From assembly GCA_016165875.1 (NCBI GenBank), contig JABBOT010000023.1, positions 1,426,001-1,490,000 of the forward strand: 64,000 bases of DNA. Direction: 5' to 3'. Below are positions 1 to 64,000 of the stretch, piece after piece. Below the pieces are notes generated by a model. That model was not told the DNA's origin. It did no database searches and saw nothing but the letters and a program-made list of their open reading frames with translations. Numbering within the stretch: the stretch's first letter is position 1; each line of letters starts with the position of its first letter. This stretch comes from Acanthopleura granulata. Lineage: Eukaryota > Mollusca > Polyplacophora > Chitonida > Chitonidae. Position numbers and translations under genes: made by a program.

Positions 1-14
1 GCCTCTTGAGTATA

Positions 15-190
15 TTTAGTTATTTATTTGATTGGTGCTTTACGTCATACTAAAGAATATTTCACTTATACGGCGTCGGCCAGCAATATGGTGGAAGGAA
101 ACCGCGCAGAGCTCGGGGAAACCCATTCAGCAGGTTCCTGGCAGACCTTCCGACGTACGGCCGGAGAGGTAGACAGCATGAGCTGGCTCT
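15..190 (-). mobile_element. tRNA-derived SINE, 5'-truncated copy
   Basis: The stretch begins with a TTTATTTATTTG tail, then ATTGGTGCTTTACG, the body around GGCCAGCAATATGGTGG, and CAGACCTTCCGACGTACGG. It is the same family as the copies at 4384, 16504, 32766, 42349, 46016 and others. By comparison with full copies the tRNA-like head (A and B boxes) would lie at the right end, so the element reads on the minus strand. The head is missing here, consistent with truncation. Confidence 0.8.
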
Positions 191-1083
191 TGGGTATAAA
201 CAGAGCGTAACTCTGTGCTCTTCAAAATAAATTTACAGTTCATGTAGCTCAAGCCAAGTGCAGATTATCCAAGTTTTAGGCCTATATGCGATTACTATTC
301 TGGTGTATGTCAGAGGATGTACACGGGAACTATACACAAGGCATAATTGAAAAGTTCATACTGAAAACAATGATGTTTTTCGAAAAACTTAAAACAGGCA
401 ACATATTGTAAATTGTCATCGAGAGTTAAACCCGAACCTGCACAATGCAAAGGCACGATAATTTCCAGGATAGCACATAGCCAGTGAATCAGGCGTGTGG
501 CATTTTACAGCTTACATCTCATACAGTTAGGATTTCACTTCGATCGGTAAAGACAACGATTGCAATGTAATGGTGACCTCATCTTTGTTATACATCGTGG
601 GTATATAGGTCAAGAATATATAGATACTGGACTTCATTTGCAAAACATACCTTCCAACGTCTGCAGCACAGAACCGTATCTGAAGGACTTTCTACCCCAG
701 TAATATTGGGTGTGGCTTAAAGGGCCATTTTTTTCTGAACATTCTGAGCATGTAGAGTGTGGGGGGGGGGCTTTCTATCAAGTAGTTATGTAATAAATCC
801 CCCTACCTCCCGCCAGCTCCCAATAAAAACTGGGCTCCCTGAAATGTCCAAAATCTCACCATGCCAATTGGGTGATAACTATAGACAGTTAGCTATAGAT
901 GTCAAATCACACTGAAGAGCCTATGGCCAATTTCTTAATCTTACTTAGCACCCATGAAGAATAGTTAACGGTTCTTTCCGAAACTCACAGCGGAAATCAC
1001 AGTGTGAAGTGGTTGGTGAAGTAAATCCAACACTAGCTGCATGCTTTTGCCTCAGTATGACAATATCAGCAGGTGGTGTTCAC
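191..1083. other. Intergenic, nothing recognised
   Basis: No coding exon, RNA gene or repeat was recognised. There is a short G homopolymer near 760 and ordinary AT-rich spacer sequence. Short open frames here have no recognisable similarity and no splice context. Confidence 0.6.
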
Positions 1084-1333
1084 TTAAACGGTTCACGAGC
1101 TGTGTGGTCAAATTCCGAACGGTATATTGCTACATTAAACGGTTCACGAGCCGTGTGGTCAAATTCCAAACGGTATATTGCTACATATCATGTAGCAATA
1201 TGTAGCAATATACCGTTTGGAATTTGACCACACGAGCCACATGTAGCAATATACCGTTCGGAATTTGACCACACGAGCCACATGTAGCAATATACCGTTC
1301 GGAATTTGACCACACGGCTCGTGAACCGTTTAA
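1084..1333. repeat. Foldback element: two direct units facing three inverted units
   Basis: A roughly 50-bp unit (CGGTTCACGAGC ... GTGTGGTCAAATTCC ... ACGGTATATTGCTACA) occurs twice on the + strand at about 1088-1185. Three reverse-complement copies follow to 1333. The outermost arms, about 50 bp each, are nearly perfect inverted repeats, so the element can fold into a long hairpin. It starts and ends with TTAA (1084-1087 and 1330-1333), which could be target-site sequence or simply part of the arms. There is no coding capacity. It may be a MITE or foldback transposon. Confidence 0.85.
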
Positions 1334-2440
1334 GGCACAACACAAGCTCATTTTGTTTTACAAAGATGATGATGAATGATTCATGTCAGTTCGGAGGAAG
1401 GCGAATTCGAGCAAAAGACTGCCATCATGGCTGAAAAAAAAACAAACGCAAAAACAATTTTTTTGAATTGCTGAGCGCAGAAATACAATATGGATATATA
1501 TTGCATATTGGCCGAGTACATTTCGTGCTTTAATGTATCATTTTTTCATTATTTTTTTTTACTGTCATTAAGGCCTTTTGCTTAGTTTTCCATTATTGTG
1601 GAAAAGTTTTACGGATTCCCAACTGAACGTTACATACTTGTCGAACAAATAAAATACATACACCAAGACGATGAAAGCCTAATTCCGAATTAAGAACAAT
1701 CCTTATCTTTATACACTTATTAGTCGCCGGGCACCGAACATTTTCTTATTGAATGGGATATATATTTTCAGTTAGACAGTAATTCAAGTAGAATTCATAT
1801 TTATTCTGACTTTTTCTAAACATGAATTGCTCAATGTTTTCGAGCTATGATATATAGGTTCGGGTACCTATCGCATCTTGTCTCCAGTTTTTCTTTTTTT
1901 ACAGTGCTGATTATTTTGTTTGTTAATTTCATGTGTTCGTCAGTTAAAGTTTTTCTACAACAAACTTTCGATTGGAATTGTACCTGCCTTATTTCACTCA
2001 TTTCAACAACAAAGACTGAATTGCTCAGTGTGATGAATGCATGAGGCTAAAGCCTATTGTTTTCTTGGGCTTGCCGGTCACGCCCGCGGGGTGTGTGAGC
2101 TCAGGTGATGTCTGCAGAACTCATCGTCCGACATACCGGTACCTGTCATTAAAGCTCTTTAATCCAGAGTGGCCATGTACTCAGAATTGACATTAGCTTG
2201 TTTCCTTATCACCTTTTAAAAATCATGTCATACAATGAATTGAGTAAATTCAATCCAAGCCGTCTGCAAATCATGAGTGCATATAAACACGCCTATATAA
2301 GTCAACACAGATTGAGGATACTTTATCAGTCAAAATTAGCCTAACAGGCAAGATCGAGAGATCATAAATTAAGGAAATTATCTAAATTTCGAACGAAGTT
2401 TGATTTAGAATAGTCGTTTCGACCAAGAAAAAGCGAATAA
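1334..2440. other. Intergenic region upstream of DEPDC7
   Basis: AT-rich sequence with no recognisable exon. A more GC-rich patch near 2060-2150 has no recognised feature. The right end presumably holds distal promoter sequence for DEPDC7. Confidence 0.5.
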
Positions 2441-2508
2441 TTTACGCTGGTTTTACCACTGTGGCTGTACTAAACTCACTTCCGTATTCACCCAAGTGTT
2501 GTGCCCAG

Positions 2509-2526
2509 TGCATTCTGGGTAATAGT
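2509..2526 (+). promoter_or_regulatory. Possible ZNF143/Staf-like site in the DEPDC7 promoter or 5' UTR
   Basis: The sequence TGCATTCTGGGTAATAGT closely resembles the reverse complement of the vertebrate Staf/ZNF143 element (core CCCAGAATGCA, here ACCCAGAATGCA), with shorter spacing to the ACTA half. It sits about 34 bp before the proposed DEPDC7 start codon. The resemblance is visible; function is inferred only. Confidence 0.3.
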
Positions 2527-2559
2527 ACCCGGCAGTTTCAAAATTATCAAAGTACGATC

Positions 2560-2638
2560 ATGGACGACTGTGTTACACCGTTAAAATATACAGCTTTTAC
2601 CAGAGGGGAACCAGCCAGAGAGTCGAAACTTAGTCTGG
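2560..2638 (+). CDS. DEPDC7: DEPDC7 coding exon 1
   Basis: The ATG at 2560 begins MDDCVTPLKYTAF. The exon ends in phase 1 at CTGG|GTGAGT. The 5' UTR probably extends left to about 2450. Confidence 0.75.
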
Positions 2639-5600
2639 GTGAGTAGAAGAACCTTTATGATTATATTTTAGCTTGTTTGCAATCTGTATTTTGCTGTTTT
2701 CAAGAATATCCTTGTCGAGTGTGTTTTACAATTAGAAGCATGAAGGGTCCAGATTTCGCGAAACGCCCATCACATTTTTCTTTTCGTTAATCTTTTAGAG
2801 GAAGCACAATTCTTCTACAACGGTAATTTAATTAAACAATAAGATTCTTGGACTGTAAATAGTGGCACGAAAGCAGATTTACGTGTCTAGTTTATATTGA
2901 TTTTTAAAACTGTGTACCTGTTTTTCACAGACTTAGCCTGTCTCATGGCTACCAGAAACTACTATATCCTTATCATAATAACATCTCCATATCCCAGTTC
3001 CTGAGAACAAAAGGACTAGCTGTTGACATCCGATATTTTTTGGCAGATGTGGTTTACGTCATTTCACATAATGATGTTGATTAACGAATAATTTGTAAGG
3101 CCCACATCAAACATCTCGCTGGAATTGATATCTGTTTATTCAGTCACAATATAGAATGCCCGGGGGAACAAGAGCATCTGTCTTATCACTGGTTAATTCA
3201 TACTGGCAAATATTACTCCACAGGTTGTTATTTCTTTAAATTTCTATCACACCCTTCACAGTGCTGAGCAGTGGGATTCTTGATGGTGCAGCTTGTTTTA
3301 TTACCCCTGCCCCCCCCCCCACCTCATTTCTTCTCCTGTGTGTTCATATACCCACCAGCTATCATTAGGCACACTGAGCCTCCAAGCTGCCAGCCTGGGC
3401 CATAAGGTCCAGCAGACTGGTTGTAAAGCAAGTCTCATTTGGATAACTCTTGGGATGAGCCTGGTGCCAGAATCAGTAGGGGTTAAATCCAGTTTATTAT
3501 TGTAGTCAGCCCAAACCTACTGGACTAATCACAGACTAAATAAGATTAAATTAAGTTTATTGGCTTGGTAAGCTGGATGATGATTTTGATACTTCCGTGT
3601 AAGCATTTTAGTATAAAAGGCATTGATTTATCATTGCTTAGTCAGAACCAAGATACTGACGTAAACAAAACAACTATATTTACCCACAACTTACATGCAC
3701 ATTTAGACTTGTGCAAGGAACTAGAAGAGAAGGCTATCCTATTACAACAAGCTTACTGGACTGCTATTACATACTGTTGTATAACATAGAAGAGCTAAAT
3801 TAGAAGTTAATGTTTAGGGAGCAGACAGTCTAAGGGCATGTGACAGGAAGACTCCACTCCCCAGCTGTTTTCACCATCAGTGCTCAGTGCTTCTAAAGAT
3901 TAACCCACAGAGCCTCTGCTTTTCACACCAGTGCAGAAAGTGCTAAGCGAATTTGCCAATACATCTCGACTCTTTACTGAAATTTCCAAAAGTGCTAAGA
4001 TGGGGCAAATCAGCTGTGAAACTAAAGTGCTAGGTGAGAAATACCGTCCTTTGACGTGTGTTCTGTTTTTCTGTTTTATTTGAGTATTTTGGCTGTTAAA
4101 AGAAGACTGATTATGACAGTTGCAATTTTATATTTTACTGGCATTATGCTCAATTTCTGTTCTGTATTTCAGGGCCTTTCCGTGCTACTCAAATTTGGAA
4201 TGAAATTGTTACTCATTTGAAGTTGACAGTTGAAGTGAAGAGACGACGACACAAGATGAGATACATTGATAATTGTTTCACTGGGACAGATGCAGTCAAT
4301 GTAGTTTTCCAATATTTACTGAAAGATCAGAGTTGCTTTGGAGCTGAAATTTGCAGAGAGAAAGCAGTAAAGGTGGGAATTTGATTTATTTATTTATTTA
4401 GTTGATTGGTGTTTTACGCCGTACTCAAGAATGTTTCCCTTATATGACGGCGGCCAGCATTTTGGTGGTGGAAACCAAGCTGAGGTTGTGGGGGAAACCC
4501 ACAACCATTCGCAGGTAGCTGGCAGACCTTCCCACTTTCGACTGGAGAGGAAGCCAGCATGGATGAGATTTTGTTTGCTTAATTTGCTTAAGTTTCAATT
4601 AATTATAGATCTAAATCTGTTTCAAGATGAGTTACATCATTTATTAGTGGATATTGAATACACACAATACATGTATATGTGCATGTAGTTTATTTGATAG
4701 GTGATCATTATAATTTAAAATTGCTGGTGTGTAAGCATTTTTTGGATTAATGTGTGATACAGTAAAGAGTAGTTGCTTACATCGTTAATATCTTTCCTTT
4801 CAATTTGCATGTTATCAGCTTTGTCAGACGTTGATGGATCGTAGTGTGTTTGAGCCTGTGTCCAGTCGAGTGAGTGAAGGGAAGAGGCCAGTGTTTGAGG
4901 ATAGCCATAGTAAGTTGTACCAGTTTATCGGCGTGGATCCGTGTGATACTATCAGCTACGACTCTGACATAGAAGTATTGGAAGACACTGATGATGAGGA
5001 CACGGAAGGATCCAGCCCAGGGGAGGAGAGGAGGTAAGCAGTTTTAAAATATTTATGTTTTTTCCCATCCTGAAATGCTAAAAAATCAGATCCTAAAATC
5101 AGCATGTGCGTGTATTTGTACACTTGTAAAATGCCTCTTTTGGTTATTCCTCTCTCCACAGATGTGACCAGTGTGTCATATCATTGATATAATTTAGAAT
5201 AATCAACTTCAAAGTTTTCAGGTTTTCACACTTGGCATATTAATTATTTTTTTCTGATTAAATTTTGTGACAAATGGCATGAGTGTAGCTGACCAGAGTT
5301 ACTTACTCTCCACATGTATTATGCCTATAAGAAGAAAAAGTTTTATTATAACCTGTGCCCTTCTTGACCTTGATGGCAATCTGTATTTCACGTTTGTAGA
5401 AATAACCAGGACCTAGAACCAGACATGATTGGTGACCATGACGACATCATCTGCAACCCTATACTCATGAGCAAACAAGGAAATATGATGGCTGAGGTGT
5501 TACAGTTACAGAAGGGCCTGAAGAGGAAGAGTGTCAACCTGGCTGCTCACCCATTACAGTGCACTAAAGTGCCACGCCGATTTTCGTACCCTGAGGGGAT

Positions 5601-7999
5601 GAAGCTAGGGGACAACCCTGGAGAGATTCAGCCAGGTGGTAAGTTATTTAGCCAGTTCAGGGTTAGATGGAGGAAGAAGTATGTGTTTTCTCAGAAGATT
5701 TAGACTTTCAGTGCGTCAGATATGTTTTTATTTGTTGTGGAATGTTGGACTATTAAAGTTACTGATTTAGTACTAAGTTGTAGTTTAGATTTACCATCAT
5801 TTCTAAATAATCTGTGTCAAAAGGTGTCTTCATCTGATCAGTGTCACAGAATGTTGTGGGGTGTACCAGGACTGTTTTATTTAATTACATTATTTATTTA
5901 TTTTGTATTTATAGCTATTCTTCATTGTATAAATATTTCATATCTGTGCAAAAACTTGTGCCATTACTCAGCTGTGTTAAGCCATAATCATTCATTCCTT
6001 GAGGACTAGCCAGACCATTATACAGCTGTTTGTTAAGTCCCTAAACAAAGTTAACTTCCTTTATTTCTGCTTCCAGCCTATGATGAGATGTGGAGAGAAG
6101 TGGCCTTAAGGAAGCTTTTAACAATAGTGGATGTGCCCATTTTAGATGGCCTTCTGTCTGAAGACAAGACACACAGGAAGTCCAACCGATTTAACATCGT
6201 CATAACCAATGTCATCAATAACCGTATGCGCCCTTCGGCCTCCGTAGGGGGAAATGAGGATCCTTGGGTGAAGTCAGCCTTGGATGTGTTGGAAGGTCTA
6301 CCATTGGGGTTATCTGTCCTTGACAAGGAGCTCCAGGCGCCAGTCACCGTGTCCACGAAACGGCAACTGTTTCGAGCAGTCTGCAAGCACTACTCCCAGG
6401 CAGTAGAGCCTCTTTTACCGGAGAGGTTCATCGACCTGTACCTGGCAATCCTGAACCTGATCCTGCAGGAGAAGGATGACCTGGCTGTCAAGGCTCTCCA
6501 GCTGCTCATGATACTTCTGCCCTGGCAGACTATTGAGGAAGTGGATCGGCTCTTTAAGTTTATGGTGGCAGTCGCTGAAGATGCGTCCTGCTCTCTGGAG
6601 GAACAGGTTAGCTCGTTAGTAAAGCTGTGTTCGCTGCTGTACTTTAAGTATTTTCTTATTATTTATTCTATTTTTTTAAGAATCAAGAGTTTGAATCTTT
6701 CCATTTTGCATGATTAATGTATGTTGACTTTAAAGTTGCATAGTATTGTGTTAAATATGGATAAAATTTTGATATTTATTTTAATTTGGTATTGTTTACA
6801 GGAGGATAACAAGATCATAGTCATCAACAGATTTACTGATGTTCTCATCCAACACACCATGATCTCTCACAATCTTTCGGCTGTTCTTGTTGGCTTTATC
6901 CTGTCCAATGCTGGAACTGTCTTTACGATCCCTAAAGAGATTGAAGATAAAGTTCAATACTACATGGCACAGGTCAGACAAGGAAAGCTGGACCCTGTTA
7001 TTGGTATGTGTCTGCCAACCATAAAAAGTAGGTGGAGTTTGGTGGTATTTGATTGGCCTGATCGTGCAGGACAATGCAACAGCCTTCACAGAATTTCCCA
7101 TTTATTTATCCCGTTTTTTGTCTTCTTATTTTGACTTCTGGGTGATTTGAACACATTTCAAAATGATTTGGTGGCGGAGATATTTGGAGGCAAACTGGAT
7201 AATGTGAAGGGAGTTCCACTGTGCTGCATGAATGAGACCATTGCATGTTCATATGTACTGGGTTGCACTTGCATGGTTTCATTCTAACAAATTCTCCCCA
7301 AATTTCTTTGTCCCTTTGTACCTAACTTTTCTTCTCAAGATAGAAAGTGCAAAGCATGAGATAATGAGTGATAACAAGTAGCTTTGAAAATTAATTTTCT
7401 TTGCCTAATCTTCTAAGATTCAAGAGTCTTTCTAAAGCAGTAAGACTGAGATCAGTCTCTGTTAAAATGATTACTTCATAGTTTACTACACTAACAAAAC
7501 AGTGTGGAAGCTTGTTTATAACTTTAAGATTGTTTAACAACTCTTTTCAGTCTAATCTTAAGTGTAAATAAATCAAGATTATAAGAGCCATAAATCCATT
7601 GTTACAGTTCTTCCAACTTATAAATAGCTGTGTAAAATATTTCCTTAAGAACAGTGGTTTCATTAGTACAGTGTTCTTAAAAGGTTTCTGTGAAGAAACA
7701 TTAGTCTTTTTGTTAAGATCTTCAATATAATTTTCAACACATATGACATGCCTTTTATGTTTATTTTTGAATGATATGGGTAATTTTTCTGTTTTACAGA
7801 GGAGTCGTACTGTGCCAGGTTAACACATGAAGAGTACAGCAAACAAAAAGAGGCGGCCACTAATGAGGGATTGAAAAATGTGATTGATGCAATCCTAGAT
7901 GACACAAAAATACCCCTCAAAGAGAAGAAACTCAGACTGAAACAGTTCCAGAAGTTTCATCCGCAGATTTGTGCTCAGTACTTCCCAGATATCGTTTGA
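2560..7999 (+). CDS. DEPDC7: DEP domain-containing protein 7 (DEPDC7), spliced gene
   Basis: The coding sequence joins 2560-2638, 3932-4033, 4173-4372, 4819-5033, 5400-5638, 6077-6606, 6802-7003 and 7800-7999. All junctions are GT-AG and the phases agree. The product is about 588 aa (554 without exon 2; human is about 511). Residues roughly 62-160 form a DEP domain: QIWNEIVTHL, the basic VKRRRHKMRY, and NCFTGTDAVNVVF, ending VFEDSHSKLYQF. An acidic linker follows (DSDIEVLEDTDDEDTE). The C-terminal helical region, with EVALRKLLTIVDVPILDGLL-like and LKEKKLRLKQFQKFHP motifs, is typical of DEPDC7. Vertebrate DEPDC7 has been linked to CARMA/NF-kB signalling; its role here is unknown. The start is the ATG at 2560, the first that opens into the frame used by the DEP exons. 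Neighbouring ODF3 lies on the same strand 4 kb downstream. Confidence 0.9.
3932..4033 (+). CDS. DEPDC7: DEPDC7 exon 2, possible cassette exon
   Basis: A good acceptor (a pyrimidine-rich stretch ending CACACCAG at 3931) and a GTGAGA donor bound 102 bp. The exon is fully open and enters and leaves in phase 1 (encoding VQKVLSEFANTSRLF ... KVL). Exon 1 could also join exon 3 directly in frame, so this exon could be constitutive or alternative. I recognise no domain in it. Confidence 0.6.
4173..4372 (+). CDS. DEPDC7: DEPDC7 exon 3, first part of the DEP domain
   Basis: The acceptor is TTTCAG and the donor AAAG|GTGGGA. It encodes PFRATQIWNEIV through REKAVK, including the DEP basic helix KRRRHK and the FTGTDAV signature. 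It enters in phase 1 and leaves in phase 0. Confidence 0.92.
4384..4562 (-). mobile_element. tRNA-derived SINE in DEPDC7 intron 3
   Basis: The copy starts with a (TTTA)n tail, then GATTGGTGTTTTACGCCGTA, the GGCGGCCAGCATTTTGGTGG body and CAGACCTTCCCAC. It ends at GAAGCCAGCAT, so the tRNA head is lost. It begins only about 12 bp after the exon 3 donor site. Confidence 0.85.
4819..5033 (+). CDS. DEPDC7: DEPDC7 exon 4, end of DEP domain and acidic linker
   Basis: The acceptor is GTTATCAG and the donor AG|GTAAGC. It encodes LCQTLMDRSVFEPV and VFEDSHSKLYQF, the end of the DEP fold, followed by an Asp/Glu-rich stretch. It enters in phase 0 and leaves in phase 2. Confidence 0.92.
5400..5638 (+). CDS. 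DEPDC7: DEPDC7 exon 5, linker
   Basis: The acceptor is TTTGTAG and the donor GGTG|GTAAGT. It encodes NNQDLEPDMIGDHDD through GEIQPG, a low-conservation linker with a basic patch (KGLKRKS). It enters in phase 2 and leaves in phase 1. Confidence 0.88.
6077..6606 (+). CDS. DEPDC7: DEPDC7 exon 6, large helical region
   Basis: The acceptor is CTTCCAG and the donor CAG|GTTAGC. The 530-bp exon encodes YDEMWREVALRKLLTIVD and helices such as YLAILNLILQEKDDLAVKAL, which match the C-terminal helical half of DEPDC7. It enters in phase 1 and leaves in phase 0. Confidence 0.92.
6802..7003 (+). CDS. DEPDC7: DEPDC7 exon 7
   Basis: The acceptor is TTTACAG and the donor ATTG|GTATGT. It encodes EDNKIIVINRFTDVLI through GKLDPVI, which corresponds to the vertebrate segment with a KIPGTLHK-type motif (here TIPKEIEDK). 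It enters in phase 0 and leaves in phase 1. Confidence 0.92.
7800..7999 (+). CDS. DEPDC7: DEPDC7 exon 8, C terminus and stop
   Basis: The acceptor is TTTTACAG. It encodes ESYCARLTHEEYSKQKEAA, then KEKKLRLKQFQKFHPQICAQ, ending YFPDIV and TGA at 7997-7999. The ending closely parallels the vertebrate DEPDC7 C terminus. Confidence 0.93.
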
Positions 8000-10900
8000 A
8001 GACAAGGTCTCAGAACAGACATTATCAAAAATTAAAGTGCCAAAGGGGTATCCAGTTTGCCCCGTGAATCATTTCACATGATTGTAGCTCTCTGTTAGTA
8101 ATTGTGGCATACCATGTCCGTCTGTTATCTGTGGAGAAAGGCTTCTGTTGTTACCTGTGGCATATTTACATGTATGGTTTTTAATTTGTTGCTCATATTT
8201 GGATTGATCCTCAAGTACCTGGCAGGTATGCCACCAGCATGATAATACTGTATTTTACCTAAACTTAAGCTTTTTTTCAAGGGACACAATTTACTTGATT
8301 CCAGTGGATTCAGCCATCTTATAAGGTTGATTGCCTTCTTAACAGAAAAATGTATCATTGTAAGGTCTTTGAGCACTTCTTAGGTTGCATTTTTAACACG
8401 CGAGACTTTAGGTAAAATACAGTAATCATCATAATATGACATATCACTGAGAATTCAAAATATCACAGTTACCCGTATAGTTATTTATGTCGGCACATGA
8501 TTATAATCATTTGCTACATCATTTTACCATAGTCAGGATGATTGTAATCATTATCTGTATCATATACCATTGTCCCAGAATTACCTTGCATATGTAGCCA
8601 GCATGATTAGTCATACTCTGAAAAAGGGCCCTACACTTGAAGTTTTAATTGGGCTTAAGTTGGAATTTCTGAGTTTATTTTCTCTGTATGTCAATTTCTT
8701 TAAAAACATTATTTATTTCATTTAGCAAGAACAAAAAAAAAATTTCTCTACTAACCAACCAATTTTATTGAGATAGGGTTATGTTACCTGCAAGAAAGAA
8801 CTTTTTAAGGATGGCGTTACCTTACATGTGCAGTCAGCATGATCACATTCACTCTGCATTGTAGCATATCACATCATTGAGTGTCCGTAGAGTCCATATG
8901 TGACAGCTTTGTATTTATGTAAAACGTAACATTGATATTAAATCATTACAGTATTTTTTCTCATCATTTAATTCATCATATTCAGCATTAACAGTCTACA
9001 GTGTTCATATTTTTAAACCAGCCTCATCAATTTACTAGTTATCAAATCACATATATAGAAGGTGCTCCTGCTCATATGTGCACTTGTTCTGTTCTTGTCA
9101 GGACGTAACTGAGTTTGTAGTATCATGTATGTTCATGATATGAGTTAGTACACGTTGTTACCGACCACAAATTATATACATAGTAAGAAGGTGCTACTTC
9201 AGATCATACTTGTTACATATATTCTAGGTTATATATATTCACATTATGTCAGCAGAAATTTAATTTATATAATAAAAGAAATGGGGAAAATTACTATTGG
9301 TTTGTCTGATAAGTCTTTCTACTATGATCCAGCTGTTATCAATCATGTCTGTCTTACAAAGTATTTGTTCATCAGGCTACATAAAGCAACACTTGTGTGA
9401 TCAACAAGAAACTTTATTCATGGGAAAATCAGTAAGATATCAAATGGTTCCTTGGGGAGGGGGGGGGCAATTTTAATTGACATTACTTTAAACTTTGCAA
9501 AGATCTGAAGACATAGGTAAACCTGTGTAGTGATCTCATTTTATATATCCATGAACTTGGTGCAATACTGATTTTGTATTTACTTGTTGATTATTTTTCA
9601 AATTTCAATTTGGGTGTTATTTTCAGTGACTGAATGGCATTACTTGTGCTGTTATTATATTTCCTATGATCAATAAATAGAAGATCTGAAGGATTATTGA
9701 ACTCTGGTTTGCCATTAAAGTGACATTCTGTAAATGTTCAACCCTTTCAACCACTAAAGCACTTTTTTTTAGTGGAATTTATGCATACAGTGATTATGAA
9801 AAAGACGGTAAAATGATTTGTGTGATTAAGGATGTGAGCTTCATAAAACTGCAAATTATTTCTTTACACCTCATAATTCTGTCAGAAAGTTTGAAAATAT
9901 TGGTTGCAGAGGTGGTTGAAAAGGTTAAAGAATTACAGTATCACTAGTTTTAGGAACTGTGTTAGATCAATATTAATATGAAAGATGTTTTAGTTTAACA
10001 CATTTTTTGCAAAGCCCTGTAATTCATCACATGGCTATTGCAAATATTGAAATTCATCTCACAGGATGTGTTAAAAAGGGGTAATTTTATTAAACACAAC
10101 ATTACATGTATTTGGGGAATATTTTAGCAGTGTCTCATGGTTACCACCATAATGACTGACCAGTGACTAACTTGTGCGTGTTTTTATAGACATAAGTTTT
10201 AATGTCTGTAAATTTGTTTATTTTTAATTGTTCATTATTAATAAATGTGTCTCCTGTCATGTGTATGTTGTACAAATTATTTATATGTGTGAATGACATT
10301 TGTTACACTTTAATTGTAATTGGGCAGATTGTACTTACCACCTACTTTATGATTTAATAATACTGAAAATGGATTTTTGTCACACAGCAGATTTTCTGTT
10401 ATTGAGTGCCTTTTATGTATGAATTTAGAGATGTTTCACTGGGAACTTTTATTCCCAATGGGAACTTCCTCCACATGCTATGATGCCCAATGTAGCAAAG
10501 TGCCCAAACTTGTACAATAGGACTACCATATTTTGTGTCATACACTGTAATATCCTTGTTTTAGTAAAGTTTACAAGTTTTAACAGAAGAACAATCCAGA
10601 AGAAGTTTTCAAGGACAGAAGCCCAGAAGATGCTCCATCTGTAAGAGTAATGTGGGTGAGTAAGGGCTGCAGATGTGAAAATATGAGAATATCACAACGC
10701 TAAAGGATGCAGTGATTCATTTATGAGAATCATTCGTTCACCAGGTCATGCCAGATTAAGCATTATATTGATTAGCCCTAGGTTTATTTTTACATTAGGC
10801 AGTCAGGTATAAAACAATGTTCTGGAACTATGCGTCTAAAGGAAAGCCTGCATTCTGGAAATGTGGATGGACAAATGTATAAATTTGTCATTATTTATCT

Positions 10901-11740
10901 AATAAGTATTCTGTGTTTGTTTTTTCTATTTCACATGTAGTGTACACAATAAAGGGAATTTAAAGCTTGCAACAAGGATTCATGCACTACACTGGAACTG
11001 AAGATATACATATATTAATTTTCTTACATACAGTAGACAAAAACTATTGATAAGTGGCTAAAAAAAAATTATGTTTATCATTTTTTCTGTCTATATATAT
11101 ACATCAGCAATCTTTGAAAGAAATGTAGTGTTGTTGAAAAATACAAATGCAAAGATAGTAAACCTTGTTGGTATTCTTCATTTTTGGTTTTGAAAAGCAT
11201 TATTTGTATTTATTTCTTTTTTCATTTATTATTATTATTATTATTTCAGTTCTTTGGGCACCCTTGCTGGTTCAGTTGCTTAGTCTTTGTAGTTTAACCC
11301 TGGCCGCAGCCCACAGGTCACAGGCATAAATCCAATTCATACCAGTTCTGCTTTGCTTTGTGAGGATAAAAGCTTTGAGTTGAAAGTCTTAAAAATGTTA
11401 AGGAAAATCAGTGTACTCAGTAACCTGCATTTGTTTAGCGTAGGGCAGAGTAATGGATGCCTAAACTGCGCATGGTCTAACTTATGTACGGTCCTGAATC
11501 CATTAACTCAATACACTTTCATATCTGCATCACTACAACACGTTTACAGCCCCACACCTCATGGCACCAGCCTAAAGTGGCAATCGCCTGACCAAGTACA
11601 GGTTGGGTGTCATGATTTCATCGAACCAAATGTACGTATACGTCTCCCGAGAAACAAACAGAGGCCTTCGTGTACGGTCACACATTTATACGACACGTTA
11701 AAAAATATCGATTTCGGATAACCGATATTGACAACCTAAG
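8000..11740. other. DEPDC7 3' UTR and spacer
   Basis: No coding exon was recognised. AATAAA hexamers on the + strand occur near 9271, 9672, 10240 and 10948, so the DEPDC7 3' UTR may extend one to three kilobases; I cannot choose between them. Phrases such as 'cagcatgat' recur near 8235, 8600 and 8838, suggesting very old degenerate repeats. A 122-codon open frame at 11353-11721 looks non-coding. Confidence 0.5.
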
Positions 11741-11766
11741 CCATAGTCAGAAACACGTGGGGCGCA

Positions 11767-11780
11767 GTGTCATTAGCAAC
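11767..11780 (+). promoter_or_regulatory. Possible RFX X-box upstream of ODF3
   Basis: GTGTCATTAGCAAC carries a perfect right half-site (AGCAAC) and matches 9 of 14 positions of the palindromic RFX consensus GTTGCCATGGCAAC. It lies about 220 bp before the end of the non-coding first exon of a sperm or cilium gene, where X-boxes are expected. Confidence 0.35.
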
Positions 11781-11900
11781 CAACTTCCCACTTCGGTTGT
11801 TTCCGCTGTTCCGAAAAACAACATCGGAATGCGCGAGGCCAATGAAATGGCAGAATAACTGGTCACGTGAACCGGCTGAACGACAGGTCACGCTGCTCTC

Positions 11901-11908
11901 TAGCAACC
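11901..11908 (+). promoter_or_regulatory. Possible second X-box half-site upstream of ODF3
   Basis: TAGCAACC repeats the half-site seen at 11775, about 125 bp further downstream and close to the likely transcription start. The left half is weak. Confidence 0.25.
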
Positions 11909-11997
11909 AAAACTGATCGACTTAGAAGTTTGTTTGCCGTGCTTAAAACTGTCTTTGATAACAGATAGCTTCCGATCTTCAATCATTTGTGGAAATG
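11909..11997 (+). other. ODF3: ODF3 non-coding first exon (5' UTR); start approximate
   Basis: A donor site GAAATG|GTGAGT closes an exon at 11997. Joining this ATG to the next exon (13167) meets a TAG within a few codons, so the exon is read as untranslated. The 5' boundary is not visible in the sequence and is only a guess. Confidence 0.45.
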
Positions 11998-13220
11998 GTG
12001 AGTATACTTTGCATTAAGTCGACATTAGATCAGAAGATTTTGGGTCCTGACAGTTTTGCGTGTCAGTGATGTGATGGTGTATGTTTGGGACGTTTGACGT
12101 TGTGTACATGTAGCTATCAACAGAATGCATGCACTAGCCTAATCGATTACACAGTGCAAATTAGCTCGCGGCAGACTGAGTTAATAGGAGCAGTACTGAC
12201 AAGCAAGAATCAGGATTGTTGTGTGTTTGTTTTTGTTATTTTGTTGTTATTTTGAGGGTTGGGTGGGTCTGAACTTCAGTTGAAACCAACTGAAAGTTGG
12301 CGAACAGAAAACTATTGTTCACACCTGAACGGGTGTGTAGTGCGACACAGTTTATACTTTATCAAACAAATGAGAATCACGTTTTTCATATGAAATTGGC
12401 TTAGTATACATGTTGTTAAGCATACATGTACACACAGGGGAATTTTTTATACATCAAATTTTATCCATACTGGTATTTGTCAAATTCAGTCTCATTCAGA
12501 ACACCATAAATAACCCATGACAGTAAACTGTTTTATGTACTGGCTAATGTAATCAGCGCAAAGAAGAGAAAATTATCTGCAACCTTTACATGAGTGACTG
12601 AATTTCAGTATAACAGATGTCTGCATTGCTGTTGAATGTTAGAGTAAAATTCACAACAAACTCATAATACATAGTCAATGTATTTCTGGCAGGCATACAT
12701 ATGTCTGTGAAGTTGTCAAGAACTTGAAATATTATTGTTATTTCAGAAGTAAATTAAAAATTTTATGAAATAGCCTTTCATAATTAATATTTGTACAGTG
12801 AAACGTGGATGTACATGTATATGTAGGAAACTACTGAGCATGAATAGGAGAAACTTGAGTGTAGGCCTGCTGACATGTCAGGATTGTTAATTCTTGTCTC
12901 TTGTGTGGTGGTAATTGATCTGTCATAGCTTATCAGTTTTTCTGATCCTGGCAACCATTCATATATAATTTGCAGATGTAACATTTATGTACTGTTATAA
13001 ATGAAGTTAAGAGGTAAAACGGAAAAAGGGAGATACTTGTAATTTAAATAAGTACACGAAAAAAAAGATGGTGTTGAAGATAATTTATTTAAACTAATTT
13101 ATTTATTCATTTATCTATGTACTTACATTGTACACCTAGAAATGTCTACATTTCTTTGGATTTCAGCTGGTAAACTATCATTAGAAAGGAAGATTAAGAG
13201 GACTAGCTTTGTTTACAAAG

Positions 13221-13623
13221 ATGACGGCAACACTTCCAAATGGGAAGCCTCGGCTTATTGCGGCCATGTTTAGCAGCCCTGGACCCTGTTATGGTCTGCC
13301 AGGATTGACAGGGGCGCCCAACCATGATCCTCGTAGCGTGCACAATAAAGCTCCGGCCTATTCAATGAGAACAAAATCCGGGAAGTATAAGGATGACTGT
13401 AGCCCTGGTCCAGCATACTACCCAGATCCCAACTACACAAGGGTTGGCAGGAAAGGGGATCCATCTTACTCCCTGTACTCACGGCCGCAAGACTGTGCTG
13501 GCTTCCGCACTCCAGGCCCTGGGGCATATTGTCCTGAAACTGTGGGACCCCAGGCTTACTACTCTCCACCAAAGTATAGCTTTGGTACACGCCACAGGAA
13601 CAGGCAGACTGACAACACCCCAG
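13221..13623 (+). CDS. ODF3: ODF3 coding exon A
   Basis: The exon begins at 13167 after TTTCAG, with 54 nt of 5' UTR. It encodes MTATLPNGKPRLIAAMF, three Pro-Gly repeats and PPKYSFGTRHR. It ends in phase 1 at CCAG|GTAAAC. Confidence 0.93.
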
Positions 13624-16600
13624 GTAAACTATATGCGGCACCAGTAGACCATGCAGAGTGAAAGGTTCTCTCTTGGTAATGTCTGTATGGGTGTTTTGTA
13701 TATAAATGTGCCACCGAACAGGTCAAAAGCTGTCATTTAGAGTTAAAATAACAACATGCATGGCTTCTGATGTAAGTTAAGGTTGATTGATAAAGTGGAC
13801 AGGGGTTATTTAATATTGTGCGGTTATGCTGACTTTAAAATAAATATTTACCAACGGTCATTCTTTTAGAGAGAAACAGAAATGATGTATTTCACATAAC
13901 AAGCTTCAGGTCATGGTTTGATGTCAGAATTTACATACAAATTAATGGTTTATCTATATTCCAGGACCTAATAAGTACACTGTGCCCATTGCTCTGGGCA
14001 GGACACCTGTGGGCACGAAACGCTCGTCTCCTTGTTATTCTTTACGAAGCCGCTCAAATGTCGGTCATTTTGCTGAAGATTTGTCAAAGGTTAATCTATG
14101 TTTAGTGTTGTTTGATACACTGTAGATGTCCATGTACGTGTCGTGCCTTGTTCTGTCATTTCCTCTTCATGACTGATGTCTGGTTTGATCCACGTCAGAG
14201 AATTGCCATATTTATGTTCATGTGAGAAAAGAATTTGATGTTAATGGTGATCACACACAGTATTGTCGGTGACAGTTTGGTAAATCTGACATTTTCACAT
14301 CAGGCCTCAGTCATGAGCAACCCTCTGCTCCGAGAAGGGAATGATAATGGGATCCATCCTATTAGCCCCTTGTTTCTGGTAGATGCTGTAGCTACATCTT
14401 CTTAGCGAATGGACGGATATATGTATGTATCTGCTCTGTGCAAAGCTTTAATTCTCTGATTGTATTACTGTAACTTCATTACAGCACCTAATAACTATAC
14501 TTTGCCGGCGGTCTTTGGGCCTCGTACAATTCAAAGTGACAAAACACAAGCCCCAGTGTATTCACAAAGAGGCCGTCGTGTTCAGGGCAGCTTTTTTGAA
14601 GATTTAAGCAAGGTATCATCAGTGTTCCAAGACCACGGGACACTGTTTGCTGTGGAGTGCTGTGAAATGCTCATATCATGTTTCAGCTGCCACCCTGAGT
14701 TTAGATTTGTCCAGTCAGCCAATCTGAAACTAATCATTCATTTACTAACACTGGTGTGGCTTTCTTCATTGTTTTTGATAATAGTAATGAAAATAATGTG
14801 TTCCGAAAAAACAACACTAGCATTTTGCCTCAGACAGACTCTTACTAATTTTGGTTTGCCTAATACGTGCGAACTAATGTCATACAGCAAACTGCTTTCG
14901 AGATGTTAGACCAAGATCAAATTGCACACTCAAACCATAGTGTTACCTAACACTATGGAATTATCTTATCTAGGAAATATTACCTTTAGCATCCAAACAT
15001 TAATTTGACAATAATGGATAAAATGGACAGTTTTGGCACTAGGTGAATGAGTATTACTATTTAAAGACTTACATCCCTGTTGTTATAATCTCAAGTGCAA
15101 TAGCAGATGTTGTGGTGGAGTTTGGCAAATGTGTATTGAACCACAGTTTAGTCAAATTTAAGCCCTTCACAGATAAGATTGTCATTCAGTTTCCATCCAT
15201 GTGTATAATGTGCATATTTGAAGTAATGTAGAAAATGCACCAGAGTATTTACTTTAGTCATTGATTCAGGATGAGCCCAGGCATGCTGTTTGAATTTAAA
15301 GGCTGAATGTGAATGCACCCATGTGGAGGTTATTTGAAATATCAAGAGGAATAACGGGTGGTAACTTTGGTTGTACATTAATGGGTATAAGTTCTAACAT
15401 AAAATGATTAGACCTACAAGGTTGTATTAATGTGATACTGGACATGTATTCATGTGGGGTGCATGTGAGCAGGCCATAAAAAAAATGCAGCAGTCATCTT
15501 TCTGAACTCCATCATTTCATATGTACAAGACAATTAACCTCTCCTATTGTGTATTTTGTACGTCTCTTTCCTGCATGCTTGTTTGTTTATTTTGCTTGTA
15601 GCACCCAACAACTATTCTTTGCCCCCTATGATTTGTAAAACTGTCCAGAGTGGCAAACGCCAAGCCCCTTGCTATTCCCTCAGTGGACGCAGTATGGTAG
15701 GCGGATTTCACGAGGATTTGGCCAAGGTACAAACAGACATGGCATTATGCCAAGTGGAAAATTGTCAGCTGTGCCCTTTGTCAGTCACAGAGCCCTGAAT
15801 TAGTCATGCAGTACTTAAGACACCTGTATATCAGTAGACTCCTTTTACCTGTAGTATTTCAATAAACATGTACTCACCTGCTTATGTACTTACTCCTTCT
15901 CTAATTAAGTACATGTTTAAAATATTTTTTCAGAGATGTATTTCTTATTGTCTCTTCTTGTCTCTTCCAATACAAATCCTTATTTATATGGCCATAAACA
16001 GCTGTAAATAACTTAAGTATAAAATCACCAACACATTTGATGGCACCAGTGATCTTCATGATCTTTCTGGTGACACATATGTGCCATTATTATCATCTGT
16101 TTGAAAACTTTTGCTGAAATGTAAGGCTTTTCAATATCTGAATTTCACTCTCAGAATTTACCCGAACATTTTATGGTAAATATTGGTTGTGTAACAAGTG
16201 CCTGCATGTATGTAAATGTTCCAAACTGTGAGAGAATTGGCTCCTAGCTGCGTCTTCTCCTTGTTTAGACTCCAGGCCCTGGGACGTACAAAGTGAATGA
16301 TCCCAACACAAACAAGCTGAAGGCCCCATCTTACAGTATGACCAGTCGGAACCAAGCTCCAGGAGATACCACCACAAAGCCTGGCCCCGGGGCCCACTTC
16401 CCGGAGAATGTGAGTGTCACAATAGTTGTGAATGAGAAACAAGCACTAGTTTCTTATTGTTCTACATGGTTCACTTTAAAGTCATGACAACCAAATTTGT
16501 ATCATTTATTTATTTATGTGATGGGTGTTTTATGCCATACTCAAGAATATTTCGTTCACGCTCCAACGGCCAGCATTATGCTGAGACGAAATCGGGCTGA

Positions 16601-17070
16601 GCCCAGGGAAAACCCATCATCATCCACTGGTTGCTGGCCGACCTTCCCACTTACAGCCAAAGGAAACCAGCAGGAGCTGGGCTTGAAGTCACAGCGATTG
16701 CTTTGGTGAGAGGTACCTAGATCAATACGCTGTACTAGTGTGCTAACCTCCTAGGCCATGGAGACCTCGAATTTGTATCATGATGGTTTTTGTACTCTGG
16801 CCTCAGATTTGTGTAGGTATAAAGATTAAGTCAATCAGAAAATGTGTCTGGATATTGACATCCTCAGCCCAAGATACACTGAAATTTGTTCATGTAAATT
16901 TATGCTCTTTTTTGGGGGGTGGGTGGGTGGGTATAAAATGTATACACAAGTATGATGTGGTCATTATGTTGTTTCAGGTGTATATCAACAAGAAACAAGC
17001 ACCTCAGTTCAGCTTTGGAATCCGGCACTCAGAATACCTAGCACCACTAATTGTGGAGTGTCATGATTAG
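13221..17070 (+). CDS. ODF3: ODF3/CIMAP1-type outer dense fibre protein (SHIPPO, PG-rich repeats)
   Basis: The coding sequence joins 13221-13623, one of three alternative exons (13965-14089, 14485-14612 or 15602-15726), 16269-16409 and 16978-17070. Any single choice gives 253 or 254 aa, the length of human ODF3 (254). Pro-Gly-rich repeats are clear: SSPGPCY, CSPGPAYY, TPGPGAYCPE, TPGPGTYK and KPGPGAHFPE, and the C terminus FSFGIRHSEYLAPLIVE matches the family. Vertebrate members associate with axonemal microtubules and sperm tail fibres. The ATG at 13221 lies 54 bp into an exon that starts at 13167. The three middle exons are homologous to one another and each corresponds to the single middle segment of vertebrate ODF3. 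The assignment to the family is firm; which vertebrate paralogue is closest is not. Confidence 0.93.
13965..14089 (+). CDS. ODF3: ODF3 alternative middle exon B1
   Basis: The acceptor is TTCCAG and the donor AAAG|GTTAAT; the exon is 125 bp, phase 1 to phase 0. It encodes GPNKYTVPIALG ... SPCYSLRSRS ... HFAEDLSK. The completed PGPNKY forms a Pro-Gly repeat with the previous exon. Confidence 0.9.
14485..14612 (+). CDS. ODF3: ODF3 alternative middle exon B2
   Basis: The acceptor is CATTACAG and the donor CAAG|GTATCA; the exon is 128 bp, phase 1 to phase 0. It encodes APNNYTLPAVFGPRT ... APVYSQRGRR ... FFEDLSK and is homologous to B1 and B3. Confidence 0.9.
15602..15726 (+). CDS. ODF3: ODF3 alternative middle exon B3
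   Basis: The acceptor is GCTTGTAG and the donor CAAG|GTACAA; the exon is 125 bp, phase 1 to phase 0. It encodes APNNYSLPPMICKTVQ ... APCYSLSGRS ... GGFHEDLAK. Its GGF.EDL ending is the closest of the three to the vertebrate GGFSDDL motif. Confidence 0.9.
16269..16409 (+). CDS. ODF3: ODF3 exon C
   Basis: The acceptor is TTGTTTAG and the donor GAAT|GTGAGT; 47 codons, phase 0 to phase 0. It encodes TPGPGTYKVNDPNTNKLK, APSYSMTSR and KPGPGAHFPEN, matching the distal Pro-Gly repeats of ODF3. Confidence 0.93.
16504..16768 (-). mobile_element. tRNA-derived SINE, near full length
   Basis: Read on the minus strand it has a tRNA-like head with B box GACTTCAAGCCCAGC, the conserved body (CCTTTGGCTGTAAGTGGGAA, GGTCGGCCAGCAACCAG) and an (AAAT)n tail. 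It lies in the last intron of ODF3. Confidence 0.85.
16978..17070 (+). CDS. ODF3: ODF3 last coding exon
   Basis: The acceptor is TTGTTTCAG. It encodes VYINKKQAPQFSFGIRHSEY ... LIVECHD and ends with TAG at 17068-17070. The FSFGI(R/K)HS(E/D)Y motif is diagnostic of ODF3. Confidence 0.93.
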   Translation: MYINKKQAPQFSFGIRHSEYLAPLIVECHD

Positions 17071-19520
17071 AACACAGAAATTATAACACAAAAGTCCAGT
17101 GTAAGTCCAATCTGTTTAAAAAGCATTTTAATGTGTTGTAGCTCTTCCAATCTTTAAATAACAGAACAGTTGCTTCAGGTTTTCTTCTATGTCATTAAGT
17201 GATAAAATCTCTCCATCAAGTTGGCACAAAGTATGGCGAATCTGACCAGCGAAATTGGTATTTTTTACAGTTGACCAAATATGTGACTTGTTGGGCGCAT
17301 ACTTGTATAGTGCTTCCATTGGATTGTTTAAACCATTTGATTGTAACAGTTAAGACCAACAGCTTTTATACATCTCTGTTATATCCATGATAATGTTTAT
17401 GAATTTTCACATTAATTTTTTTTATAGATCTAAGAAACTGAAAGGTCTGTTTGTGGGTCTTGTAATCACTTTCGTCAGTCAGTTGTACATTGTAAGGTTT
17501 TTTTTAAGCATATGTTCTTCCTAAGATTATATATAATTTAATATATTGGTCAAGTTTACTTCTTCCAGTGCCATTTAATGACATTAGTTTTAAGTTTAGA
17601 GTAGTATATAAATATATTTATAATAATGGATGTTGTTTTCTGTTCTAGGTATTACTTGTATCCTCAGATTTAAGAAGTTCATACCTGCTCAATTGTTGAA
17701 GGGAAGTCGGGTGTAGCTCAGTATTTTCCAGTCTGTGATCTGCCCAACCAGAAACAGTATTCACACCACATTTCCCCCATATCAAATCAGTATTGTAAAT
17801 TTTATAGATGTGTCTACATTTAAAGTATTGTGTTTTCCTATCTTCTAACTTTGATAATTTTTTTTTTTTTTTTCACCTTTTATACTCGCTATATAGTTAT
17901 CTACACAACTGTTAAATATTCGTTAAAATTCTTTGATAGTTTATGCTAGGTGTTTTGAAAAATTACAATATTTTTAGCCTTGTCATTATTAACTAATCAC
18001 GCAAATATAGTGTTTGTGCTCTTTCTTTCTTTCTGTTTTACCTGATAGTTTTTACACAAGCGTATTACCACTTGTTGAGAGTGATAGGATTTGATACTTG
18101 TATTTAATGCTTGATGAGAATGCTACCCTTTTTAAACTATCTTCCAACTCAGCTACCTGCTGGCCTCCAGAACTGTGAATCACTTTCTATACTTGCCATT
18201 AGTTATGTATGCAGAGAGTTTTCAACACTTTAGTAAGCATGGATTGGATAGAATGTGTTGTTTCAGAGAAAGATTAGCAAAGTATTCTTGTGACTTTTTA
18301 AAAAAGCAGTTATTGAGCAATTTTCAAGGATATTTTCTGGTCAAACTGCTAAAAAAAATGTTTTCTATATATAGTTAATGAATTTGGCTTGTATTTCCTT
18401 ATTCTCGTTGTGAAACAAGTCATAAGTGCATTGTGGGTATATTAGGCTGTTAACGAGAAGTGTGATTATGTTGTTTCTCTTCTTCATGTACATTGATTTC
18501 TGGTAATTAAAGCTGTTAACCTTTCGTCAATACTTCTGTCCCATGTGTCTTCTTTCCGGGCACTTGGTTGCCAACAAGTAAATAGTGCCCCACTCAATGA
18601 CTGAAGAATTAGATAATTGCCTTGAAGCATGGGCCGATGTAATGCCATGGCTATACATTTGGTGAAGAGATTGATCACCATAGTAATGCACTTAGCATTG
18701 AGACTGCAATATAAGACAGGCCCTCATCTTCAACTATGTGTATGTATATATTGGAGGAAAATAATTGCGTGTCACTTCATTTGTGTTATTATGTCTGAAA
18801 TAAAAATGTAGCATCAATTATCAAAGTCAAAAGGCTTATAAATTTGCATGAAACAGAATTGTTTTCAAAGAACTGAAGTTGGTGTCCTCTAGTTATTATT
18901 CCTAGCTTTTGGTCATTGTGAAAGGTTAAGAACAGTTTCTAGCCATTCCGTTCATTTTCAGGATGAGCATTTGTGAACATGCATGTTGACAAGTAACCGA
19001 AAAAGCACTACAAGTGTACAACTTAAAAATAGGTGTGATTTTCTGATTGACTTTGTTTCTTGCTCCAATATTTGATTTTCAGAAGTGCAACCTTTTTTCG
19101 TGAGCTTGATTCAGCCCAAGGCCAACTATTATAAAAGTATTCCAGATGTTCTGTTTGTGTAATTATTTAAAGGTGATTTGCATAGGTGTTTGATCTGAAA
19201 CAGAATTATCATGGTGATGACTACTCTATTCCTTTGGACAGGTGCATGCAGTTTGTAGCATGATTAAAGATAAGCAAGGCACATTTGCGTTACATTACAC
19301 TGGGCAATCGTAAAGACTTTCATTAACAATAATTAATAAGAAAATTCCCTCAATCATATACAGCATACATTGATCATGGGAAGCCTTTGACAACAGTTAT
19401 TGCAAAGTTTTCTACTCACATGATGACAGTATTATGGGTGGAGGAACCTGGAACAATATTGGTTAGTGTTCATAGGCTAAGGTTAGTCTGTGCAATTGGC
19501 CAAAAAAGCATTATTGTCAA
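17071..19520. other. ODF3 3' UTR and spacer
   Basis: AT-rich with no coding exon recognised. An AATAAA at 18799-18804 could end the ODF3 transcript, but no poly(A) site can be confirmed from sequence. Confidence 0.45.
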
Positions 19521-19612
19521 GTACGAACTGGGCTTGAACTCACAGCCATTGCATTGGTGAGAAGCACCGAGGTCATTACACTGCACTCGTGCACTAACCC
19601 CCCTTGGCGCGA
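19521..19612 (-). mobile_element. SINE tRNA-like head fragment
   Basis: On the minus strand GTTAGTGCACGAGTGCAG and the B box GAGTTCAAGCCCAG match the head of the main SINE family. The body and tail are absent. Confidence 0.65.
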
Positions 19613-19656
19613 TGAAAAATGAGGAATCTATTAATTTCCTGTTTCCCATCAAAAGC

Positions 19657-19733
19657 TGGGTTTGAACCCATACCTCATGAATCCTAGTGGTTAAAAGGCA
19701 AGGATCTTAACCACTTGGCCACAGTCATCTCCC
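19657..19733 (-). mobile_element. tRNA-like SINE head of a second type
   Basis: On the minus strand GTGGCCAAGTGGTTAAGAT (A-box region) and GGGTTCAAACCC (B box) resemble a tRNA-Ser/Leu-type promoter. The anticodon arm does not pair well, so it is read as a SINE head or tRNA pseudogene, not a functional tRNA. Confidence 0.5.
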
Positions 19734-20914
19734 TAATTCACCTTTCAGCTGGAGGTCAAAGTTTACAGAATTTCTGTCAGGTGAAATTATTATCTCAGAC
19801 AAAGAGACATACAAATTACAAATCATACACATACCTCAGCAGTTGGTAAAAGAAATAATACAGTGTGAACACAGCTACCTTGATGCCATCCATAGGCCAT
19901 TTGCATTAACCTGGATTCATCCATGTTGAATTTTGTTTCTGGCTAGTTCATCAAAACATATAACAACTTCTTAATCACTCATTATGTCATATGTTATCGC
20001 TCATTACCAAACCTGTTTATTGCCCTGCTCTGCAACTACGTTTAATAATTCATGGGACGGCAAGATTAACACCCCCATTTTGAAGGCTTATATATAATTA
20101 ATGTGGGCTGAATTTAAAAATGCTTTATTAATGGCAGAAAACATTTGAAACAACCTGGGTCACTTGAAATTTCCATGTTTGCATATGAAGTCCACCACCA
20201 ACAAGGTGCAAGGTTAGTCAGACCTATGCAGTGTTTCCACTGCAAATCTCAAATAGTGGCTGGAGCCTTTTTATCCAAGGCCAATTAAGTAGATAAATTC
20301 TCTGTTGTTCATTGAAAAGGCTATCCATTCTTTTTCACAGTCGAGCTGTTGAAGCAATCAATATTGGCCTGTGCAGTTATCAACTTAATGCCTTCCAGTT
20401 CTTTTAAAGATCTGCTAAAAGCTAACACTGGCCAAAATGTTGTTTGGTGCCTCCAGGCATGAAGCCCATACTGATTGGTCTGTTTATGAACACATCACTA
20501 TGCACTTAACAAGAAACTTCTGGAGCACCAATTTCTTTCTCTCGCCTGCTAAACTACCTAGGCTATTCAGCCTATCCAGTCAAGCAGGAACCCTGGTCAT
20601 ATCCAGTTCAGACATGTTTGACTTTTGCAGGGTTAGCTGGCTTTTGAATCAACACAATACTCCCTGTGCCATGTAAATATGTGATAACACATATGTAAAC
20701 CTGAAGTATAAGGGTAGACACAGGAGTTCAGCTAGCTGTTGTGGAACGCTTGTTGCCAGAGGACACCTCAATTAAGGTAATCCCTCTGAAGCGATAGCCC
20801 GTGACAGTGTGCTCATCTGGTAATATGTATGAAACTCAAGCCACAGGGAATGAAGCTGTAGTGAACAATTATTGGGTGTACAATAGAGTGACATTTGAAT
20901 AGCTGCCAGTCCGT

Positions 20915-21120
20915 GTATGCCCTCCTGACTGAGTTCAAGCCCAGCTCATGCTGGCTTCCTCTTCGGTGGTATGTGGACAGGTCTGCCAGCAACCTGAGGA
21001 GAGTCGTGAGTTTCCCCTGGCGAGAGAGCGAGTTTCCTCACACTAAGATGATATCATCATATAACTGAAATATTCTTGAGTACACCAATCAAATAAATAA
21101 ATAAATAAATAAATAAATAA
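20915..21120 (+). mobile_element. tRNA-derived SINE with (AAAT)n tail
   Basis: It contains B box GAGTTCAAGCCCAGCTC, GCTGGCTTCCTCTTCGG, GGTCTGCCAGCAACCTGAGG and a body ending TGAAATATTCTTGAGTAC. The tail is (AAAT)n from about 21090. The 5' head is degraded. Confidence 0.8.
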
Positions 21121-21722
21121 ACTGTATGACTGCAGAATTCAACCCGGTAAAACAAGTTTATCCCAGAATTAGAAGCTGACTACCCTCAGACTGCTTCACA
21201 CTTACAAATATCCCAAAAGTTAGAGTTTCCTGCAGTAGGATTTTAAGCTTAATGTAGAAGGAAGATGGAACATCTAATAGATAAACATACTTTTAACAGA
21301 TTAACCCTATATTTGTGGAGAAGAGAGAATAACAAGCATTTGCACAACTTCTTCAATCCATAATTTTTTCCCAAGAGTTTCAATGCCTTATTAAACAGAG
21401 GTTGTGTTTTTTGGAAAAATTGACCTTGGAAGTTTTCAGAAAGTAGCTGTGAGTATGATATACGTCTGACAGTGATAAGATATGTGATATAACAGATATA
21501 AAAGACTAGCAAGAAGTACACTCTCCCCTGACCTAGCTTCTTGGACAGGGAATTTGTGATTTCCCCTGCTCTCATCGTTCATTGATGATGTTTTGTCGAC
21601 TGTTTGTCTTCTACCAAAATGGATTGCAAGTACAGTACACACTTGGGAAAGTTCATCAGTAAGATGCCATAAGTTGGTTTTCTACTGGTACTCCAGTTTC
21701 CTTAAAACTGATTACCTTGGTA

Positions 21723-21937
21723 TACTGTATTTGACCTTAAAAAATTTGCTCCAAAGACTTCATTTTTTTTAGTCAAATAATCTTCCTGCAAGATTAACTT
21801 TGTTCTTGAAATGTTTTTCCAATAGGAAACCTATTTTCCAAACAAACCACACAACACTTCTCTCTGATCAATCAAACACTTTAAACCAGACAAAATGAGC
21901 TAATGGTCATGGAAGAAATTTTTGGTCAAATTCAGTA
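21723..21937. mobile_element. TIR MITE copy, diverged
   Basis: Ends TACTGTATTTGACC and, inverted, TACTGAATTTGACC resemble the terminal repeats of the intact copies at 28800 and 45547. The interior shares CCAAACAAACCACA-type sequence with the copy at 51790. Length is about 215 bp. Confidence 0.6.
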
Positions 21938-24900
21938 AGTGAAAATGCTTGTGTATGGCATTAAACAACAATAAAATACATGTAAATAAATAAAACAGTA
22001 GACAGACTGAACAAGTGATTTGAAAAAACAAAGTCTTCGAAGAATTTTGAAATAATGATGTATTTTGATAGCTTACTGATATAGCACCAGAAGTTTCCAC
22101 TTCTTCACATCACAACTTCCCATACATCAGCGGGGTTACTCAAACACAAAACAACACAAACAATGACAATATAATGATTACTCCAAAAGAAGTCTTCCTT
22201 ACTTATCATGATTACAGGCCTGATTCATCTAGCTTAATTAAATATCTACTCAGATATACAGGTGTGTGCACTACCTGGCTGCCAAGGTCATCAAGTTTAT
22301 TTTGTAAACTGATTCAACCTTATATTCAAATAATACACAAAGCTGTTCAATTTCAATCAGGTCAGATCTAGTACAGCTGCCCTTTTTTTATAATTACTAA
22401 GCGTTAACCCTTTGGGAGCAACTATGGGATTGAAATTAAGTGTGACTGGACTGATTGCAACTCCACCAACTGTGTCACAAATCAGATCTATTGGCAGTCT
22501 CTGGTTTCAAAGTTACATGTATCAACATGGTAAATAGTTTCCTTGAAGTCTTCGAGGTTGATCCATGATAAATTCCATACTCTGGTTCCTTCATCTTTGA
22601 GAATTGTAAATTTAATACCTTGGCATAACTATTAAATCCAAGAACACTCTTCAGTTTCCAGTGGACAATGAATTAAAAACAATAACTTGAAAAATGCGAC
22701 AAATTTTTTGTTATACTTCAATTGCATGTTTTAGCCACAGTACTTATATCAAACACTACTATCAAAATGAACATAGATGTATATACATAATATCAAAAGT
22801 CTCCACTGACAACCACAACAATAACACTCAGACTCAAACAAATACTGGAATACCAAACATTTGAAAAGGATTCAATAATTTCTGAATATACCGGAATGAG
22901 AAAGATATATATTAATTATCTATACATATATTTATATATAAGTAGAAACAAAGAGAACACAAGTTTGAGACTGCAGTTGGAATACAAGAATGTAGAAGTG
23001 AGAAGGCTTCCTTGTTTTTTCTTGTACCCTTTTTCCACATCAGAACATCCACTATTTTTACACACATATACACATGTATACAGATAGATAGATATGTACT
23101 TTATATATACACAAACTCCAAGTCAGTCACTACATTTATCATCATTTTAAGTTAAGGTGAAAGATCAATAATCTGGGAAGAGGACGACGTTCAACAAATA
23201 ATTTTTCTACATCTGAGAAATTTTCACATACAACTTTGTACACCTTTTCAACATTATCTTCAACTGTTACTGTCATTAACATTTTGTTAATATTTTAATA
23301 TTTTTGGGGTTTTTATTTATTTATTTGTTACTTATATACACATAACTTTTTTTTTCAAAATTTTTAGTATTTTTATAATTTCTAATGATACACAAACACA
23401 TGTAGCTACACCTGCATTGTGAATCATTAATTACACACCTGTTATTACAACACTGCAAAACGAAAGTTAATTTCAGCATATATATATTAAATACTCACAT
23501 ATGTACCCATTAACATCATACATGAACATGTATTTCTATTCTTATGAGGTATGTCATCAATGGCAATAATGAGAAGTCAAAGAAGAAATGCAATCTCAAA
23601 AATCAGATGAGATAATATAACATAACAGAAAAAGACTAGAATGAACATGTGAAGCATAGAGTAATTACGAAGTACATATCATATAATATTCTCAAAATCA
23701 ATACCCTTAATGGACACCACAGAGACCACAGTTATCTTGGTCCCTCCATGGAACATATCTTCATCTATTTACTCCATGATATTCATTACACAAATGGTTT
23801 GAAATATGCTGTCAAATAAGAGGCCACCTACATGTACATGCACGGTGCTATCATTGTTCACACCTAAACAAAAAATAGGCTGAAATCGGGCATCATTCAC
23901 GCACGTTTCAAAATGCATCCACAATTCATGCGCACTCAAACGTGTACATATATCAATCCTAAACATGTCTGGCAACTCAACCATGCAGACTATGTAGACT
24001 GAATACACTCTACCTTCAGTAACCATTAGTGACACCAGTTTCCTAGTTTCTGAATTTTTCTTCAGGTCACAATCTCCTTAAACCATAATTCGCTTTAACA
24101 AAAGTTTGGGGGCTTTCAATTTTGAGTTACATATATCATGTCACTGACGTGTTCAGGATGTGTAAAATTCAATGCCGACAACTGCACCATTGGCTACTAG
24201 GCACCTATCCATATGACCAGAGAGGTGGGTGGGCTTTAACCGGCTTGAAGGCGCAGTACATTCTGGAGAAACAGTTTAATCTTTACAACCTGCATCAATA
24301 AAAAATACAGACACTCTAGTGCCATCAAAAGATAAAAAATGACAGATGTCCCATTTGCAGCCAGCTGGCAAAAGGACACTGCAACACTGCTAAACCATTT
24401 CACTTGTGAAAATAGCAAGGGCGGTAAGGTAGGGACTGGGAGAATATCTCACCTCGAACTGCTGCCAAACATAAGTGCTCTAAACAGTGACTACAACCAC
24501 ACATGGTATGTAGGCTAATCAAACAAATGGCATTCACGCCACCTTTATGCATTCCTGTTTGACTGATTTAGTGCATTCAGTTATGAATACCTTACACAAT
24601 AAGTTGACACTGCCGGGCTCTATTTATTCTCACATGCATTACCAATGGAGTGCTTCTCACTTAACTTCACCACAGAGGGCATATTATTAAACACAGTTAC
24701 AGTGAACAACAGCCTACGCAACTACAAGTAGCACTGAAATCATGTCAAGAAAAATATTACCAAACAAATAATACTACGAAAAATAAACAAAAATTAGGAA
24801 TAATAATATTAATAAAACTGCATGTACATACAAAATACATCACCTTAAATAAGAGAAAAAGATAACTTAAGATTTAAATAATAAACATGCATGTTCTTGT

Positions 24901-25509
24901 GGTATCAAGAGCTCAATCAGTCAAAGTAATTCCTATGTATAATTATACAGAAAATTACAAAAAAATCAAGGGAGACATTGCACACATGCAGTTCATTTAA
25001 GATTACTTCCTAAGATCAGCATAGTACAAATCTATGTAAACCTTTAACAAGATCTAAGATCAGCATGGCACAAGTCTAGGTCAATCTTTAATAACATCCA
25101 TGATCAGCACATTTAGGCAAACCTTTAACAAGATCTAAATCCTCATGGCACAAATCCAGGCTAACCTAGCTAATTCAATAAAATAACAGTATTCACCTTT
25201 TCTTACAAACCAAAAAAGGAGAAATATATATTATGTGTAAATTTAGTTTATATACAGATAGCATCAAAATCTCAAATTCAGTCCAAAAGGTCAGGAATTT
25301 AATTTCTTTAGTTCAACTACAAATCTACACTTAATTATTAATATGTTGTATTGGAACAGTATTCATGACTACAAAAAGTTGCCAGACAGGCTATGGCAGT
25401 CCACACCAATACACCACACCAAAATGTAAAATGTCCTAGTTTTGAGAAGCAAAAGGTTCACAATACATAAAGTTCACAATACTCTGACAGCACAATGAAC
25501 GTACCAGTA
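21938..25509. other. Gene-poor spacer 3' of NELL
   Basis: AT-rich sequence with short TA-rich runs (22900-23120, 23300-23350). No coding exon was found on either strand. It may include the distal 3' UTR of NELL on the minus strand. Confidence 0.45.
24623..24628 (-). terminator. Candidate poly(A) signal for NELL
   Basis: AATAAA on the minus strand. It is the first canonical hexamer I found downstream of the NELL stop codon, 3.6 kb away and beyond both minisatellites. Variant ATTAAA hexamers occur nearer (about 25087 and 25308). Use of any of them is unproven. Confidence 0.25.
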
Positions 25510-25511
25510 CC

Positions 25512-26991
25512 AATGGGGGCCTACAGTAACCCCCACAGACAGAACTAAATGGAGGCCTACAGTAACCCCCACAGACAGAACTAAATGGGGGCCTACAGTA
25601 ACCCCCACAGACAGGACTAAATGGGGGCCTGCAGTAACCCCCACAGACAGAAGTAAATGGGGGCCTACAGTAACCCCCACAGACAGAACTAAATGGGGGC
25701 CTACAGTAACCCTCACAGACAGGACTAAATGGGGGCCTGCAGTAACCCCCACAGACAGAACTAAATGGGGGCCTGCAGTAACCACCACAGACAGGACTAA
25801 ATGGGGGCCTGCAGTAACCACCACAGACAGGACTAAATGGGGGCCTGCAGTAACCACCACAGACAGAACTAAATGGGGGCCTACAGTAACCACCACAGAC
25901 AGAACTAAATGGGGGCCTGCAGTAACCACCACAGACAGGACTAAATGGGGGCCTGCAGTAACCACCACAGACAGGACTAAATGGGGGCCTGCAGTAACCA
26001 CCACAGACAGGACTAAATGGGGGCCTGCAGTAACCCCCACAGACAGAACTAAATGGGGGCCTACAGTAACCCCCACAGACAGGACTAAATGGGGGCCTGC
26101 AGTAACCCCCACAGACAGAACTAAATGGGGGCCTGCAGTAACCCCCACAGACAGGACTAAATGGGGGCCTACAGTAACCACCACAGACAGAACTAAATGG
26201 GGGCCTGCAGTAACCCCCACAGACAGAACTAAATGGGGGCCTGCAGTAACCACCACAGACAGAACTAAATGGGGGCCTACAGTAACCCCCACAGACAGAA
26301 CTAAATGGGGGCCTGCAGTAACCACCACAGACAGGACTAAATGGGGGCCTACAGTAACCACCACAGACAGGACTAAATGGGGGCCTACAGTAACCCCCAC
26401 AGACAGGACTAAATGGGGGCCTGCAGTAACCCCCACAGACAGGACTAAATGGGGGCCTGCAGTAACCACCACAGACAGGACTAAATGGGGGCCTGCAGTA
26501 ACCACCACAGACAGAACTAAATGGGGGCCTGCAGTAACCCCCACAGACAGAACTAAATGGGGGCCTGCAGTAACCCCCACAGACAGAACTAAATGGGGGC
26601 CTGCAGTAACCCCCACAGACAGAACTAAATGGGGGCCTGCAGTAACCCCCACAGACAGGACTAAATGGGGGCCTGCAGTAACCCCCACAGACAGGACTAA
26701 ATGGGGGCCTACAGTAACCCCCACAGACAGAAGTAAATGGGGGCCTACAGTAACCCCCACAGACAGGACTAAATGGGGGCCTGCAGTAACCACCACAGAC
26801 AGGACTAAATGGGGGCCTACAGTAACCCCCACAGACAGAACTAAATGGGGGCCTACAGTAACCCCCACAGACAGGACTAAATGGGGGCCTACAGTAACCC
26901 CCACAGACAGAACTAAATGGGGGCCTGCAGTAACCCCCACAGACAGAACTAAATGGGGGCCTGCAGTAACCACCACAGACAGGACTAAATG
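25512..26991. repeat. 36-bp minisatellite, about 41 copies
   Basis: The unit is AAATGGGGGCCTGCAGTAAC plus CCCCACAGACAGAACT. Copies vary mainly at a few positions (CCTACAG/CCTGCAG, ACCCCC/ACCACC, AGAACT/AGGACT). Because 36 is a multiple of three, two minus-strand frames stay open throughout (repeating peptides VCGGYCRPP and TAGPHLVLSV). No exon, splice or start context supports translation. It lies 1.2-2.7 kb downstream of the NELL stop. Confidence 0.95.
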
Positions 26992-27459
26992 CAGACATAT
27001 ATGCAGATCTCATGCATCAACTGGGCTTGGAGGTGCATGATTTAAACATACGCTAACATGTAATAATAAAACAAACACATAACAATTATTACAGTCTTGC
27101 AACAAAAACAAAAATGGAAGACTTTTAGAACATTACAAAAATACTGCCAGCTTACTGACACTACACTGAGATAACAACAGTCAAAAATGTAGCTGAGAAA
27201 AATAGCTGCAAAATGCTTGACAATGTTTTTTTTCCAAACAATTATGTCACCGGTGTTGCATTCTTTGAAAGAATTTAGTGATGTGCTACCTACAGCCACC
27301 AGCCAATACCACATGCCTTCAGCCGTTACAGCACAGAAGCACATTAGGTAAGGCCATGGCTATGACATGATATCTTGTTCCACAGTATTACCTTCCCTTA
27401 TGCATCTGCAAAACTGCATAAAGAATACAGTCTAGTTATGGTAATACATGATATTCTGG

Positions 27460-28225
27460 TATAGACCCCATAGATCTCAAAAGAGAGATTACCAAACTGA
27501 TGTAGGCTCACTCTCCACAGATCTCAAGACAGTCATTACCACTATGTAGGCCAATTTTCGGTAAGTCTCAGGAGGGATATCACTAATGTATAGGTAATTC
27601 TCCATAGATCTTAAAACAGATATTACCAGTTCAGGCTAGTTCTCCAAAGGTCTCAAGGCCAACATTATCAACGTATAGGCTAAATCTCCATACATCTCAA
27701 GCTGAATATAACCAGCAGAGGCTTGTCCACAGTTCTCTGGAGAGATATTTATAGTGTTGACTATATAATGTCCACAGATCTGAAACCATTGGTACCAGTG
27801 TAGAACAGATCTCCACAGCTCTCAAGACGGACATCATCAGTATAGGCTAATTCTCCATAGACCATAAGACGGATAACAGTACTGTAAGTTAATTGTCCAT
27901 AAATATCAAGATGAATACTACCAGTGCAGGTGAATTCTCCACAGATCTCAAGAGGTATATCACCAGTGTAGGTAAATTCTTCACAGATCTCAAGAGGTAT
28001 ATCACCAGTGTAGGTAAATTCTTCACAGATCTCAAGAGGTACATCACCAGTGTAGACAAATTCTTCACAGATCTCAAGAGGTATATCACCAGTGTAGGCA
28101 AATTCTTCACAGATCTCAAGAGGTACATCACCAGTGTAGACAAATTCTTCACAGATCTCAAGGGGTACATCACCAGTGTAGGCAAATTCTTCACAGATCC
28201 CAAGAGGTATATTACCAGCCTATTC
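27460..28225. repeat. 42-bp minisatellite with degenerate flank, at the NELL 3' UTR
   Basis: The homogeneous core (about 27930-28225, roughly seven copies) has the unit TTCTTCACAGATCTCAAGAG plus GTATATCACCAGTGTAGGTAAA. Older, more diverged copies of about 40-45 bp continue left to about 27460. It starts 3 bp after the NELL stop codon, so it should be the proximal 3' UTR of that gene. Confidence 0.9.
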
Positions 28226-28227
28226 TC

Positions 28228-28269
28228 CTAAACACATGTCTGGTTGAAAGCACAACAGATATGACCAGC
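28228..28269 (-). CDS. NELL: NELL last coding exon with stop
   Basis: A long pyrimidine tract ending TTTCAG precedes AGHICCAFNQTCV and TAG (28228-28230). It completes CTFCECK in phase 0 and parallels the vertebrate ending (NGRVCC....C). It is short enough to be missed by gene finders. Confidence 0.88.
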   Translation of the reverse strand, partial: AGHICCAFNQTCV

Positions 28270-31200
28270 CTGAAATAAATAAAATAAAAAAAAAAAAATG
28301 AAATAATCACAGCGGGATTGTTTTTTTGTACACAATGGCACAGTGGATACAAAACATAAAAATTTACATCAATCTAATGTATTTCTGCTAATTTTTGCAC
28401 CCCCTATTTTTGTGAAATATCTCAGATATAAAAATTCAGTTCAAACTAAAAGGCTGCACAATGCATTTACAGAACACATACCAGGGTATGCAGAGCCCAG
28501 GGGAAAACCATGGCTATCTGTAGGTTGCTAGCAGACCCTAACACAGATGACAGGAGTGTGATTGGCAAGAGTATACATATATATATATACAAATGTGCTG
28601 AAAACAAGGGAGTGTGTATAAAAGCAGCAATACTGAAATTTTGAACTACAGTAGAATGAAACTCAAAAATTCCATCTTTGTTTTTTTTTTATTTAGTTGT
28701 GATCATATGCCACATTCAACAATTTCCCCCTTATACAAAGGTGATCTGTTTTTATGTGTGTGGAAAAATACAAAATAAATGAGTCAGACTGATGGAGAGT
28801 ACCCTAAATGACCTAAAATTTTGTCCATGACTAAGTTACTAATTTTTTCTGATTCTGTGAGTTCTATTGATTTGAGAAAGTTGTTTTCAGGTGTGCTTGG
28901 AAGGTTGGACAATACCCTATGGAAAAATATGAGTTTCATCACCAGAAATAGTATTTCATGACATTTACTTGCCTCTAAAGATGCACTTTTTGGGACGAAG
29001 TTTTAGGTCATTTACAGTATACATAACGGAAACACACTGGGCTCGCATTGTTTTGGTCGACATGAGGTTTGTTTGAGAAGATGTCTTACCTTGCACTCAC
29101 AAAATGTACAGGGGTCATTGTCTAGATTCCACACGTGGCTGTTGGGGTAGGTGAACTGCTTGTAGACACAGCTGGATTGAGACAGATCTACACCTCCCAC
29201 AGACTGGTCCAAGAGACAAGGGTTATCCTCAGCACATCGCGGACAGCAGTCGCCTGGCAACTGTACTTGTGATTGACAGGTGACAGTTGGGCAGTCCATT
29301 GGCCAGCAGTCAATCTCACCACCCTGATGAATATTAATTAGCACATAATTATCACTGATATATATATTTTTAAATTACTTTTACATAAACAAGAAAGCCT
29401 ATTTATTTCTCACTCCTTAGCTGAAAAAAAAAAAATTTCACTTTGCACCACATGAAAAAGATCAACAAGTCTGATACATATTCAATGGTTTTCATAAAAA
29501 CTTCTTCTAAAAAAGATTCTTATCTGTATATTTAATTTTAACTGAAATCAGGAATCAAGTAATAATTTCCCAGGGAGAGATAATTCCAACCCACTATGCT
29601 ACACACTCTCAAATTATATACAATGTTATATCATGCTTTAAATCTATCTATTGTAACAAACATAACGCACATTTCTTGCAGTCCTCATGCACAACAATCA
29701 GCCATTATGACATATCAACAACCTTTGATACTCAATACTCACCAAGCATTCACAGATCTGACACTGGAACAACCACTGATCTCCATTCTGCAGCAAGAGA
29801 GGTAACTCTTGGTGGTTACACTGGGAGTTGAGGTCACACTGGGGGCAGCATTGGTAGTCCACAGTTGGGGAGTTACAATCACAGGCCTTACGATGACACA
29901 CCATCACGCCAGCCTGTTATAACAAGAAGTTCAAAGATATTTCACATAGGTCAAATAATATGATCTGCTCTAGATAGTAAAATTCAGACTCTGATTCATA
30001 TTTGATTGTACTAAAACACTCACTTGCAGCTGAGAACAAAACTTCATTTGTTCATTCCTAGATATACACATTAAAAATACATATATATGTACATGTAATG
30101 CCACTGAAAGATCACACAGAAGACACCAGACATGACACCCCTCCCAACCACATTATACTGACACCAGAGTGACATTGCTTCATTGCTCTAACCTCTCAAT
30201 GCTGAGCGCCAAGGAAGGCAGCAAACATAATTGTAAACTTATACTGCAGACATATCTTTTATGTTAGATAATCCCGCATGGACTGACTCAAATTTGGAAT
30301 GCTTATATATCCATATGTATATATACTTGGGTTTTACGTCATACTTTACAATTTTTCAGTCATGTGACGAGGAAGTGTCCTGAGTATGTATATTTACTGT
30401 GTCGTCTTGTGGCAGGGAGAGTACATGCCGCCAAAGTGCAGCTGCAACTGGAACATTATTCCAAAGACAACAGACACGACACCACATTCAGTCACATTAT
30501 ACTGACACCAGACTGACCAGTCCGGTTTCCTTGCTCTAATCTCTCAGTGCTGAGCACCAAGTGAAGAAACAACAAGTACCATTTTTGGTACGACCCGACT
30601 CTAATCTCCTAATCTTGAGGTGGATGCTCTAACCACTAGGCCACTGAGGCAGTCTAGTTTGTTTGTGAATAGTATATACAATATTTTGCAATATTAAGGA
30701 TTTCACAGTGATATGCTCTTAATACCCTGCTTCATGAATTTCAGCCTGACTGGTATACGTAAAGCTAACGAACTCAGTTATCTAAAATTTCAGTCTGACT
30801 GGTATACGTAAAGCTAACGAACTCAGTTATCTAAAATTTCAGCCTGACTGGTATACGTAAAGCTAACAAACTCAGCTATCTAAAATTTCAGCATGATTGG
30901 TATACATAAAGCTAACAAACTCAGTTATCTAAAATTTCAGCATGATTGGTATACATAAAGCTAACAAACTCAGTTATCTAAAATTTAGCACACTAAATTC
31001 ATCAAGGTGATCTTGAAATGTGAACTATACAATTTTCAATTCAATTCATCATTGCTCATGAATAATAAATTCGTTAAGACTGCTCCTTAAAATGGGACAG
31101 CTTCATGTAAAAAGTCTTCAAGACAATGTGACAAGTTTGAGATTTGAACTCTGATTACCTGACAAGTACACAGAGTACATGGCTCCTCTGAATGGGTCCA

Positions 31201-34200
31201 GTTAGTGCCACTTTCGTGTTCCTCCCCATCATATACACAGCCTTAAAAACATAACATGTACCAATGTCTCACACTGCAGCCTTACAATTGTCATCAAGAA
31301 ATGTAGTCCACAATACATTCAGTATCATTCCACTGTGCCAATATTTAAAACATTCTAAGCTTTAATCCAATGTACAAAATATTACACAGTATTGCACTAA
31401 AATTACATCGTAATTTTCATCAATCCACAAAAACTGCATCACTAACTACATTAACACGATGCAGTCAACAATGTAGTGTTAATAGATCTTCTTCAAGCAT
31501 GTTTTGCTTATACACTGGTGATCAGTTTTATGGGTGGAGGAATGCACAAAGGCCATGGGTAAACCAGCAATAAATGACAAGTCGCCAATACTGACAAACT
31601 TCCCTCAGTCTATTAATACATTCTTCAAAACAGTTTCAGGAAAACTGACAGGCACATTAATGTCATTCTGAATACATTTTTGCACCAGAGGTTTATAGTT
31701 TAGATGATAACACAGCGAAATTTCGCACAAAAATTTCTGGCAAAAAATATAGTGGCCCTATAGGGCAGGTGTATCAATCAGAAGCAAGCCAAACTAGACT
31801 CTTTTGAAAAAAGCTAAACTTTAGGTGAAATATATAGAGAATATTGCACAGTGAAAGTTGAATATCATAAATATTGTTTGAGTGAGAGATGAGAGATGGG
31901 TTATGACTTCCACCTTTCACAAGAAGAATATTTTTGGTACTGAACCTTCACTGTTTAATACTCTATTTATACATTTACAAATCTCTGAAGGACTACTTCC
32001 CTGAATATATGAAATATATGTTTCATATAAAAGAACAACAAGACAGACAACTAAGATCAAGTAAAACCATACAACTAATTCACTCTTTTCTTCATTCTGA
32101 AATGTTTAAATTGAGTCTTTCCTATTCTGGAAGTCTGAACTGGAACGCTCTCCCTACTCTCTTCAATGTGCCTCCTCAATACAAAATTTCCAACACCTGT
32201 ATCACTAATGGTCATACTCATATTTTAAAATTGTCTTAGAGAACTGTAGGCTCTAGAGAAAAAATTCAAACAAATCATTTCTGGCTTCATTTTTACAGTA
32301 ACTGTATACATTCACTAGACTTTATTAACAACTTTAATGATTGAAAAGGTTGAAGATTTACAGTAGCCTGCCTTGTACATAGTCCCTGAGTTCCATAGCC
32401 CATTTTACCATATATTTGGTATATGGTAAATATACTGGGTCAATGTTTATATATAAGTTGTATAACCCTCAGATAATAAAGATATTATTACATTATTATT
32501 ATAATAACAAAAGTAATAATTAACTTATGAAAATATCTCCTTTATCAGAGAAGGACATGCTGGGCTGTATCAATAAAAATGGAGTAAATAAATTTAGCCC
32601 TTAAAGGAAAAGGACCCACTGAAGACGCAGTTGCCCCTTGGGTGAGGACACTGGCACCTGTAGCCTCCATCTGTGTTCTCACAGGTCAGGCTGGAGTGAC
32701 AGGTGTGGCCGTCTCCCTCCCCCGAACACTCGTCGATATCTGCAGACGAGAAAACAGCACAACATGATTGATTTATTTGATTGGTGTTTTATGCCGTACA
32801 CAAGAATATTTTGCTTATATGATGGTCAATGACAGCTAACATAATAGTGGGAGAAAACCGGGCAGAAACCCACAACCATCCCCAGGATAACATGTACAGC
32901 CGGAGAGGAAGCCAGCATGAGCTGGACTTGAACTCGCACCGACCACAAAGCACATATTGATCATCTTGGTTCTTGCCCTAGATATAATGCTAATCTGACG
33001 GTTTTATCAATGATAAACATCCCAGCTAAGGGACATTGTAAAAGTTTACGTAAACATTAAAAATCTACCCTAAGATAATAACAATACTACTTTATTTAAT
33101 GAGGAGGTTTAATTAGTACTTTTAAGCTTTACTTCTTATGTGTGCATAAAGCCTCTGTAGTCAGTTTTCGTCTATGGCCCAGTATTCAATGCAACTATGT
33201 CGAATGCAAATTCTACCATTGTATAAGCTCACAATATTTCATTCTGATTCAGTCTGCTTGCAGCTAAATATCCGCCAAAACTCACCCACACACAGTCGGC
33301 CATAATGGTTGTCAGTCCACAGGCTGCGGTACCCCTCCTCACATTGACAGTGGTACCACCCAGGCAAGTTCACACACACTGAGTGGGGACCGCAGGTGGC
33401 TATAGCCAGATTACATTCGTCAACATCTGCAATGACAACAACCACCTGTGAGGCTCATTTCTGAATCCAATCAGCCATAAATAATATGATTCAAATGTGT
33501 GACCTAAAAGTGTCAAAACTGTACCGGTAACATTCTTTCATCAAGACCAAGTCTAAATCTAAATGACACAGGTGTAACCTGACAAACCCATTATAGCCTG
33601 TTTCTTTTGTTTAGTCACGTACTTTTGGCCTTCTGTAAATTCGGCCATTGTTACTATCAGTATTTCATATTTTCAGTGACATGAAACACCCAAAACTCTA
33701 CAAAATGATATATATCACATCTTTATACTTGCCATGAAACTCAAGTTAACGCACTTTTTGTGGCAGAAACCTTATTACACATCAGTTTGAAGTGTGTTGG
33801 GTGTTACATGTCACAGCAAAAAGAAATAGTTACAATGGGCGAATTTACAGAAAGTCAAAAATATACGCCTAAATAAAAAAAACAGATTATAATATGTATA
33901 CTTGTTCTTCAGTGCATAAAATGGCATTTCCTTGTTGAATACTTCAAATCTTTGAATTATCAACATTTCTTGGTACACAGAATGGTTTAGTCAATATTTG
34001 TGATCAAGGTACAGATCTTGTATTAATGAAACTACCTTTTTAAGGCAAGACAAAACTGCTGTATATATTCAAAATTCAAAAATGTTTTAGAGTTACTCCC
34101 CTTCAATAAATATTGACAATACATAAAGAATATTTGTCCCGTTGGCACTTACAAGTAAGTAATTCAGTGTTTTGAGATCATGATCAAAGGAAATTTTGTG

Positions 34201-37200
34201 CCAAAAAAAAATAGCATAGATACCTATTTCACAAATTGGACCCATGTAACCATGGCGACAGGAGCAGGTGTCTGGAGCAATGCAATGTCCACCATTTTGA
34301 CAATGTCCAGAGCAAGAGGCTGGAGAAAACAAAAAAAAAATTTTTAACACAAAATAAAAGACAATCATCTTTGACAAACACAGCTACAGACACTTTAACA
34401 AGAAATAAAAACAACAGAAAAAAAATGAAATTTTGTATCTTCTCTGCCATAGCTATTTGGTGTGGATATTTTTATCTTGTGCAAAAACAGAAAAACAAAA
34501 TATTAAGTGTCAAGTGAAATTCCATGGCTAAGCTTTAGAACAGAAAATATAACCCAATTAAATTCAGAGAATTTCTACCCCATGCTAATTATGCAAACTT
34601 TATGCGTGGACCAAGTTGACTTTCAAGCTTATCCGAGAAAGTACAGAATGAATTTGCACACAAAATATTTTCAAAGTCAGAAAATATTTGAAACAGTTAT
34701 TACGCAGAAACCAACAACCAAGGAGAACCTCAAAATTCATCACATAACCAACACTTAAGTACAGGCATAGCTGATCTTCTAAACATGATCCCACGGTCAA
34801 GTGAATCTCAGCATGCATACAAATCAGAATTAGACAATGTTTGGTGCAATTATTGAACAGAAATCAAAGAGTGAAAGGCAGACCCAAATCACTTTCTTTC
34901 AGCAAAGCAAAATAATGATATGAAGCAACTTACGCTGACAGAGTTGTCCCCCTTGGATGGTATAGCCAGCTTGACACTGGCAGACATAGCCTCCGGCCGT
35001 GTTCACACAGACTGCATGCTCGCCGCATGTATGCACTTCACTGGCACATTCATCCACATCTGAGGAACAGAATGTCACATAGCAGGCTTGTCCACGCGCT
35101 TAATCTGCTCTCACCAGACTAAGATGTTCGGAGGAAAACCACTACCTCACAGTTCATGATCATCAGACGAGATAACTCTTGTAACTTCAGTTTCTCTGTC
35201 TTGATACTCCAATATCTTCAATCAATATCCACCTTTCACACATCCTATCCAACCTACAAATATTTAGCCTCAGCAACCTTTCCACATCAAACCCCCCACC
35301 CAACCATTGCACTAATGTCCATCCCTTCTCCAATGTATTCCGAGCTCACCCACAACCAGTAAAGAATGATGTAAACACTCACAAAAGTACACAATCTACA
35401 CAGAGCGCTCTACCTGGCCTCTACACACCCCACCTCTGAATTACAAGCCCCATACAACTCTGGTATGTATCACATAATCTCCACATGTTCCACCTTACCT
35501 CAACACATCCCACCGTTTCACTACAAGCTCCACACAGCCCTCACATGTACCATATAACCTCCACATGTTCCACCTTACCTCAACACATCCCACCCTTTCA
35601 CTACAAGCTCCACACAGCCCTCACATGTACCATATAACCTCCACATGTTCCACCTTACCTCAACACATCCCACCCTTCCACTACAAGCTCCACACAGCCC
35701 TCACATGTACCATATAACCTCCACATGTTCCACCCTGCCTCAACACATCTCACCCTTCCACTACAAGCTCCACACAGCCCTCACATGTCCCACACAATCT
35801 CTACATGTTCCACCCTGCCTCAACACATCCCACCCTTCCACTACAAGCTCCACACAGCCCTCACATGTACCATATAACCTCCACATGTTCCACCTTACCT
35901 CAACACATCCCACCCTTCCACTACAAGCTCCACACAGCCCTCACATGTACCATATAACCTCCACATGTTCCACCCTGCCTCAACACATCCCACCCTTTCA
36001 CTACAAGCTCCACACAGCCCTCACATGTACCATATAACCTCCACATGTTCCACCTTACCTCAACACATCCCATCCTTTCACTACAAGCTCCACACAGCCC
36101 TCACATGTACCATATAACCTCCACATGTTCCACCCTGCCTCAACACATCCCACCCTTCCACTACAAGCTCCACACAGCCCTCATATGTCCCACACAATCT
36201 CTACATGTTCCACCCTGCCTCAACACATCCCACCCTTCCACTACAAGCTCCACACAGCCCTCACATGTCCCACACAATCTCTACATGTTCCACCCTGCCT
36301 CAACACATCCCACCCTTCCACTACAAGCTCCACACAGCCCTCACATGTTCCTCTACATGTTCCACCCTGCCTCAACACATCCCACCCTTCCACTACAAGC
36401 TCCACACAGCCCTCACATGTCCCACACAATCTCTACATGTTCCACCCTGCCTCAACACATCCCACCCTTCCACTACAAGCTCCACACAGCCCTCACATGT
36501 ACCATATAACCTCCACATGTTCCACCTTACCTCAACACATCCCACCCTTCCACTACAAGCTCCACACAGCCCTCACATGTACCATATAACCTCCACATGT
36601 TCCACCTTACCTCAACACATCCCACCCTTTCACTACAAGCTCCACACAGCCCTCACATGTACCATATAACCTCCACATGTTCCACCTTACCTCAACACAT
36701 CCCACCGTTTCACTACAAGCTCCACACAGCCCTCACATGTACCATATAACCTCCACATGTTCCACCTTATCTCAACACATCCCACTCTTCCACTACAAGC
36801 CTCACACATATAACCTCCACATGTTCCATCTTACCTCAACACATCCCACCCTTCCACTACAAGCTCCACACAGCCCTCACATGTCCCACACAATCTCTAC
36901 ATGTTCCACCCTGCCTCAACACATCCCACCCTTCCACTACAAGCTCCACACAGCCCTCACATGTCCCACACAATCTCTACATGTTCCACCCTGCCTCAAC
37001 ACATCCCATCCTTCCACTACAAGCTCCACACAGCCCTCACATGTCCCACACAATCTCTACATGTTCCACCCTGCCTCAACACATCCCACCCTTTCACTAC
37101 AAGCTCCACACAGCCCTCACATGTCCCACACAATCTCTACATGTTCCACCCTGCCTCAACACATCCCACCCTTCCACTACAAGCTCCACACAGCCCTCAC

Positions 37201-40200
37201 ATGTCCCACATAATCTCTACATGTTCCACCCTGCCTCAACACATCCCACCCTTCCACTACAAGCTCCACACAGCCCTCACATGTACCATATAACCTCCAC
37301 ATGTTCCACCTTACCTCAACACATCCCACCCTTTCACTACAAGCTCCACACAGCCCTCACATGTACCATATAACCTCCACATGTTCCACCTTACCTCAAC
37401 ACATCCCACCCTTTCACTACAAGCTCCACACAGCCCTCACATGTACCATATAACCTCCACATGTTCCACCTTACCTCAACACATCCCACCCTTCCACTAC
37501 AAGCTCCACACAGCCCTCACATGTACCATATAACCTTCACATGTTCCACCCTGCCTCAACACATCCCACCCTTCCACTACAAGCTCCACACAGCCCTCAC
37601 ATGTACCATATAACCTCCACATGTTCCACCCTGCCTCAACACATCCCACCCTTCCACTACAAGCTCCACACAGCCCTCACATGTACCATATAACCTCCAC
37701 ATGTTCCACCTTACCTCAACACATCCCACCCTTTCACTACAAGCTCCACACAGCCCTCACATGTACCATATAACCTCCACATGTTCCACCTTACCTCAAC
37801 ACATCCCACCCTTTCACTACAAGCTCACATGTACCATATAACACATGTTCCACCCTGCCTCAACACATCCCACCCTTCCACTACAAGCTCCACACAGCCC
37901 TCACATGTACCATATAACCTCCACATGTTCCACCCTGCCTCAACACATCCCACCCTTTCACTACAAGCTCCACACAGCCCTCACATGTACCATATAACCT
38001 CCACATGTTCCACCTTACCTCAGCTCCACACAGCCCTCACATGTACCATATAACCTCCACATGTTCCACCTTACCTCAACACATCCCACCCTTTCACTAC
38101 AAGCTCCACACAGCCCTCACATGTACCACACAATCTCTACATGTTCCACCCTGCCTCAACACATCTCACCCTTCCACTACAAGCTCCACACAGCCCTCAC
38201 ATGTCCCACACAATCTCTACATGTTCCACCCTGCCTCAACACATCCCACCCTTCCACTACAAGCTCCACACACCCTCACATGTACCACACAATCTCTACA
38301 TGTTCCACCTTACCTCAACACATCCCACCCTTTCACTACAAGCTCCACACAGCCCTCACATGTCCCACACAATCGCCACATCTTCCACCCTGCCTTTACA
38401 GACCCATCCACTCCAAGCCAACCACAACTCTTGACGTCCCGCACAATCTCTACATGCTCTACCCTGCCTCCACACACCCCACCCATCCACTACAAGCCCC
38501 ACACAACCCTGACATATTCCATCCAATCTCTACATGCTCTACCCTGCCTCCACACACCCCACCCATCCACTACAAGCCCCACACAACCCTGACATGCCCC
38601 ATACAATCTCTACATGCTCTACCCTGCCTCCACACACCCCACCAAACCACTACAAGCTCCACACAACCCTGACATGTCCCATACAATCTCTACATGCTCT
38701 ACCCTGCCTCCACACACCCCACCAAACCACTACAAGCCCCACACAACCCTGACATGTTCCATCCAATCTCCAAATAATCCATCCTATCTGTAAACAGCCA
38801 CCCATCCACTACAAGCTCCACACAACCCTGATATGTTCCATCCAATCTCTACATGCTCTACCCTGCCTCCACACACCCCACCAAACCACTACAAGCCCCA
38901 CACAACCCTGACATGTCCCATACAATCTCTACATGCTCTACCCTGCCTCCACACACCCCACCAAACCACTACAAGCTCCACACAACCCTCACATGTTCCA
39001 TCCAATCTCTACATGCTCTACCCTGCCTCCACACACCCCACCCATCCACTACAAGCCCCACACAACCCTGACATGTCCCATACAATCTCTACATGCTCTA
39101 CCCTGCCTCCACACACCCCACCAAACCACTACAAGCCCCACAAAACCCTGACATGCCCCATACAATCTCTACATGCTCTACCCTGCCTCCACACACCCCA
39201 CCAATCCACTACAAGCCCCACAAAACCTTCACATGCTTCACCCTGCCTCTACAAATCCCAGTCATCCACTACAAACCCCACACAACCCTGACATGTTCCA
39301 CACACTCCACCCATCCAATACAAGCCCCACACATCCTACACTTGTTCCACCTAGCGTCTGTAAATCCCACCCATCCACTACAAGCCCCACAAAACCCCGA
39401 TATGTTCCACGCTACTGCAACACTATAAGCCCCACACACTCCACCTGATCCCTGAAGACTGACCTCCAACTCAAAAGCAAGCATGCACACACTCCATTTT
39501 GCTTTCATTCTCTGCCTCACCAATCCTCTCATCACTAAACTTTCAGTTTGTTATCCACACACCACATTCGACTGCAGAGATTTTTTTTTTTACGAACCAG
39601 CTTTTGTAAGACTTTACAAGAGAGTTAAGGATGTAAAAACACCAGCAGCTAAATGCAACATATTTCACAGATATTTCAGTCATCCAATAACCTTGAAGTT
39701 GAGAGGACGATGCCATAAAGCCAGATCTGACTAAGGTCAAAAAATGTGATTCTATCACTTAGGTTTAGACAAACATGTTAAAATTTCAGCCCCCGGGTAT
39801 TGTGTATTACACAGAGGCTTTAAGTTTTAATTTGAAGCCAAAAACGGTTTCGTGGAATCAGTCACAGTTTCCTGTGCCTTTGAGCTCCCTGAATGTCATC
39901 AGTTTATGTCTGCACTGGGAATTTTGAAATCTACCCAACAAGTTTCAACCAGCTTAGGACTAGGTTTATCACAGGAAACGATGGGTAAAAGCAGTTCTTC
40001 AGAATCTTATTAATTTCACTAAAACACTTCCGATTAATAATTTGCCCCCTAATAAGTCTGGGCACTGTTTTAGTACAGTACATATATATGCTGCACAAAG
40101 GCTTTTCATAGTTCTCCACAGTGAAATGTGCAGCAGCTTCTGAATGAATCCTGATGTCAATCAGTGATAAAACCCCAGTTGATGTCAATCAGTGATAAAA

Positions 40201-43200
40201 CCCCAGTTGGTGTCAATCAGTGATAAAACTCCAGTTGATGTCAATCAGTGATAATACCCCAAATGGTGTCAATCAGTGATAAAACTCCAGTTGATGTCAT
40301 TCAGTGGTAAAACCCCAGTTGATGTCAATCAGTGTTAAAGTATCACCAGCTGTCAATCAGTGATAAAACCGCAGTTGATGTCAATCAGTGGTAAAGTCCC
40401 AGTTGATGTCAATCAGTGGTAAAACCCCAGTTGATGTCAATCAGTGTTAAAGTATCACCAGCTGTCAATCAGTGATAAAACCCCACATGCTGTCAATCAG
40501 TGATAAAACCCCACACCCTGTCAAACAGCCATAAATCCCCACTTGATGTCAATTAGTGATGAAGTTCCACCTCATGTCAATCTGTGGTAAAGCCCCACCT
40601 GCTGTTAATCAGCGGTAAAGTCCCACTTGATGTCAGTTAGTGATGAAGTCCCACTTGATGTCAATCAATGGTAAAGCCCCACCTGCTGTCCATCACTGGT
40701 AAAGCATCACCTACCCAATTTTAACACTCTGAACCATAGCTGCAGAATACTTCCTTCATGTAACACCCTTCAAGGGGCATATACATATATACTCAAGACT
40801 GCTACTTGAGTATTTCATGAAAATTTTCCTATTTTTCTGTTCTAGTGCAGCACAAAAAGAAAAAATAAATCACCATTTCCTTGGAGTTTTTCTATTCTTA
40901 TTTGTTTCTTGGAATTTATTGATGAAGCAGTATTTTGCAGCATATCGTTCTGAACACACTGAAGGTAAGAGAAGCTGACCCCAAGCAGGTGACTAAACAG
41001 CGGAGGTGTCTGACCGACAATATAGTCTCATTTACATCTGTTTAGTTGGCCTTGCGTGAAGTTCTCTCTTACCTTGGCTAGATTTTGGAGGCACGACACA
41101 CGGTCATGCACCAATGAAAAACAAACACAGAAAGATATATTTTGTAAAAAGGAAATGGGATTTATTTTTCCTTAAAACCTACAGCTGATTTATCCCAGAG
41201 GTAGAAAAATTGAGTCATCATAACAACTGCTTTCTGTATCTGTTTCATAATAATAATTCCATTTTTCGTTTTTTCACATTTTTTTTGGACTAATTTTTTT
41301 TTCACATCATTGCGCTTCTCTCCCTTCTAGAAAATAGACTTTCTACAACATGATTGGGAGAATTCCTCTCTATTATATACTCAACGACCTGGTCACCCAA
41401 ATGGGAGCGTAGCAAATACAGAATACTGTACAAAGTGGTAAGCACATATAAAATACTGTAAACATTTAGAATTAGTCCAAGATTTCTCTGTTCTCACAAA
41501 CGGTGCACTGTTTTGCACATATGTGTATTGGCACACATACACATGCTGCCTGTCCTTAGAGGACCCTGCCAAACAGTAGACAAACTCCAACCACCATCAC
41601 AGACTGTACAAGAACTAAACCCGCGCTACCTTCACAAGCATCATCACTCGAGTCATCGCTCCTCCCCTTTTTGTGACCTCCGGCACACTGGCAGCGGTAT
41701 GCACCGATCGTGTTCACACAGAATGTGTTGCCATGGCAGTGGTGACCATTTCGTCCCCCCTCAGTCAAGCATTCATCAACATCTGAAATTGATTTATTAT
41801 TGAGTTATTATTATTATTCCACTGACTAGTACACTGTAATACAGATCTGATATAAACAATTGCTGAATAATTATTAATTCTGGTTGATGATATGACACTT
41901 GCACATAATTTAGAAATCTAGCACAAAATGTCTCCATCGTCTCAAAAATGACTTTCACTCCATCCATACAACTGTCACCAATTGAGAGGGATTCCTCAAC
42001 CACTCCAATATACATCAGTATCAGTATTCATTTGGATGGAGCGATATGTGATCACTTCAACCGTTTCCTCTGTTGGCTTGTTTCGCAGAACTAGTTTGTT
42101 CTAGGCAATGGCATCACTGCCAGTTTGTGCCCTGAAGAAGGTGTATGTGTGTACACAGGTTTTCTCAGACAAGCCCCTTCAGCTGTTGCCCATGTAATGT
42201 CCACATTCAAGAACAATCTTTCAGCCTTCAAACTATGTATTGCTAAGAGGCTTGGAACACTTCAAATTTGTTAACCTTATGTTGTTTACTCATCTATTCA
42301 TTGCAATAACAAAGATTTATGTCAAATTTATGTTCAAACTGAAACACTTTATTTATTTATTTGATTGGTGTTTTACACCAGCAGCCAGCATTATGGTGGG
42401 CGGAATCCAGGCAGAGCCCATAACAGGTTGATGGCAAACCTTCCCACATATGAGAGAGACCTGAGAGGAAGTTTGCAAGAGCTGGACTTGAACTCACAGA
42501 GACTGCATTGGTGAGGGGCATCTGGGTCATTACATCACGCTGGTGCACTGACCCCTTTGGGTCGGCCATGGAAGCTCCTCAATCCTCACAAACATCCGCA
42601 TTCTCCAGAGGGCAATAAGTGTCTGTTGTAGTAACACTGGTTTGGGCAAGCCAGACAGATGGACAAGCACAGACTTACCTTCGCATTCCCTCCCATCCCC
42701 ATGGAAACCAGCCTTGCACTGACAGGCGTAGCGGGTATCCAAGTTGACACACGTGGCATTGACATGGCAGTCATGGCCTTGAGAGCAGAAATCTGTCCCT
42801 GACAACAATAACCCAACACATACATTCATGAGGAACTGGTACATCTGCACAGACTCACTGATCAATTCAAGTACTGTATTCCATAAGGCATCAGCAACTT
42901 CAGAAATTTGATATTGCAACTTTGATACAAGTCTGTAGTTTGTAAGACAAATAAACACCTACCTCTGCTATGCCAAAACATGAGACTTATTTATAGTTCA
43001 AAGAACAAGAAAACGGTTCAACCATATTACAAGTAACCTTTCCACTGGACATGACATTTGTATTATCAAACTGGGTAAAGAATCACAATTGAGTTTGGAA
43101 TCAGGAGTCTGAACTCAGTAACGATCGAAAACTAGTCTACTCAAAATTTTTTATTGGTATTTTTATAAAAGTTTTTTTATCTTTCTCTCCATATTAATTT

Positions 43201-46200
43201 CTTTAAAATCCCTATCCTTTTCTAGATTCAGAATAAAAAAGACCCTACCAACTTACCCTATTTTTGCTCATAGGGTTTGGTTACGCCCAACAAAGGATGG
43301 TACTATAAATCAGGTATCATTTTTTATTTTATACCCACAGTGACATTTAAAAATTCTCTTTTTTGTTGACCAGATAAACAAGGATTTTACTTTACTCTGT
43401 CTGACTTGGTAAAGCCTTTAATTAACTTTCAATGAACACTGATACATTTCAACCAATTAAGATGTGATGCAGATGAGAAAACCTGGGAAATAGCTGCAGC
43501 AACCTTTGTATCTTGATATTTATTTACATTTATTTAAAAAATGCTTGTGTAAAGAAATAAATTCAGAGTTAAACTCCTATAAGAGCAGTTTTTGATTGTG
43601 ATTTCCTGTCTTTTTAGGTGATAACTGATGCTCAGGGATCTCAAAAGTCAACCCTCAGCTGACTTTGAATCCTTCTCACTGTTAAAACTAATCACAACAA
43701 CGACAACGTGAACAGACAATCTCACTGGCTAACAAGTGCTGGAAAGCTGTCAGGGTGAGAAATACACACTGCCATTTGGAGAACAAATCTGAATTCTGCG
43801 CCTATCAGCATTCGCTGCTATTTCAGCGAGCTCTAACAGTGAAGATTCCATGAATCAGCTCAGTTAAGAGAAAGCAGATTTTTTTTTTGTAAGCCTGGTC
43901 TGAGTGGTCAGGCCAGCTGCAGTAATTACTGACAGAACTGTGGGAGGGTTACCTCTGCATACTGGACAGCATTCCCCTTGAACAGACAACTGATCCTCTT
44001 CTGAACAATTTAATGGCGGGCAGCTGTCTTCTTTTTCACAGATCATATTACCATCCTAAGTACAGAGAACCAGTGAGATCAAAAATACAGATGATGGTTG
44101 TCAACAACTGGCCCCAATTCTAAATACACTGGTGTCACACATATACCAATAAGCTTACACCTAATGACCAAGTGTAACTAAAAAAAAATATGCATACAAA
44201 TATTAAAATAAAAAGAAGGAAAATTTTTAAAATTAAATCTGTCCTGTGCATTTTAGAATAAGCATTCAAGAGGTACTTACATTACACATACAGACAACAC
44301 AAGGCCTGGGTATGGAACTCTCCCCATGGTCGTAATACTCTCCTAGGTAGTAACAGTCATCTGTAACACAGGAATACGGAGAATCATCATCAGTACGAAC
44401 AGAATACAGGGAATTACTGCAACAATCGATCATCTGTACCACAAGAATAGAGAATTAGTCACCTATAAGAATAGGATACAGAGAATTAGTTCAAAAATCA
44501 ATCATCTATAAAACCAAGAATAGAGAATTAGTCATCTGAGCGAACAGAATACAGGGAATTACTGCAACAATCTTTTGTCACACAACTCATACAACAATCT
44601 GTGACAGACGTACTCTACAGAAAATTAGTGCACTGATCTGTAACAATAGGGAATTAGTGCAACAATCATAGACAGCACAAGAACAAAACAGAAAGTAGGG
44701 CAACACGCATCTGCAACAAAAGAACAATGCAGAGCATTAGCGTACATTTATCGCTAACATAAGAACAATTATCGTGGAACACATCATGTAACAATTATCT
44801 GTAACATGTCAACAATGCAGAAAATCAGTGCCACAATCATCAGCAACAGAAGAACACGAGAAAGAATTAGTGCAACTGGAAGCAGTAACCTGGAATGGGT
44901 AACCAATGCATTGTGTATCCGAGCAACAACAATCATCTGGAATGGGTAACCAATACATTACAGATTACTCTACAACAATCAACTGGAAGAGGGAACCAAT
45001 ACAATATAGATTACTCTACAACAATCATCTGGAACGGGGAAGTAATACATTATAGATTACTCTACAACAATCATCTGGAAGGGGGAAGTAATGCATTATA
45101 TATTACTCTGCAACAATCATCTGGAAGAGGGAACCAATACATTATAGATTACTCTACAACAATCATCTGGAAGAGGGAACCAATGCATTACAGATTACTT
45201 GGTAACAAATCATTTGGAAGAGGAAACTTGAATACAAAATTACTCAGTATCAATCATCTGTCATAGGAAGCCTGATTTCTCTTTTCAGAAAGCATAAGAA
45301 TTAAGATTAACCAGTAAACCTTTAATAGGTAAGCGGTGTAAGTATGATGAGCTGCAACTGAGACTAAAGCATGAGTGTAAATACCATTGGGTGTAAATAG
45401 GGGATGATTGCACTGTTACAGTAACTATATGTACTGCTCTTTCACAGAGTAATGAAGAATCACAAAACAACCATAATCGTCTAACTCCTAACAAGTACTA
45501 TGGTAACAAACTCCAAACCTCTTTCTGCCCAGTGAAGTGTATTACGTACCCCTAAATGACCTAAAATTTCGTCCACGACAAATCTGTTCATATTTCCTCA
45601 TTCTGAGAGTTCTATTGATTGTACAAGGGTATTCTGAGGTTTGTTAGGAAGGTAGGATGATATCCTACTGGAAAAATGTTTCCGCGGCAAAAGTAGTATT
45701 TTATGGCATTTATTTCCCTCTAAAAATGTGCATTTTTTGAAGAAATTTTAGGTCATTTACAGTACCCAAGCAACCATTCCGACATAACAAACAAAAAATT
45801 TTTACTATCTGCGACACTATACTAATCAGTTGCACATTATTTAAACACCTTCTCCAAAATTGAATCACCTATTAGTTACTGAAAAAAAAAGAACATTATA
45901 AATATTTTCCGATTTTGGTCTTTCTTGCTACTGAGATATTAAGGGAAAATTTTATTTAAATTCTTCAATTAACAGAAGTTACAAAGCAGGCATCATATGA
46001 AATTTATACATATTTAGTTCTTTATTTATTTGGTGTTTTATACCTCCCTCAAGAATATTTCTCTTATACCATCATATACATACCAGTATTATGGTGGGAG
46101 AAAACCAGACAGAGCCTGGTTGAAATCCACAATCATCCGCAGGTTGCTGGCAAACTTTCCTTCGTATGGCCAGACAGGACGTCAGCATAATTTGGACTTG

Positions 46201-49200
46201 AATTCATATTGACCGCATTGGTGAGAGGCTCCTGGGTCATTGTGGTGCTTTTGCGTGCTAGCCACAGAGGTCCCAAAAGTTATACATAAATTTAACATAT
46301 CCTTGGCCAAATGGTTAATGTCCTAGCACAATACAATGACCCCAATTGCCTCTTGTCTCTCACCAATGCAGTCACTGTGAGTTCAAGTCCAGTGCTGGCT
46401 AACTTAATTCCTCTCTGTGGTAAGGTCTGCCAGCAACCTGTGGACAAGGTTTCCCCCAGACACTGCCTGGTTTCCTCCACCATAGTGCTGGTCGCCATCG
46501 TATAAGTGAAATATTCAGGAGAACGGCGTAAAACTTTCATCAAATATATATATAAATAAATAAATGGATAGCAAATGCAAGCTGGAGACAGTCTGGAAGG
46601 CGTGCAAAAGAACTAGACAAAGGTATGAGATGTGGTTAAGGTTGGATATATATGGTGGTATCCAGTGTGTGGATCCTTACGTCCATACACGTGCACCAAA
46701 CCCACGAGCCCTACCCCCCAAACTGCCCATCCTGCACCCTGATCATACCTTCAGACAGCCTTTCAGATGGAGTTACCACAGTGCCATAAGGTTTACCAAG
46801 GATTTATTACACTTATGCATTCCAACTGGGATAGGGGAGGGCTTCAGTCAACTGAGACCTGTGATCTACCCTCTATTATCAGGGCTGAACAACATACAGG
46901 CAATTTAACCCATGTAAACAGCTACAGTAATTGTCTCTTCCTGGAAATGGTATCAAATACTGGCGCAGAGGTAGGCCAAGGAAAGGCCGTACCATGAGGC
47001 TATCGTGGTTACGATATGGGCTGGACCAGAGAAACTCTTTCGAAAAATCTAAAATCAATAGCTCAGTCTGGTTCGGCAGACGCCAAGGGATCAATATAAA
47101 ACAGCGTGTAGATCCAGCGCTAGGCCCCCAGCAGACAACGTAAGCTCAGTTAATGACCGCTGCCTTGTGTGGCTTTACAGAGCCCAGAAGCTCTGATTTG
47201 CTGCAACTGGCCGCACGGCCAGGAGCATTTCCCCCTCGTTTACACCAGTAGTAAAGCAGGATTTACCGTGGCCCAGTGACAGGTTTCTGGCAGCATGGCA
47301 CTTCCAGGTAGATGAAGTCAGAGTCTAGTACCAGCCAGCATCATATCTTTCTCCATCCGTCCCAGGAAGCACTCAGAGGCAGCCTCTTGATAATCCTTGC
47401 TCCATGGCTGAGCAGCGTGTAATCTTTTAACCTGCACTAGCCTTATACAGATATCCGGTGATGAAAACAGCTATTTTCTGTGCTCTATATCATGTGAAGA
47501 GCAGGCATGACACAAACAAAACAAATGTGTAACTACATGTAACAGGGCTGGCAGGCAGTCCATAACTAATACATTACATAAAACTATAAAATCAAGATGC
47601 CCCTCTCCTTCATCGCTCGTAGGCCACGGGGACAATAATGAAATAATGACTTCATTCACTGCATATACAGTGTGATAATTAATTGCAGTAAAAAAGGAAG
47701 TATCCATTGTTTCTGGACGATTCAGGTAGCAGATCTGCTCATGCCCCTGGCACATATAGTAAACAAAGTATACTTACTGAGACAGACTGGACAGCACTCC
47801 CCCTCTTTGTACACTGGGTGCTTACAACTGACCCCGGGACAGTCCAACTTTTTACAATTAATTGAACCATTCTGAAATGAGGAAAAATCAGCTCAAATTG
47901 ATGTGTCCATAGAACTAATCACAAAAGTGAATAACGACAAGTAAAGTGCAATTCAAACTTATTGTTAACTTGGATGTCATGTGAAAGAAAAGGGAAATAA
48001 ATCATTCCTTTATCCACCAAACAAATCACCTCGTGAATAAACTGAAATTTTTCAGACAATTATGCGACACTTCAAAACAATGAGGTTATGGTCAAACTGT
48101 TTAAGATGATCACAGACTGTGTATAAGGCCATCTGTTACAAGATCTTAAGTATACGGTCACAGTAAAAGGACATCCACTCTACTATGTAAGCACATCAGC
48201 CTTTGTTATTAAGTCATTATTGAAGTATTTGATGAAGATACACTTTCATAAGTTTTACCGTACCATTATCTATAGCAATTTGATAGGCAATTTCATTTAA
48301 GCCATGTCAAATTGATTATGTTCTCAACACAGCAATAAAAATAAGATTGATAAGTAATGTTGGCATTTAACTTTTCATTTTACTCAGACAATGTTTGCAT
48401 TTAACATTTTATTTTTATTTAGAAAATATCAGAATATTCCTGATGCCCACTGTCAATTGCTGGCAACATTACTATGGACATTTAAAGGCCATAACTCAAA
48501 ACCAGCTCAATAATGATAAAATAAGTTTACAATAATAATAAATAAAACAAACACATTGACTAAATGGTGATTATGTTTACCCAAGCTCAGTGAAATACAT
48601 GTACATCTACAACTCTGGGACAAGTTACACTGACAAGATTCATTTCAACAGGATATTTTGAACTAAGGACCTCAACTATGCCAGGAGTCCACAACCATGA
48701 CCAAATAGCCTGGTTTTCTGTTGGAAGAAATCAGGTAGACTGTTGACTCCTGAGACATTCAGAACTCCCTTGTGGTGATGTCATATAACTCTGTGTCGGC
48801 AGTTAACTGACAAGACTCCTTCTCCTACAAACCTGTAATAATGACAGAAGTCAGCTGAACTAGGGGGAAAAGTCAGCTGAATGGGACCAAGTCAATTGTA
48901 ATGATGCCAGTTGAACTGGGGGAGGGGGCAAAAGTCAGTTGAACTGGTGGGTGGCAAGTCAGCTGAAACTGGGTGGCAAAACTCAGCTTGAGGGGCAAAA
49001 GTCAGCTGAACTGGTGGATGGCAAAAGTCAGCTGAACTGGCGGGTGACAAAAGTCAGCTGAACTGGTGGGTGGCAAAAGTCAGCTAAATTGATGGGTGGC
49101 AACAGTCAGCTGAACTGGTGGGTGGCAAAAGTCAGCTGAACTGGTGGGTGGCAAAAGTCAGCTGAACTGATGGGTGGCAAAAGTCAGCTGAACTGGAGGG

Positions 49201-52200
49201 GGGGTGGCAACAATCAGCTGAACTGGAGGGTGGCCACAGTCAGCTGAACTGGAGGGTGGCAAAACTGAGCTGAAATTTCAAGGCTGATGAACTGCACAGG
49301 CTAAGGTCAACAGGACTCAGTAAACTAAAAAACAGGGTGTGTTCTGACTAGAGAATACAACTTGCTCAGAAAACTTCCAGACTACAGAGGCAAGTGTTTG
49401 TCTGAGGTGAGAAGTGCATGAGTCGGGGCGAAAACTCAGATGTCAGGCAAGGGCGTGGTTTGGTGGCTATCCAACACAGAGCCAGCCAGTGACCCCTGCC
49501 GCAAGGGAACAAGTCCCAATGCAGACTAAACACCTCCGCAGGTTAGACAGCTCCGGCGTGGCTACCTGGCCCACTGAGACGCCCCTGCACAAGGCAGCAG
49601 ACAGCGACTGTGTAACGTGATGTGAGGCTCATTGAGGGAGGTGTTGTCTGGCATTCTACAGCAGGAAGCCAGCCAGAAATAGCAGCTTGTGTTGGTGGCA
49701 CGCTAAAATAGCCCGGCATGCAGGGACGGCGGCGGCGGTGGGATCAGCAGCACGCAGCCAGACAAAGCAGCAGGGAACACCTTGGCTCATTTAGCACCAC
49801 AGCCTGTTATGCTTCATGCACTCCGGACTGACCCTGGCCTTTCTTATCCTAACTGCAAGATGATTCCGCCATTAACTGATAACCGGGCATAATTGAGATG
49901 GTATACATCCTACAGCGAGCGAGCCATGCAGCGTTCCGAAATGAACTGCCTGGGCCAGCCAGAAAGAAGAGGCAAGCCAGACCGGAGTAAACTTCACATA
50001 TGTTCAGTGTCAACAGCCGAGCAGACAACTTACTCATCGCCAATAAAAAGTTATGTAATATAAACTACCTTTGAAGTTTTTCTTGTCATCATAACTTAAT
50101 TCATAATTGGTCCAAGAAGGCAGATGTGCCACTACATGAGAAAGTGAGCACTGAACAATGTATCAAATTAGCAGTGTCTCTAAATGAACTGTAGGACTGC
50201 CTTACAACCAGCATGGATAAGTACCTGCACTGCACTGCTATCTACAGGTTGAACACCAAACTGTTGCCAATCTTCAACCTTTTAACAGTTGGCCAGCTTA
50301 TAATGATCTCATAAACTAAGTTACCAAAACTGAAAGAAGAGTAAAGATAAATTTATTATCCATCTGGGACTGCACAACAGAATCTTACAGTCACCCAGAA
50401 GCACAGCGATAGTGATGGGTACAACAAAAACAAGTCACAACCCTTTCTGATTCACCCATATTTCTTCTATGTCATAATCAGATGTTTATTTACTGGATGG
50501 GCATCCAGATTTTGCTTCTGGTCCTAATTATAATGATTATAACCTGTTTACACATTATATTACCAAGGTTTCTGAGAAATGTAATAATGACTTTAAATCC
50601 ACCATAAACAATAGATTTACTGGTCTAGTCGACCTCTAGCCTGTCACCCAGTGCGGCTCAGCGGATGACTTCCCAGATGGCCAGCCCAACGCTGGCTGGG
50701 CTTTATAACCTTTATGACAGTTTGTAAAGGTTGTGTCCAACCTTTTTGAGCTATCACAATTCAGACCACTGAGTGTTTGCAGAAAAATTCAGAATACCAG
50801 CCTCATCATCTAATGATTGTATGAGCTGTATAACTCAGATTAAAATACACTATTTAAATACTTTTTTGCATTAATCCTTTAATGAAGGACGCTTCATCAA
50901 TTCACTGAGAAATTGTTCTTCTGTCAACAAGGCTTTCAAAATACATGTTATTATAATAATTCATCATATTCAGATAATCACAACACATTGGTTATGACAA
51001 ATAAATGAAAACAAGAACAGACATGAGTAACACAGTAAGGGATTCATGTAAATTCAACAGCATGGAGTAACAATCACTGAAATGATATTTACAAGACATG
51101 GCATTTAACAAACTCACCTATCTTAAAAGATCAATACATATTTACACCAGTCATTATTTAATATTGCTACCATTTTAGATAACGTGATTGAAAACCATGA
51201 CATGTCTTCACTAACTTTACCCGTGGCAAAAGTGACCACGAGTGAGTCATATATGGCGAAATCTGTGTACAGTAGGACATGCCAAGTAAACAGTGCAGCC
51301 TGACATCACCTCCCGGCTAGCAAGTCCAGGCTTTGAAGCAAACACACAGATGACTCATCTGGCCATGTCTACTTCTTCTTACTGGAGCTTGACCTATTAA
51401 CCACACTCTTAGAATCAATTTCAGGAACTGAGTTCAGATCTGGAGTAAAAAAAATTCTGGCAAGAGGGTCGGATACCTCATCAGAGTTATTACAATAAAG
51501 AGCTAAGTCCCCTAAGGATATCACTTGTGTACACGCACTTGATACAATCAGCCGAAAACCCACCAAAAAGTAAAATCGATACAACTATACAAGTCCTATT
51601 ATCAGGATCAATACCAAAACACAGCACTTCCCTCATCGAAATCACTTATTATTAACCACCATGCAAGGAAATTAATACAATTTCGGTCAGAGGATCCTGT
51701 GAGCTGCTCCTACATATAGTATCCACAAAAAAGATCATGCTCAGGTTGACTTGGTTTCATCCAATACATCTGGTCGAAGCTTGCGGATTTACTGTAAATG
51801 ATTTAATATTTTGCCAAAAAGTGCATTCTTACAGGCGAATAAATACCTTAAAATATTACTTTTGGAGCTGAAACTACAATTTTCCTCTAAATTATCATCC
51901 TACCTTCCAAACAAACCTCAAATCACCTTTTCACTATCAACAGAGCTGTCAGAATCAGGAAAAATGAGCAACTTTGTCAGAGAATTTTAGATCATTTAGG
52001 GTAATCATTATTAATTCCAGTATGTAAGCTGTTTAAGGGTCTGCGTCAATCATGTCACAGAAGCATTTATCATAACGACTATTGACTAAGCTGTGAATGA
52101 CAAGTTCTTTCTAATGACCTGGATCAGCTTTCTTAACCAGACAAACAATCTAGATTAATATTTGCCTTTATCGTTTGTGAAGTTAAAAATGTGTTGCCAG

Positions 52201-55200
52201 AGCAATGGTGTTAACTATGAATGACTGGCCTTGGTCATCACTGGCCATTAGCATCCATGGCAGAGAACAGAAGTTAATCTCATCAATGGGCTTTTAAAAC
52301 ATTAGCCCACAGTGAGTTTCCCCAATATCATTCAGCTGTAAACAACCACAGTCTGGTGCTTGCAAGCACACAAGCCAGACCAGCTAATGGTGGGGAAACT
52401 TTGGCAATTAAACTAACAATATTATTTGCCATTGCTTTGTAGTTCACCTGATCTCCAAGCAGGTAGCAAAGTAACGTTGAAAGCGATGTTATAGCGAAAG
52501 TAAACAAAGACATGGCAGATACATGTGGGATGTCAGACATGCAGCTTCACCAACACACACCCATCACAGAACACACAAAACTCATCATAGCACACACACA
52601 AAACTCATCACAAAACACAAACAAAATCCATCAGAGAAATGAGAAAACAAAGTCTTCATTTCATGATGTTCAAACACTCAATCAAATTTTGTTCTAAATA
52701 TAACAGAAAACAAAAATTTATCAATGACCAACCACCTGACAAAAATGCTATCAAACCAAACCTGAATTCCAACCATATCAGAAAACGAGCCAACAGCCAG
52801 TAAAATATTGTCTCACCATTCATTTTCAGTATGGGATTATCACTGGACAGGACATAAACAAGTTAACCAGACTTTATAACTATACATGTATTTGATTCAG
52901 TTCTGAAGATATTTTGGATACATGAGGAATACTTGTCTGTTAAAGGGTTAAATGGTACACAAGCTAGAACACATCCATTTTAAATGAGCTTGGGAATTTC
53001 TATAAGTTATTAGTAACCTAATGATATTAGAGATGTGTCTTTTTTCACAAAGCCCGAAAATGAAGCACATCCTCATACAAAATCGGTGAACACTGGATCA
53101 GCTTCTGTGTTTATCACACATAAAAGACAACATATTCCACAAATTCCTCAACACAGATCAAATTCTTCTTGCAGTTTACTAAATTTAACAATTCAAGCAT
53201 ATCCACTGCACAGATTACAAAGCCTCTGAGCTGATCTTGAACGACACCTAGACTAGACACATACAGCAAATGAGGCCTTTGCACAAAAATACGGTATATT
53301 TTTTTTGTCTCCCTGTCTCCCTGGTTTATTTCTACATGGAAAAGAAAGTGAAAGTCTCACAAAACTCGTCTGAAGTAAAGCCAATTGATCAGTTGTAAAG
53401 TGTGTGGCCCTGAGGGAAAGAGAAGCTGGCAAGGTGCCAAGTGTGGACTGGATACAGGGAAGGGTGAGTAAGATGTAGTAATGTCTGGAGCTCTGTTTGA
53501 AAAGAATCAAGTTCTGTGATCGTTTTGTTTGATTCATAGGAGAGGCCACCTCCTTACAGTTGGAAATTCATCAGCGCACATACCCCGGGAGAACACGTCA
53601 TCCCCAAATATACATACAGCGGGGAAAGGCCGTAAATTGCTCCTGGTATCGTATCTTTTGTCCCAGGCAGTGAAGAGGATGGTGCAATGAACCCTGGATA
53701 AGGTTGCGACCATTAAACCTGGCAATTAGCCTCAACTCTTTCCTGGATATGTAGATTATTGTTCCTCCAATATATTCTGTCTCAAAGCAAACCATTTACC
53801 ATGATTCCACGCACAAACTAATTACATTCTGCACTTACATTGCCTCCTACAGACCAGTCCACTGCAGATTAGGTCGTAAGATACATTGTCTCAATCCCAA
53901 AGAATACTTCACATGTTCGAGTTTCAATCAAACTAAAATCTCTCTGGGGCCTGCCATTGACTTCTACAGACAGACAGTCAACAGTATGCAAGGAAAAGTG
54001 AATTCCATTATGCCTTATCTGGATTCCTTCTTCTAATGACTGTCAAACTTAATAGTTTGCAAAATGAAAGGTTACATGTAGACTGAACCAGGTACAATGC
54101 ACATGTGAGCATGTTCACATCAAGTTTTTCTGTTCTTAAGCATATTTGTTAATTAACGCTTTTTTTATAAGCTACATCCTTGAGTTTCATCATGCAATAC
54201 ACTTGCATAAATGAGTGCAATGAAAATTATCTGTTTATATTCTCAATATGTGGAAATTTTGGTACACTTTTGTAAAATAATACACCTAAAGAAAAATACT
54301 GGTAACAATATATCTGCAAATGTTCCAGAACTACACAATTAATATTAGCCTACACTCTTAATTTCTTTATTTGACTGGTATGTCACTAACATCATAAATG
54401 TCAGCAGGACTATTTGGCCACGATGACTCATAGTTTACTCTGAAATACTGCAGGGTTGGCAAAGTTCACAACTTTCTGTAGAAAATGAGGTGATGCTTTC
54501 CAATTGCCAGATGTCAAGTTTTCTTTAAAGAAGCCAACACTGAAAATGACATAACCTGGGAGATCGGAAGCCAAGCCAAAGTGAAGTCACTAGATTCCCC
54601 GAATTTGATGAGAAATCCCAGACGAGGAATTGTCAGTTCTTTATTCAGCGTCTAGTCAGACCTTGGCAACCTGCCAGAAGGAAGGGAGGATTCAAAGTAA
54701 CGGGCCCAATTCCATTTTTCATAAGCTCAGGGACTTTTGCTTCACATTTGAGCAAATTGAGCATGGAATATAGGTGTAAATGCACAGAATAAGCTGAATT
54801 ATCAGGGAATTGATTGATTTACAGATCAAGCAGAAGCTCATACAATGCCCACAAAGATTTTGATGCTGGGGAAAATGAGATCTCGCCTCCAGAAAAGTTC
54901 AATGAAGAATTACAATGAGAACAATTTAAATGAAATGGAAACTCAGTCCATCAATGGGTGAACAGAACCACAAACTTCAATTGTATTTGCTATAGGCATG
55001 TGAATCACACATGGTAAAGTCTTCTCCACCAATCAGTGATTTTTCCACTACCACTAGAAATTTTTTGTTCTACTGATCTGGGGGGGGGGGGTGTTGACTC
55101 AAAAGGTAGGATGATGTCTTACAAGAAAGATTTGGGCAGCTAGGTTATCACAGCGTAATCTCTCGCAGATGCATGAATACAAAACTTCAGCTCTATACAT

Positions 55201-58200
55201 TACTGTAACAATCACCTTAATATGGATTGTTATACCCCTAGACTATTATCTCACTGTTTCTGTCTGCGTAATTTACAATACTTAATATGCAACCAAGGCA
55301 CCAATGAGGGAACATAACCCATGTGTTTTACAGAGTATACCAAAATCAAGCTCAATGCCCATATTTTTTAGATACCACCCTTAATGTTCAAATTAAGGTT
55401 GCTTTAACTGTTGCTGGACACCTATACCAACACTCAGGTAATGACATTAGCTCTCACTGCACTTCAAATTTGTACAAACCAGCTAAAATTAAACAGAAGT
55501 TTCAACACCAAAGTAAAACTTCATGGCACTTATTTTGTCATAACTACTTTGGGTGATAGCTTAAGACATTCACTAAAGTTTTGATTAAAGATTTTGGTTA
55601 TCTTTTCACTGTATGAGGCTTTCACATTTTCATTTTCATTCACCTCAAGTTTGAGAAATGCTACGAAGTGAACCCTAACACTGGGCTATGCTCATTTCAT
55701 ACTGTGATCTCTAACTCAAATTTCTGAGTGACCGTTACATATCAAGCGGGTTGACTGCATGGCAAGTGTTATTCTACTGCTGTGTCAGTCATTTCACCAG
55801 TGAAGTGGCTTACCAGTATCAGCCACCCATAACGTATGTGATTGACAGCAACAGACACTCTTGAAGGACTAATTACAACCAAATTACCTCAACTTACACA
55901 AAATGCACTCTGGGAACTATTTCATGTTGAGCAAAGAGAACCAATGAATGAAAATACTTGGTAGGACATGCAACATGTCAAGACCCAGGAATTCCATACA
56001 AACTTCCGTTATGAGAGGTGCGCATTCCATCGAATGAGCGGCTCTCATAACATAAGCATAAACACAAATTCGTTCTATTCTGCTGGTTTAAATAAAGATC
56101 TTCCACATTATTTCAATCCAACATTCCCCAGTATCAATGCCACATCTCATCATCTCAAATAATTTTCACTGAAGTGAACAGACCACTTTTAAATGCGGTA
56201 CATGTATGCAGCATCTGAAGGCCATTTTGTACAGATCCTGATATGGTTATCATGATTTTGTTTTCAATTGTTTTCACAGTGAGTATAGGGTAACAGTATT
56301 ATCCAATCTGAGTGAATATAGAGATCAAATTCTTCTTTCACCGTGAACCAACAACACACATACATGTCAACACCTTGAATATGAGTAATAAGTGAGATTC
56401 AACAAAAATGGGAAACTCCCTGGCCGAGAAAGTGAGTGTGCCATGCTTATGATTAGCATAATCACCCAGGTGCCTCTCACCAATGCGATGGCTGTGAGTT
56501 CAAGCCCATCTCACACTGGCTTCCTCTCCCGTCATACGTGGGAAGGTCCACCAGCAACCTGCGAATGTGCGTGGGTTTCTCCGGGGCCCTGTCAAATTTC
56601 CACCTACCATAATGCTGGTTGCCGTCGTATAAGTGAGATATTCTTCAGGACAGCACAAAACAACAATCAAATAAATAAATCAATCAACAAAAATGAAACC
56701 ATATTCAAAATTTCACGCTGAAATCTCAAACCGTAAGTCACTTGCTGATAAGGTATATATAGCATATGGGTACACTCATGCAAAGAGAATGGAGAAATGG
56801 GTGAGACCTTTACTCACCACACTCACAGAGAGTATGTTTATCCACAGAACCACAATCTTTACTCACCACACTCACAGAGAGCATGCTTATCCACAGAACC
56901 ACAATCTTTACTCACCACACTCACAGAGAGCATGCTTATCCACAGAACCACAATCTTTACTCACCACATTCACAGAGAGCATGCTTATCCACAGAACCAC
57001 AATCTTTACTCACCACATTCACAGAGAGCACGCTTATCCACAGAACCACAATCTTTACTAACCATACAATCATTGAGAGCACACTCATCCACAGAACCGC
57101 ATCTCTTTACTCACCACATTCACAGAGGGCATGCTTATCCACAGAACCACAATCTTTACTCACCATACAATCATAGAGAGTATGTTTATCCACAGAACCA
57201 CAATCTTTACTCACCATACAATCACAGAAAGTACGTTTATCCACAGAACCACAATCATTACTCACCATACAATCATAGAGAGTACGTTTATCCACAGAAC
57301 CACAATCTTTACTCACCATACAATCACAGAGAGTACACTGATCCAAACTCCACACTTCTCCTTCTTTATGGACTGTCATATTATCATAACAATTTTTTTG
57401 GCATTCACATTTTTCCAAATCTGTCAGTCTCTCTTCTGCCTGCAGAAGCTGAAAAGAAAATTTAAAGAATGAGGTAAGGGAAAGTATTCTGTATATGTAT
57501 AACAGTATACAGTTTATGACTGCAGGTAGTTGTACTTCACCATAGCCCAAATAGCAAGGCAACAATTGGTTTCACTCCTACCTGTAGGTGTGAGGAAGTA
57601 CTCCAGAACTTCGCACAGTCCAACAGCTCCATAATAATAATAATTATCTCCTAATTCATTAGAACTTTCATTCATTACGATACATCTACACTGTAAATTT
57701 GACATACTTGCTCTCTTCAGATGCCAGCCAGGGTATCACAGTAGTTCGATCACTATCAGTTAAAGTCTTGCTCTCATCACAGCTGATTAACAGTTGCAAA
57801 ATTAGGTTCAGCGTTAAACTGAAGCTCAACAAAAGGGTTGTAAAGCACTTTGCAAGCGGTTTGCACCAACCATATGAAATCCTTACTAGTATAATAGTAA
57901 TGAAGTAATCCAAGAAATGGTGCTTAAATCACAATGAATGATTTGATTGACAGGTGACAAGTATAACTTGAATGCTCTTGGATGCGTAGATTTGTCAGAT
58001 AACTAATAAACTTTCTCACATAAAACCATCTTCAAATGTGAGGGTGAGCTAAATGTGAGGGTGAGCTAAATGTGAGGGTGAGCTAAATGTGTATATACAT
58101 ATTGTTAGTGGAAGGCAAATGAACTCCATTATATGTCAGGTGAGTCTGGCCATCTTTATTAGCCCTACATACATGTGTGGTTTATGTCTTTATGTCACCA

Positions 58201-61200
58201 AGAATAGTGGTTATAGGGCAATCTTTAAAATTGCCACAAGCTGGGACTGAATCATCACCTCATGCCCAGTAAATCACCTGAAAGATGATCGTCTCACCCA
58301 ACCTCCTCAAATAAATAAATGTTTTGCATACATCACAAAAAAGGGACACAAATATGCCCTGTGTCTTTTTCTCTAGATGAATTAGATAAAAACAATTTGT
58401 AAACACACATGCACAACAACCTCAATTAAGTTGTATGCATAGATCTTTGCATCAAAGTCCGGCTTATGTTAGTAGTCTATACTTCATATCCACGCTATGT
58501 CTCCACATTGGTTTGCATGTTCAGTACATGGGCAAACTGGATACATCAATTATCGGCAAGACTTTACGTCTTTCTACAGCTCCATTAGTGCAGGAGTTCT
58601 TACCATTCATCATCCATCTGCGATAAAACTGCATCACAAGCTAGTTAATGGCCAATAAATATATTAAGTGAATCATTTTTTTTCGAAGACGCTTCCATAT
58701 TTTTCTCAGATAGGCTGTCGCCTCCATACACTCGCCTTATGGGAGTGCTAGCTTTCCTACTGGCTTCGTTCAGTGTCTACAGGCTCATTTCTGAGGGGCA
58801 GCATGACTGGCAGGCTGCTTGGACATCCCCTACCCACTCACCCGTGCTTGTGGCGGAATTTATGGGTCACAGAAGTAATTATTCTTATCCTTCCAGTTGC
58901 TGATATTATAAGGCTATAATTGGACACAAATGTTTTCAAGCCGGTTTGAATTAGGCTAAGGGGTGGGAAATTGCTGTTAGCAGCTGAGGGATGATTGTGG
59001 GGGATCATCCAGCCCTGCTGTGATGTGGGTGGTACTGTAACCTTAGTGCTACAGGTGACAGGGACTACGGGGTGAAGATATACACACCAGGCCACCAGGA
59101 TATCAGCTACTTCCTACCTTCGCACAATCCTTGCTACAGACAGACAATAGGGGTACTAATGCAACTGTATCACTTTAACTTTTTGACTGAAGTTTTAACT
59201 TCAAAGAAAAAAAATTTCTGATGTGTTGACACATTTTCATAGGGTCAATCAGTCGCCACATCCATTCTTGGTGTGAGATTTGGGTCAGAAATATTCCTGC
59301 AATAAACTAAATATACTGCTGCAGCTCTGGTTGTATTTTTTGTCACTGTGTTACTTATGTTATTAAACCACAGATGGGTATCTTAATTAAGGCAGGGAGA
59401 CAGAGCTGAGGTTTGTATATTAATCGTGTCATGTACGCAATGCATATTAACACACACCGACTTGCCACTTGATAACTTGTACATATTAATTTACATTACT
59501 GTAATTAAAAGCAATCAACATTTCATAACTGCTAACATATATAAGGTCAAAAGCCGTAAGTGTGGTGCCAAACCCTGAGGTTTCTTGGCAATTAACAGAT
59601 ATTCTAAACAAATAAGTTTTCTTTTTTATCACACACGGGTTTTGAGTAGTCCATAAAATGATAATTACTTAAATGTTGACAGTCCCCTGCCTTTAAACCA
59701 TAACAAATCCAGCCTCAAAAACCGCCTCCATACGATCAACAATTGCACAAAACATTCTTTTCCATGTTATGTAAAGTGGTAATTCCCATATCAACATCAG
59801 GATCTGAAAGCTTTGTATGTCAGGAAGTCATTTGTTCTCCAATTGTGTGTAAGACGTTTTACTTAACATAGTGCCCCTTTCTAGAATTAATCATCTACCA
59901 GTACTTACTGGAAACAAGCTTAATTCATATCCACTAAGGTGTTTTTCATTAAGATCAAGATGAACTCAATTATCATGAGCGCAACTAATAGTTTTAGGGC
60001 CACCTTTGGTCTTAAAACCAAACTTGTTTAATGATTGCTGGGATACTTCACAGAAAGAAATCTCACTGAAAAAGGAAAAGATTTAGAGTCTATAAAAGCT
60101 AATTGAAGGCTATATTTCTGGAAGAATAATTACAGTGTATCAGCAAGGGTTCTTTCCAGGCACAGCGGAGTTATACAAAGAAACAATCTGTGCAGAGCCA
60201 CGCACTGCGTTTTAACACAGTGAATTTAGTACACATCAACCATCTAGATTTTCTCAAGACTGCAGATAAACTGTATCATGTACTGTAAAACTGAAGTCAA
60301 TGAATATGTCACTCTTTTAATCTTAGAAATGCATATTTTAGTTTGTTTGGAGGGTATGATGACATCTTACTTGAAAAATGTAAGTTTCAGCACCAAAAAG
60401 ACCATTACAACACCTCTGCCTCTAAAGATGCACTTTTCTGGAGGGCAAAGACAGCAGTCAATACAATTCCCAATAATCATATGTTCCAATACAGACACAT
60501 CATTTAAATTTGTATAAACCCCTTCATTTCTTTGTCTTTGTTTTTCTATTTGTTAACCCTGCATGCAAAATTCAAAGAGCACAAACTGATTACAGACTAT
60601 AGCCACATAAATCTGGCTTATGGTTATCAAATTGCAGGCATGTCCATCCTCTCAAGCCAAGCTTCCCCTAATATGACCAAGGCTCAATCCGCTGGCAGCC
60701 AGTATGAGCAGACAATGTCTGTTTAAGACATCATCAGGGTGGGCTAGCTAGCCAGCCAGCCAGCTCTGGCCAGCTCTTAACACATGTACACTGGAGATGG
60801 GTCATTAGACAGATCAGACTGCTAACTTCCAGATGATATTACCTACCTGGGACTCATTCATTATCCACCTATATACAGTGTTATTCTACCTGATCTGTTC
60901 AATCTTTCGCCAGCAGAACAGGTAATCCATCATCATGTTCAATAACTGCTTACAATAACAGCACTTGCTGGTGATCTCCAGTTAAACAACACTTCTAGCA
61001 CAGAGCTTTGCAACATCAGTTCACTACTGTTGCTCTCAAATACAAGTATCCCATGTTTCTGTTTATTTTCCAATACTTTTAAACAGCATTAACCAGCATT
61101 ATGGGGGGGGCATATCTGGGGGTTTTCTAGCCACTTTCTCACTGTGGTAATCACATCAACAAATATCGGAAAATTGAGTTTTAGACATATTTTGTATTGA

Positions 61201-64000
61201 GTTTTCATGCAATAAGTTGAGCTTTTGATACAATGGAGACGATAAAATATTGAGTTTTCTGATTTGTTCAAATTGAGTTTCTAAAAAGATATAGGCTAGA
61301 AAATCCTCTACTTATAAAAGTTAAATTTTCATTAAGCTAATCAATTGCCTAAATAAATTGCCAATACTATTCTGTGTACATGCAACTTGCTTTCCTACAA
61401 ATCTTAATTCTACAGAGAAAATTTGCACTCACTGGCTGCTAAAGGAATGGTATGAAACATCTGAAATAATGAAACATCTTACCTTTACTGATAAATTTTC
61501 ATATAATGTATACATTTGTTCCACCTTTGCTTCTAAATCTTGGTACTGGGCACAGGTAGGGCAATCTGTGATGAAAAACACAGAAGTGTAGTGTGTGTAA
61601 AAAGCCTTACCATTGGGAAATGATTAGCTCTGCAAAACTGAGAGACTAATGTGATCAAGCTAACCAGCTGGGGATATGAACCAGCAATCTCTGGGTTACA
61701 AGTCAAGGTCACTAGACTTATATACCACCCTGAAACATTAAGGTTTCTAGAATGCAATATGGCCAGCATGTAATTTTACTCTTCATTGTTATTTGGATTC
61801 AAATCCTGTCAATTGCAAATTCAGACAAGATGGATTTAAGCCACAATTTACCAGGTCTGGTGCAAAACAAGATCGTTTCGTCTCGGCAGAAAAATTGAAG
61901 TGCTTTCATCCTTCCTACATGTACATAGTTTACATTGGCATGAAACCATCTGAGTTCCACATCAAACATTTCACTTTAACATAAATCTTCATTTATCATA
62001 AAGTTGTTATTTATTGCTATTATTCACAAGATGATTTCACTGAAATTCTATACTTGTAAACCCACACACAGTCTGAAACAGTGGAGAATTATACAATGTC
62101 CTTGAAATGCATTAATAAACGCTTCAGCCATATCATGCAAAAGACATCTAAGCTGGCCTGTGTTTCATGGTGTACTGCACACAATTTCTCACATTGTTAT
62201 ACTGTTAAGGCAGGTTTAGGAATGGAGGAGGCTGTTCATTTCTTTTGACAGTAGAAATGTCCACTGTACACTTAATATGTTTCCCTTACCTGTGTTATGG
62301 AGAGGACATTGTAACAAGTACCCATGTGCTTGTGTGACGATTTTCACATCTTGCAATGCTCCCTGCCAACAAAAAAACATCAAAAGGACATACACAAATC
62401 ATTCCTACAAAGACAGTTTTCATAAATTAAATACATGCTTTGCCAACGTGACTCAACACTTGTCAGCAATACTCCAGACATTTTTCCTCGCTGCCAATGC
62501 CTTGCTGGTAAGTTCCATCATTATAATTCTAGGAAAATCCAACGCTTTCAGAAAAGGCTACACAAGACAAGATTATGGACAAAGTCCATTCAAATATTAT
62601 GATTCTGCAGTCAAAATGGCGCCGGACAGGATTACATCAAAGTGACAACTGTTCAAATTGAAAGAGTTTCCAGAGGGATCATACAAATTAGTGGAGCTCA
62701 GATGTAAGCTCGCCCTGAAAAAATTCTCACATTTCAACAGACAGCCTGATAAGGGATCAGATTTTAATCCCATGTGGAATAACCTCAAAGCACAATTCAC
62801 TTTGGGAAAAGCTTTTTTACATCAATATGGCAGCTTTGAGATCTAACTCTTTTGTCAGTAATGGTAAAAAAAATTCATACTGTTTTTTTCTTTTTTTTGG
62901 ATCTGTCCAAAATGTTAGGCACCTTTTGTTGCCATTAATTTACTGATCATCTAGCTGTCTGGAGATGTTCTCAAGGCATAAATGACATCCAGATATCTTA
63001 CTTTAATATTATGCGGAACTTTTCTAGATGCCTTTGTTACAGTAAATGAACATGTTATCAAAAATACATGTAGCTGTCCAACACTTCTGACAACTCCCAT
63101 TGTACCACAGAACTTATTTTTTTATCTTCAGTCACAAAAGAATTCATACTCAAAACTCCTCTATACCAACCAAGATAGCCTACCAGCTTGTCCAAGTATC
63201 TTTTGTCCGACAATATATGTATTTTCAAATCAGAATTGTTTAATGAAGGTGAAACAGTCATCTTTATTTACAAGACCCTTTAACTAAATTTCACAGAATT
63301 TTCCATATGTCAATTGACTGAATTTTTTCATGAAAATATATGCTCACAAAATGTGACTCTATTCAATAAAGAAAACTGGAGTAACTGCTTGAAATAGATG
63401 TGATTGCCAATGTATTAGTGAAATATTTGTGAGTACCACATCAAATAGCAATCAAAAGCAGTGGTGCTTATACATGAAATGCTGTTTGTGTTTCAGGAAA
63501 CACCCATTTTACTGAACCACACATCCCCCTTCCCAAAATATAGCGAGCATACAACCATATGCTTGTTAAATGACGATACATTAAATAGCCTACTGTTGTT
63601 TTTTCTTCTCTTCAGGGGCATGTTTTAAAATTGTATATCATATAATCATGAGGAACTTAGCAATAGATACCGTTAATGTACAGCTGCCTTTTCCTGAATA
63701 TCAAACTGAAGAAGCAAATAGAGGCTGAAAAACATTACTAACATACACATACTCCACACAATGCTAAAGCATAGATACATGTACTCCGAAAAACTAAGAA
63801 CTTGCTTGTTTGATATTTCAATATTGTGACAAAATTCTGACACATGAAATTTTGTCACAATGTTGAAATGTCAAACATGCACTTTCTCAGTTTTTTCGGG
63901 GTATCTATGCTTTTTAATCAAGATCAAGATACACCCACTCAAAGATTGAAATTTATACATATTATACAGGTGTACAAAAAAGCTACTCACCCTAAAAAGA
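28228..64000 (-). CDS. NELL: NELL1/NELL2-type secreted protein (LamG end, coiled coil, VWC, EGF); 5' part outside window
   Basis: Seventeen exons with consistent phases run from 63991-64000 (partial) to 28228-28269, giving 619 codons plus stop. Order: end of the laminin-G/TSPN domain; a coiled coil (DLEAKVEQMYTLYENL); two VWC domains (CTLCDCM..., CVVCMCN...); six EGF modules, four starting D(V/I)DEC and so probably calcium-binding; then C-terminal VWC modules ending CCAFNQTCV. This is the architecture of vertebrate NELL1/NELL2. Those proteins are secreted, oligomerise through the coiled coil, and (NELL2) bind Robo3 in axon guidance. The signal peptide and most of LamG lie beyond the window. 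Five EGF modules carry the Asn/Asp-hydroxylation pattern CxNxxxx(F/Y)xC. I cannot tell NELL1 from NELL2; invertebrates may have one gene. The introns hold numerous minisatellites. Confidence 0.95.
28490..28545 (-). mobile_element. Small SINE body fragment
   Basis: GCAGAGCCCAGGGGAAAACC and GTAGGTTGCTAGCAGACCC match the middle of the main SINE family. Both ends are lost. Confidence 0.5.
28800..29019 (+). mobile_element. TIR MITE, about 220 bp, intact ends
   Basis: The left end is TACCCTAAATGACCTAAAAT. The right end, inverted, is TACTGTAAATGACCTAAAAC. The terminal repeats extend about 27 bp with four mismatches. The bounding TA could be a target-site duplication, suggesting a Tc1/mariner-like non-autonomous element. 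It lies in the last NELL intron, about 70 bp from the exon ending at 29090. Confidence 0.8.
29090..29323 (-). CDS. NELL: NELL exon, VWC second half plus start of last VWC-like module
   Basis: 78 codons, phase 0-0. It encodes GGEIDCWPMDCPTVTC, GDCCPRCAEDNPC, then VWNLDNDPCTFCECK. The DCWPxxCP and CCPRC motifs are typical. The donor is GTAAGA. Confidence 0.93.
29743..29913 (-). CDS. NELL: NELL exon, VWC second half plus start of next VWC
   Basis: 57 codons, phase 0-0. It encodes AGVMVCHRKACDCNSPT, QCCPQCDLNSQC, then NGDQWLFQCQICECL. The RKACDC and CCPxCD motifs match the vertebrate NELL C-terminal VWC region. Confidence 0.93.
30116..30222 (-). mobile_element. Partial copy of a second SINE family
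   Basis: GACACCAGACATGACACC ... CACATTATACTGACACCAGA ... CTCTCAATGCTGAGCGCCAA matches the body of the fuller copy at 30327-30652, 200 bp away. Confidence 0.65.
30327..30652 (-). mobile_element. Second SINE family, near full length
   Basis: On the minus strand it begins GCCTCAGTGGCCTAGTGGTT (tRNA A-box region), has a degraded B box, continues through TTGGTGCTCAGCACTGAGAG and TGTCAGTATAATGTGACTGA, and ends in CGTAAAACCC. The body is unrelated to the main SINE family except for the short end motif. Confidence 0.7.
30738..30982. repeat. 49-bp tandem repeat, five copies
   Basis: The unit starts ATTTCAGCCTGACTGGTATA and continues CGTAAAGCTAACGAACTCAG. Starts are at 30738, 30787, 30836, 30885 and 30934, exactly 49 bp apart, with few differences. 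It lies in a NELL intron. Confidence 0.95.
31159..31241 (-). CDS. NELL: NELL exon, first half of a C-terminal VWC module
   Basis: The acceptor is TTTTTAAG and the donor TCAG|GTAATC. It encodes (S)CVYDGEEHESGTNWTHS and PCTLCTCQ. It enters in phase 1 and leaves in phase 0. Confidence 0.9.
31960..32515 (+). mobile_element. 3' end of a non-LTR retrotransposon (LINE), degraded
   Basis: A frame ending at 32239 encodes EMFKLSLSYSGSLNWNALP, which resembles the C-terminal motif (S(F/L)xYxGxxxWNxLP) of many LINE reverse transcriptases. About 270 bp of AT-rich 3' region follow, ending in ATAATAAAG and an ATT-rich tail near 32510. Only the terminus of the element is present. Confidence 0.55.
32620..32739 (-). 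CDS. NELL: NELL exon, EGF6 (calcium-binding type)
   Basis: The acceptor is TCTGCAG and the donor TTCA|GTGGGT. It encodes DIDECSGEGDGHTCHSS and ENTDGGYRCQCP, in phase 1-1. Confidence 0.9.
32766..32947 (-). mobile_element. tRNA-derived SINE, partial
   Basis: It starts TTTATTTGATTGGTGTTTTA and contains GCCGGAGAGGAAGCCAGCAT and, on the minus strand, the B box GAGTTCAAGTCCAGCTC. The upstream head is lost. Confidence 0.8.
33286..33426 (-). CDS. NELL: NELL exon, EGF5 (calcium-binding type)
   Basis: Symmetric phase 1-1. It encodes DVDECNLAIATCGPHSVC and CVNLPGWYHCQCEEGYRS. The VNLPGWYHC motif is nearly invariant in NELL1/2. Confidence 0.94.
34224..34319 (-). CDS. NELL: NELL exon, EGF4
   Basis: Symmetric phase 1-1. 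It encodes SCSGHCQNGGHCIAPDTCSC and GYMGPICEI, the compact EGF without a DxDEC start that occupies the same position in vertebrate NELL. The donor is GTATCT. Confidence 0.92.
   Translation of the reverse strand, partial: PLALDIVKMVDIALLQTPAPVAMVTWVQFVK
34934..35059 (-). CDS. NELL: NELL exon, EGF3 (calcium-binding type)
   Basis: Symmetric phase 1-1. It encodes DVDECASEVHTCGEHAVC and CVNTAGGYVCQC. It lies just downstream (in transcription) of the intron that carries the 80-bp satellite. Confidence 0.92.
35405..39440. repeat. 80-bp satellite, about 50 copies, in a NELL intron
   Basis: The unit contains CCACATGTTCCACC(C/T)T, CAACACATCCCACCC, CACTACAAGCTCCACACAG and CCCTCACATGT. Two interspersed sub-types differ at ACCATATAACCTCC versus CCCACACAATCTCT. 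From about 38440 a third, more diverged type (ACATGCTCTACCCTGCCTCC) takes over. G is rare on the + strand. Because 80 is not a multiple of three, the frame rotates; long open frames reflect low stop density, not genes. Confidence 0.95.
40150..40710. repeat. 28-bp tandem repeat, about 20 copies
   Basis: The unit is TGATGTCAATCAGTGATAAA plus ACCCCAGT, becoming more degenerate to the right. There are no unique spacers, so it is not a CRISPR array. It lies in the same NELL intron as the 80-bp satellite. Confidence 0.9.
41630..41782 (-). CDS. NELL: NELL exon, EGF2 (calcium-binding type)
   Basis: Symmetric phase 1-1. It encodes DVDECLTEGGRNGHHCHGN, CVNTIGAYRCQC and a lengthened last loop rich in Lys, Arg, Ser and Asp (HKKGRSDDSSDD) before the final Cys. 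The donor is GTAGCG, weaker than its neighbours. Confidence 0.9.
42349..42580 (-). mobile_element. tRNA-derived SINE with internal deletion
   Basis: It has the TTTATTTGATTGGTGTTTTA tail side, a deletion right after, the CAGCCAGCATTATGGTGGG body, B box GAGTTCAAGTCCAGCTC (minus strand) and a head ending near GGTCGGCCATGG. Confidence 0.85.
42679..42798 (-). CDS. NELL: NELL exon, EGF1
   Basis: A symmetric phase 1-1 exon encoding one EGF module: TDFCSQGHDCHVNATCVNL, ACQCKAGFHGDGRECE. There is no DxDEC start, so calcium binding is less likely. The donor is GTAAGT. Confidence 0.92.
43953..44055 (-). CDS. NELL: NELL exon, second half of VWC2
   Basis: The acceptor is GTACTTAG and the donor AGAG|GTAACC. 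It encodes DGNMICEKEDSCPPLNCSEE and QGECCPVCR. The CPPLNCSE motif is shared with vertebrate NELL. Confidence 0.93.
44281..44360 (-). CDS. NELL: NELL exon, first half of VWC2
   Basis: The acceptor is GTTACAG and the donor TAAT|GTAAGT. It encodes (N)DCYYLGEYYDHGESS and PCVVCMCN. It ends in phase 0 straight after the CxxCxC motif. Confidence 0.9.
44361..45255. repeat. Tandem repeat of about 40-46 bp, next to a NELL acceptor
   Basis: The homogeneous part (about 44905-45230, seven copies) has a 46-bp unit, CAACAATCATCTGGAA ... AATACATTATAGATTACTCT. To the left it is degenerate, with units such as CAACAATC.ATCATCTGTAAC ... AAGAATAGAGAATTAGT. It runs up to the acceptor of the exon at 44360, whose own flank (AACAGTCATCTGTAACACAG) resembles a unit. 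Confidence 0.85.
45547..45764 (+). mobile_element. TIR MITE, about 218 bp, intact ends
   Basis: It starts TACCCCTAAATGACCTAAAA and ends TTTTAGGTCATTTACAGTA, in the same orientation as the copy at 28800. The interiors align throughout (for example GAGTTCTATTGATT). Confidence 0.8.
46016..46274 (-). mobile_element. tRNA-derived SINE, near full length (left arm of inverted pair)
   Basis: It has a (TTTA)n tail side, the body TACCAGTATTATGGTGGGAG, GCAGGTTGCTGGCAAAC and a head with the GACCGCATTGGTGAGAGGCT motif. It faces the next copy in opposite orientation. Confidence 0.85.
46303..46564 (+). mobile_element. tRNA-derived SINE, near full length (right arm of inverted pair)
   Basis: It begins TTGGCCAAATGGTTAATG (A box), continues through CTCACCAATGCAGTCACTGT, B box GAGTTCAAGTCCAG and GGTCTGCCAGCAACCTGTGG, and ends in (AAAT)n. 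Confidence 0.85.
46565..47777. other. NELL intron segment, nothing firmly recognised
   Basis: It is somewhat richer in GC than its surroundings. A short open frame at 46931-47143 contains an AT-hook-like GRPRKGR string but has no other support. No repeat was identified. Confidence 0.4.
47778..47871 (-). CDS. NELL: NELL exon, second half of VWC1
   Basis: The acceptor is TTTCAG and the donor CTCA|GTAAGT. It encodes NGSINCKKLDCPGVSC and EGECCPVCL, completing the VWC1 cysteine pattern in frame from the previous exon. Confidence 0.92.
48846..49275. repeat. 26-bp tandem repeat, about 15 copies
   Basis: The unit is GTCAGCTGAACTGGTGGGTG plus GCAAAA, with degenerate copies at both ends. Each good unit contains a CAGCTG E-box palindrome. 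It lies about 1 kb upstream of the NELL exon at 47778-47871. Confidence 0.9.
49276..51789. other. NELL intron segment, nothing recognised
   Basis: A GC-richer block (about 49400-50030) is followed by ordinary AT-rich intron. No exon with matching phase or VWC/EGF cysteine pattern was found. Confidence 0.45.
51790..52003 (-). mobile_element. TIR MITE, about 214 bp, inverted orientation
   Basis: It starts TACTGTAAATGATTTAATAT and ends TTTTAGATCATTTAGGGTA. It is the reverse complement of the copies at 28800 and 45547, with a matching interior (TCCTACCTTCCAAACAAACC). Confidence 0.75.
52004..56420. other. NELL intron segment, nothing firmly recognised
   Basis: No exon was found on either strand. 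Near 55100 a short piece (AAAGGTAGGATGATGTCTTAC) may be a scrap of the MITE family. There is a CA-rich stretch at 52550-52620. Confidence 0.45.
56421..56690 (+). mobile_element. tRNA-derived SINE, near full length
   Basis: It begins TGGCCGAGAAAGTGAGTGTG (A-box region) and contains CTCACCAATGCGATGGCTGT, B box GAGTTCAAGCCCATC, CATAATGCTGGTTGCCGTCG and an (AAAT)n-like tail. Confidence 0.85.
56808..57316 (-). repeat. Minisatellite carrying repeated copies of a NELL 5' splice site
   Basis: About ten copies of a 49-52 bp unit extend from the donor of the exon at 57317 into the intron. Read on the minus strand each unit contains the exon-end sequence CTCTGTGATTGTATG (or a variant) followed by GTGAGTAAAGATTGTGG. 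GTGAGT occurs at units starting 56812, 56861, 56910, 56959, 57008, 57109, 57158, 57209, 57260 and 57311; the unit at 57057 has GTTAGT. The units nearest the exon are 51 bp (17 codons). Confidence 0.93.
57317..57448 (-). CDS. NELL: NELL exon, coiled coil end and first half of VWC1
   Basis: The acceptor is CTTTTCAG and the donor TATG|GTGAGT. It encodes LLQAEERLTDLEKCECQKNC and VWSLDQCTLCDCM, 44 codons in phase 0. The donor used here is the first of a series copied by the adjoining minisatellite. Confidence 0.92.
58036..58092. repeat. 17-bp tandem repeat, three to four copies
   Basis: AAATGTGAGGGTGAGCT repeats in a NELL intron, with nearly identical copies. Confidence 0.85.
58093..60329. other. 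NELL intron segment, nothing recognised
   Basis: No exon or clear repeat was seen. A region near 58205-58315 has weak tRNA-SINE character (GGGACTGAATCATCACC) that I could not confirm. Confidence 0.4.
60330..60445 (+). mobile_element. Partial MITE copy
   Basis: GTTTGGAGGGTATGATGACA ... GTAAGTTTCAGCACCA ... GCCTCTAAAGATGCACTTTT aligns with the right half of the copy at 28800. The terminal repeat on the right is missing. Confidence 0.6.
61483..61565 (-). CDS. NELL: NELL exon, start of coiled coil
   Basis: The acceptor is ATCACAG and the donor AAAG|GTAAGA. It encodes (D)CPTCAQYQDLEAKVEQM ... NLSVK. The CPTC motif precedes the coiled coil in all NELL proteins. Confidence 0.9.
61640..61735 (-). 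mobile_element. tRNA-related SINE head or pseudogene
   Basis: On the minus strand GTGACCTTGACTTGTAACC and the B box GCTGGTTCATATCCCC resemble a tRNA-Thr-type sequence (loop CTTGTAA). The anticodon stem is imperfect and the A box weak, so it is not called a tRNA gene. Confidence 0.4.
62290..62362 (-). CDS. NELL: NELL exon, last part of LamG domain
   Basis: The acceptor is TTGGCAG and the donor ACAG|GTAAGG. It encodes GALQDVKIVTQAHGYLLQCP, corresponding to the conserved G(I/L)xQDxKI....GY..QCP ending of the NELL LamG domain. It enters in phase 0 and leaves in phase 1. Confidence 0.9.
62363..63990. other. NELL intron between LamG exons, nothing recognised
   Basis: AT-rich intron. Around 63795-63905 an imperfect inverted repeat is visible (TGACAAAATTCTGACACATG / AATTTTGTCACAATGTTGAA), with arms of a few tens of bases. 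Confidence 0.5.
63991..64000 (-). CDS. NELL: NELL exon, 3' end only (LamG)
   Basis: Ten bases, ending CTTTTTAGG|GTGAGT, encode LFR. This joins in phase 0 to GALQDVK of the next exon, matching the family's GLF(K/R)G motif. The rest is outside the window. Confidence 0.7.

Follow-up and report, generated by a model that had tools for sequence, protein, structure and literature searches.

A putative frame-locked cluster of three mutually exclusive exons in the CIMAP1 (ODF3) gene of the chiton Acanthopleura granulata

The window, a 64-kb stretch of Acanthopleura granulata DNA, carries an intact chiton CIMAP1 (ODF3/SHIPPO1) gene, in which three tandem-duplicated exons (B1, B2 and B3) lie between a first coding exon, A, and two downstream exons, C and D. 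The best reading of this arrangement, to which we assign a probability of about 0.85, is that the three exons are mutually exclusive and are kept so by a lock on the reading frame. The spliceosome would join exon A to B1, B2 or B3, and then the chosen exon to C. A transcript containing zero, two or three copies would shift frame and meet a stop more than 50 nt upstream of the last junction. The choice of exon would thereby swap one microtubule-contact unit of a filamentous protein located near the outer doublet surface.

Results

Organization of the gene and its product

All exons of the gene lie on the plus strand. Exon A (13221..13623), the first coding exon, opens with an ATG start, ends in phase 1 at a CAG/gtaaac donor and aligns to PDB ODF3 chains. 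It is followed by two divergent variants of the duplicated exon, B1 (13965..14089, 125 nt), with a TPGPNKY motif, and B2 (14485..14612, 128 nt), with one extra residue and a TPAPNNY motif, and then by the canonical variant B3 (15602..15726, 125 nt), also with TPAPNNY. Introns of 395 nt (B1-B2, 14090..14484) and 989 nt (B2-B3, 14613..15601) separate the three, and a 70-nt AG-free stretch precedes B3. The common downstream exon C (16269..16409) has an AAT/gtgagt donor, and exon D (16978..17070), the last coding exon, ends with a TAG stop; its translation aligns with the C-terminal end of ODF3 chains in the PDB. GT-AG is found at every exon border from A through D.

The coordinates, lengths, phases and splice sites of the three B exons given in a preliminary description of this DNA all proved correct, and the end of exon C at 16409 and the start of exon D at 16978, absent from that description, were fixed in the present analysis. 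Its observation that B1, B2 and B3 all start in phase 1 and end in phase 0, and that none is a multiple of three, was likewise confirmed, each being 2 mod 3 long. Tandem, homologous, internal, similar in length and identical in phase, these exons have the layout of a mutually exclusive exon cluster.

Searched against the PDB, the B1 isoform matched ODF3/CIMAP1 chains along almost all of its length (six distinct sequences, E 1.6e-60 to 4.9e-34), and it matched Pfam SHIPPO repeats (PF07004) at E 6.7e-25. The B segments on their own are marginal by this standard: B1 (21.4) and B3 (20.6) barely pass the cut-off of 20 for the SHIPPO repeat, and the B2 segment alone did not match this Pfam repeat even with the threshold relaxed to E 1. 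Six PG-type motifs were located at residues 19, 61, 97, 133, 177 and 213 of the B1 and B3 isoforms; in the B2 isoform, the fifth and sixth are displaced by +1. Each B exon supplies the fourth of the six plus its spacer. Because each B exon amounts to one PG motif and its spacer, the choice of exon should exchange one microtubule-contact unit.

Available passages of work on Tetrahymena describe the PGPGxY motif as binding microtubules and ~40 aa as an 8-nm spacer (PMC10105768). The exchange would accordingly be expected to concern roughly one 8-nm tubulin-dimer contact. In the accessible portions of other papers, CIMAPs are placed close to the external doublet surface with a cilium-specific distribution (PMC11779644), ODF3 is among the proteins abundant in Ciona sperm flagella and occurs in very small amount in branchial cilia (PMC4427456), and shippo1 is among the testis genes of a scallop, no statement on its splicing being found in the accessible text (PMC3774672). 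ODF3A is mentioned once in the available part of PMC10663601.

Several repeats and open frames were observed elsewhere in the window. A large tandem array at 35465-39235 has an 80-bp unit with higher-order periods of 160/240 bp, and several open frames of 150-200 aa across it are probably repeat artefacts. A 36-bp minisatellite of ~41 copies at 25512-26991 leaves the minus strand open for 525 aa (SVCGGYCRPPF repeats), a frame that is probably not a gene. At 57107-57565, an open frame on the minus strand consists of repeated cysteine-bearing CMVSKDCGSVDK units and overlaps a 49-bp minisatellite (56808-57333). A 209-aa open frame at 6088-6717 is possibly an exon of a DEP-domain protein. Neither of these last two frames had a Pfam match at E 0.001.

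Homology and constraint among the B exons

The proposal that the three B exons encode homologous segments was borne out by alignment over their whole length. Across 42-43 aa, 21 residues are identical between B1 and B2, 21 between B1 and B3, and 24 between B2 and B3 (50-57% amino-acid identity). These alignments score 88-114, against 32-43 for B segments aligned with other parts of the protein, and stand ~12 to 16 SD above shuffles; none of 2000 shuffles per pair reached them.

The way in which the copies differ resembles the outcome of selection on the protein. In a neutral simulation that applied the same number of random base changes as observed between copies, the observed amino-acid identity was never attained (0/5000 runs for each of the three pairs), and neutral copies at the same divergence had a stop codon in 78-84% of simulations. 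NG86 dN/dS was ~0.23 for B1-B2 and ~0.19 for B2-B3 with dS near saturation, and dS was saturated for B1-B3. Nine positions are occupied by one residue in at least 95% of 136 listed relatives (the 138 proteins described below minus P0001 and P0002), and all nine are retained in B1, B2 and B3.

A segment profile built from these 136 relatives, which it therefore favours, gave 100.4 bits for B3, 73.6 for B2 and 69.8 for B1. The 136 listed relatives themselves ranged from 69.9 to 106.0 on the same profile (median 92.8, 5th percentile 77.4), so that B1 falls under the lowest of them and B2 under their 5th percentile. Judged in this way, B3 is the ordinary segment, from which B1 and B2 have diverged. 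In B2 and B3, PGP is replaced by PAP; since this is so in most relatives too, with A at that site in 79% of the 136 listed, the loss of the glycine is not special to these two exons. A tree of the short segments had weak support at its deeper nodes (0.54 for the node uniting B1 with B2).

Recent duplication of whole exon-plus-intron units was considered and rejected: the best of six flank comparisons had 2/200 shuffles as high, and no clear intron similarity was found. Extra B-like exons were also sought, in a six-frame scan (score at least 32) of the four cluster introns, intron C-D and ~2 kb of each flank, which gave three hits. Those scoring 33 and 36 were interrupted by stops. The third, a 14-residue match scoring 40 in intron C-D, falls within a presumed dispersed repeat (~16505-16765, possibly of a SINE-like mollusc type) and was not counted as an exon, though its score equals that of B1 against exon C.

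A reading-frame lock and its possible leak

When all eight combinations of B exons were joined, only the three single-B joins stayed open, giving 253 (B1), 254 (B2) and 253 (B3) aa. Without any B exon, the product stopped prematurely at 144 aa, 109 nt upstream of the last junction; the corresponding values were 216 aa and 146 nt for B1+B2, 185 aa and 236 nt for B1+B3, 186 aa and 236 nt for B2+B3, and 216 aa and 271 nt for all three. The stops themselves lie where the preliminary description had placed them: a TGA ten codons into exon C when all B exons are skipped, a TGA nine codons into B3 when B1 or B2 is joined to it, and a TAA near the end of B2 when B1 is joined to B2.

By the 50-nt rule, nonsense-mediated decay is triggered when a stop lies further than this upstream of the last junction. 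At the normal borders, zero, two or three copies each leave a stop beyond that distance, so the wrong products should be removed by decay. With a length of 2 mod 3 for every B exon, the frame is closed by one copy or by four, but not by zero, two or three; three exons is therefore the largest cluster that a pure frame lock can police. According to the available part of PMC6071210, decay can contribute to exon exclusion, but not in clusters of more than three exons, a limit at which the chiton cluster sits.

The claim that exactly one copy is needed for the 253-254 aa protein holds at the normal borders, where five of the eight joins are truncated, but does not extend to every alternative one. 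Among 132 donor-acceptor pairs made of GT/AG dinucleotides no more than 60 nt from the B borders, 29 preserve the complete reading frame although two B exons are present. Joining the usual donor of B1 or B2 to an AG inside B3 (15647..15649, plus strand, first exonic base 15649) would give in-frame partial double inclusion, and some unannotated donors joined to normal acceptors also keep the two-B frame open. This internal AG looks weak by eye because a purine-rich stretch precedes it; it could let the lock leak, in which case exclusion by frame would be imperfect.

Relatives with a single B-type segment

Three protein searches gave 689, 645 and 710 matches, and the best 120 of each comprised 138 distinct proteins. 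Exactly one match to the segment profile was present in each of these 138 listed proteins, and one such segment was also found in three of the six matched PDB sequences, those with alignments examined, which we take to be from sea urchin and mouse. The preliminary description likewise gives a single segment of this kind for vertebrate ODF3. Among the matches listed, the segment was closest to B3 in 133 of 138, to B2 in four and to B1 in one.

P0001, the best match among these proteins, is a predicted protein of Liolophura sinensis labelled "isoform X3". It carries a B1-type segment alone, identical to B1 at 40/42 residues; the rest of the protein is identical at 208/211. L. sinensis is placed in Chitonidae, Acanthopleurinae. 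The database was clustered at 90%, and P0001 stands for three sequences on one contig. Because the B2 and B3 isoforms of the window are 91% identical to P0001, which fits such a cluster, the two other sequences probably represent isoforms B2 and B3 of L. sinensis.

In P0002, a B2-type segment alone is joined directly to A- and C-type sequence. This segment is identical to B2 at 31/43 residues, compared with 20/42 for B1 and 21/42 for B3. In a tree of the backbone (the protein minus its segment), P0002 joins two chiton proteins with support of 0.996, and in the segment tree it groups with B2 (0.94); we infer that it is a chiton-like protein. Its source contigs measure up to 3192 nt and its reading frame is contiguous, which on so short a contig suggests that it derives from spliced RNA. 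Among the matches listed, P0002 had no partner of B1 or B3 type.

A few other proteins lean towards B2. P0127 is closest to it (25/43 identical, score 134 versus 110 for B3), and P0076 and P0129 are so by a few score points only. P0016 groups with B2 and P0002 in the segment tree (0.81); it is not part of the ten-protein clade that contains the chitons in the backbone tree, and its identity to P0002 is 57%.

These relatives support real use of B1-type and B2-type segments. Among the matches listed, a B3-type segment alone occurs only as the usual segment in other proteins, and B3 would be expected to be used in chitons as well. The proposal that three mutually exclusive exons let one protein come in three versions is thus supported by P0001 with B1 alone, by P0002 with a B2-type segment alone, and by the closeness of B3 to 133 of the 138 listed segments.

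Pairs of CIMAP1-like proteins from the same species and on same-sized contigs were also observed, namely P0047/P0088 (Tegillarca), P0085/P0092 (Patella) and P0039/P0135 (Watersipora), which points to linked duplicates of the gene in other lophotrochozoans in place of the chiton's duplicated exons.

How one exon may be chosen

Pairing between introns of the docking/selector kind, which the preliminary description had named as a thing to look for, gave no signal above shuffles. In whole-intron duplexes set against dinucleotide shuffles, no pair was clearly stronger (at best 4/40 shuffles as strong), and no shared docking site pairing with all three other introns rose above shuffles (at best 20/100 as high). 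These comparisons covered whole-intron duplexes and ungapped sites in one genome, which allows no covariation test, so short or gapped pairings could be missed.

Exclusion limited by spacing is argued against by the B-B introns, which at 395 and 989 nt are too long for it. The B donors (gttaat, gtatca, gtacaa), compared by eye with the U12 consensus, showed no sign of a mixed spliceosome and hence of U2/U12 incompatibility. None of 4227 known RNA families reached threshold within the 64-kb window. By elimination, the exon would be chosen by regulated action of trans factors, the reading frame serving as enforcer.

Alternative explanations

It might be supposed that one or two of the B exons are no longer in use, being decaying duplicates or poison exons that lower expression. 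The profile scores of B1, below all 136 listed relatives, and of B2, below their 5th percentile, would fit such decay, and double inclusion at normal borders always gives the premature stop expected of a poison exon. However, all three exons have open frames and intact splice sites where neutral copies carried a stop in 78-84% of simulations, and the nine near-invariant positions of the 136 listed relatives are present in every one of them. The near-identity of B1 (40/42) within an annotated Liolophura isoform and the B2-type segment standing alone in P0002 point the same way, and we regard this account as quite unlikely. Inclusion of the B exons together, as consecutive SHIPPO repeats of a longer protein, is very improbable. 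Each does encode a PG-motif unit of a repeat protein, but the passage from phase 1 to phase 0 puts every canonical multi-B join out of frame, the exons resemble each other (88-114) more than they resemble other protein parts (32-43), and there is one segment-profile match per protein in the 138 listed relatives.

A further alternative accepts exclusion and attributes it to competing intron pairings (docking/selector), with the frame as a backstop only. The available part of PMC6071210 describes clusters of this kind as being controlled by competing RNA structures. In the one chiton genome examined, whole-intron duplexes and ungapped shared sites were not clearly above shuffles (best 4/40; shared site best 20/100) and the introns flanking the B exons are without clear similarity to one another; we consider this alternative unlikely. 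The reading that we prefer remains a frame-locked set of three mutually exclusive exons that arose by tandem duplication.

Discussion

Mutually exclusive exons are a known phenomenon; a case in ODF3/CIMAP1 was not found described in the available parts of the literature on ODF3/CIMAP1, on mollusc exon duplication and on axonemes or sperm flagella. The earlier statement that none was known for ODF3 stands with respect to that literature, but the automated Liolophura annotation already predicts isoforms ("isoform X3").

Among known systems, the IIIb/IIIc exons of FGFR2, as cited in available passages of PMC6071210, are comparable in that they are alternative exons whose double inclusion breaks the frame, with decay expected. 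FGFR2 is a receptor, whereas CIMAP1 is an axonemal microtubule-associated filament, and the chiton gene has three exons, the maximum for a frame lock, with decay as a prediction. Dscam-type clusters likewise choose one exon from a tandem array, but do so by docking/selector pairing, whereas no pairing signal above shuffles was found in the chiton CIMAP1 introns. Human tandem-duplicated exon substitutions resemble the chiton case in producing isoforms identical save for one homologous segment; the events in the accessible text of PMC9741552 are mainly human, and no ODF3/CIMAP1 was found in that text.

A structural parallel is offered by CIMAP1A/B/C (ODF3, ODF3B, ODF3L1) in PDB 8otz and two ODF3 sequences in PDB 8snb, which have the same architecture as chiton CIMAP1. 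In these entries, which we take to represent bovine sperm and sea urchin sperm respectively, several forms of a single filament protein are present together in one solved doublet. Their CIMAP1 variety presumably comes from separate genes, whereas that of the chiton would come from exon choice in one gene.

The B1, B2 and B3 forms may differ in function or in the tissue where they occur. Tentatively, and with more doubt than confidence, we suggest that splicing of a single CIMAP1 gene gives chitons the variety which other animals obtain from having several such genes. The three forms would then be specific to a type of cilium or to a protofilament cleft (e.g., sperm tail versus gill cilia), each altering one 8-nm tubulin contact with length almost unchanged, and the cluster would stand at maximum frame-lock size.

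A structural component of motile cilia and sperm tails, where it lies along the microtubules, CIMAP1 bears on the question of how one animal comes to build its cilia in different ways. The cluster is also a neat example of a frame lock that has reached its largest possible size: any number of copies from zero to three other than one fails, and adding a fourth exon would undo it. If the mutually exclusive reading is true, a single gene could supply one structural part in three slightly differing versions, and the swap of one presumed tubulin-contact unit would constitute a clean natural experiment with three forms of almost equal length.
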